DNA from: Tepidimonas ignava
GTDB lineage: Bacteria > Pseudomonadota > Gammaproteobacteria > Burkholderiales > Burkholderiaceae_C
DNA: 42,808 nt
Reading direction: 5' to 3'
Assembly (NCBI RefSeq): GCF_004342625.1
Contig: NZ_SMAH01000018.1
Span: 1 to 42,808 of the forward strand
Part shown: positions 1 through 42,808 of the stretch, piece after piece
Numbering within the stretch: the stretch's first letter is position 1
Layout: every line of letters starts with the position of its first letter
The notes under the pieces: generated by a model
Databases searched by the model: none
Seen by the model: the letters and a program-made list of their open reading frames with translations, nothing else
What the model was told of the DNA's origin: nothing
Program-made: the position numbers and the translations under genes

Positions 1-752
1 TGCGCCGCGGTGAGCGCCGCCACATCCTCCGTGTCCAGGCTCGCAACCTGATCCGTGCCCAGCGCCGCCACCTGCGCCGCCGTCAGCGCCTTGACCTGGT
101 CCGACGTCAGATTCTTCGTAAAGTCCGTGCCCGCACCTTGCAGCTGCGTCGTCGTCAGCGCCACGAGCTGCGTCGCCTTGAGCGCCTGCACTTGATCCGA
201 CGTCAGCGCCTGCAACTGTGCCGTGGTCAACGCCTTGATCTGCGCCGCGGTGAGCGCCGCCACCTGCGCCGTGCTCATCTCAGCCAAATCAGCCGCGTCG
301 ATTGCCGCCACCTGCGCCGCGGTGAGCGCCGCCACCTGCGCCGTACCCAACGCCTTGACTTGATCCGAGGTCAACGCAACGATCGAGTCGGTGCTCAGCG
401 CCTTGATTTGCTGGGCTGAGAGCTGCGCCACGTCCTCCGTGTCCCACTCGACGATCTCAGTTCCCAAGGCGTTGATCTGGGCCGCCGTCAGACCAGCCAC
501 CTGATTGCTGGTCAACGTCTTCATATCGTAGGGCCCCATGGCGTCTGCAAACGCCTTGGTATTGAATGCCGAGATTTGGGCGCTGCTCAGGACAACAAAA
601 TCCTGTGTCTCGATCGCTGCGATCTGCTCCGACGTAAGCGCCGCGATCTGGGTTTTGCTGAGTGCCGCAACGTCAGCGGTCCCTAGATTTTGGATTTGTG
701 TGGTGGTCAGCGCAGCGATTTGGGTAGGGGTCAGGCTGGAAATGATCGACAT
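1..752 (-). CDS. Octapeptide-repeat (LTxxQ[IV]xA) protein, partial (C-terminus outside window)
   Basis: An open frame runs leftward from the ATG at 752 to the window edge with no stop, giving about 250 residues. From residue 7 on, almost everything is an 8-residue repeat of the form L-T-x-x-Q-[IV]-x-A, roughly 27 copies. The phase is broken three times by short inserts, for example around the words AMGPYD, VEWDTED and GAGTDF. Some repeats carry G, D or E at position 2 or 3 (LGTxQV, LDTEDV). The N-terminus (MSIISSLTPTQIAALT) has no basic region and no hydrophobic core, so there is no Sec or Tat signal. An RBS-like AGAGAGG lies about 11 nt upstream of the ATG. A sigma-28-type promoter lies beyond an IS element inserted 43 bp upstream of the start. 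I know such repeats only from uncharacterised, often very large bacterial proteins, and I assign no function. The reading frame is certain; the role is unknown. Confidence 0.85.
   Translation of the reverse strand, partial: MSIISSLTPTQIAALTTTQIQNLGTADVAALSKTQIAALTSEQIAAIETQDFVVLSSAQISAFNTKAFADAMGPYDMKTLTSNQVAGLTAAQINALGTEIVEWDTEDVAQLSAQQIKALSTDSIVALTSDQVKALGTAQVAALTAAQVAAIDAADLAEMSTAQVAALTAAQIKALTTAQLQALTSDQVQALKATQLVALTTTQLQGAGTDFTKNLTSDQVKALTAAQVAALGTDQVASLDTEDVAALTAA
240..344. repeat. Exact 33-bp direct repeat inside the octapeptide-repeat gene
   Basis: Positions 240-272 and 312-344 are identical over 33 bp and lie 72 bp apart, which equals three 24-bp repeat units. The first 23 bases of the window (1-23) match the same unit. 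The identity goes beyond what the protein repeat requires, which suggests recent duplication or gene conversion within the array. Confidence 0.85.
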
Positions 753-786
753 GGCACACACCTCTCTGTAAGGTTGAGCTGACTTG

Positions 787-795
787 CGCTCGCGC
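787..795. repeat. Left target-site duplication of the IS256-type element
   Basis: CGCTCGCGC here is repeated exactly at 2145-2153, directly outside the two ends of the IS. IS256-family elements make 8-9 bp duplications, so this fits a simple, recent transposition. Confidence 0.8.
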
Positions 796-2144
796 GAGGG
801 TGTCAGGATTTTTGTGTGAGGGGCCTACCATGACGATGTTCAGGAGCCCCCATGCCACGCAAGAAGACCACCCCCGCCGCGAAGCCGGACGCCATTCTTC
901 CCGACGAGCTGCTTGAGAAGCTGATCCCCGGACCGATGGACGCCGCCGGCGTCGAGGCCGTGTTCCAGAAGCTGAAGAAGGCCGTGATCGAGCGCGCCTT
1001 GGGGGCTGAGCTGGGCGTGCACTTGGCCAGCCCCGAGGGCGGCTGCGGGAACCATCGCAACGGCCGCAGCGGCAAGACCGTGCTGACCGACGGCGGGCCG
1101 CTGCGGATCGAGGTGCCCCGCGACCGGGCCGGCAGCTTCGAACCGCAGCTGATCCCGAAGCATGAGCGCCGGTTTGCCGGCTTTGACGACCGGATCATCT
1201 CGATGTATGCCCGCGGCATGTCGGTGCGCGAGATTCAGGGCCATCTGGCCGAGATGTACGCCATCGAGGTGTCAGCGGAGTTCATCAGCGCCGTCACCGA
1301 CGCGGTGATGGCCGAGGTGGGGGCCTGGCAGGCCCGGCCGCTGGAGCCGATGTACCCGGTGGTGTTCTTCGATGCCCTGCGGGTGAAGATCCGCGAGGAC
1401 GGCGTGGTGCGCAACAAGGCGGTGTATCTGGCCTTGGGCGTGCTGCCGGACGGGACCCGCGACATTCTGGGGCTTTGGATCGAGAACACCGAAGGCGCGA
1501 AGTTCTGGATGAAGGTGTTCAACGATCTCAAGACCCGCGGGGTCACGGACCTGCTGATCGGCGTGGCCGACGGCCTGAAGGGCCTGCCGGAGGCACTGGA
1601 GGCGGTGTTTCCGGCCACGACCCTGCAGACCTGCATCGTGCACCTGATCCGCAACAGCCTCGACTATGCGAGCTGGAAGGACCGTAAGGCGCTGGCCGCG
1701 GCGATCAAGCCGATCTACACCGCACCGAGCGCGGAAGCCGCCGAGCGCGCGCTGGACGCGTTCGAGGCAGGGCCGTGGGGCCAGCGCTTCCCGACCGTGG
1801 TCGCGGCCTGGCGGCGGGCGTGGAGCCGGGTGATCCCGTTCTTCGCGTTCCCGCCCGAAGTGCGGCGGATCATCTACACCACCAACGCCATCGAGAGCGT
1901 GCATTCGCGGTTACGCAAGATCATCAAGAGCCGCGGGCACTTCCCAAGCGACGAGGCGGCCACCAAGCTGATCTGGCTGGCCTTGCGCAACATCACCGCG
2001 GACTGGAAGCGGGCGAGCAAGGAGTGGAAATCGGCGATGAACCAGTTCGCGATACTATACGGCGACCGCTTCACCCTCGCACCACGCTGAACGACACGAG
2101 GACAGATTCAGAAACCGCCCCACACACAAAAAACAGGACATCCC
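796..2144 (+). mobile_element. Complete IS256-family insertion sequence (about 1.35 kb)
   Basis: The element consists of one intact transposase gene between imperfect terminal inverted repeats. The left end (about 799-825) and the complement of the right end (about 2117-2142) agree at about 21 of 26 positions and share TTTTTGTGTG and GGGGC. A 9-bp direct repeat, CGCTCGCGC, flanks the element at 787-795 and 2145-2153. Length, single ORF and duplication size fit the family. The left end carries an outward-facing CTGACA (complement of 801-806) that resembles a -35 box, but no good -10 follows in the flank. The insertion separates the repeat gene from its apparent promoter. The exact outer boundary is uncertain by 1-2 bp. 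Confidence 0.9.
852..2090 (+). CDS. IS256-family DDE transposase
   Basis: This 412-residue mutator-type transposase catalyses cut or copy-out transposition of its own element. The catalytic triad can be read as D174 (in VFFDALRVKI), D240 (in GVADGLKG) and E348 (in TTNAIESVHSRLR). The C/H pair around 261-264 (LQTCIVHLIRN), typical of the family, lies between the second D and E. The length is normal for IS256 transposases (about 400 residues) and there is no frameshift, so the protein should be active. It is transcribed away from the neighbouring repeat gene and toward pilD. The start is the first ATG after the left inverted repeat. Confidence 0.95.
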   Translation: MPRKKTTPAAKPDAILPDELLEKLIPGPMDAAGVEAVFQKLKKAVIERALGAELGVHLASPEGGCGNHRNGRSGKTVLTDGGPLRIEVPRDRAGSFEPQLIPKHERRFAGFDDRIISMYARGMSVREIQGHLAEMYAIEVSAEFISAVTDAVMAEVGAWQARPLEPMYPVVFFDALRVKIREDGVVRNKAVYLALGVLPDGTRDILGLWIENTEGAKFWMKVFNDLKTRGVTDLLIGVADGLKGLPEALEAVFPATTLQTCIVHLIRNSLDYASWKDRKALAAAIKPIYTAPSAEAAERALDAFEAGPWGQRFPTVVAAWRRAWSRVIPFFAFPPEVRRIIYTTNAIESVHSRLRKIIKSRGHFPSDEAATKLIWLALRNITADWKRASKEWKSAMNQFAILYGDRFTLAPR

Positions 2145-2458
2145 CGCTCGCGCCGCACCGTTCGCAGAAAACCAAGAGCCCCTGCCCCTGCGACATCCCG
2201 TTGTGGCGCACTCACATGCGGTATCGGCCAAAGCCAGGAAAACTTGAGGGTGCAACCTGCACGAGCCGACACGACACACGTTGCTTTTAAAGGCTACCTC
2301 GGTATCGTTTTGCTGTGCATGCGTTCAGTGTCGCTTTGGGGGCGTGTTCGCTGGACAGGGGACCCGCGAGGGCAGCAGCCAGGGCTCGGTGACCCTAGGG
2401 CCACCACATCCACCGCTTCGCGCAGGCGAACGCCTGCCGTGCAAGTACACTGGCGCCC
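2145..2458. other. Intergenic region between IS and pilD, holding the displaced promoter
   Basis: No convincing gene lies here. The left side starts with the second copy of the 9-bp target duplication (2145-2153). Positions 2221-2247 hold a minus-strand sigma-28-type promoter (separate entry). Near the right end TACACT, about 12 nt before the pilD ATG, could be a -10 box for pilD, but no matching -35 is evident. The reading frames through this stretch are not conserved-looking. Confidence 0.6.
2221..2247 (-). promoter_or_regulatory. Sigma-28 (FliA) promoter for the octapeptide-repeat gene
   Basis: On the minus strand the sequence reads TCAAGTTT, 11 nt, GCCGATAC. The flagellar sigma-28 consensus in Pseudomonas and betaproteobacteria is close to TCAAGTTT-N11/12-GCCGATAA, so only the last base differs. 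Transcription would start near 2213 and run left. The only minus-strand gene in that direction is the octapeptide-repeat gene, now 1.35 kb further away because of the IS. Before the insertion the leader would have been roughly 100 nt. The match is seen; use by FliA is inferred. Confidence 0.75.
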
Positions 2459-3301
2459 ATGCTCAGCACCCTCGAATGGTCCGCTGCCGTGCTGCTTGGC
2501 CTGCTGGTGGGCAGCTTCCTCAACGTCGTCATCCACCGCCTGCCCACCATGCTGCAGCGGCGCTGGGAGGTCGAATGCGCCGCGCTGCGCGGCGAGGAGC
2601 CGCCCGCGCAGCCCCCCTACAACCTGCTGGTGCCGCGATCGCACTGCCCGGCGTGCCGGGCGTCGATCCCGTGGTGGCGCAACATTCCGCTCGTCAGTTT
2701 TGCGCTGCAGCGCGGGCGCTGCGCGGCGTGCGGGACGCGCATCGCGTGGCGCTACCCCGTGGTGGAGCTGGCCTGCGGGGCGCTGTTTGGGGCGGCGGCG
2801 TGGCGCTACGGGGTCAGCTACCCTGCGCTGGCCTGGGCCGTTTGGGGGGCGGCGTTGCTGGCGCTGGCCGCCATCGATTGGGACACAACGCTGCTGCCGG
2901 ACGACATCACGCTGCCGCTGACGTGGGCGGGGCTGATCGGGGCGGCGCTGGGCTGGACCGGGGTGCCGCTGGCCGATGCGCTGTGGGGTGCGGTCGCCGG
3001 TTACCTGAGCCTGTGGAGCGTGTACTGGGCGTTCAAGCTGCTCACCGGCAAGGAGGGCATGGGCTACGGTGATTTCAAGTTGCTGGCGGGGCTGGGGGCG
3101 TGGCTTGGTTGGCAGGCGCTGATCCCGCTGGTGTTGGTCGCGTCGCTGGTGGGCGCCGTCGTGGGCCTTGTGCTCAAGGCCACGGGCGGCCTGCGCGAAG
3201 GACGCTACGTGCCGTTTGGTCCGTTTTTGGCCTTGGGCGGGCTACTGGTGTGGGCCGCAGGCCCCAAGACGCTGCTGACGTGGCTGGGGCTGCCGGCATG
3301 A
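2459..3301 (+). CDS. pilD: Prepilin leader peptidase / N-methyltransferase
   Basis: PilD is an inner-membrane aspartic protease that cleaves and N-methylates type IV prepilins and type II secretion pseudopilins. The 280-residue protein shows all hallmarks. There is an N-terminal membrane segment with GSFLNVVIHRLP, then a four-cysteine zinc motif in the cytoplasmic loop (C63/C66 and C88/C91). The two catalytic aspartates are D140 (AAIDWD) and D205 in the GxGD motif (GMGYGDFKLL). Several further membrane helices follow. Its stop overlaps the coaE start (ATGA at 3298-3301). In related genomes pilB and pilC usually lie directly upstream; here that position is taken by the IS and the repeat gene. 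Confidence 0.95.
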   Translation: MLSTLEWSAAVLLGLLVGSFLNVVIHRLPTMLQRRWEVECAALRGEEPPAQPPYNLLVPRSHCPACRASIPWWRNIPLVSFALQRGRCAACGTRIAWRYPVVELACGALFGAAAWRYGVSYPALAWAVWGAALLALAAIDWDTTLLPDDITLPLTWAGLIGAALGWTGVPLADALWGAVAGYLSLWSVYWAFKLLTGKEGMGYGDFKLLAGLGAWLGWQALIPLVLVASLVGAVVGLVLKATGGLREGRYVPFGPFLALGGLLVWAAGPKTLLTWLGLPA

Positions 3302-3909
3302 GTAGGCCGCTGCGCATCGGGCTGACCGGCGGCATCGGCAGCGGCAAAAGCACCGTGGCGGCGATGCTGGCGGCGTTGGGCGCCGAGGTCATCGACGCCG
3401 ACGCCATCGCCCGTGCGGTCACGGCCCCCGGGGGTTCGGCCATCGAACCCATCCGCCAGGCTTTTGGCCCCGAGGTCATCGACGACCAAGGCGCGCTGGA
3501 CCGTGCGCGCATGCGGGCCTTGGTCTTTGGGGATGCTGGGGCGCGGGCGCGGCTGGAGGCCATTGTGCACCCGCTGGTGCGCGCCGAGATCGACCGCCGC
3601 GTGGCCGCGTCGACCGCCGACACGGTGGTGCTGGACCTGCCGTTGCTGGTGGAATCGGCCGCGTGGCGCCAGCGCTGCGACCGCGTGTGGGTGGTGGACT
3701 GCGCCCCCGAGACCCAAATCGAGCGCGTGATGGCACGCAACGGCTGGCCGCGTGAGCAGGTGCAGGCCGTGCTGGCGGCCCAGGCGGACCGGGCCACGCG
3801 GCTGGCCGCCGCCGACGTCGTGATCGACAACGACGCCGGCACCGACCTGGCCACGCTGCGCGAGCGCGTGGCACGCGCGTGGGCAGCGCGCCGAATGCCG
3901 CTATCATGA
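3298..3909 (+). CDS. coaE: Dephospho-CoA kinase
   Basis: CoaE performs the last step of coenzyme A synthesis, ATP-dependent phosphorylation of the 3'-hydroxyl of dephospho-CoA. The 203-residue product begins MSRPLRIGLTGGIGSGKST, with the P-loop at about residues 10-18. The typical D-A-D-x-I-A-R motif follows (IDADAIARAV), and DLPLLVESA lies mid-protein. The start was chosen at the ATG overlapping the pilD stop because homology begins there; the upstream extension of the frame is unlike the family. It sits in the usual pilD-coaE-zapD-yacG order and is probably translationally coupled to pilD. Confidence 0.96.
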   Translation: MSRPLRIGLTGGIGSGKSTVAAMLAALGAEVIDADAIARAVTAPGGSAIEPIRQAFGPEVIDDQGALDRARMRALVFGDAGARARLEAIVHPLVRAEIDRRVAASTADTVVLDLPLLVESAAWRQRCDRVWVVDCAPETQIERVMARNGWPREQVQAVLAAQADRATRLAAADVVIDNDAGTDLATLRERVARAWAARRMPLS

Positions 3910-3913
3910 CCGT

Positions 3914-4672
3914 GTGATCCTTTACGAATACCCCCTCAACGAGCGCACCCGCACCTACCTGCGGCTGGAGCACCTGCTGCAACGGTTGGGCCAGTTGGTG
4001 CCGCGCGAACACCCGCTGGACCACCACCACGCGCTGCAGACGTTGTTCGAGATCCTCGAAGTGGGCGCGCGCGCCGACCTCAAGAGCGAAATCCTCAAAG
4101 ACCTGGAGCGCCACAAGCACGTGTTCGAGGGCTACCGGGGCAACCCCGCCATCTCGGAGGCTGCGCTGGAGCAACTGATCGCCCGCATCGACCGCTGCTA
4201 CGCGGTGCTGCGCGACGACGAGGGCCGCCCCGGCCACGCGCTGGCCGGCGTGGAGTGGCTGCAAACGGTGCGCAACCGCATGGCCATCCCGGGGGGCACC
4301 TGCGGCTTTGATGTGCCGGCCTACCACGACTGGCAGCACCGGCCGCCGGCCGAGCGACAGGCCGACTTGGCGCGCTGGGCGCAGGAGGTGGCATGCCTGG
4401 CCGAGCCGGTGCACCTGCTGCTGCAACTGCTGCGGGAGTCGGCCATCGCGCAAAAGGTGTACGCCACGCAGGGGCAGTTCCAGCAAAACCTGCCCCAGAG
4501 CCGAACGTTCCAGTTGCTGCGCGTGTGGCTGGATCCAGCGCTGCAACTGATCCCCGAAATCAGCGGCAACCGCCTGCTGGTGGCGGTGCGCTTGTTGCGG
4601 CGCAACGGCGACGGTCGGCTGGAGCACGCGGCCGACGCCGAGGCTGAGTTCGAAATCCACCTGTGCCACTGA
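3914..4672 (+). CDS. zapD: Cell division protein ZapD
   Basis: ZapD (formerly DUF1342/YacF) is a cytoplasmic protein that cross-links FtsZ filaments and stabilises the Z-ring. The 252-residue product starts [18 protein letters not shown] and has the family's alpha-helical N-terminal half with FEILE and [10 protein letters not shown]. The C-terminal half has [21 protein letters not shown] and QLLRVWL. The only usable start giving the conserved N-terminus is GTG at 3914; the ATG at 3906 runs straight into a stop. It begins 4 nt after coaE and lies 10 nt before yacG, so the genes are likely one transcript. Confidence 0.95.
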
Positions 4673-4682
4673 GCCCGCGGCC

Positions 4683-4892
4683 ATGACGGACACCCCGCCC
4701 CCGACGTGGCCCGCCCGTACCGTGCCGTGCCCGGCCTGCGGTCAGCCGGCCCGCTACGCCCCGGACAACCCGTGGCGGCCGTTTTGCAGCGCGCGCTGCA
4801 AGCAGCTCGACCTGGGTGCATGGGCCAGCGAGGCGTACCGCGTGCCGGACCCCACACCCCCGGCACCGCCCGACGACACCCCGCCGCACTAA
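4683..4892 (+). CDS. yacG: DNA gyrase inhibitor YacG (zinc-binding)
   Basis: The 69-residue protein carries the family's four-cysteine zinc site, CPACG near residue 18 and [14 protein letters not shown] near residue 41. In E. coli, YacG binds GyrB and blocks DNA binding by gyrase. The C-terminal tail is rich in proline and aspartate and probably flexible. It is the last gene of the plus-strand run and faces the CBS-domain gene across 26 bp. Confidence 0.93.
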
Positions 4893-4918
4893 GCCGCGCG
4901 GCGGGGCCTGCGCGCCCC

Positions 4919-5503
4919 TCAGGCGGCCAACGACGCGCGGATTTCCGAAAACGTGCTGGCTAGGTCCAGCACGTCGATGGGCTGGCCGAGCTGGCGCTCG
5001 ATTTGCGTGTGCGAGATGACACCCCGGATCCACGGGCCGTGGTCGGCGCCCGCCTTTTCGGCCACCAGCAGGTGGCGCCGCCCGACGCTTTTGAGCGTGG
5101 CGATCACGTCGGCCACGCTGCAGCGCTTGAGGTCGTCGTAGTCGACGGCGTCGAACGCTTCCAGCGGCGTCATCACGTCGGACACCACCAGTTCGCCGTA
5201 GGCGACGCCACGGCGCTGGGCCGCCATCAAGGGGCGCTCGCCCTCCAGATCGGCGGCGGTGATCAGCCCCTCCACGCACGGCATGGCGCGCACCACGAAC
5301 AGCAGGCGCACCCCTTGGTGGATCATGGCCTGCCGCGCCGCCTCCAGCGTTTCGTCGGGATGGGTGGTCGCCGCGCGCACCTCGGTCAGGTCGGTCATCA
5401 CCGTGATGCCGGGCGAGTGCAGCGTCACCGAAGGGCGCTGCGGCGGCTGCGCTTGGACGATGCAGGTGCCGGGAGGGAAGCGAAACGGTGTCAGGCGTGC
5501 CAT
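4919..5503 (-). CDS. CBS-domain pair protein
   Basis: The 194-residue product has two CBS motifs. The first is around residues 45-110 (VRAATTHPDETLEAARQAMIHQG, then LFVVRAMPCVEGLITAADLEGER). The second is around 120-180 (VSDVMTPLEAFDAVDYDDLKRC, then HLLVAEKAG and IRGVISHTQIERQLG). CBS pairs bind adenine nucleotides and sense energy state, but no effector domain is attached, so the target is unknown. The start at 5503 (MARLTPFRF) is preferred over an upstream GTG because GGAG lies 6 nt before it. A 99-nt gap to mutT contains a possible promoter of its own. Confidence 0.85.
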   Translation of the reverse strand: MARLTPFRFPPGTCIVQAQPPQRPSVTLHSPGITVMTDLTEVRAATTHPDETLEAARQAMIHQGVRLLFVVRAMPCVEGLITAADLEGERPLMAAQRRGVAYGELVVSDVMTPLEAFDAVDYDDLKRCSVADVIATLKSVGRRHLLVAEKAGADHGPWIRGVISHTQIERQLGQPIDVLDLASTFSEIRASLAA

Positions 5504-5554
5504 GAACGACTCCAGTCCAACCCCCGTCACCACCGCCGGGGGTATTCAGCGTCA

Positions 5555-5583
5555 AGCCTAGCGCCACTCGACCCGCGCCGCAA
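5555..5583 (-). promoter_or_regulatory. Possible sigma-70 promoter of the CBS-domain gene
   Basis: On the minus strand TTGCGG, 17 nt, TAGGCT lies in the gap after mutT, followed by a GC-rich hairpin (CCCCCG...CGGGGG) in the predicted leader. The spacing is ideal and the boxes are moderate. Confidence 0.35.
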
Positions 5584-5602
5584 GGGGGCGCACCCGAACC
5601 CG

Positions 5603-6082
5603 TTACGGCGTTGCGGCCAGCGGCTCGTCTTCGAGCCAGCGCAGCAGCGGCACCGTACCCGGCAGCACCGGCGCCACCGCCACCGGCAGGCGCTGCCAGG
5701 CGTAGGTTTGGCCTTCGTGCATCTGCAGCTCGCCGTGCCAGGTGTGGACACGACCGACGTGCAACCGCACCAGCGCGTGGGGGTAGTCCACCGTCAGCGT
5801 GCGCCAGGGCCGCACCGGGCCGATGGTGACGCCGATTTCTTCCTGCAGCTCGCGGCGCAACGCTTGCTCGACGCTTTCGCCCGGCTCGACCTTGCCACCG
5901 GGGAACTCCCAGTACCCGGCGTAGGCCTTGCCCGGCGGCCGCGTGGTCAGCAGCACACGCCCCTCGGGGTCGGTGAGCACGCCCACGGCCACATCCGTCA
6001 CCGGGCGCGGCCCGGCCTTGCGGGGCTCGGCCGCGTCCACCACCAGCACGCCGCCGTCGGCCCACGCCGCGGGCGCGGTCAT
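5603..6082 (-). CDS. mutT: Nudix hydrolase, MutT / 8-oxo-dGTP diphosphatase
   Basis: The 159-residue protein contains a complete Nudix box at about residues 62-84 (GGKVEPGES...RRELQEEIGV). It is preceded by the MutT-type PGKAYAGYWEFPGG and followed by HALVRLH. MutT cleanses the nucleotide pool of oxidised dGTP. It has a short N-terminal extension (about 28 residues) compared with minimal MutT. The ATG at 6082 overlaps the stop of the DUF815 ATPase gene by 4 nt, so translation is probably coupled. Upstream frame extensions lie inside that neighbour and are rejected. Confidence 0.92.
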   Translation of the reverse strand: MTAPAAWADGGVLVVDAAEPRKAGPRPVTDVAVGVLTDPEGRVLLTTRPPGKAYAGYWEFPGGKVEPGESVEQALRRELQEEIGVTIGPVRPWRTLTVDYPHALVRLHVGRVHTWHGELQMHEGQTYAWQRLPVAVAPVLPGTVPLLRWLEDEPLAATP

Positions 6083-6960
6083 GCCACGGCCCCCACACCG
6101 ACGCGGCCGGCCCAATCGCGCGCGAACTGGTGCGCCACACGGCCGCTGCGCGAGCCGCGCTCCAAGGCCCACACCAGCGCGGCGCGACGGGCGTCGTCCC
6201 ACTGCGCCTCGGGCACGCCGTACGCCTGCAGCCACTGGCGCACGACGCGCAGGTACTCGTCCTGACTGAAGGGGTAAAAGCTCACCCACAGCCCGAAGCG
6301 CTCGGACAGCGAGATTTTTTCCTCCACCGCCTCGGCCGGGTGCAATTCGCCGTCCTCGTCGTAGGTGGCGTCGAGGTTGTCACGCATCGTCTCCGGCAGC
6401 AGATGACGGCGGTTGCTGGTGGCGTAAATGAGCACGTTGGGGCTGGCCGCCGCCACCGAGCCGTCCAGCATCGACTTGAGCGCCTTGTAGCCCGACTCGC
6501 CCGCTTCGAAGCTCAGGTCGTCGCAGTACACGATGAAGCGCTCCGGGCGGCCCGCCACCAGCTCGGCGATGTCCGGCAGGTCCACCAAATCGGCCTTGTC
6601 GACCTCGATCAGGCGCAGCCCTGCGGGCGCGTAAGCGTTGAGGCAAGCGCGGATCAGGGAGCTTTTGCCGGTGCCGCGCGCGCCGGTCAGCAGCACGTTG
6701 TTGGCCGGCAAGCCACGCACAAAGCGCTCGGTGTTGGCGCGCACGCGCTCCTTTTGGTCGTCGATCTCGCGCAGGTCGTCCAGCCGGATCGTGGCCACGT
6801 GCCGCACGGGCTCCAGCACCCCGTGCGCGCCGCGCTTGCGGTAGCGAAACGCCACCGCCGCGGCCCAATCGGGCGCGGTCAACGGCTGCGGCAACACGGC
6901 CTCCAGCCGCGTCACCAGGCTTTCCACACGCTGCAACACACGCTCGAAGTGCTCGTTCAT
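6079..6960 (-). CDS. DUF815-family AAA ATPase
   Basis: The 293-residue P-loop ATPase has Walker A GARGTGKS at residues 93-100, Walker B VYCDDLSF near 145, a sensor-like IYATSNRRHLLPE near 175 and SLSERFGLWVSFYPFSQDEYL near 215. This is the conserved, functionally uncharacterised DUF815 (YraM/YifB-unrelated) family, common next to argJ and mutT in betaproteobacteria. It lies 8 nt after argJ and overlaps mutT by 4 nt. The ATG at 6960 gives the family-typical N-terminus; longer frames run back into argJ. Confidence 0.9.
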   Translation of the reverse strand: MNEHFERVLQRVESLVTRLEAVLPQPLTAPDWAAAVAFRYRKRGAHGVLEPVRHVATIRLDDLREIDDQKERVRANTERFVRGLPANNVLLTGARGTGKSSLIRACLNAYAPAGLRLIEVDKADLVDLPDIAELVAGRPERFIVYCDDLSFEAGESGYKALKSMLDGSVAAASPNVLIYATSNRRHLLPETMRDNLDATYDEDGELHPAEAVEEKISLSERFGLWVSFYPFSQDEYLRVVRQWLQAYGVPEAQWDDARRAALVWALERGSRSGRVAHQFARDWAGRVGVGAVA

Positions 6961-6968
6961 CGAGGGCC

Positions 6969-8204
6969 TCAGCTGCGGTAGTCGGCGTTGATGCTGACGT
7001 AGTCGTGGCTGAGGTCGCAGGTCCACACCGTTTCGGCGGCCTGCCCGCGCCCCAGCAACACCCGCACGGTGATTTCGCTTTGCTTCATGACGCGCTGGCC
7101 ATCTTCTTCGCGGTACGCAGGGTGGCGCCCGCCGCGCGTGACGACGTGCACGTCGTCCAGGTACAGCTCGATGCCGCGTTGGTCCAGGTCGTCGATGCCG
7201 GCGTAGCCCACGGCGGCCAGGATGCGCCCGAGGTTGGGGTCGCTGGCGTAGAACGCGGTTTTGACCAACGGCGAGTGCGCGATCGCGTAAGCGGCTTTGA
7301 GGCACTCATCGGCGTCGCGCCCGCCTTCGACGCGCACGGTGATGAACTTGGTCGCCCCCTCGCCGTCGCGCACGATGGCGTGCGCCAGCCAGCGCGCCAC
7401 GTCGATAAGCGCGGCCAGCAACGCCTGCCCTGCGGGGCTGTCCAGCGCGGTGATGGGGGGCAGCGACGCACGGCCGGTGGCGATGACGATGAACGAGTCG
7501 TTGGTGGACGTGTCGCCGTCGACCGTGATGCGGTTGAACGAGGCGTCGGCCACCCGCCGGGCCAGCTCCGGCATCAGCGCCGCCGCCACCGGCGCGTCGG
7601 TGGCCACGAACCCCAGCATCGTGGCCATGTTGGGCCGGATCATGCCCGCGCCTTTGGCGATGCCCGTGACGCTGACCGGCACCCCGTCGATGACCACGCG
7701 GCGGCTGGTGGCCTTGGGCACGGTGTCGGTGGTCATGATGCCCTCGGCCGCGCGCGCCCAGTGCGCGCCGTCGTCTGCGGCGTCGGCCAGCGCCGCCGGC
7801 AGCCCATCGACGATGCGCTGCACCGGCAGCGGCTCCATGATGACGCCGGTGGAAAACGGCAGCACCTGCTGCGGCGACACGCCCAGCTTTTGCGCCAGCG
7901 CGATGCACACGGTGCGTGCGTCGATGAGACCTTGCTCGCCCGTGCCGGCGTTGGCGCAACCGGTGTTGATCACCAGCGCCCGGATGGCGTGGCCCGCCGC
8001 CAGGTGCTCGCGGCACACCTGCACCGGCGCGGCGCAGTAGCGGTTGCGCGTGAACACCCCGCCCACCGTGGCGCCGTCATCGAGCAGCATCACGGTCAGG
8101 TCTTTGCGCTGGGCCTTGCGGATACCCGCTTCGGCCACGCCGAGACGCAAACCAGGCACGCACAGCAGGTCCGCGGGGTTGGGGGCACTCAGGTTGACGG
8201 CCAT
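6969..8204 (-). CDS. argJ: Bifunctional ornithine acetyltransferase / N-acetylglutamate synthase
   Basis: ArgJ transfers the acetyl group from N-acetylornithine to glutamate, closing the acetyl cycle of arginine biosynthesis. The 411-residue precursor cleaves itself at the conserved Thr in [14 protein letters not shown] (T195), which becomes the nucleophile of the beta chain. Further signatures are [31 protein letters not shown] and the C-terminal [13 protein letters not shown]. The start at 8204 (MAVNLS) has GGAG 9 nt upstream. It follows secA by 23 nt and starts a tight run with the DUF815 gene and mutT. Confidence 0.97.
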
Positions 8205-8227
8205 CGCTCGGGGCTCCAGCAGGGGGT

Positions 8228-10984
<2,757 letters not shown>

Positions 10985-11167
10985 ACAAACCCCGCCGCGG
11001 CGACCCTGCCCGAGCAGTGCTGCGCGCGGCCCTGACTGTTCATAACGTTGGCGCCGCCACCCCCGTGGGGCAGCGCCGCGATGGCTGGGTCTGGCATTGT
11101 GGCGCGCACCCGGCACGCCGCTGGCCAGCCCAAAGCGGTCATTGTAGTGGCCTCGCCGAACCGGGCT

Positions 11168-11461
11168 TCAGACGCGGCTGCGCCCCGCCACGCGCACACG
11201 CAGCTCCTGCACCGGCGCGCCAGCGTTGCGCGCGGCCGCCAGCAGCACCGGCACCAGTTGCCGAACTTTGGCCGCCACCGACGGGTTGGCCGCCAGCACG
11301 CACCACGTCCCCTCCTCCAAAGGACCCGCCTGCACCAGGTCGCGCAACCCCGGTGGCAGGTGCACCGCCACCCGTTGCAGCAGCCGCCGCGAGGCCCAGG
11401 CCCGCTCGGCCACGTCGGCCAGCGTGGCGTTGGCGCGCACCGCTTGTTGCAGTGTCAGCAT
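11168..11461 (-). CDS. DUF721 / DciA-like protein
   Basis: This small protein (97 residues) matches the DUF721 pattern: an N-terminal helix with LQQAVRANATLADVAERA, then GTWCVLAANPSVAAKVRQLVPVLL and a final strand with LRVRV. DciA, the ancestral helicase loader of many bacteria without DnaC, belongs to this family. Its position just upstream of secA is common in betaproteobacteria. The replication role is inferred from the family only. The ATG at 11461 gives the canonical N-terminus; the longer frame overlaps the psiF-like gene. Confidence 0.75.
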   Translation of the reverse strand: MLTLQQAVRANATLADVAERAWASRRLLQRVAVHLPPGLRDLVQAGPLEEGTWCVLAANPSVAAKVRQLVPVLLAAARNAGAPVQELRVRVAGRSRV

Positions 11462-11471
11462 CGCGACAACG

Positions 11472-11777
11472 TCACTGGCCCGGGGTGGGCACGGGGGTCT
11501 CGCGCACGCATTTCTTGACGAAGCTGGTGCGTGCGGCGCCCGCGAGCTTTTTGTCGGCTGCCTGGGCTTCACAAGCAGCTTGCGCATCGCGCTCGCACTT
11601 GGTCACGAACGAAGTGCGCGCCGCCCCAGCGAGCTTTTTGCCCTGCGCTGCAGCCTCGCAGGCAGACGTACCGGCGGCATGGACGGCCCCGGACGCCACC
11701 AACAGCCAACCCAACGAACAGGCCGCCCACACCCGGACGTGCCTCTTGGCCCGTGTCCTCATCAACTGGTTCGTCAT
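11472..11777 (-). CDS. PsiF-repeat exported protein
   Basis: The 101-residue product has an N-terminal signal peptide (RAKRHVRVWAACSLGWLLVASGAVHA, cleavage probably after AVHA). Two near-identical PsiF repeats follow, each of the form C-E-A-x-A-x-x-KKLAGAARTSFVxKC. PsiF was named as a phosphate-starvation-inducible protein in E. coli; its molecular function is unknown. The start at 11777 has AGGTGG 7 nt upstream. A TATGAT (complement of 11826-11831) may be its -10. No clear Pho box is visible. It is divergent from rpoH. Confidence 0.82.
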   Translation of the reverse strand: MTNQLMRTRAKRHVRVWAACSLGWLLVASGAVHAAGTSACEAAAQGKKLAGAARTSFVTKCERDAQAACEAQAADKKLAGAARTSFVKKCVRETPVPTPGQ

Positions 11778-11837
11778 CGCTTGGCCACCTACGCTTACCA
11801 ACTTACCAACACGCAGTCTACGTCAATCATAGGGGAA

Positions 11838-11860
11838 GCGTGGGGAACGAACTCCCACGC
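11838..11860. promoter_or_regulatory. Hyphenated dyad GCGTGGG-N9-CCCACGC between psiF-like gene and rpoH
   Basis: Perfect 7-bp arms at 11838-11844 and 11854-11860 with a 9-nt spacer. The dyad overlaps the predicted -35/spacer region of the psiF-like gene and ends 27 bp before the CIRCE element. It has the geometry of an operator, but I do not recognise a regulator for it. Confidence 0.45.
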
Positions 11861-11887
11861 GGTGGTTGCAGGCACGGAACTTCACCG

Positions 11888-11914
11888 TTAGCACTCGATC
11901 CAAGAGAGTGCTAA
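11888..11914 (+). promoter_or_regulatory. CIRCE element (HrcA operator) upstream of rpoH
   Basis: TTAGCACTC, 9 nt, GAGTGCTAA is a full match to the CIRCE consensus bound by the heat-shock repressor HrcA. It lies 40 bp upstream of the rpoH start. The element also contains TTAGCA and TAATAT with an 18-nt spacer, so an embedded promoter whose -10 overlaps the right arm is possible. Regulation of rpoH by HrcA is inferred. Confidence 0.95.
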
Positions 11915-11954
11915 TATGATGACCACGCTCCCACAGTCAAGGAGAGGAGAACCG

Positions 11955-12914
<960 letters not shown>

Positions 12915-14465
12915 TCAGCCCTCGCGCCGCAACGCGGGGAACAGGATCACGTCGCGGATGCTGGGGCTGTCGGTCAGCAGCATCACCAGCCGGTCGATGC
13001 CCACGCCGCAGCCACCGGCGGGCGGCATGCCGTACTCCAGCGCACGGATGTAGTCGGCGTCGAAGTACATCGCTTCGTCGTCGCCCGCCTCTTTGTTGGC
13101 CACCTGAGCCAAAAAGCGCTCGGCCTGGTCTTCGGGGTCGTTGAGCTCGGAAAAGCCGTTGGCGATTTCGCGTCCGGTGATGTACAGCTCGAAGCGCTCG
13201 GTGATGCTGGGGTCGGCGTCGCTGGCGCGCGCCAGCGGCGAAATTTCGGTCGGGTGGTTGCAAATGAAGGTGGGCTGCCACAGCTTGTCTTCCACCACCT
13301 CCTCGAAGTACAGCACCTGCAGCGCGGCAAGGCTGCGCTGATCGAGCCGCTCCTTGACCGGGTCCACCCCCAAGCGGCGCAGTTGCTCGCGCAGCCACGC
13401 GGCGTCGTCCACGCGCGCGCCGGCGTCGGTGTGCTTGAGGATGGCCTCGCGGATGGTCAGGCGCTCAAACGGCGCGTCCAGGTCCACGTCGCGCCCTTGG
13501 TAAACGAGCTTGCCGCCACCGCACACGGCGTGCGCGACGCGGCGGATCATGTCCTCGGTGAAGGCCATCATGTCGGCGTGGTTCCAGTACGCCGCGTAAA
13601 ACTCCATCATCGTGAACTCGGGGTTGTGGCGCACGCTGATGCCTTCGTTGCGGAAGTTGCGGTTGATCTCGAAGACGCGATCAAACCCACCCACCAACAG
13701 CCGCTTGAGGTACAGCTCTGGCGCGATGCGCAGGTACATATCCTGCTCCAGCGCGTTGTGGTGGGTCACGAAGGGCCGCGCGTTGGCGCCACCCGGGATG
13801 GGGTGCAGCATTGGCGTTTCCACCTCCAAAAAGCCCTGCTGCACCATGTGCTCGCGCAGCGTCGTCACCGCCAAGCTGCGCGCCACGAAGCGCTGGCGCG
13901 CCTGTACGTCGGTCATCAAATCGACGTAGCGCTGGCGGTACTTGAGCTCCTGGTCGTGGATGCCGTGGAATTTGTCCGGCAGCGGCCGCAGGCTTTTGAC
14001 CACCAGGCGCAGCCGCGCAACCTTGATCGACAGCTCGCCCGTGCGGGTTTTGAACACCGTGCCTTCGGCGTACAGGATGTCGCCCAGGTCCCAGTGCTTG
14101 AAGGCTTCGTAGGTGGCCTCGCCCACGCCGTCCTTGGTGATGTAGAGCTGGATGCGCCCGCCCGTGGGGCCGAACGAGGCGTCTTGCACGGTGGCGAAGC
14201 TGGCCTTGCCCATGACGCGCTTGAGCATCATGCGCCCGGCCACGCTGACGCGCGCCTGCAGCGGCTCCAGCAGTTCGTTGCTCATGTGGCCGTACTCGGC
14301 CTGCAGGCCGGCCGCCGTGTGCTGCGGCCGCACGTCGTTGGGGAAAGCCGGCCCGGCCCCGTGACGGGCCGCTTCGCGCAGGGCGGCCAGTTTGGCGCGG
14401 CGCTCGGCGATGAGCTGGTTGTCGTCGACGTGGGGCGCAGCGGGGGTGTGGTCGGGCTGGGTCAT
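12915..14465 (-). CDS. lysS: Lysyl-tRNA synthetase, class II
   Basis: LysS charges tRNA-Lys. The 516-residue protein has the N-terminal OB anticodon-binding fold ([26 protein letters not shown]). It has class II motif 2 ([26 protein letters not shown]) and motif 3 ([26 protein letters not shown]). The start at 14465 (MTQPDHTP) follows the conserved N-terminal layout; longer frames run through the liv terminator. It is convergent with rpoH with no intergenic base. Hairpins upstream (14519-14551 and a GC-rich one nearer the start) suggest that it is separated from the liv operon and has its own promoter. Confidence 0.97.
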
Positions 14466-14518
14466 GGTACGAAAGCCGCAAAAAGCAAGGCAGGCGCCGG
14501 CGCGGCGCCTTGGGCAAC

Positions 14519-14551
14519 AAAAAAGCTTGGCGGCCATCGAAACCGCCAAGC
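14519..14551 (-). terminator. Rho-independent terminator after livF
   Basis: On the minus strand GCTTGGCGG and CCGCCAAGC form a perfect 9-bp stem with a 9-nt loop, followed directly by six T. It lies 29 nt after the livF stop and before lysS, so it ends the liv operon. Confidence 0.9.
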
Positions 14552-14579
14552 CCGCGATTGTAGGACGCCCGCCGGGGGT

Positions 14580-15308
14580 TCAGGCGACGGACGCTTCGCC
14601 CAGGTACGCCGCGCGCACCTTGGGGTCGTCCAGCATGGCCTTGGCCTCGCCGGTCATGATGATCTCGCCCGAGTCCATCACGTAGCCGCGATCGGCCACT
14701 TGCAGCGCGCGGCGGGCGTTTTGCTCCACCAGCAGCACCGTCATGCCCTGCGCGTGCACGTCGCGCACCACCTCGAAGATCTTGTCCACCATGATCGGCG
14801 ACAGGCCCATCGACGGCTCGTCCAGCAGCAGCAGCTTGGGGCGGCTCATCAGCGCGCGGGCCATCGCCAGCATCTGCTGCTCGCCGCCGGACATCGTGCC
14901 GGCCAACTGGTCTTTGCGCTCGCGCAAGCGCGGAAACAGCTCGAACATGCGCTCGATGTCGCGCTGGATGTCGGCCTTGTCGGTGCGGGTGTAGGCGCCC
15001 ATCAGCAGGTTTTCGACGATGGTCATGCGCGCAAACACACCCCGGCCCTCCGGCACCATGGCCAGCCCACGCTTGACCAGGTCCCACGACCCCACGCCGC
15101 GGATGCTTTGACCGTCGTACACGATGTCGCCCGCTTCGGCCAGCAACATGCCGGTGATGGCCTTCATCGTCGTCGTTTTGCCCGCGCCGTTGGAGCCGAT
15201 CAGGGTCACCAGCTCGCCTTGACGCACCTCCAGGTCGATGCCCTTGACGGCCTTGATGCCGCCGTACGAGACCTTCAGGCCCGTGACTTTCAACAGGGTG
15301 TTGGCCAT
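14580..15308 (-). CDS. livF: Branched-chain amino acid ABC transporter ATPase LivF
   Basis: LivF is one of the two cytoplasmic ATPases of the high-affinity leucine/isoleucine/valine importer. The 242-residue protein has Walker A GSNGAGKTT near residue 38, signature MSGGEQQMLAMARAL near 138, and Walker B LLLLDEPSMGLSP near 158. LivF-type features are the short length and GRGVFARMTIVENL. The start at 15308 (MANTLLKV) lies 1 nt after the livG stop, so the genes are tightly coupled. It is the last gene of the operon. Confidence 0.95.
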   Translation of the reverse strand: MANTLLKVTGLKVSYGGIKAVKGIDLEVRQGELVTLIGSNGAGKTTTMKAITGMLLAEAGDIVYDGQSIRGVGSWDLVKRGLAMVPEGRGVFARMTIVENLLMGAYTRTDKADIQRDIERMFELFPRLRERKDQLAGTMSGGEQQMLAMARALMSRPKLLLLDEPSMGLSPIMVDKIFEVVRDVHAQGMTVLLVEQNARRALQVADRGYVMDSGEIIMTGEAKAMLDDPKVRAAYLGEASVA

Positions 15309-15309
15309 T

Positions 15310-16080
15310 TCAATGTCCTCCGGTGCCCAGGTAGGCCTCGATGACCTTGGGGTTCTTTTGCACCTCGGCCGGCGTGCCCTCGGCGAGCTGCTTGCCATAG
15401 TCCAGCACGGTGACGCGGTCGCACAGGCCCATCACGAGCTTGACATCGTGCTCGATCAGCAGGATGGTGCGGTTGTCGCGCCGAATGCGGTCGATCAGCT
15501 CGCGCAGCTGCACCTTCTCGGTGGCGTTCATGCCCGCAGCCGGCTCATCCAGCGCGATCAGCTTGGGGTCGGTAGCCAGCGCGCGCGCGATTTCAAGCCG
15601 GCGCTGGTCGCCATAGGACAGCGTGCGCGCCTTGTAGTCGGCGTACTTGGCGATGCCGACGTACTCCAGCAGCTCCATCGCGCGCTCGGCGATGGCACGC
15701 TCCTCGGCTTTGAAGCCGGGCGTGCGCAGGATGGCGCTGAGCAGCCCCCCGCGTGTGCGCACGTGGCGCCCCACCATGACGTTTTCCAGCACCGTCATTT
15801 CGGCAAACAGGCGAATGTTCTGGAACGTGCGCGCGATGCCCGCCTTGGCCACTTCGTGCACCGCGGTGGGCGTGTAGGGCTTGCCGTCAAGCTCGAAGCT
15901 GCCGCTGTCGGGCGTGTACAGGCCGGTCAGCACGTTGAAAAACGTCGTCTTGCCCGCACCGTTGGGGCCGATCAGGCCGTAGACCTGGCCGCGCTTGATT
16001 TCGATGCCCACGTCCGACAGCGCCTGCAGCCCGCCGAAGCGCTTGGACACCCCGCTGACTTTGAGAATGGTGTCTGTCAT
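15310..16080 (-). CDS. livG: Branched-chain amino acid ABC transporter ATPase LivG
   Basis: LivG is the second ATPase of the Liv importer. The 256-residue protein has Walker A GPNGAGKTTFFNVLTG near residue 40, the LivG-typical GIARTFQNIRLFAEMTVLENVMVG, signature LSYGDQRRLEIARALA, Walker B LIALDEPAAGMN and H-loop LLIEHDVKLVMG. The C-terminal BCA_ABC_TP_C tail (EGTPAEVQKNPKVIEAYLG) is present. It lies between livM and livF in one transcript. Confidence 0.95.
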   Translation of the reverse strand: MTDTILKVSGVSKRFGGLQALSDVGIEIKRGQVYGLIGPNGAGKTTFFNVLTGLYTPDSGSFELDGKPYTPTAVHEVAKAGIARTFQNIRLFAEMTVLENVMVGRHVRTRGGLLSAILRTPGFKAEERAIAERAMELLEYVGIAKYADYKARTLSYGDQRRLEIARALATDPKLIALDEPAAGMNATEKVQLRELIDRIRRDNRTILLIEHDVKLVMGLCDRVTVLDYGKQLAEGTPAEVQKNPKVIEAYLGTGGH

Positions 16081-16098
16081 GAAAGCTCTCCTGCGCCG

Positions 16099-17208
16099 TT
16101 ATTTGCTGAGCGACTTGCCGTGCTCGGGCGCGGGCCACAGGCCACGCGGACGCAGCAGCATGATGATGATCATCGCCAGCGCGATCAGCAGCTGACGCAG
16201 GATTTCCGGGGCCAGGCGGCCGTCGGTCAGGTGGTGCAGCGGGCCGGCCAGGTGGCGCAGCAGCTCCGGCAGACCGGCCAGCAGCAGCGCACCCAGGATC
16301 ACGCCAGGAATGTGCCCCAGCCCGCCCAGCACCACCATGGCCACGATCATCACCGACTCCATCAGCACGAACGATTCGGGGTACACGCCGCGCATCAGCG
16401 AGGCAAACAACACCCCGGCGATGCCGCCGAAGGTGGCGCTGGTGCCAAACGCGGCCAGCTTCAGGTTGCGCGTGTTGATGCCCATGGCCTTGGCGGCGAT
16501 TTCGTCTTCGCGGATCGCCATCCACGCGCGCCCGATGCGCGAATCCGCCAACCGGTACGCCACCACGATGGTCATGATCACAAACGCCAGGATCAGGTAG
16601 TAGTACAGCGTCACCGACTCGAACGTGTACGACCAGCCCCCCAGCTCGACCGTGAGGCGCTGCGCCATGTTGTGGCCAAACACCGTCACCGCGTCCACAC
16701 CGGCGATGCCTTTGGGGCCGTTGGTGATGTTGATCGGGCGGTCCAGGTTGAGCATGAAGATGCGCACGATCTCACCAAAACCCAGCGTGACGATGGCCAG
16801 GTAGTCGCCGCGCAGCTTGAGCACGGGGTAGCCCAGGATCAGGCCGGTGATGCCCGCCAGCACGGCCGCCAGGATGATGACGATCCAAAAGCTCACGTGC
16901 AGCCCGTTGGGGAACGCCGCCGCGATGGCGGGGAAGTTTTCCGCCAGGTGCGGCGAGGCCAGCAGGCTGTACAGGTACGCCCCCACCGCGAAAAACGCGA
17001 TGAAGCCCAGGTCCAGCAAGCCGGCAAACCCCACCACGATGTTGAGGCCCAGCGCCAGCATCACGTACAGCAGGGCCACATCGACGATGCGCACCCACGA
17101 GTTGCTGCCGGTGGCTTGCAGCAGCAGCGGCAGCACCAGCAGCCCCACGGCGGCCAGCGCAAACGTCACGTACTTGGCCTTGGTGGACGAAGAAGACGTT
17201 GTGGTCAT
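16099..17208 (-). CDS. livM: Branched-chain amino acid ABC transporter permease LivM
   Basis: LivM is an inner-membrane permease subunit. The 369-residue protein begins with a short cytoplasmic Ser/Thr/Lys-rich tail and then many membrane helices. It shows the LivM-typical LALGLNIVVGFAGLLDLGFIAFFAVGAY near 55 and the ATPase-contact loop GRAWMAIREDEIAAKAMGIN near 230. The start at 17208 has a strong AGGAGG 8 nt upstream, which decides against the longer frame from 17226. It lies 20 nt after livH. Confidence 0.94.
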   Translation of the reverse strand: MTTTSSSSTKAKYVTFALAAVGLLVLPLLLQATGSNSWVRIVDVALLYVMLALGLNIVVGFAGLLDLGFIAFFAVGAYLYSLLASPHLAENFPAIAAAFPNGLHVSFWIVIILAAVLAGITGLILGYPVLKLRGDYLAIVTLGFGEIVRIFMLNLDRPINITNGPKGIAGVDAVTVFGHNMAQRLTVELGGWSYTFESVTLYYYLILAFVIMTIVVAYRLADSRIGRAWMAIREDEIAAKAMGINTRNLKLAAFGTSATFGGIAGVLFASLMRGVYPESFVLMESVMIVAMVVLGGLGHIPGVILGALLLAGLPELLRHLAGPLHHLTDGRLAPEILRQLLIALAMIIIMLLRPRGLWPAPEHGKSLSK

Positions 17209-17228
17209 GTTGCGTTCCTCCTGCACCC

Positions 17229-18158
17229 TCAGGCCCGGTCGGCCACGCGCTCACCCAGCAGGCCCGACGGGCGCAGCGTCAGCACGATGGCCAGCACGAT
17301 GAAAGCAAAAATGTCGGAGTACTGGCTGCCCAAAAAGCCGCCGGTCAGCGGCCCCAGGTAGCCCGCGCCCAGCGACTCGATCAGCCCCAACGCCACACCG
17401 CCCACGACCGCACCGGCCAGGTTGCCGATGCCGCCAAACACCGCCGCCACGAACGCCTTGAGGCCGGGCATGAAGCCCATCGAGTGCTGCACGGTGCCGT
17501 AGTTGGACGCCCACATGATGCCGGCGATGGCCGCCAGCATCGCGCCGATGACGAACGTGGCCGAAATCACCACGTCGGGCTTGATGCCCATCAGCGCCGC
17601 GACGCGTGGGTTTTCGGCGGTGGCGCGCATCGCGCGGCCCAGGTTGGTCTTGTTGACGATGTACATCAGCAGCGACAGCACGATGGCCGTGGTGGCCAGG
17701 ATCGTGACCTGCGTGGGCGAAATCACCGCGCCGCCCAGGTTGAACGGCTCGCTGGGCAGCAGCGTCGGGTACGACTTGGGCGCCGGCTTCCAGATGATCA
17801 TCGCCAGGGTCTGGATCAGGATGCTCATGCCGATCGCGGTGATCAGCGGCGCCAGGCGGGGCGAGTTGCGCAGCGGCCGGTAGGCCAGCTTTTCGATGCT
17901 GAAGTTGAGCAGCGCGCACACCACCATCGAGATCAACGCCGCCAGCGCCAGCAGCATCCAGCCAGGCATGCCGGGCATGGCGTCGCGTGCCCAGGTGATG
18001 ATGGTCCAGCTGGTCAGCGCGCCCACCATCAAAACGTCACCATGGGCGAAGTTGATCAGCCCGATGATGCCGTAGACCATCGTGTAGCCGAGTGCGACCA
18101 GCGCGTACATGCTGCCCAGCACCAGCCCGTTGATGATCTGCTGAAGCAAAACATCCAT
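17229..18158 (-). CDS. livH: Branched-chain amino acid ABC transporter permease LivH
   Basis: LivH is the partner permease of LivM. The 309-residue protein starts MDVLLQQIINGLVLGSMYALVALGYTMVYGIIGLINFAHGDVLM, the family signature, and has the coupling loop GRAMRATAENPRVAALMGI near residue 180. The start at 18158 has GGAGAG 5 nt upstream. It heads a livHMGF operon; no periplasmic binding protein gene (livK/livJ) is in the window, so the receptor must be encoded elsewhere. The leader contains two hairpins that may control the operon. Confidence 0.95.
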   Translation of the reverse strand: MDVLLQQIINGLVLGSMYALVALGYTMVYGIIGLINFAHGDVLMVGALTSWTIITWARDAMPGMPGWMLLALAALISMVVCALLNFSIEKLAYRPLRNSPRLAPLITAIGMSILIQTLAMIIWKPAPKSYPTLLPSEPFNLGGAVISPTQVTILATTAIVLSLLMYIVNKTNLGRAMRATAENPRVAALMGIKPDVVISATFVIGAMLAAIAGIMWASNYGTVQHSMGFMPGLKAFVAAVFGGIGNLAGAVVGGVALGLIESLGAGYLGPLTGGFLGSQYSDIFAFIVLAIVLTLRPSGLLGERVADRA

Positions 18159-18185
18159 GAGAGCTCTCCGTTGTGAGGAACCTCC

Positions 18186-18277
18186 AACCCGGTGGCTCCT
18201 GGCCCATCGGGTTAGCAAAAAACCCGCCAGGGCAGGCCGTGTTGCGGCCGGAGGCGGGTTGAAGTGGCGGGATTGTA
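18186..18277 (-). promoter_or_regulatory. liv leader: promoter, terminator hairpin and competing stem
   Basis: On the minus strand a TACAAT (18277-18272) may be a -10, with the start near 18265. Just after it AACCCGCC and GGCGGGTT (18260-18221, with an inner GGCCG/CGGCC stem) form a terminator with six T (18222-18217). A second hairpin follows (18213-18186, AACCCGATGG with CCACCGGGTT). The right arm of the first (CGGGTT) can instead pair with the left arm of the second (AACCCG), the usual layout of terminator and antiterminator. No leader peptide rich in Leu/Ile/Val was found. Alternatively this is simply the rarA terminator plus a promoter inside it. Confidence 0.5.
18217..18260 (-). terminator. 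Rho-independent terminator between rarA and livH
   Basis: The stem AACCCGCC/GGCGGGTT is extended by an inner GGCCG/CGGCC pair and is followed by six T on the minus strand. It lies about 145 nt after the rarA stop and 58 nt before livH. It can end lolA-rarA transcription or act as an attenuator of liv. Confidence 0.8.
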
Positions 18278-18405
18278 GCCAAGCCACCTGGGCGCCACCG
18301 TGCTGGTTTGCCCTAGGTGACGGGCGGCGGCCTCAGGGTTTTCCCGAATATTGACCCCCGCTGCGTGGGAGGCAACACGCGCCCATCAACGCACCAGCGT
18401 TTGCA

Positions 18406-19737
18406 TTAGCTTGGCTGATGATCGTCGGCGCGTCGTGACCCGCCGGACGCGCGCGCCTCGGCGTTGCGGCGTCGCAGCTCGGCCAAACGCTCGCCAATGC
18501 GCAGCTCCAGCCCGCGCGGCACCGGCTCGTACAGGCGTACCTCGTCCATGCCATCGGGGAAGTAGCGCTCGCCCGCGGCAAAGGCGTCGGGCTCGTCGTG
18601 CGCGTAGCGGTAGCCACGGCCGTGGTCCAGCGCCTTCATCAGCGCGGTGGGCGCATTGCGCAGGTGCAACGGCACCGGCCGGGTGCCTTCGCGCGCCACC
18701 AAGGTGCGCGCCGCCTTGTACGCGGTGTACACGGCGTTGCTCTTGGGCGCCACGGCCAGGTACACCACCGCCTGCGCCAGCGCCAGCTCACCTTCGGGGC
18801 TGCCCAGGCGCTCGTACACCTCGGCGGCGTCCAGCGCCAGCCGCAGCGCGCGCGGGTCGGCCAAGCCGATATCTTCGGTGGCCATGCGGATGAGGCGCCG
18901 GGCCACGTAGCGCGGGTCGGCGCCGCCGTCGAGCATGCGCACCAACCAGTACAGCGCGGCGTCGGGGTCGGAGCCACGCACGCTCTTGTGCAGCGCGCTG
19001 ATGGTGTCGTAAAACTGGTCGCCGCCTTTGTCGTAGCGGCGCAGCCGTTCACCCAGCGTGGTCAGCAGCCAGGCATCATCGACATGGCCGCGCCCCTGCG
19101 CACGCGCCGCCACAGCCACCGTTTCCAGGGTGTTGAGCAGCCGGCGCGCATCGCCGTCGGCGTAGGCCGCCAGCCGCTGGCGCGCCGCTGGGTCCAGCGC
19201 CGGCACCTCGCCCGTGGCCAGCGCGCGGTCGATCAGGGTTTGCAGGTCGCCCTCGGTCAGCGGTTGCAGCACGTACACGGTGGCGCGCGACAGCAACGCC
19301 GCGTTGACCTCGAAGCTGGGGTTTTCGGTGGTGGCGCCCACGAACGTGAACAGGCCGCTTTCGACGTGCGGCAAAAAAGCGTCTTGCTGCGCCTTGTTGA
19401 AGCGGTGCACCTCGTCCACGAACACGAGGGTGGGCTGGGGGTGCAGTCCGCTGCGCGCCGCTTCGGCCTGCTGCACGGCGTCGCGGATCTCTTTGACGCC
19501 GCCCAGCACCGCGCTGATGGCGATGAACTGCGCGTCGAAGGCCTGCGCCATCAGGCGCGCCAGGGTCGTCTTGCCCACGCCCGGCGGCCCCCACAGGATG
19601 CAGCTGTGCGGCCGGCCGCTTTCAAACGCCAGGCGCAGCGGCATGCCCGGCCCCAGCAGGTGGGTCTGGCCAATGACGTCGTCCAGCGAGCGTGGCCGCA
19701 GCCGTTCGGCCAAGGGAACGTGCAACGTGGCTGCCAT
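18406..19737 (-). CDS. rarA: Replication-associated recombination ATPase RarA (MgsA)
   Basis: RarA is a clamp-loader-like AAA+ ATPase acting at stalled replication forks. The 443-residue protein has PLAERLRPRSLDDVIGQTHLLGPG at the N-terminus, Walker A GPPGVGKT at 50-57, Walker B VFVDEVHRFNK near 105-115 and sensor GATTENPSFEVNAALLSR. The C-terminal tetramerisation region contains DKGGDQFYDTISALHKSVRGSDPDAALYWLVRML. The start at 19737 (MAATLHVPLAERL) follows the family. It belongs to the frequent ftsK-lolA-rarA order, 44 nt after lolA. Confidence 0.96.
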   Translation of the reverse strand: MAATLHVPLAERLRPRSLDDVIGQTHLLGPGMPLRLAFESGRPHSCILWGPPGVGKTTLARLMAQAFDAQFIAISAVLGGVKEIRDAVQQAEAARSGLHPQPTLVFVDEVHRFNKAQQDAFLPHVESGLFTFVGATTENPSFEVNAALLSRATVYVLQPLTEGDLQTLIDRALATGEVPALDPAARQRLAAYADGDARRLLNTLETVAVAARAQGRGHVDDAWLLTTLGERLRRYDKGGDQFYDTISALHKSVRGSDPDAALYWLVRMLDGGADPRYVARRLIRMATEDIGLADPRALRLALDAAEVYERLGSPEGELALAQAVVYLAVAPKSNAVYTAYKAARTLVAREGTRPVPLHLRNAPTALMKALDHGRGYRYAHDEPDAFAAGERYFPDGMDEVRLYEPVPRGLELRIGERLAELRRRNAEARASGGSRRADDHQPS

Positions 19738-19781
19738 GCCGCCATTGTCACGCAACAGGGTGCGCGGCGGCGCCACCCCGC

Positions 19782-20432
19782 TCACGGGCGCAACACCTCG
19801 GCCCCCGGCGGCGGCTGAAAACGAAACGCCGCCGCGGTCAACCCCTGCGTGCGCCACGGGCCAAAGCGCAGCTCCGAGCGCTGGCCCAAGCCATCGAGCA
19901 CGTCCAGCGCGACCAGGGCGCCGTCGCGCCAACCGATGGCCATGCGTTGGATCTGACCTTCGCGGCTTTTGGGCGTGACCTCCACCCAGGCCAGACCGTC
20001 GCGCGGCTCGCCTTCGCTGAGCGTGAACACCTGGCGCACCGCGCGCAGGTCGGCGGCGCTGGCCAGCAACGCCGCCGGGGTGTTGGCCAGCGCCTGCGCT
20101 TGGGCACGGGCGCTCACCTGGTTGAGGTCGGGGTCCCACAGCCACAGGGTTTGGCCGTCGGCCACGATGAGCTGCTCGAACGGTTGGGTGTAGTGCAGGC
20201 GAAAGCGGTCGGGGCGCAGAAAGCTGAACTCGCCGCGGCTCGTGCGCACGCGCGCCGGCTCGCCCTGCCGGGGCGGGGCGGTGACGGTTTGCGTGAACGT
20301 CGCCTGGCCCTGGCGGACGTTGACGACAAAAGCTTCGAACTGAGCCAAGCCGGTGGCTTGGCCCCGGGCGCCGGTGAAGGCATGGGCCCCGAGGATCCCC
20401 CCTAAGGCGCACAAAACGTGTCGGCGTTGCAT
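19782..20432 (-). CDS. lolA: Outer-membrane lipoprotein carrier protein LolA
   Basis: LolA is the periplasmic chaperone that ferries lipoproteins from LolCDE to the outer membrane. The 216-residue product has a signal peptide (MQRRHVLCALGGILGAHAFTGARGQA). The LolA fold follows, with QATFTQTVTAP near residue 43, SRGEFSFLRPDRFRLHYTQPFEQLIVADGQTLWLWDPDLNQVSAR near 65-110 and a C-terminal RSELRFGPWRTQGL. Its place between ftsK and rarA supports the call. Confidence 0.94.
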   Translation of the reverse strand: MQRRHVLCALGGILGAHAFTGARGQATGLAQFEAFVVNVRQGQATFTQTVTAPPRQGEPARVRTSRGEFSFLRPDRFRLHYTQPFEQLIVADGQTLWLWDPDLNQVSARAQAQALANTPAALLASAADLRAVRQVFTLSEGEPRDGLAWVEVTPKSREGQIQRMAIGWRDGALVALDVLDGLGQRSELRFGPWRTQGLTAAAFRFQPPPGAEVLRP

Positions 20433-20486
20433 GATGGTTGGTGGTTCAGACCGGCGCGACGGTTCCCGGTGAGCGGCGCGCCTGCC

Positions 20487-22925
20487 TCATTCGGGACGGG
20501 CGGCCACCAGGATGTCGCGCTGGCCGCTGGCGGTCAACGCGCTCACCAGCCCCGCTTTTTCCATGTCCTCCAGCAGCCGCGCGGCGCGGTTGTAGCCGAT
20601 TTTGAGCTTGCGTTGCACGTAGCTGATGCTGGCTTTGCGGTCTTGCAACACGATGGCCACCGCCTGGTCGTACAGTGGGTCCTTTTCGCCACCGCCATCG
20701 CCGTCGGTGACGCCGTCCAGCGCGGCACCCTCGCCGGCTGCGGGCTCCAGCACATCGTCAACGTAGTCCGGCTCGCCGTAGCGCTCTTTGAGAAAGGCCA
20801 CCACGCGGTGCACCTCGTCATCGCTGACGAAGGCCCCGTGCACCCGGGTAGGCAGCCCAGCCCCCGCGGGCAGGTACAACATGTCGCCCATGCCCAGCAG
20901 CGCCTCGGCCCCCATCTGGTCCAGGATGGTGCGGCTGTCGATGCGGCTGCTGACCTGGAAGCTGATGCGCGTGGGGATGTTGGCCTTGATCAGCCCGGTG
21001 ATGACATCGACGCTGGGGCGCTGGGTGGCCAGGATCAGGTGGATGCCCGCGGCGCGCGCCTTTTGCGCCAGGCGGGCGATCAACTCCTCGATTTTTTTGC
21101 CCACCACCATCATCAGGTCGGCCAGCTCGTCGATGACGACCACGATGTAGGGCAGGCGCTGCAGGGGCTCGGGCGCTTCGGGCGTCAGGCTGAACGGGTT
21201 GGGTATCGACTCGCCGCGCGCGGCGGCCTCGTCGATCTTGGCGTTGTAGCCGGCCAGGTTGCGCACGCCCAGCTTGCTCATCAGGCGGTAGCGGCGCTCC
21301 ATCTCGGCCACGCACCAGTTCAGGCCGTTGGCGGCCTGCTTCATGTCGGTCACCACCGGCGCGATCAGGTGCGGGATGCCCTCGTAGACGCTGAGCTCCA
21401 GCATCTTGGGGTCGATCAGCAGCAGGCGCACGTCCTTGGGCTCGGCCTTGTACAGCAGGCTCAGGATCATCGCGTTGATGCCGACCGACTTGCCCGAGCC
21501 GGTGGTGCCCGCCACCAGGCAGTGCGGCATCTTGGCCAGGTCCGCCACCACCGGATGACCGGCGATGTCCTTGCCCAGCCCCAGTGTCAGCAGGCTTTTG
21601 GCCTCGTGGTAAACCTGCGACCCGAGGATTTCGCTCAGGTGGATGGTCTGGCGCCGTGCGTTGGGCAGCTCCAGCGCCATCAGGCTTTTGCCCGGGATGG
21701 TCTCAATGACCCGGATCGACACCAGCGACAGCGAACGCGCCAAGTCCTTGGCCAGGTTGACGATCTGCGAGCCCTTGACGCCGGTGGCCGGCTCGATTTC
21801 GTAGCGGGTGATGACCGGGCCGGGCTGCGCGGCCACCACCTGCACCTCGACGCCAAAGTCGGCCAGCTTTTTTTCGATCAGGCGGCTGGTCATCTCCAGC
21901 GTTTCGGGCGCCACGGTGCTGGTCTGGCGCGGCGCGGGGTCCAGCAGGTCCAGCCGCGGCAACGGCGATTCGCCTTCGGCGAACAGGGCCTGCTGGCGCT
22001 CCTTGACCACGCGGGGGCTGGGCACGACCTCGGCAGCCGCCGCTTCGATGTGCAACCGGGGGGCCACGGGTGCCGCCTGCGGGGGCGACGGCGCGGGCGC
22101 CTCGCCGCTGGGGTCTGCCTCGGCCGGCTCGCTCGCGCACGCCGGGCGCGGCGGCGCCGCCATCGCCAAGCCCGGCTCTTCGCGCGCAGCGGGCGCGCGC
22201 GCCGCCACCGCGCCACCGCGCTCGCGCGCCGCGCGCTGGCCGATGCGGGCGTCCTCGCTCGCTTCGCGGCGCTGGCGCCAGCGCATCCAGGCGCGCTCCA
22301 GCGCCGCCCCGATGGCCTCGGTCAACCCCGCCCACGAAAAGCGCAACGCCACCGAGGCGCACGCCGCCCCCAGCGTCAGCGGCACCAGCACCGAGCCCAC
22401 GTCCCCCAGCCAGCGCAGCGCCAACGGCCCCAGCATCGCCCCCAGCACCCCACCGGCGATGTGTCCGGGCAGCCACGCGTCCCAGCGGTACAACCGTGTC
22501 CATTCCAGCACCGCGCTGGCGGCCAGCAGCCCCAGCAGCGCCGCCCAGCGGCCCGCGGCGCGCCACACCGCCGCCGGCTGCGGCCCCGCTGGATCGATGG
22601 TGACGCTGCCGCGCAGCCAGCGCGCCAACGCCGCCAGCCACACCCGCAACCCGGCCAGCACCAACCACCACACCGACGCGCCGAACAACGCGTAGCCCAG
22701 GTCGGCGATCCACGCGCCCACCCCCCCGGCCCAGTTGCGGTAGCCCACCCCGGTGCCCGACGTGGTCCAGGCCGGGTCGGCCGGGTGGTGGCTCAGCAGC
22801 GCCACCACCACCAGGCCCAGCGCCGCCGCGCCCGCCAGCAGCGCCAGCTCGTGCGCGAAACGGCGCCAACCGCGCAGCGGCGGTGCGACCAGGTCGGCGT
22901 GAAAGGCGTTGGTGGTTCGGCTCAT
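20487..22925 (-). CDS. ftsK: DNA translocase FtsK
   Basis: FtsK is a septal membrane-anchored, ATP-driven DNA pump that resolves chromosomes at dif with XerCD. The 811-residue protein has N-terminal membrane helices up to about residue 200, a short Pro/Ala-rich linker (about 210-310) and the motor domain. Walker [19 protein letters not shown] is near residue 475 and Walker [13 protein letters not shown] near 600. The gamma winged-helix domain at the C-terminus ([41 protein letters not shown]) reads KOPS sites. The linker is much shorter than in E. coli FtsK. The start at 22925 is chosen from homology; no clear Shine-Dalgarno is seen. Confidence 0.95.
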
Positions 22926-22980
22926 GCGTGCGTGACAACGTTGCAGCGCCTGCACCCGGCACAGGCAACCGCTAGCTTAG

Positions 22981-23997
<1,017 letters not shown>

Positions 23998-24315
23998 CCG
24001 TGGTCCCCGCGGCGGCGGGCGCAGCGGCCCAGCCGCCCTGCCGGTGGGCCGTCGCTCGCCACGGGTTGGACGGCCCTGTATAATGTAGGGTTTGCTGCCG
24101 CAAGGGCCGGAGCGTCGGCCATGCGCGGCAAACAGGCCGCCCGTGAGCCGGAGCCGTCCACACGCCGTGTTTCGATCGAAACCGCGTTTGCCCGATCGCA
24201 TGATTTGGCACTCCACGTGTGGCAGGCGGCACAACACAGGACACGGGCGAGGTGCGGCCTGCCAGCGTTGCAACGCCAGCAGGCCGCTGGATCTTCGATT
24301 GGAGTGACCAACATC
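23998..24315 (+). promoter_or_regulatory. rpmB promoter and long structured leader
   Basis: No gene of its own is apparent. A consensus TATAAT at 24079-24084 predicts a start near 24091 and a leader of about 225 nt. The leader contains a GTTTGC/GCAAAC pairing near 24091-24131. A long hairpin at 24254-24287 has a 9-bp stem (GCGGCCTGC/GCAGGCCGC), a CA/CA internal loop, a 5-bp stem (GCGTT/AACGC) and a 2-nt loop. It lies 14 nt before the GGAG of rpmB. Ribosomal protein operons are often controlled by leader RNA, so this may be an autoregulatory site. Confidence 0.5.
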
Positions 24316-24549
24316 ATGGCACGCGTGTGCGAAGTCACGGGCAAAAAGCCCATGGTGGGACATAACGTTTCCCACGCCAACAACAAGACCAAGCGTCGGT
24401 TCCTGCCCAACCTGCAAACCCGTCGCTTCTGGATCGAAAGCGAAAAACGCTGGGTGCGTCTGCGCGTCTCGGGTGCGGCGCTGCGCCTGATCGACAAAGT
24501 GGGCATCGAAGCGGTGCTGGCCGACCTGCGTGCCCGCGGCCAGGCCTAA
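24316..24549 (+). CDS. rpmB: 50S ribosomal protein L28
   Basis: The 77-residue protein begins [34 protein letters not shown], the L28 signature, and has [17 protein letters not shown] in the middle. L28 binds 23S rRNA near the tRNA exit region of the large subunit. The start at 24316 has GGAG 11 nt upstream. The frame is open for 65 codons further upstream, but that stretch is the structured leader and does not look like L28. It is followed by rpmG after 28 nt. Confidence 0.98.
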
Positions 24550-24577
24550 ACAGCACGGAACCAAGGAGTAGTCCATC

Positions 24578-24748
24578 ATGGCTGCCAAAGGCGGACGCGA
24601 AAAAATCAAGCTGGAATCGACCGCAGGTACCGGTCACTTCTACACCACCACCAAGAACAAAAAGACGACGCCGGACAAGCTGTCGTTCATGAAGTACGAC
24701 CCGGTGGCGCGCAAGCACGTCGAGTACAAAGAAGCCAAGCTGAAGTGA
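24578..24748 (+). CDS. rpmG: 50S ribosomal protein L33
   Basis: The 56-residue protein starts [19 protein letters not shown] and continues [22 protein letters not shown] and [13 protein letters not shown], a full match to the cysteine-free L33 type (zinc-independent C- form). The RBS AAGGAG lies 10 nt before the ATG. It is cotranscribed with rpmB as usual and is followed by a strong terminator. Confidence 0.98.
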
Positions 24749-24816
24749 TGCGCGGGCGGCTCGGCCGCCCGGCGCCAACGTGGCGCAGGGCTGCTCTGGC
24801 GAGGCCCTAACAAACA

Positions 24817-24852
24817 AACCGCCGCATCCCGTGCCGGGGTGCGGCGGTTTTT
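24817..24852 (+). terminator. Rho-independent terminator of rpmB-rpmG
   Basis: AACCGCCGCA (24817-24826) and TGCGGCGGTT (24840-24849) form a perfect 10-bp stem followed by T5. The left flank is A-rich, so it may also serve the convergent desaturase gene. Confidence 0.92.
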
Positions 24853-24901
24853 GCTTGCGGACGGTGCGCGGGCCGGCCACCCGCGCGGCCGGCCGCCCTT
24901 C

Positions 24902-26122
24902 TCAGGCCGCGACCAAACGTGCGGCGCGCAGCCGCTGGGCAAACTGGCGCAGCGCTTCCACGCCGCTGTGCTCGGCGCGCTGGATCCAGGCTTGCAGCTC
25001 GCGCGCCATCTGCTCGCGCGACAGGCCCGCGTCCGACCACAGGCGGCGCAGCTCTTCGCGCATCGCGTGCATCGTGGCCAGCGTGGGCGCCGCTTGCAGC
25101 AGCGTTTGCAGCCGCTCGCGCACCGGGGGCGGCACCTTGTCGGTGTCGCGGTGCAGCCAGCGGCGCGCCAGCTTCAACAGCGACTCATCCCGCACCTGCG
25201 CGCGCAGCGTCGCCCACTCGGCCTGCACGGCGGCGCGCATCTCGCGCGCGTAGCGGGCCATCACCTCATAGCGGTTGGCCACGATGGCCTCCAGCGTTTG
25301 CTCGTCGGCCACCGGCTTGACGTCACCAAAGGCCAGCTTGGGCGGCACCTTCTTGGGCCGCGCCAGCCCCAACGCCGCCAGCGCCTTGATGTACACCCAC
25401 CCCAGGTCGAATTCATACGGCTTGACGGAAAACTTGGCCGACGTCGGGTAGGTGTGGTGGTTGTTGTGCAGCTCCTCGCCGCCGATGATGATGCCCCAGG
25501 GAAACACGTTGGTGCTGGCGTCGGCCGACTCGAAGTTGCGGTAACCCCAGTAGTGGCCGATGCCGTTGATGACCCCGGCAGCCCAAAACGGGATCCACGC
25601 CATCTGCACGGCCCACACCGCCAGACCTGCCGCGCCGAACAGCAGCACATCCAGGATCAACATCAGGCTGACCCCCAAGCGTGAGTGGGGCGTGTAGAGC
25701 TTGCGCTCGATCCAGTCGTCGGGCGTGCCGTGGCCGTAGCGGCGCAGCGTGTCGGCGTTGGCGGCCTCGGCGCGGTACAGCTCAGCGCCTTCCCACAGCA
25801 CCTTGCGGATGCCGAACACCTGCGGGCTGTGGGGATCGCCGTCTTGCTCGCACTTGGCGTGGTGCTTGCGGTGGATGGCCGCCCACTCCTTGGTGACCAT
25901 GCCGGTGGTCAGCCACAGCCAGAAACGGAAAAAGTGCGCCACCGCCGGATGCAGGTCCAGGGCGCGGTGCGCCTGGTGGCGGTGCAGGTACAGCGTGACG
26001 CTGACGATGGTGATGTGGGTCATCACCAGGGTGAACAGAACGATCTGCCACCACGAGGCTGCGGTCAGCCCCTGGGCCAAAAAGTCGACGAAGGCATTCC
26101 AGCCCGAATCCGAAAACAACAT
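24902..26122 (-). CDS. Delta-9-type fatty acid (acyl-CoA) desaturase
   Basis: This is a membrane-bound di-iron desaturase of 406 residues that inserts a cis double bond into acyl chains and adjusts membrane fluidity. The three histidine boxes are HRHQAHR at 47-53, HRKHH at 84-88 and HNNHH near 217. Hydrophobic spans lie between them (around 22-45 and 150-190). The C-terminal 100 residues are helical, charged and probably cytoplasmic, as in related proteobacterial desaturases. The start at 26122 (MLFSDSG) is the first ATG matching the family; AAAGG lies about 7 nt upstream. A TACAAT (complement of 26192-26197) is a possible -10. It is divergent from the imuA cassette. Confidence 0.92.
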   Translation of the reverse strand: MLFSDSGWNAFVDFLAQGLTAASWWQIVLFTLVMTHITIVSVTLYLHRHQAHRALDLHPAVAHFFRFWLWLTTGMVTKEWAAIHRKHHAKCEQDGDPHSPQVFGIRKVLWEGAELYRAEAANADTLRRYGHGTPDDWIERKLYTPHSRLGVSLMLILDVLLFGAAGLAVWAVQMAWIPFWAAGVINGIGHYWGYRNFESADASTNVFPWGIIIGGEELHNNHHTYPTSAKFSVKPYEFDLGWVYIKALAALGLARPKKVPPKLAFGDVKPVADEQTLEAIVANRYEVMARYAREMRAAVQAEWATLRAQVRDESLLKLARRWLHRDTDKVPPPVRERLQTLLQAAPTLATMHAMREELRRLWSDAGLSREQMARELQAWIQRAEHSGVEALRQFAQRLRAARLVAA

Positions 26123-26245
26123 GCAAAACCTTTGCCAAAACACACCAACAAACGCCACAGCCGACCCTGCAGGCCCACTGCGACGAGATCCATTGTAGGC
26201 GCAAACGCGCCGTCGTGCGCAAGCGCAGCGTGGCTGGACACCGCA

Positions 26246-26265
26246 TACTGTTTTTTTGTACAGTA
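26246..26265 (+). promoter_or_regulatory. LexA operator (SOS box) of imuA-imuB-dnaE2
   Basis: TACTG, 10 nt, CAGTA contains CTGT-N8-ACAG, the LexA consensus of gamma- and betaproteobacteria, with fully symmetric outer bases. It overlaps a likely promoter (TGGACA at 26235-26240 and TACAGT at 26259-26264, 18-nt spacer). It ends 6 bp before the imuA ATG. Confidence 0.95.
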
Positions 26266-26271
26266 TTCGGC

Positions 26272-27006
26272 ATGCAATCCGTGCTTCAGCGCAACGACGT
26301 GTGGCGCGCCCACCAGCTCGCCCCCCCGGCCCACCCCACCCACCCCACCGGCTGGGCAGCGCTGGACGCCGCCTTGCCCGGCGGTGGCTGGCCGCTGGGG
26401 GCGCTGGTCGAATGCAGTCACCCGGCCGGCACCTTGGCGTGGCGGCTTTGGCTGCCCGCGCTGCGCAGCGCCAGCGCCCAGGGCCAGGTGGTGCTGCTGG
26501 GCCTGCCGCTGCAACCCAACGCCGCCGCCTGGGCCGCCCACGGTATCGACACGCCACGCCTGTGGTGCGTGCACACCGACGACGACGCCCAGACCCTGTG
26601 GTGCGCCCAGCAGTTGCTGGGTTGCCCCAGCGTGGCGTTGCTGTGGCTGCACCTGCGCCACCCCACCTGGGCGGCCACCCAGCGGCTGCAACACGCGGCC
26701 CACCAGGCCCGCTGTTCCACCGACGGCGGGGGCGCTTGGCCCGCGCCGCTGGTGTTGCTCAGCGTGGCCGAGGCGCACGCTTCGCCCAGCAGCGCCGCGG
26801 TGCTGCGCCTGCACGTGCAACCCAAGGGCCCTGAGGGGCTGCTGGTGTGGGTGCGCAAGCGCCGCGGCGCACCGCGGCACCACCCGCTCGACCTCAGCGC
26901 GCCTTGGCCTTGGTGCGAATGGCTCCCCCCTACCCCGCGAAATCATGCCCCCGCCCCCGCTGTGGATCGCCTGCCTGCCCAGCCAGCCCGCGCCTGCCCA
27001 GCTTGA
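26272..27006 (+). CDS. imuA: SOS mutagenesis protein ImuA
   Basis: ImuA (RecA/SulA-like fold) acts with ImuB and DnaE2 in damage-induced mutagenesis. The 244-residue protein matches the family through RNDVWRAHQL near residue 7, [24 protein letters not shown] near 25-45 (a RecA-like core without a true Walker A) and a C-terminal basic KRRGAPRHHPLDL. The start at 26272 is set by the LexA box just upstream; earlier codons of the frame lie inside the operator. The 3' end overlaps imuB by 62 nt in another frame. Confidence 0.9.
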   Translation: MQSVLQRNDVWRAHQLAPPAHPTHPTGWAALDAALPGGGWPLGALVECSHPAGTLAWRLWLPALRSASAQGQVVLLGLPLQPNAAAWAAHGIDTPRLWCVHTDDDAQTLWCAQQLLGCPSVALLWLHLRHPTWAATQRLQHAAHQARCSTDGGGAWPAPLVLLSVAEAHASPSSAAVLRLHVQPKGPEGLLVWVRKRRGAPRHHPLDLSAPWPWCEWLPPTPRNHAPAPAVDRLPAQPARACPA

Positions 27007-28213
27007 GCCGCCGGCCGCGCTGCTGGCCGCCCATGCCCCGGCGGTGGCGGCGCTGGAAGACGCCTGGGTGGCCGACGTGACCACGACGCTGCGGCTGCTG
27101 GGCGGCCGCGCCGCGCTGCTGCGGCGCCTGTGGCCGGCGCTGCGCAGCGCCGGCTGGGCCCGTGTTGGGGTGGCCCCCACGGCGCTGGCGGCACTGGCCG
27201 TGGCACGCACCACCCCCGCCGATGGGGGCTGGCGCGCGCTGGCGCCGCACACCTGGACCGACGAGCTGGATGCGCTGCCGGTGGCGCTGCTTGGCGCGGC
27301 GCAGCCGCACCTGACCACGCTGCATGCGCTGGGCCTGCGCACTTTGGGCGCCTTGCGCCAGCAGGAAGCGCCGGCGCTGGCCGCGCGCACCAGCCCCGAC
27401 TTGGTGCAGGCGCTGCGCCAATGCTACGCGCTGGCCCCCACGGCGCTGCCGCTGTGGCAGGCGCCGCCGGTGTTCGAAGCGACGCTGGAGCTGCCCGCCC
27501 CCACCGCCGACGCCACCGCCCTGGCCTTCGCCGCGCAGCGCTTGCTGCATCAACTGCAAACCTGGCTGCAGCGGCAACGGCTGGGCGTGTTGCGCTGGGC
27601 GCTGGGCTGGCCGCCGCACGCGCCCGAAGCGCTGGTGCTGCAACACCCCACCCCGGTGCACGACGCCACCCGGCTGCAACGCTTGCTGCACGAACGGCTG
27701 GCCCGCCTGCCGCTGCCGCGGCCGGTGCAGCAACTCACCTTGCGCACGCTGCAGGTGGCCACCCACCACGCCCCCAACGACGACTGGCTGCGCGGCACCA
27801 CCGCCCCGAGCGCGGTGTGCTGGGACGAAGTGCTGGAGCGCCTGCAAGCGCGCCTGGGCCCCGAGCGTGTGCACGGCCTAGCGCTGCGCGCCGCCTGGAC
27901 GCCACACGCCCGCCAACGCCCGCGCGCGAGCCACGACCCCGTGGCGCCCACGCCACCGCTGCCCCCCGACAGCGCGTGGCTGCCGCCGTGGTGGCTGCCG
28001 CAGGCGCATCCCCTGGCCTGCGACGGCACGGGCCAGCCGCTGCACCGTGGCCAGCCGCTGCGCTGCCTGCTGGGGCCGTTGCGGCTGCGTGACCCCAGCG
28101 GGGCCGCGCACCTTGGCTACATCGCCACCGACGGACACGCCCGCGTGCTGTGGATCACCCGCGACGACGCCGGCGACCGCCGGTGTTGGTGGCTGCGAGG
28201 CATCTATGCCTGA
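26945..28213 (+). CDS. imuB: Y-family polymerase-like protein ImuB (short form)
   Basis: ImuB is a catalytically inactive Y-family homologue that links the beta clamp with DnaE2. The 422-residue protein has a palm-like segment (VADVTTTLRLLGGRAALLRRLW near 42-63, then ALAALAVART), a helix-hairpin-helix-like region (LHALGLRTLGALRQQEAPALAARTSPDLVQ) and a little-finger domain. The stretch between the first strand (LWIACLP) and VADVTTTL is only about 30 residues, against about 90 in longer ImuB proteins. A similar shortening is my recollection for Comamonadaceae. The start at 26945 gives the conserved LWIACL strand. It overlaps dnaE2 by 8 nt. Confidence 0.88.
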   Translation: MPPPPLWIACLPSQPAPAQLEPPAALLAAHAPAVAALEDAWVADVTTTLRLLGGRAALLRRLWPALRSAGWARVGVAPTALAALAVARTTPADGGWRALAPHTWTDELDALPVALLGAAQPHLTTLHALGLRTLGALRQQEAPALAARTSPDLVQALRQCYALAPTALPLWQAPPVFEATLELPAPTADATALAFAAQRLLHQLQTWLQRQRLGVLRWALGWPPHAPEALVLQHPTPVHDATRLQRLLHERLARLPLPRPVQQLTLRTLQVATHHAPNDDWLRGTTAPSAVCWDEVLERLQARLGPERVHGLALRAAWTPHARQRPRASHDPVAPTPPLPPDSAWLPPWWLPQAHPLACDGTGQPLHRGQPLRCLLGPLRLRDPSGAAHLGYIATDGHARVLWITRDDAGDRRCWWLRGIYA

Positions 28214-31200
28214 ACCCTCGTCCCGGCCTCAGCCGCCCCGGCCGGCGGCCACCCCGTTGATGCTGTGGGCGCAAAGCGCCTACAGCTTTGCCCAAGCCAG
28301 CGCCACGCCCGAAACCCTGGTGCAGCAGGCCCACGCCTTGGGCCACACCGCGCTGGGGTTGGCCGACGCCTGCACGCTGGGCGGCGTGGTGCGGGCCCAT
28401 GTGGCCGCGCGCACCCACGGCTTGCGGCTGCTGGTGGGGGCGCATTGGCGTGTGGCCGACCCGGTTTTGCCTGGCGGTGGTTTTACGTTGGTGGCGCTGG
28501 CCATGAACCGTGTCGGCCACGGCGCCATCAGCCGCTGGATCAGCCACCTGCGCCGCCACCACACGCCCGGGTCGCCCAGCCCCCACGACCCCGAGGCTTT
28601 GCCCCTGCACGCCAGCTGGCCCCAGGTGCCGCCGCTGCCCGGCTGCGCGCTGCTGGCGCTGCCGTGGAGCTGGGCGCTGCCTCTGGCCAGCCGTTCCACG
28701 TGGACCGAGGCGCTGGACGCCTGGGCGGTGCGGCTGCGCCAGCACTTTGCCGACCGCGTTTGGCTCGGGGCCAGCGCCGACGGCTGGCTGCACGACCGCG
28801 CGTGGATCGAGCTGCTGCAGACCTGCGGCGCGCGCCACGGCCTGCCGGTGGCGGCCGCCCCAACGGTGCGCATGGCCTGCGCCGACGAGCAGGGGCTGCT
28901 GGAGGTGCTCAGCGCCGTGCGGCTGCACCGCCCCGTGGATGAACTGGGGCTGGCGTGCCCTCCCAACGCCCAGGCGCGCCTGTGGAGCGCGGCCCGCTGG
29001 CGTCAGCATTACCCGTGGACGCTGCGCGCGCAGGCGCACGCGCTGGCGGCGCGGTGCCAGTTTTCGCTCGATCAACTGCGTTACGAATACCCCCCCGAGC
29101 TGGTGCCGGCGGGCCGCACGCCCATCGGGCATCTGCGCCGTCTGGTGCAGCGCGGCGCCGCCCAACGCTACCCCCACGGCGTGCCCCCACGGGTGCAGCA
29201 ACAACTCGCGCACGAACTGGCTCTGATCGCCGAACTGCGCTACGAGCACTACTTCCTGACCGTGCACGACATCGTGTCGTTTGCACGCCAGCGCGGCATC
29301 CTGTGCCAGGGGCGTGGCTCGGCGGCCAATTCCGCGGTGTGCTACTGCCTGGGCATCACCGAAGTGGACCCGGCGCGCGGCCACACGCTGTTCGAGCGCT
29401 TCATCAGCCGCGCGCGCGCCGAACCGCCCGACATCGACGTCGATTTCGAGCATCAGCGCCGCGAAGAGGTCATCCAGTACCTGTACCAGCGCTACGGCCG
29501 CCAGCGCGCCGCCCTGGCCGCCAGCGTCATCACGTGGCAGCCCGCCAGCGCCGTGCGGGCCGTGGGGCGGGCGCTGGGGCTGGCGCCGTCGGCGATCGAC
29601 CGGCTGGCGCGTTGGTGCCGGCGCCGTCCGCCGGCGCAGCTCACCGCCGAGCACCTGGCCGACGCCGGGCTGGCCGCCGACGACCCCGTGGTGCAGCGTG
29701 CCCTGGCCCTGGCGCAGCAACTGCTGGCGCTGCCGCGCCACCGCAGCCAGCACCCTGGCGGCTTCGTGCTGGGGCGCCGGGCGCTGGACTTGAGCGTGCC
29801 GGTGGTGCCGGCGGCGATGGACGGCCGTACCCTCGTCGAGTGGGACAAGGACGACCTGGACGCGCTGGGCATGCTGAAGGTGGACGTGCTGGCGCTGGGC
29901 ATGCTCAGCGCCCTCAGCGGTGCGCTGCGCCTGGTCAGCCAGTGGCGCGGCCGCCCGATGACGCTGGCCGACATCCCTCCGCACGACCCCGCCACCTACG
30001 CGATGATCCAACGCGCCGACACCGTGGGGGTGTTCCAAATCGAAAGCCGCGCGCAGATGAGCATGTTGCCGCGGCTGCGCCCGGCGTGCTTTTACGACCT
30101 GGTGGTGCAGGTGGCCATCGTGCGCCCTGGCCCGATCCAGGGCGGCATGGTGCACCCTTACCTGGCCGCGCGGGAGCGCCAACGCCGCGGCCTGCCGGTG
30201 CGGCATCTGCACCCGCAGCTGGCGCCGGCGCTGCAACGCACGCTGGGCGTGCCGATTTTTCAGGAGCAGGTGATGCAACTGGCCATGCTGGCCGCCGGCT
30301 TCAGCGCCGAAGAGGCCGACGCGCTGCGCCGCGCGATGGGCGCGTGGCGCCGCCGCGGCGACCTGCAGCCGCTGCAGCAGCGGCTGCGCGACGGCATGGC
30401 GGCGCGTGGCTACGCGGCCGACTTCATCGAGCGCATCGTGCAGCAAATCCAGGGCTTTGGCGAATATGGCTTTCCGGAAAGCCACGCCGCCAGCTTTGCG
30501 CTGCTGGCCTACGCCAGCGCGTGGCTCAAATGCCACGAGCCAGCCGCGTTCGTGGCCGCGCTGCTCAACGCCCAACCGATGGGTTTTTACGGCCCAGCGC
30601 AACTGGTGCAGGATGCACGCCGCCACGGCGTGCAGGTGCGTCCGGTGGACGTGCTGCACAGCGCATGGGATTGCACGCTGGAGCCCCCCGACCCCATGCC
30701 CAGCGCCGGCGCGCCAGCGGCGCAGCCGCCCCAGCCCGCGGTGCGGCTGGGGTTGCGGCTCGTGCGTGGGCTGGGGCCGCAGGCAGCGGCGCGCATCGTG
30801 GCGGCGCGCGCGCACGCCGCCTTTGTCAGTGTGGACGACGTGGCCGAGCGCGCCCGCCTGAGCCGTGCGCAACTGCAGGCGCTGGCCCAGGCCGACGCCT
30901 TGGCCAGCCTGGCTGGCCCACGCCGCCAGCAGTGGTGGCACGCCAGCGCCTGGCAGCCACCGTTGGCGCTGCCGGCGCACGCGCCGTCCCAACCCGCTAC
31001 CGCCGAGCCTGCGGCGCCGCTGCCAGCGGCCACGTTGGCCGAGGACGTGTGGGCCGACTACGACGCGCTGGGCCTGAGCCTGCGCGCCCACCCGCTGGCG
31101 CTGCTGCGCCCTCGCTTACCGCCGCACACCCGCGCCGCCGACGCCGCCAGCCGCCCCCATGGGGCGTGGCTGCGTGTGGCCGGGCTGGTCACGGCACGCC

Positions 31201-31457
31201 AGCGCCCTGCCACCGCGCGCGGCACCCTGTTCATCACGCTGGAAGACGACAGTGGCAGCGTGCAGATCATCGTGCGCGCCGCGCTGGCCGAGCGCACCGA
31301 GGCCATCTGGCGCCATGCGCGCTTGCTGCTGGTGCGCGGGCGCTGGCAACGCCAAGGGCAGCCCCCGCACACGGTGACCCATTTGCTGGCGCACGAACTG
31401 CTGGACGCCAGCGACTTGCTGGGCCACCTGAACAGCGCGAGCCACGATTTCCACTGA
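28206..31457 (+). CDS. dnaE2: Error-prone DNA polymerase III alpha subunit DnaE2 (ImuC)
   Basis: DnaE2 is the SOS-induced C-family polymerase that performs translesion synthesis with ImuA/ImuB. The 1083-residue protein has an N-terminal PHP domain (residues about 18-260). The polymerase core has the catalytic aspartates in PDIDVDFE near 408 and [10 protein letters not shown] near 558, and [28 protein letters not shown] near 755. A helix-hairpin-helix follows, then an OB fold near 985 ([28 protein letters not shown]). PHP metal-binding positions look degenerate ([10 protein letters not shown] for the usual ELHxxSxFSF, and LADACT for ITDECS). The start at 28206 overlaps the imuB stop. Confidence 0.94.
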   Translation: [1083 protein letters not shown]

Positions 31458-31482
31458 ACGGCGCGTCCCCCCGGGAACCCGG

Positions 31483-32148
31483 TTACGGCCAACCGTGCGG
31501 GCGCACCAAGCCGACCACCACACCCTCGATGACCAACGGCTCGTCGGGCCTGACGATGATGTCCGCCACCTCGGGATGGGCAGCCTGCAGACGCCACCCC
31601 TGGCCATGGCGCTGCAGCCGCTTGACCGTCACGTCCTCGCCCAGCCGGGCCACGACGATTTGGCCGGGCCGCGCCTCACGCACGGCCTGCACCGCCACCA
31701 GGTCGCCGTCGTGGATACCGGCGTCGCGCATCGACCAGCCGCGCACGCGCAGCAGGTAGTCGGGCCGGCGGGCAAACCAGCGCGCATCGGCCGGGTACAC
31801 CGCCTCGACGTGCTCCTGCGCCAGGATCGGCGAACCCGCCGCCACCCGCCCCACCAGCGGCAGTTGCAACACATCCTGCGCCGGGGCGTGCGCCAACTGG
31901 ATGCCCCGCGCGCTGCCGTCGCGCAACGCCAGCACGCCCTTGCGTTGCAGCGCGCGCAAGTGCGCTTGGGCCGCGTTGGGCGAGCGAAACCCAAACGCCT
32001 GCGCGATTTCGGCGCGCGTCGGCGGCGCGCCGTGCGCCTGCACACAGCGCTCGATAAAGTCCAACACCTCGCGCTGGCGCGCCGTCAAGCCGTCGGCGCG
32101 ACCATCCAAAGCGTGCCCGCCGCGGCGGGGGCGATGCTCGGCTGCCAT
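31483..32148 (-). CDS. lexA: SOS transcriptional repressor LexA
   Basis: LexA represses SOS genes until RecA filaments trigger its self-cleavage. The 221-residue protein has an N-terminal winged-helix domain with [34 protein letters not shown] at about 21-54. The cleavage site is A104-G105 (VAAGSP), and the catalytic dyad is S139 (GWSMRDAGI) and K176 (DVTVKRL). A 20-residue N-terminal extension makes it longer than E. coli LexA (202). It faces dnaE2 across 25 bp and begins 19 nt after the rbgA stop. No CTGT-N8-ACAG box is seen between the two genes or just above. Confidence 0.96.
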
Positions 32149-32167
32149 GGCGGCACTTTAGCAGCCC

Positions 32168-33112
32168 TCAGCCCGGCGGGTCATCCCCCGGTGGGCGGCG
32201 CCGACGCGCCTGACGCTCGGCTTGGCGCTGCGCCTCGGCCGCGCGCGCGGCGGCCATCCAGGCTTCGAACGCCGGGGGCGTCTCCAGCGTGATGCGGCCC
32301 AGCGCCCCGCTGCGCAGGTCGGCCAGCACCACCTCGCCGGCTTTGTGGCCATCGATGCGTCCGCCGGGCAGCAGTGCGCCGCGCTTGCGCCCGATGGCCG
32401 CCAGCAGCTCATGCGCCGGCAGCGCCGCCACCGCGTCCGCGCCCGTGCCGAGCCGGTAGCGCTGCGCCAGTTGGGTCGGGTAGGCCTGTTGCAGGTAGCG
32501 CAACAGCTCCAGCGCCACCGCCTCCTCGTCGTAGGCGTTGCGCCCGATGGCGCCGCTGGCGGCCAGCCGCCAGCCTGACTCCGGCGCCACAATTTTGGGC
32601 CACAACAACCCAGGGGTGTCGTACAGGTAGACGTCGTCGGCCAGCGCCACGCGCTGTTCGTGGCGGGTCACCCCTGGCTCGTCGGCAGCGCGCGCCACGC
32701 GGCGCCCCAGCAGCGTGTTGAGCAGCGTGGACTTGCCCACGTTGGGGATGCCCGCGATCAGCACCCGCAACGGCTTGGCCATGCCGCCGCGCTGCGGCGC
32801 CAAACGGCGGCATTCGGCCACCAGCAAGCGCGCCAGCCCCGGCTGCTGCGCCTGCAGCGCCAGCGCGCGCGTGCCGGGCTGCGCGCCGTAGTGCGCCAAC
32901 CACTCGGCGGTGCGCGCCGGGTCGGCCAAATCCTCTTTGTTGAGCACCTTGAGCGTCGGTTTGGCGCCGATGAGCTGCGCCAACAGTGGGTTGGCGCTGG
33001 AGCCGGGCAAGCGTGCATCGAGCAGCTCGATCACCACGTCGGTGGTGGAGAGCCGCTCGGCCAGCGCCTTGCGCGTGGCGTGCATGTGTCCGGGAAACCA
33101 TTGAATCGCCAT
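32168..33112 (-). CDS. rbgA: Ribosome biogenesis GTPase RbgA/YlqF
   Basis: This circularly permuted GTPase assists late 50S assembly. The 314-residue protein starts MAIQWFPGHMHATRKAL. The G motifs are permuted: G4 (LNKEDLAD) near residue 58 comes before G1 (GIPNVGKST) near 125 and G3 (DTPGLLWPK) near 170. The C-terminal tail is basic (QRQAERQARRRRPP). It lies 15 nt after gph and 19 nt before lexA in the same direction. Confidence 0.94.
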   Translation of the reverse strand: MAIQWFPGHMHATRKALAERLSTTDVVIELLDARLPGSSANPLLAQLIGAKPTLKVLNKEDLADPARTAEWLAHYGAQPGTRALALQAQQPGLARLLVAECRRLAPQRGGMAKPLRVLIAGIPNVGKSTLLNTLLGRRVARAADEPGVTRHEQRVALADDVYLYDTPGLLWPKIVAPESGWRLAASGAIGRNAYDEEAVALELLRYLQQAYPTQLAQRYRLGTGADAVAALPAHELLAAIGRKRGALLPGGRIDGHKAGEVVLADLRSGALGRITLETPPAFEAWMAAARAAEAQRQAERQARRRRPPGDDPPG

Positions 33113-33127
33113 CGCCGTGCCCCAGGC

Positions 33128-33808
33128 TCAAGCGTGCGTGTGCAGCCAGTGCTGCAGCTCGGCCACCGAATGGACCACCGCCAGCGGCGCGTGCGCGGCC
33201 AGCTCGTCGTGGGCGTGCGCCCCGTAATTGACGGCCAACGCGGCGCACCCCGCGTTGCGCGCCAGCAGCAGGTCGTGCGTGGTGTCGCCGATCATCAACG
33301 TGCGCTCGGGCGGCGTGCCCAGTTCGTCCATGAGTTCCAGCAGCATTTGCGGGTGGGGCTTGCTGGCGGTCTCGTCGGCGGTGCGGGTGGCGTCGAACAG
33401 GCCGTGCAGCGCCACCGACTGCAGGGCCGCGTCCAGCCCGCGGCGGCTTTTGCCGGTGGCCACGCCCAAGCGGTGCCCACGCGCGCGCAAGCCGTGCAGC
33501 AGCGGCAGCACCCCTTCGAACAGCGTGACTTCGTGCTGGCGCGCAAACCAATGGTACTGGTAGCGCCGCACCAGCTCGGCGTGGCGCTGCGGTGGCACGT
33601 CGGGGGCGGCGTGCGCCAACGCCTGCTGCAGCCCCATGCCGATCACCCACGCCGCGCGCTCGCGCGGCGGCTCACGTCCACCCACGTCACGCACCGCGGC
33701 CTGGATGCACTGCACGATCAGCGCCGTCGAATCGAACAGCGTGCCATCCCAGTCGAACACGATCAAGTCGAAGCGGCGCGGCGCGGCGGTTGGTGCAGGG
33801 TGGTCCAT
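33128..33808 (-). CDS. gph: HAD-family phosphoglycolate phosphatase-like hydrolase
   Basis: The 226-residue HAD hydrolase has the nucleophile motif FDWDGTLFDS near residue 17. Motif II is GVATGKSRRG near 118. Motifs III and IV read KPHPQMLLELMDELGTPPERTLMIGDTTHDLLLARNAG. A helical cap of Gph type lies between motifs I and II. The family removes phosphate from 2-phosphoglycolate or related phosphomonoesters; the substrate is inferred. The start at 33808 lies just downstream of the hns terminator. Confidence 0.85.
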   Translation of the reverse strand: MDHPAPTAAPRRFDLIVFDWDGTLFDSTALIVQCIQAAVRDVGGREPPRERAAWVIGMGLQQALAHAAPDVPPQRHAELVRRYQYHWFARQHEVTLFEGVLPLLHGLRARGHRLGVATGKSRRGLDAALQSVALHGLFDATRTADETASKPHPQMLLELMDELGTPPERTLMIGDTTHDLLLARNAGCAALAVNYGAHAHDELAAHAPLAVVHSVAELQHWLHTHA

Positions 33809-33823
33809 CGGTGTTGACAACGA

Positions 33824-33847
33824 CAAAAAAGGCGCATGGCGCGCCTT
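33824..33847 (-). terminator. Rho-independent terminator of hns
   Basis: On the minus strand AAGGCGC and GCGCCTT form a 7-bp stem with a 5-nt loop, followed by T-rich sequence (complement of 33825-33830). It lies about 50 nt after the hns stop. A second perfect stem, GGCTGGCCC/GGGCCAGCC at 33853-33873 with a 3-nt loop, precedes it. Confidence 0.9.
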
Positions 33848-33896
33848 CAGGCGGCTGGCCCGGCGGGCCAGCCATGCTCGCACAGCGGACGGGACG

Positions 33897-34205
33897 TCAG
33901 CGCGCGATGCGGTATTGTTCCAGATCGCCACCGGCGGCCAGGATCTGGCGCACCCATTCCGGCTTGCGACCGGGGCCGCCCGACCAGGTTTCGCCGTTGG
34001 GGCCGCGGTATTTGGGTTCGGCCTTGCTGCGGCTGGCACGGCGACGGCCGCGTGCACCGCCGGCCAATTCTTCCGCCGTGATGCCGTATTCGGCCATTTT
34101 GGCGCGCAGCTCGGCGATCACACCAGCACGCTCTTGCTGGCGCATCTCTTCGGCCTGACGCAACAGGGCTTCGGCTTGGGCTTTGAGTTCGGCGTACGTA
34201 GGCAT
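33897..34205 (-). CDS. hns: H-NS family nucleoid-associated protein
   Basis: The 102-residue protein has an N-terminal coiled-coil oligomerisation segment (AELKAQAEALLRQAEEMRQQERAGVIAELRAKMAEYGIT) and a basic linker (RGRRRASRSKAEP). The C-terminal DNA-binding motif reads KYRGPNGETWSGGPGRKPEWV. Such proteins silence AT-rich and horizontally acquired DNA. It is the single-domain-pair type (about 100 residues) frequent in multiple copies in Burkholderiales. It is monocistronic, with its own promoter and terminator. Confidence 0.95.
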   Translation of the reverse strand: MPTYAELKAQAEALLRQAEEMRQQERAGVIAELRAKMAEYGITAEELAGGARGRRRASRSKAEPKYRGPNGETWSGGPGRKPEWVRQILAAGGDLEQYRIAR

Positions 34206-34273
34206 GTTCGACGTTCCTGTTTGCTGATGTTGTAAAAGTCGGTTTTGCCATGCTTGGCATGCGTGGCGCGCGT

Positions 34274-34302
34274 ATTCTAAACAAAAAACCGCGCCACGTC
34301 AC
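34274..34302 (-). promoter_or_regulatory. Likely sigma-70 promoter of hns inside the 3' end of rluC
   Basis: On the minus strand GTGACG, 17 nt, TAGAAT; the -10 overlaps the rluC stop codon. The predicted leader of about 60 nt holds an imperfect CATGCCAAGCATG dyad. Confidence 0.5.
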
Positions 34303-35248
34303 CCCAACGCAGCAATTCCGGCGGCAGCGGCGCCGTCAACGACAATAGCCGATCTTCGACCGGATGGCGAATCTGCAACTGCCACGCATGCAAAAACATG
34401 CGCTGCAAACCACAGCGCGCCAGCGACCGGTTCCAGGCGAAATCGCCGTATTTATCATCGCCCGCGATCGGGTGGCCGGCGTGCGCCAGATGCACCCGAA
34501 TCTGGTGCGTGCGGCCGGTTTTGATCGTGACGGCCAACAGCGTCATTGGCCCGATCGAGGCGCCGTCCGCCGGCGGCTGCACCGGCCCCAACACCCGCAC
34601 CAACGACAACGCGGGTTGCGCCTGCGGGTCGTCGGCCGTCGTGACCCGCACGCGGCGCTCGCCGTCGGGCAGCAGGTATTTGTGCAGCGGCGCATCGATC
34701 ACCTTGCGCGCCGCCGGCCACACGCCGCGCACCAGCGCGAGGTAGGTTTTGCCCGTGCTGCGGGCTCGGAACTGGTCCTGCAACGCCTTGAGCGCGCTGC
34801 GCTTTTTGGCCACCAGCAGCACCCCGCTGGTTTCGCGGTCGAGCCGGTGCACCAGCTCCAGCAGCGGCGCCTGGGGCCGCGCGCGCCGCAACTGCTCGAT
34901 CACCCCAAACGACACCCCACTGCCGCCGTGCACCGCCACGCCGGCCGGCTTGTCGATGGCCAGCAGCCACGCGTCCTCGTACAGCAGCGCAAATTCGCGC
35001 GGCGGCACGGCGGGTGCGGGTGGCTGCGCGGGCAGGCGCAACGGCGGCACCCGCACCACGTCGCCCGCGCTCAGGCGCGTGTCGGCGTGCGCACGGGCTT
35101 TGTTGACACGCACCTCGCCGCTGCGAATGATGCGGTAAATCAGGGACTTTGGCGCCCCTTTGAGTTCGCGCAACAAATAGTTGTCCAGGCGCTGACCGGC
35201 CGACTCGGCGTCGACCGTCCAGTGGCGCACGGTGGCGGCTTCGTTCAT
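34277..35248 (-). CDS. rluC: Ribosomal large subunit pseudouridine synthase RluC
   Basis: RluC isomerises uridines in 23S rRNA (955, 2504 and 2580 in E. coli). The 323-residue protein has an N-terminal S4 RNA-binding domain (QRLDNYLLRELKGAPKSLIYRIIRSGEVRVN at about 16-46). It has the catalytic motif LVHRLDRETSGVLLVAKK near 140, with Asp in HRLD, and KTGRTHQIRVHLAHAGHPIAGDDKYG near 245. The start at 35248 (MNEAATV) is the family-like one; longer frames cross the rne promoter. It is divergent from rne, a frequent arrangement. Confidence 0.95.
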   Translation of the reverse strand: MNEAATVRHWTVDAESAGQRLDNYLLRELKGAPKSLIYRIIRSGEVRVNKARAHADTRLSAGDVVRVPPLRLPAQPPAPAVPPREFALLYEDAWLLAIDKPAGVAVHGGSGVSFGVIEQLRRARPQAPLLELVHRLDRETSGVLLVAKKRSALKALQDQFRARSTGKTYLALVRGVWPAARKVIDAPLHKYLLPDGERRVRVTTADDPQAQPALSLVRVLGPVQPPADGASIGPMTLLAVTIKTGRTHQIRVHLAHAGHPIAGDDKYGDFAWNRSLARCGLQRMFLHAWQLQIRHPVEDRLLSLTAPLPPELLRWGDVARFFV

Positions 35249-35847
35249 GCGTGGCGGCTCGGGTCGGCAGGGGCAAGGGGGCACGCGCGGCCTGGCTGCG
35301 CCGCCCACCCACTTGCCCCGTATAATGTGATGGCCTGATCGGGCGCCCTTGGGCGCGCCTACAGCGTTGGGGCTGCGAGTGTACGCCACGCTGCCGCCCT
35401 CATTGAGCCCGACCCAGGCAAAGCGCGCCGATGTGTTCGCCCGCGCGCGCAGGTGCCCACAGGACAGCGTTGGCCATGATGCACCGCGCTCTGTGTGGCG
35501 CTTGCCCGGCGGCGAACGAACCGATGCCTTTTGCAGCGAACCCGTACGGAATACCCCCAACGTGCAGCCTTCGTACCATCAGGCTGCACGCGGACACCAG
35601 TGACCCACGTGACGAGTGCCCCGTGATCGACTACGGCCCGTCCCCAACGCTCACCGTGCTCCACGCGCCCACGCCGTGGCGCGTCTGCTGCGCCCTGCCC
35701 CGCCGTCGGCGGGGCATCGCCTGACGCTGCGCCCAACGGCTCTCCGGCAATTCCCAGTCGTTCGCTCGATCGGCCCCCGGTTCGCGGCTGACCCGGCGCC
35801 CTGATGCAGGGCGCGTTTGTCATCGTGATCGAGAAACGGACGACACC
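35249..35847 (+). promoter_or_regulatory. rne promoter and about 515-nt leader with several hairpins
   Basis: A consensus TATAAT at 35321-35326 predicts an rne start near 35333. The leader has GCGCCC-TT-GGGCGC (35343-35356), a perfect 10-bp stem CGTGCAGCCT/AGGCTGCACG with a 10-nt loop (35561-35590), a perfect 9-bp stem TGCCCCGCC/GGCGGGGCA with a 3-nt loop (35696-35716), and GCGCCCT/AGGGCGC (35796-35814) 33 nt before the ATG. No convincing small gene is present. In E. coli, RNase E binds hairpins in its own long leader to control its mRNA; a similar role here is inferred. Confidence 0.6.
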
Positions 35848-38800
35848 ATGAAACGCATGTTGATCAACGCCACGCAGGCCGAAGAGCGCCGCCTGGCGAT
35901 CGTGGACGGGCAAAAACTGCTCGACTACGAAGTCGAAATCGAAGGGCGCGAGCAGCGCAAGGGCAATATCTACAAGGCGGTGGTGACGCGCGTCGAGCCT
36001 TCGCTGGAGGCCTGCTTCGTCGACTACGGCGAAGACCGCCACGGCTTTTTGCCGTTCAAGGAAATCTCCAAACAGTATTTTCAGGGCAACGTGCCGCCGT
36101 CGCAGGCACGCATCCAGGACGTCATCAAGGAAGGCCAGGAACTGCTGGTGCAGGTGGAAAAGGAAGAGCGCGGCAACAAAGGCGCGGCGCTGACCACCTT
36201 CATCAGCCTGGCGGGGCGCTACGTGGTGTTGATGCCCAACAACCCGCGCGGCGGAGGGGTCAGCCGCCGCATCGAAGGCGAAGACCGCGCCGAACTCAAG
36301 GCCACGCTGGACAAACTCGAATACCCCAGTGGCATGAGCATCATCGCGCGCACCGCCGGCATTGGGCGCGAAGCCGCTGAACTGCAGTGGGACTTGAACT
36401 ACCTGCTCAAACTGTGGAACGCCATCGAAGGCGCGGCCAAGGCGCTGAGCAAGCCGGAGCTGATTTACCAGGAATCGACGCTGGTCATTCGCGCCATCCG
36501 CGACTACTTCAACAGCGACATCGGCGAAATCCTCATCGACACCGACGACATTTACGAGCAGGCGCGCGGCTTCATGTCGCACGTGATGCCCGAGTACGTC
36601 AACCGCGTCAAGCGCTACCGTGACAACGCGCCGCTGTTTTCGCGCTTCCAGATCGAGCACCAGATCGAGACCGCCTACAGCCGCACGGTGACGCTGCCGT
36701 CGGGCGGGGCCATCGTCATCGACCAAACCGAGGCGCTGGTGGCCATCGACGTCAACTCGGCGCGCGCGATCAAGGGCGGCGACATCGAGGAGACCGCGCT
36801 GCGCACCAACCTGGAAGCGGCTGACGAAGTGGCGCGCCAGGCCCGCCTGCGCGACCTGGGGGGCCTGATCGTCATCGACTTCATCGACATGGAAGACAGC
36901 AAAAACCGTCGTGAAGTCGAAAACCGCCTGCGCGAAGCGCTCAAGCAGGACCGCGCGCGCGTGCAGTTTGCCCCGATCAGCAAATTTGGCCTGTTGGAGA
37001 TGAGCCGCCAGCGCCTGCGCCCGACGCTGTCCGAGGGCGCCTCGATCCCCTGCCCGCGCTGCGGCGGCTCGGGCCACATCCGCGACACCGAATCCTCGGC
37101 ACTGCAAATCCTGCGCGTCATTCAGGAAGAATCGCTCAAGGACAACACCGCCGCGGTGCTGGTGCAGGTGCCGGTGGACGTGGCCAGCTTCCTGCTCAAC
37201 GAAAAGCGGGTCGAAATCACCAAAATCGAGCTCAAGCAACGCATCAGCGTGCTGCTGGTGCCCAACAAGTCGCTGGAGACGCCCAACTACAAACTCGAGC
37301 GGCTCAAGCACGATGACCCGCGGCTGGACAACCTGGACGCCAGCTACAAGCTGGCCGACATCGTCGAGGACGTGGCGCTGGTGACGCGCCGCAGCCAGGA
37401 GCGCACCAACCGCCAGGAGCCGATCATCAAGGGGGTGCTGCCCGACACGCCCGCGCCGGTGGCCACGCCCAAGCCGCAGCCCGCGCCCATGGCGCCTGCG
37501 GCCCCGATCCCGGCCGCTGTGGCCGCCCCCGCCCCGATCGCCGCGGCGGCCCAGACCGACAAAGGCTTCTTTGCCTGGTTGCGCCGCCTGTTCGGCCTGC
37601 AACTGCCGCCGACAGCCCCCCAGCCGACACCCCCCCGCACACAGGCCGCGCCCACGCCCGCCGTTGACGCTGCGCCCACGGGCGCCACGGCCGCCGGCGC
37701 GGACGAGCGCCGTGGCCGCAACCGGCGTGGTGGACGCCACGGCGACCGACCGCCGCGTTCCGAAGGCGACGGGGTGGGTGCGCGACCCGAGCGCGCTCCC
37801 CGCACCCCGGCGGCGGCGCGCGGCGACGCCGCAGACGCGCCGCGCACGGCGGCCACGCCCACCCCCGCGGAGGCTGAAGCCAACGCCCCCGCACGGCGCG
37901 AACGCCCCGCACGCCCCCACCGGCCCGAGCGTGCGCCGGCGGCTGCGGCGCCCGACACCGACGGCGTGACCGGCGCGCCATCCGACGCCACGGCCGGCGC
38001 CCCCGGCAGCGATGCCGCGCCGCCAGCCGAGGGCGCGCCCGCCGAGCGCAGCCGCGAGCGGCGCCGCCGCGGACGCCGCGGACGCGGGGCGGACAACCAG
38101 ACCGAGGCCGTTGGCGAGCCCAGCGCCGCCACGCCGGACAGCCCGCAGCCGGCACCGACGCCGCCGCGGCCGGACGACGCCGACGCACCCGTGACCGAGG
38201 CAACGTCCACCCCTGACGCGACGGGCCAAGGGGCCGACGGTGCACCGCGCGAACGCCGCAGCCGCGACCGCTACGGCCGCCAGCGCGAGCGCCGCGACAC
38301 CACGGGCGCAGAGGCCACCCCGGCCGCCGCAGCGCCCGCCGACCAGGAAGAGCGCCAGATGGACCGCGAGCCGCCGGCCAACCCCACGCCGCGCCGGTCG
38401 TACTTCGCGCCGGTGGCGCAGGCGGTCGAACCCACGGCGCCGGCCGTGACGTCAACCGACGCCGAGGGTGCCGAGGCCGCCGCGCCGGCTGTGGTCGAGA
38501 CGACCCACCCGCCCGCGCCTATGGCGGCGACGACCGAAGCCGCGGCGGCGGGCGCCACCGCCGAGCCCGCGCCCGAGCCGGCGCCGATGCCGCAAGCCAC
38601 GGTGCAGCCGCCCGCCGCGACAGCGGCCAACCGCTACGCGCTGCCGGTGGACGAGCTGGCGCGCTTGGCCGCCGAGGCGGGGCTGCAGTGGGTGCAATCC
38701 GACCCCGAGCGGGTGGCCGCGGCGCAGGCTGCGATCGCGGCTGAGCCGCCGCCCGCGCGCGTGCCGCGCGAGCGTCCACCGGCGCCCGCGTTGGACGAAG

Positions 38801-38871
38801 GCCCGCTGGTGCTGGTGGAAACCCAACGTGACTTGCGCACGATGCGCTTCCCATTCGACACCCAGGCTTGA
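35848..38871 (+). CDS. rne: Ribonuclease E
   Basis: RNase E is the essential endonuclease for mRNA decay and rRNA/tRNA processing and the scaffold of the degradosome. The 1007-residue protein has [21 protein letters not shown] at the start and an S1 domain at about 37-120. Catalytic aspartates lie in VAIDVNS (near 299) and VIDFIDM (near 345), and the Zn-link is CPRCGGSGH near 401. From about 530 the protein is a disordered, Pro/Ala/Arg-rich scaffold with basic RRGRR-type patches, ending in the conserved [10 protein letters not shown]. The catalytic half is much better conserved than the tail. Confidence 0.97.
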
Positions 38872-38949
38872 GCGCCCCGCCGCGCCCGCGCGCGGTGTTG
38901 ATGCACGTCAACACCGCGCCGGCACCGTCCGGCCTAAGCTACGCGAATC

Positions 38950-39447
38950 ATGAGCACCACCGACACCTTTCCCGACGTGCCGCCGCTGGAGTGGAGCGCG
39001 CAGCTGGCCACCGGCGACGCCCGCATGGACGCCACGCACGAGGAATTTGTGCAGCAGCTGGCCGCCTTGCGCGCCCTGCCGCCCGAAGCGCAACTCGAGC
39101 CGTACCGTGCGCTGATCGCCCACACCGAAGCGCACTTTGCGCGCGAAGAGCGCTGGATGGTCGCGGTGGGCTTTGCCGCCGACAACTGCCATGCGCGCCA
39201 CCACGCCGAAATCCTGGACATGATGCGCAAGGTCGAACAGCACCATCTGGAGGGCGACACCGACATCATCGGCCGCATGGCCGCTGCGCTGGCCGAGTGG
39301 TTTCCGATGCACGCCCAAACGATGGACGCGGGGTTGGCGCTGCACATGCGCCAGGTGGGGTTCGATTCCAGCACCGAAACCCTGGCCGACCCCAGCCGGG
39401 TGCGCCCCGCCACGATGAGCGGCTGCGGCAGCGTGCACTGCAGCTGA
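38950..39447 (+). CDS. Bacteriohemerythrin
   Basis: The 165-residue protein has the hemerythrin iron ligands: W/H near PPLEWSAQ, DATHEEFV (H near 30), HTEAHFAREERWM (H-x3-H-x3-E) near 58, ARHHAEILDMM near 80, and the last ligands in WFPMHAQTMDAGLALH (H and D). It binds O2 through a carboxylate-bridged di-iron centre, giving oxygen sensing, storage or delivery in the cytoplasm. A C-terminal tail ending GCGSVHCS adds two cysteines not needed for the fold. It stands alone between rne and the flavin dehydrogenase. Confidence 0.92.
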   Translation: MSTTDTFPDVPPLEWSAQLATGDARMDATHEEFVQQLAALRALPPEAQLEPYRALIAHTEAHFAREERWMVAVGFAADNCHARHHAEILDMMRKVEQHHLEGDTDIIGRMAAALAEWFPMHAQTMDAGLALHMRQVGFDSSTETLADPSRVRPATMSGCGSVHCS

Positions 39448-39579
39448 GGCACCCAACTTGCCGGCTTGCCACGCAGGCCACGGCGGTTTTTCACAACCAC
39501 CGGTCACGTTTTCAACAGCACGCGACGCCGCCTGGCGCTACGATGGGCCACCCCACAGCACGAGGAGGCCACGAGCGTC

Positions 39580-40734
39580 ATGACCGTCATCACCTGCATC
39601 GAGGATCTGCGCCGGCTGGCGCAGCGGCGTGTGCCGCGCATGTTTTACGACTACGCCGACAGCGGCGCCTGGACTGAGAGCACCTACCGCGCCAACGAAC
39701 AGGACTTTCAACCGATCCGGCTGCGCCAGCGTGTGGCCGTGCCGATGGAGCCGCGCAGCACCCGCACCACGATGGTGGGCCAGCCCGTGGCCATGCCGGT
39801 GGCGCTGGCCCCCACGGGCCTGACCGGCATGCAGCATGCCGACGGCGAGATTCTGGCCGCACGCGCGGCGCGCGCCTTTGGGGTGCCGTTCACGTTGTCG
39901 ACGATGAGCATTTGCTCGATCGAGGACGTGGCCGAGCACGCCGGGCGTGGCTTTTGGTTCCAGCTGTACGTGATGCGCGACCGCGACTTCGTCGCGCGCC
40001 TGATCGACCGTGCCAAGGCCGCCGGCTGTGGCGCGCTGGTGCTGACGCTGGACCTGCAAATCCTCGGCCAGCGCCACAAGGACCTGAAAAACGGCCTGTC
40101 CGCGCCGCCCAAGCCGACGCTGGCCAACCTGATCAACCTGGCCACCAAACCGCGTTGGTGCTGGAACATGCTGCGCACGCCGCGGCGCCAGTTTGGCAAC
40201 ATCGTCGGCCACGTCAAGGGCGTGGACGACATGAGCAGCCTGTCCGCCTGGACGCAGCAGCAGTTCGACCCTACGCTCAACTGGCGCGATGTCGAATGGA
40301 TCAAAAACCGCTGGGGTGGCAAGCTGATCCTCAAAGGCATCATGGACCCGATCGACGCGCGCCTGGCGGTGCAAAGCGGGGCCGACGCTATTGTCGTCAG
40401 CAACCACGGCGGCCGCCAGTTGGACGGCGCGGAGTCGGCCATCCGCGCGCTGCCGCGCATCGTCGACGCGGTGGGCGGCCAGATCGAAATCCACATGGAC
40501 AGCGGCATCCGCAGCGGCCAGGACGTGCTCAAAGCGCGGGCGCTGGGCGCGCGCGGCACCTACATCGGGCGAGCCTTCTTGTACGGGTTGGGCGCGATGG
40601 GCGAAGCCGGCGTGACCAAGGCGCTGCAGATCATCCACCGCGAGCTCGAGCTGACGATGGCGTTCACCGGCCACACCGACATCGAAACGGTGGACCGCTC
40701 GGTGCTGGTCGAAGGCACCTACCCCACCGCCTGA
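39580..40734 (+). CDS. FMN-dependent alpha-hydroxy-acid (L-lactate type) dehydrogenase
   Basis: The 384-residue TIM-barrel flavoprotein oxidises an L-2-hydroxy acid to the keto acid. Family signatures are MFYDYADSGAWTESTYRAN near residue 22, ALAPTGLTGMQHADGE near 75, FTLSTMSICSIEDVA, WFQLYVMRDRD near 130, LTLDLQILGQRHKD near 155, and the active-site SNHGGRQLDGA near 270 (catalytic His). It resembles LldD, but the substrate cannot be fixed by eye and no lactate permease is adjacent. The ATG at 39580 has GAGGAGG 12 nt upstream. Confidence 0.9.
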   Translation: MTVITCIEDLRRLAQRRVPRMFYDYADSGAWTESTYRANEQDFQPIRLRQRVAVPMEPRSTRTTMVGQPVAMPVALAPTGLTGMQHADGEILAARAARAFGVPFTLSTMSICSIEDVAEHAGRGFWFQLYVMRDRDFVARLIDRAKAAGCGALVLTLDLQILGQRHKDLKNGLSAPPKPTLANLINLATKPRWCWNMLRTPRRQFGNIVGHVKGVDDMSSLSAWTQQQFDPTLNWRDVEWIKNRWGGKLILKGIMDPIDARLAVQSGADAIVVSNHGGRQLDGAESAIRALPRIVDAVGGQIEIHMDSGIRSGQDVLKARALGARGTYIGRAFLYGLGAMGEAGVTKALQIIHRELELTMAFTGHTDIETVDRSVLVEGTYPTA

Positions 40735-40738
40735 ACGA

Positions 40739-40763
40739 CCAAGGCGCCCATCGGGCGCCTTGG
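40739..40763. terminator. Hairpin between convergent lldD-like gene and soxB
   Basis: CCAAGGCGCCC and GGGCGCCTTGG form a perfect 11-bp stem with a 3-nt loop, 5 nt after the dehydrogenase stop. No T-run follows on either strand, so termination may need Rho, or the stem may protect 3' ends. Confidence 0.6.
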
Positions 40764-40806
40764 CTCGGCAGGGGCGCCACGGCACGGGGCCGTGGCGCGG
40801 CGTCGG

Positions 40807-42537
40807 TCACAGCACCACGCCAGGGTTGTTTTCCATGCCGATCAGCTTGGGCTGGTTGAGCTTCATGCGCCCAATGACCTTCTTGTCGCGCAGGTACTTG
40901 CCCACCACGTCCCAGATTGGCTCGGCGGTGCCCTGCACCCCCTCCTGCACCGAGGCCCAGCCGGCGACCTTGTACTTCTTGTCGGCGTCCATCGGCTTGC
41001 CGCGGATCATCAGGTTTTGGATGCGCTTGCCCATCGGCGCGGCCGGCTCGATCGTGTACTCGATGCCACCGACACGCACCATGTCGCCGCCCTGCTGGTA
41101 GTACGGGTCGGGGTTGAACAGGTTGTCGGCGATATCTTCCATGATCTCCTTGATCTGCGCGCCGGTGAACTCGTTGAGCGTCGTCGTCGGGTAGGTGATG
41201 GCCATCTGGTCCATCATGCGCTCGTAGGTGATGACGTCGCCCGGCAGCAGGCTGGTGCCCCAACGCACCCCCGGCGAGAACGCCGCGTCGGCGCCCTTGA
41301 CTTCCATCAGCGCCTCGCAGATGAGCTGGTCCCAGGTGCCGTTGAAGTTGCCGCGACGGTACAGCACGCCCTCGGTGACGGCCAGCTTTTCTTCCAGCTT
41401 GGCCTTGTACGGCGCACGCACCTTGTCGATGTAGGCGGCCATCTCGGCGTCGGCCGGCAGCAGGTTGGCGAACACCGGCAGCAGACGGTATTGGTAGCCC
41501 TGCACCTTGCCGCCACGCACGTCGAAGTCCAGCACGCCCAAAAACTTGCCGTTGGAGCCGGCGTTGGTCACGAGGGTTTGCCCGCCGCCGTTCTTGACGA
41601 TGACCGGCGCGGGCATGCCGTCGTGCGTGTGCCCGCCCAGAATGGCGTCGATGCCGCGCACGCGCGAGGCCATCTTGATGTCGACGTCCATGCCGTTGTG
41701 CGACAACACCACGACCACCTGCGCCCCCTTGGCGCGCACCTCGTCGACCATTTTCTGCATGTGGTCGTCGCGGATGCCAAAGGTCCAGTCCGGCACCATG
41801 TAGCGCGGGTTGGCGATCGGGGTGTACGGGAACGCCTGCCCAATGACCGCCACCGGCACGCCGTTTTGTTCTTTGATGACGTAGGGCTCGAAGACGAGCT
41901 CCTCGAAGTCGGCCGTCTTGACGTTGTGGGCGACGAAGTCGATGTGCCCTTTGAAATCCTTTTCGACGATTTCCTTGACGCGCTGAGCCCCGAAGGTGAA
42001 CTCCCAGTGCGGGGTCATGATGTTGACGCCCAAGAGCTTGCAGGCATCCACCATGTCTTGCGCGTTGGTCCACAGCGACGTGGCCGAGCCCTGCCAGGTG
42101 TCGCCGCCGTCGCACAGCAACGCGTGCGGCCGGCTGGCCTTGAGCATCTTGACCAGCGTGCGCAGGTGCGCAAAGCCGCCCACTTTGCCGTAGGTCTTGG
42201 CGGCGCGCTCGAAGTTCAGGTAGGTGAACGCATGCGCCGCCGCGGTGCCGGGCTTGATGTTGAAATACTTGAGCAGGTGCTCACCCACGATGTGGGGCGC
42301 GCGCCCAAACGCTTCACCCAGGCCGATGTTGACGTTGGGTTCGCGGAAGTAAATCGGCATCAGCTGCGCGTGGCAGTCGGTGAAGTGCAAAAAGCTCACG
42401 TTGCCGAACTTGGGCACGTGGTACAGGCGCTCACCCGCGCCGGGTTTGGCCGCCAGCGCATCTTCCGACGCGATGGCCATGCCCGACGCGCTGGCCACGG
42501 CCAGCACCTGCAAAAACTCTCGACGGCTAAAACTCAT
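40807..42537 (-). CDS. soxB: Thiosulfohydrolase SoxB
   Basis: SoxB is the periplasmic di-manganese hydrolase that releases sulfate from thiosulfonate bound to SoxY. The 576-residue protein has a Tat signal (SRREFLQVLAVASASG) and the metallophosphatase-like blocks FLHFTDCHAQLMP near 50, LCDGGDTWQGSATSLW near 145, VVVLSHNGMDVDIKMA near 270 and GGHTHDGMPAPV near 297. The 5'-nucleotidase-type C-terminal domain contains NFNGTWDQLICEALMEVKG. The start at 42537 has AGGAG 9 nt upstream. soxZ lies upstream with a 174-nt gap; soxA and soxX are not between them. Confidence 0.96.
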   Translation of the reverse strand: MSFSRREFLQVLAVASASGMAIASEDALAAKPGAGERLYHVPKFGNVSFLHFTDCHAQLMPIYFREPNVNIGLGEAFGRAPHIVGEHLLKYFNIKPGTAAAHAFTYLNFERAAKTYGKVGGFAHLRTLVKMLKASRPHALLCDGGDTWQGSATSLWTNAQDMVDACKLLGVNIMTPHWEFTFGAQRVKEIVEKDFKGHIDFVAHNVKTADFEELVFEPYVIKEQNGVPVAVIGQAFPYTPIANPRYMVPDWTFGIRDDHMQKMVDEVRAKGAQVVVVLSHNGMDVDIKMASRVRGIDAILGGHTHDGMPAPVIVKNGGGQTLVTNAGSNGKFLGVLDFDVRGGKVQGYQYRLLPVFANLLPADAEMAAYIDKVRAPYKAKLEEKLAVTEGVLYRRGNFNGTWDQLICEALMEVKGADAAFSPGVRWGTSLLPGDVITYERMMDQMAITYPTTTLNEFTGAQIKEIMEDIADNLFNPDPYYQQGGDMVRVGGIEYTIEPAAPMGKRIQNLMIRGKPMDADKKYKVAGWASVQEGVQGTAEPIWDVVGKYLRDKKVIGRMKLNQPKLIGMENNPGVVL

Positions 42538-42711
42538 GGGTTGCGACTCCTGGATCGTGCGGCGCCCCACGGTGGGCCGCGCCGCTTCAACACAAAGGGG
42601 CCAGTGCGCCACCTCGAGATGGTGCTGTCTGACCCCTGAAGAAGGGCTGCCTGCGCCGCCGCGGTGTGGGCGGACACGGTGCGCAGCCCTTGACGTGTCA
42701 CCGCGCCGCCG
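42538..42711 (-). other. 174-nt gap between soxZ and soxB
   Basis: No gene is recognisable. The stretch contains GC-rich inverted sequence (GCGGCGC...CCCAC / GTGGG...GCGCCGC around 42559-42583) that could fold in the soxZ-soxB transcript. No soxA or soxX remnant is visible. Confidence 0.5.
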
Positions 42712-42808
42712 TCAGGCGATGGTGGCTTCGTCGGTGCGGGACTCGCCCTTGTTGTCGGTCCACTTGACCACCACCTTGTCGCCCTTGGCCCCACCCTTGA
42801 ACTTGAAG
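42712..42808 (-). CDS. soxZ: Sulfur-compound chelating protein SoxZ, C-terminal fragment
   Basis: The last 31 codons of a minus-strand gene whose start lies beyond the window. The translated end (FKFKGGAKGDKVVVKWTDNKG, then ESRTDEATIA and stop) matches the conserved C-terminus of SoxZ. SoxZ pairs with SoxY, whose cysteine carries the sulfur intermediates that SoxB hydrolyses. soxY is presumably just outside. Confidence 0.9.
   Translation of the reverse strand, partial: FKFKGGAKGDKVVVKWTDNKGESRTDEATIA

Follow-up and report, generated by a model that had tools for sequence, protein, structure and literature searches.

Octapeptide-repeat genes of the ALTTAQ family are mostly preceded by predicted sigma-28-type promoters in the lineage of Tepidimonas ignava

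The stretch of 42,808 nucleotides analyzed here (the window) begins with the 5' part of a gene encoding LTxxQ[IV]xA octapeptides, whose homologs in the same lineage frequently carry a sigma-28 (FliA)-type site directly upstream. The reading that we hold probable is that the family comprises FliA-timed, secreted and presumably surface-bound alpha-solenoid proteins, the long members of which would be glycosylated by a GT41 enzyme, exported by a type I secretion system (T1SS) and locked by calcium. This reading builds on computed features, namely the repeat family, its predicted fold, the sigma-28 site, the co-occurrence and linkage with FliA and T1SS, the placement beside flagellar genes in some genomes and an FrpC-like domain, from which we infer that FliA drives these genes, that the long proteins are glycosylated, that the T1SS is their carrier and that they act in adhesion. 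For a giant-protein family present in 89 of 399 sampled genomes of one bacterial family, members of which are labeled "heme utilization protein," "ICE nucleation protein" or hypothetical in plasmid records, this proposes a regulator along with a predicted fold, a likely modifying enzyme and a likely exporter. The expression of flagellar genes is thereby tied to the cell surface of environmental bacteria in a way that can be tested.

The repeat gene and its interrupted upstream region

The minus-strand open reading frame (ORF) has its ATG at position 752 and stays open up to the contig start, with 250 intact codons composed of LTxxQ[IV]xA octapeptides (table 1). The translation matched Pfam PF20080 (ALTTAQ_rpt) in nine stretches with an E-value of 3.3e-55 (183.9 bits against a gathering cut-off of 26.4), and no obvious Sec or Tat signal was detected when the protein was judged by eye. 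The repeat thereby belongs to a described Pfam family, contrary to the undescribed type suggested in an earlier note on this DNA; what stands of that claim is that no paper about the ALTTAQ repeat was found among the titles and abstract openings searched, and the PF20080 family entry, in the form seen, gives no function, regulation or export route. Among 11 genomes of the genus, two have an ALTTAQ gene. The protein of the second, a same-genus relative, is 79% identical over the first 250 residues of the window protein and is encoded by a complete ORF of 778 amino acids. A search of the window's own genome for the remaining 3' part of the gene yielded a single match and did not recover that part; copies offset by 648 bases in the relative suggest an assembly break at the repeats.

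Table 1. Features located at the start of the window (positions counted from its first nucleotide)
Feature	Positions	Strand	Basis
5' part of ALTTAQ octapeptide-repeat gene, 250 codons	3..752	-	PF20080 and same-genus homolog
Target duplication GCTCGCGC, left copy	788..795	n/a	8-bp repeat, perfect
IS256-family insertion sequence, between promoter and gene	796..2145	+	Inverted repeats 22/28, target duplication 8/8
IS256 transposase, 412 aa	852..2090	+	Transposase_mut 1.2e-117; transpos_IS256 7.9e-120
Target duplication GCTCGCGC, right copy	2146..2153	n/a	8-bp repeat, perfect
Predicted sigma-28 (FliA) type promoter TCAAGTTT-N11-GCCGATAC	2221..2247	-	Pattern match; kept in homologs

The earlier observation that a sigma-28 site faces the LTxxQ[IV]xA-repeat gene was borne out, in that the ORF is real and the site lies at the reported place. 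The window's own gene has a predicted FliA-type promoter that is now parted from it by an IS256-family element, the transposase of which is oriented opposite to the repeat gene. Before the insertion, the distance from the -35 element to the ATG was 137 bp (1495 bp minus 1350 bp of IS and 8 bp of duplication). With the IS copy located between promoter and gene, expression in the window genome may hence be weakened or lost.

Sigma-28 sites and the flagellar context of ALTTAQ genes

The E. coli sigma-28 consensus is TAAAGTTT-N11-GCCGATAA, and sigma-28 sites were scored here with this consensus and its weights. The window site differs from it at 2 of 16 positions, so the agreement "at all but one position" of the FliA consensus reported earlier does not hold. 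A search of the window returned one match with up to three mismatches, against a mean of 0.09 in shuffled sequences, 9 of 100 of which reached one. The window site is also the sole exact match to TCAAGTT-N12-GCCGAWA in its own genome. Imperfect matches in this genome and in five genus relatives were no commoner than those of a reversed-pattern control, and the window site by itself thus constitutes weak evidence. Compared with 59 homolog sites, it departs from common usage only at its last base, where C occurs in 3 of them; the C at its second base is shared by 43. The same-genus relative conserves TAAAGTTC-N11-GCCGATAG at 123 bp 5' of the ATG of its repeat gene, which is the best site of the set with a score of 24 out of 26. 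Similar motifs were detected before genes named by eye: two genus relatives have TCAAGTT...CCCGATA some 120 bp upstream of a flagellin-like gene, and TAAAGTTC...GCCGATA precedes a FlgM-like gene in the window genome. A further site was found in that genome on contig C17, at position 3605.

Homologs were searched with an N-terminal profile built from seven proteins. In a sample of 399 genomes from the order, 15 had an ALTTAQ gene (E <= 1e-12); in a second sample of 399, drawn from the family, 89 genomes in 42 of 141 genera had one (E <= 1e-19). Both counts include the window genome. A scan of named genomes returned 79 loci, including Roseateles, Mitsuaria, Pelomonas, Paucibacter, Inhella and Ideonella, as well as more distant loci in Duganella, Rhizobium and Sinorhizobium. 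For the window's order, 90 distinct starts, after the exclusion of seven judged internal by sequence (upstream scores of 13 to 17), left a scored set of 83, in which 350 bp upstream of each start were compared with the E. coli consensus (maximum 26, cut 19). A sigma-28-like site reaching the cut was present before 63 of these 83 starts, which are mutually dependent, as close species stand for several genera. The cut was fixed after the seven seed loci had been seen, and among the other 76 starts, scored with the cut unchanged, 59 reached it. The earlier note had proposed looking for the site directly before homologs free of the IS, and within the window's lineage it is kept there. By comparison, the score of 19 was reached by 5 of 83 opposite strands of the same upstream regions, by 1.3% of 1660 mononucleotide shuffles, and by 6 of 322 upstream regions of other genes in these loci, with fliE and an ALTTAQ gene taken from an earlier start among the six. 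The spacer length had a pronounced effect: 59 of 83 upstream regions reached 19 with 11 bases and 22 with 12 bases (double counting being possible), against at most eight at spacers of 5 to 10 and 13 to 17 and 11 regions at a spacer of 18. The 20 starts below the threshold include that of the window, which scores only 15 because the IS displaced its promoter.

Outside this set, 26 starts were scored from Rhizobiales and from four records of Oxalobacteraceae type (Duganella, Pseudoduganella, Rugamonas), and none reached 19, indicating that the ALTTAQ repeat as such is no flagellar marker. The second genes of tandem pairs likewise gave 0 of 9 starts. Additionally, starts in Pseudomonas ovata (20), Massilia (19) and a Rhodobacteraceae genome (19) reached the threshold with poor-looking motifs. 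As judged from these upstream regions, the link to FliA characterizes the family to which the window belongs and is clearest in genomes of the Roseateles, Inhella and Ideonella type.

FliA itself (TIGR02479, E <= 1e-30) was detected in 318 of 399 family genomes, 314 of them above the curated cut-off, and is encoded in the window genome (E 7.5e-82). FliA is present in 87 of 89 ALTTAQ-positive genomes versus 231 of 310 others (Fisher p 4e-8, kinship ignored), and the two positive genomes without it are 90% and 79% complete. An occurrence mainly in organisms without flagella, considered earlier as an observation that would speak against the flagellar link, is thus not what the genomes of this lineage exhibit. 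Among 36 loci read upstream, the ALTTAQ gene is the divergent neighbor of flhB in five and adjoins fliE or fliF in two, all with Pfam support, and most of the remaining loci have non-flagellar neighbors. These neighbor genes were delimited with a home-made ORF chooser and named by eye unless Pfam, NCBIfam or a genome search supported the name. In at least five genomes, fliA lies about 9 kb or less from the ALTTAQ gene. Together, the conserved site and the co-occurrence with FliA strongly support the predicted membership of these genes in the FliA regulon within the window's lineage, where the earlier note had placed the window gene.

Predicted fold and C-terminal architecture

The AlphaFold model obtained for the 250 window residues with 35 relatives exhibited a mean pLDDT of 90.7 and a pTM of 0.84. 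The predicted structure is a short-helix solenoid with thirty helices, each four to eight residues long, and in most cases a single helix corresponds to an octapeptide. HeliScrew4 (PDB 9zem) was the only solved sequence matched by the window protein at E <= 0.01. It shares an octapeptide repeat of the TPEQIAAL type (E 1.2e-13) and differs in comprising 120 residues and in a name that suggests design; a literature search returned no paper on it, and it was absent from the best 50 of 421 Foldseek matches. Those best 50 matches contained no convincing natural fold relative, the first seven PDB entries being mesothelin with unconvincing query TM scores of 0.25 to 0.40. Pfam and PDB sequence matches to unrelated repeat proteins (LRR, TALE, CAAP1) were attributed to the composition of the repeat and discarded.

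The long members have frames of up to 6,123 and 6,705 residues in two genomes sampled from the family and of 9,542 in a genome of the order sample. The Ca-binding C-terminal region of one long member aligned with the FrpC self-processing module (PDB 6sjw, 6sjx) over 163 residues (E 4.6e-37), and a search of the fetched ORFs, by motif instead of profile, counted 74 distinct FrpC-like domains. In FrpC, the Ca-dependent cleavage relies on an Asp that precedes the conserved Pro (PMC7078468). The FrpC-like domains have Thr (52 of 74) or Ser (22) at this position and Asp in none, which makes a Ca-dependent fold more likely than a self-cutter; self-processing is unexpected for all 74. Among 66 of them with a known end, 51 finish in P[LI][ILF], PPII or VLI, often behind an acidic stretch. 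Tandem paralogs with different N-termini conserve the same C-terminal end, which points to a putative C-terminal signal. The complete protein of the window's relative contains neither an FrpC-like domain nor a PLI end.

The best reading by analogy is that the long ALTTAQ members may work like the flagellum-regulated hemagglutinin FrhA of Vibrio, an RTX adhesin, with a different repeat and with adhesion as their proposed role. Both are large, FrhA being under flagellar control and the ALTTAQ proteins predicted to be so, and they differ in that the RTX repeats are beta-sandwiches and those of ALTTAQ proteins 8-residue mini-helices; FrhA is not known to have a GT41 partner. In Vibrio cholerae strain O395, frhA is reported to be regulated as a class 4 flagellar gene that is down without FlrA, FlrBC or FliA, and in the El Tor strain A1552 it is raised on loss of FlrA (PMC6890996). 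RTX adhesins are described as type I-secreted (PMC6650083) and their repeats as beta-sandwiches (PMC7493085). FrhA thus sets an example of a large adhesin whose expression is coupled to the flagellum, although that control varies by strain.

Type I secretion, GT41 enzymes and alternative readings

The T1SS ATPase linked to the ALTTAQ gene of genome G479 matched TIGR03375 (LssB) with a score of 780.8 against a cut-off of 693.1 and was used as a query. Among the matches listed for this query, a subgroup 54–100% identical to it stands apart from the remainder, which are 38–45% identical. An ATPase of high identity (>=54%, E below 1e-240) was detected in 68 of 89 ALTTAQ-positive genomes versus 4 of 310 others (p 1.5e-52, kinship ignored; G479 is itself ALTTAQ-positive, and scoring was limited to two candidates in each genome), and is absent in 21 positive genomes. 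In the window genome and in that of its same-genus relative, the ATPase detected is just 41–42% identical and no dedicated one is present; no T1SS was found in the flanking stretches read. For 63 of the 68 genomes that have both, distances were obtained: the two genes share a contig in 41 and are on different contigs in 22, and they lie within 50 kb in 36, the ALTTAQ boundaries being partly approximate as they derive from matches and ORF lengths. A full set of ABC, HlyD, TolC and GT41 genes lies about 30 kb or less downstream in 11 of 20 genomes, with partial sets in two others. None of the 20 control segments has a full set, and four have a lone ABC ATPase match; the near-gene stretches span up to about 32 kb, the controls are shorter (single 20-kb segments), and 15 of the 20 controls come from the same genomes.

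Of 168 loci, a good part of which cover the upstream side only, 26 contain a GT41 homolog. The same-genus relative has a GT41 gene directly downstream of its ALTTAQ gene. A search of the window genome found no GT41 homolog, whereas one is present in four further genus genomes without a detected ALTTAQ gene. On annotated plasmids of Cereibacter sphaeroides and Pseudomonas asturiensis, an ALTTAQ homolog is located close to genes for type I secretion and for a TPR protein, and these TPR proteins are 44–53% identical to the GT41 enzyme of the window's relative. Sigma-28 control of the T1SS/GT41 cluster itself was not convincing, with one of 11 clusters at a score of 20 and another at 18, measured from the BLAST match start instead of a mapped gene start; the GT41 gene of genome G003 has no sigma-28 site upstream.

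In the proposed sequence of events, FliA would transcribe the ALTTAQ gene when the late flagellar genes come on, the GT41 enzyme would O-glycosylate Ser and Thr residues of the long members in the cytoplasm, and the dedicated LssB-type T1SS would export them via a putative C-terminal signal. Outside the cell, calcium would fold the FrpC-like end domain and lock the chain, so that the solenoid of 8-residue mini-helices could reach out from the cell as a tether, serving as a motility-stage adhesin or surface fibre. A bolder version, which we advance tentatively as possible, holds that this is a surface fibre of a new class, with thousands of residues of mini-helix screw, GT41 glycosylation, its own LssB-type T1SS and FliA timing, and that the short form leaves via another exporter, possibly the flagellum. 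Swimming cells would then bear an alpha-helical, sugar-coated tether in place of the usual beta-sandwich adhesin.

Export of the family through the flagellar type III gate, as for flagellin, which is likewise signal-less and sigma-28-dependent, appears improbable to us. It accords with the FliA-type promoter, the absence of an obvious signal peptide by eye, the seven loci adjoining flhB or fliE/fliF, and the window's short type without a dedicated ATPase. The dedicated ATPase in 68 positive genomes, the C-terminal end kept by tandem paralogs whose N-termini differ, and the size and Ca-folded C-terminal domain of the long members nevertheless argue against it, as proteins of thousands of residues with such a domain are typical of T1SS. 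The earlier guess of a flagellar-exported protein is hence not supported for the long members, given T1SS co-occurrence and clustering; the short window type, which lacks a dedicated ATPase, may leave by either route. A chance promoter was rejected on account of the enrichment, the held-out set, the control genes and the spacer specificity. Even with Rhizobiales homologs devoid of the site and non-flagellar genes beside most lead genes read, these results make it highly improbable that the motif is a chance occurrence or the promoter of another gene and that the product is an ordinary envelope protein.

For the Tepidimonas short form, a further reading is a decayed or cytoplasmic remnant that kept its promoter and lost secretion. 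We regard this as unlikely, if more conceivable than export of the family by the flagellum. The complete relative without an FrpC-like domain, PLI end or dedicated ATPase is consistent with decay, as are the IS256 copy in the window and the presence of the gene in two of 11 genus genomes. Against a remnant, the ORF is intact over 250 codons in the window and 778 in the relative, whose gene has the highest-scoring sigma-28 site of all those compared and is followed directly downstream by the GT41 gene.

Surroundings of the promoter

Because a gene resembling prepilin peptidases by eye diverges from the sigma-28 (FliA-type) promoter, one intergenic region in the window is common to this promoter and a pilus-type gene. 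The promoter region of the ALTTAQ (octapeptide-repeat) gene seems to be a recurrent target of insertion sequences, since the same-genus relative also has a transposase-like ORF near its sigma-28 site, the ORF lying ~60 bp upstream of the site.

Features identified by eye near the promoters
Feature	Location	Remark
Prepilin peptidase-like gene	window 2459-3301	divergent to sigma-28 promoter
Transposase-like ORF, IS30-type	L034 9211-9999	same-genus relative

Variation among homologues

At four loci from Rhizobium and Duganella-type genomes (L230, L235, L240, and L242), a GT41 glycosyltransferase gene was located directly 3' of a giant ALTTAQ gene, and these giant genes lack a sigma-28 site. Outside the class of proteins with PLI endings, some ALTTAQ proteins (L122, L124, L234, and L310) exhibit a different, DGxxYxxxNxGxxQLLV-type C-terminus. 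The Roseateles violae homologue (L209, from 10001), in which stop codons occur shortly after the gene start, is possibly a pseudogene or reflects a sequencing error. A weak repeat match (28% identity) was also observed in a Spiroplasma plasmid record (CP117533.1, 14545-15396).
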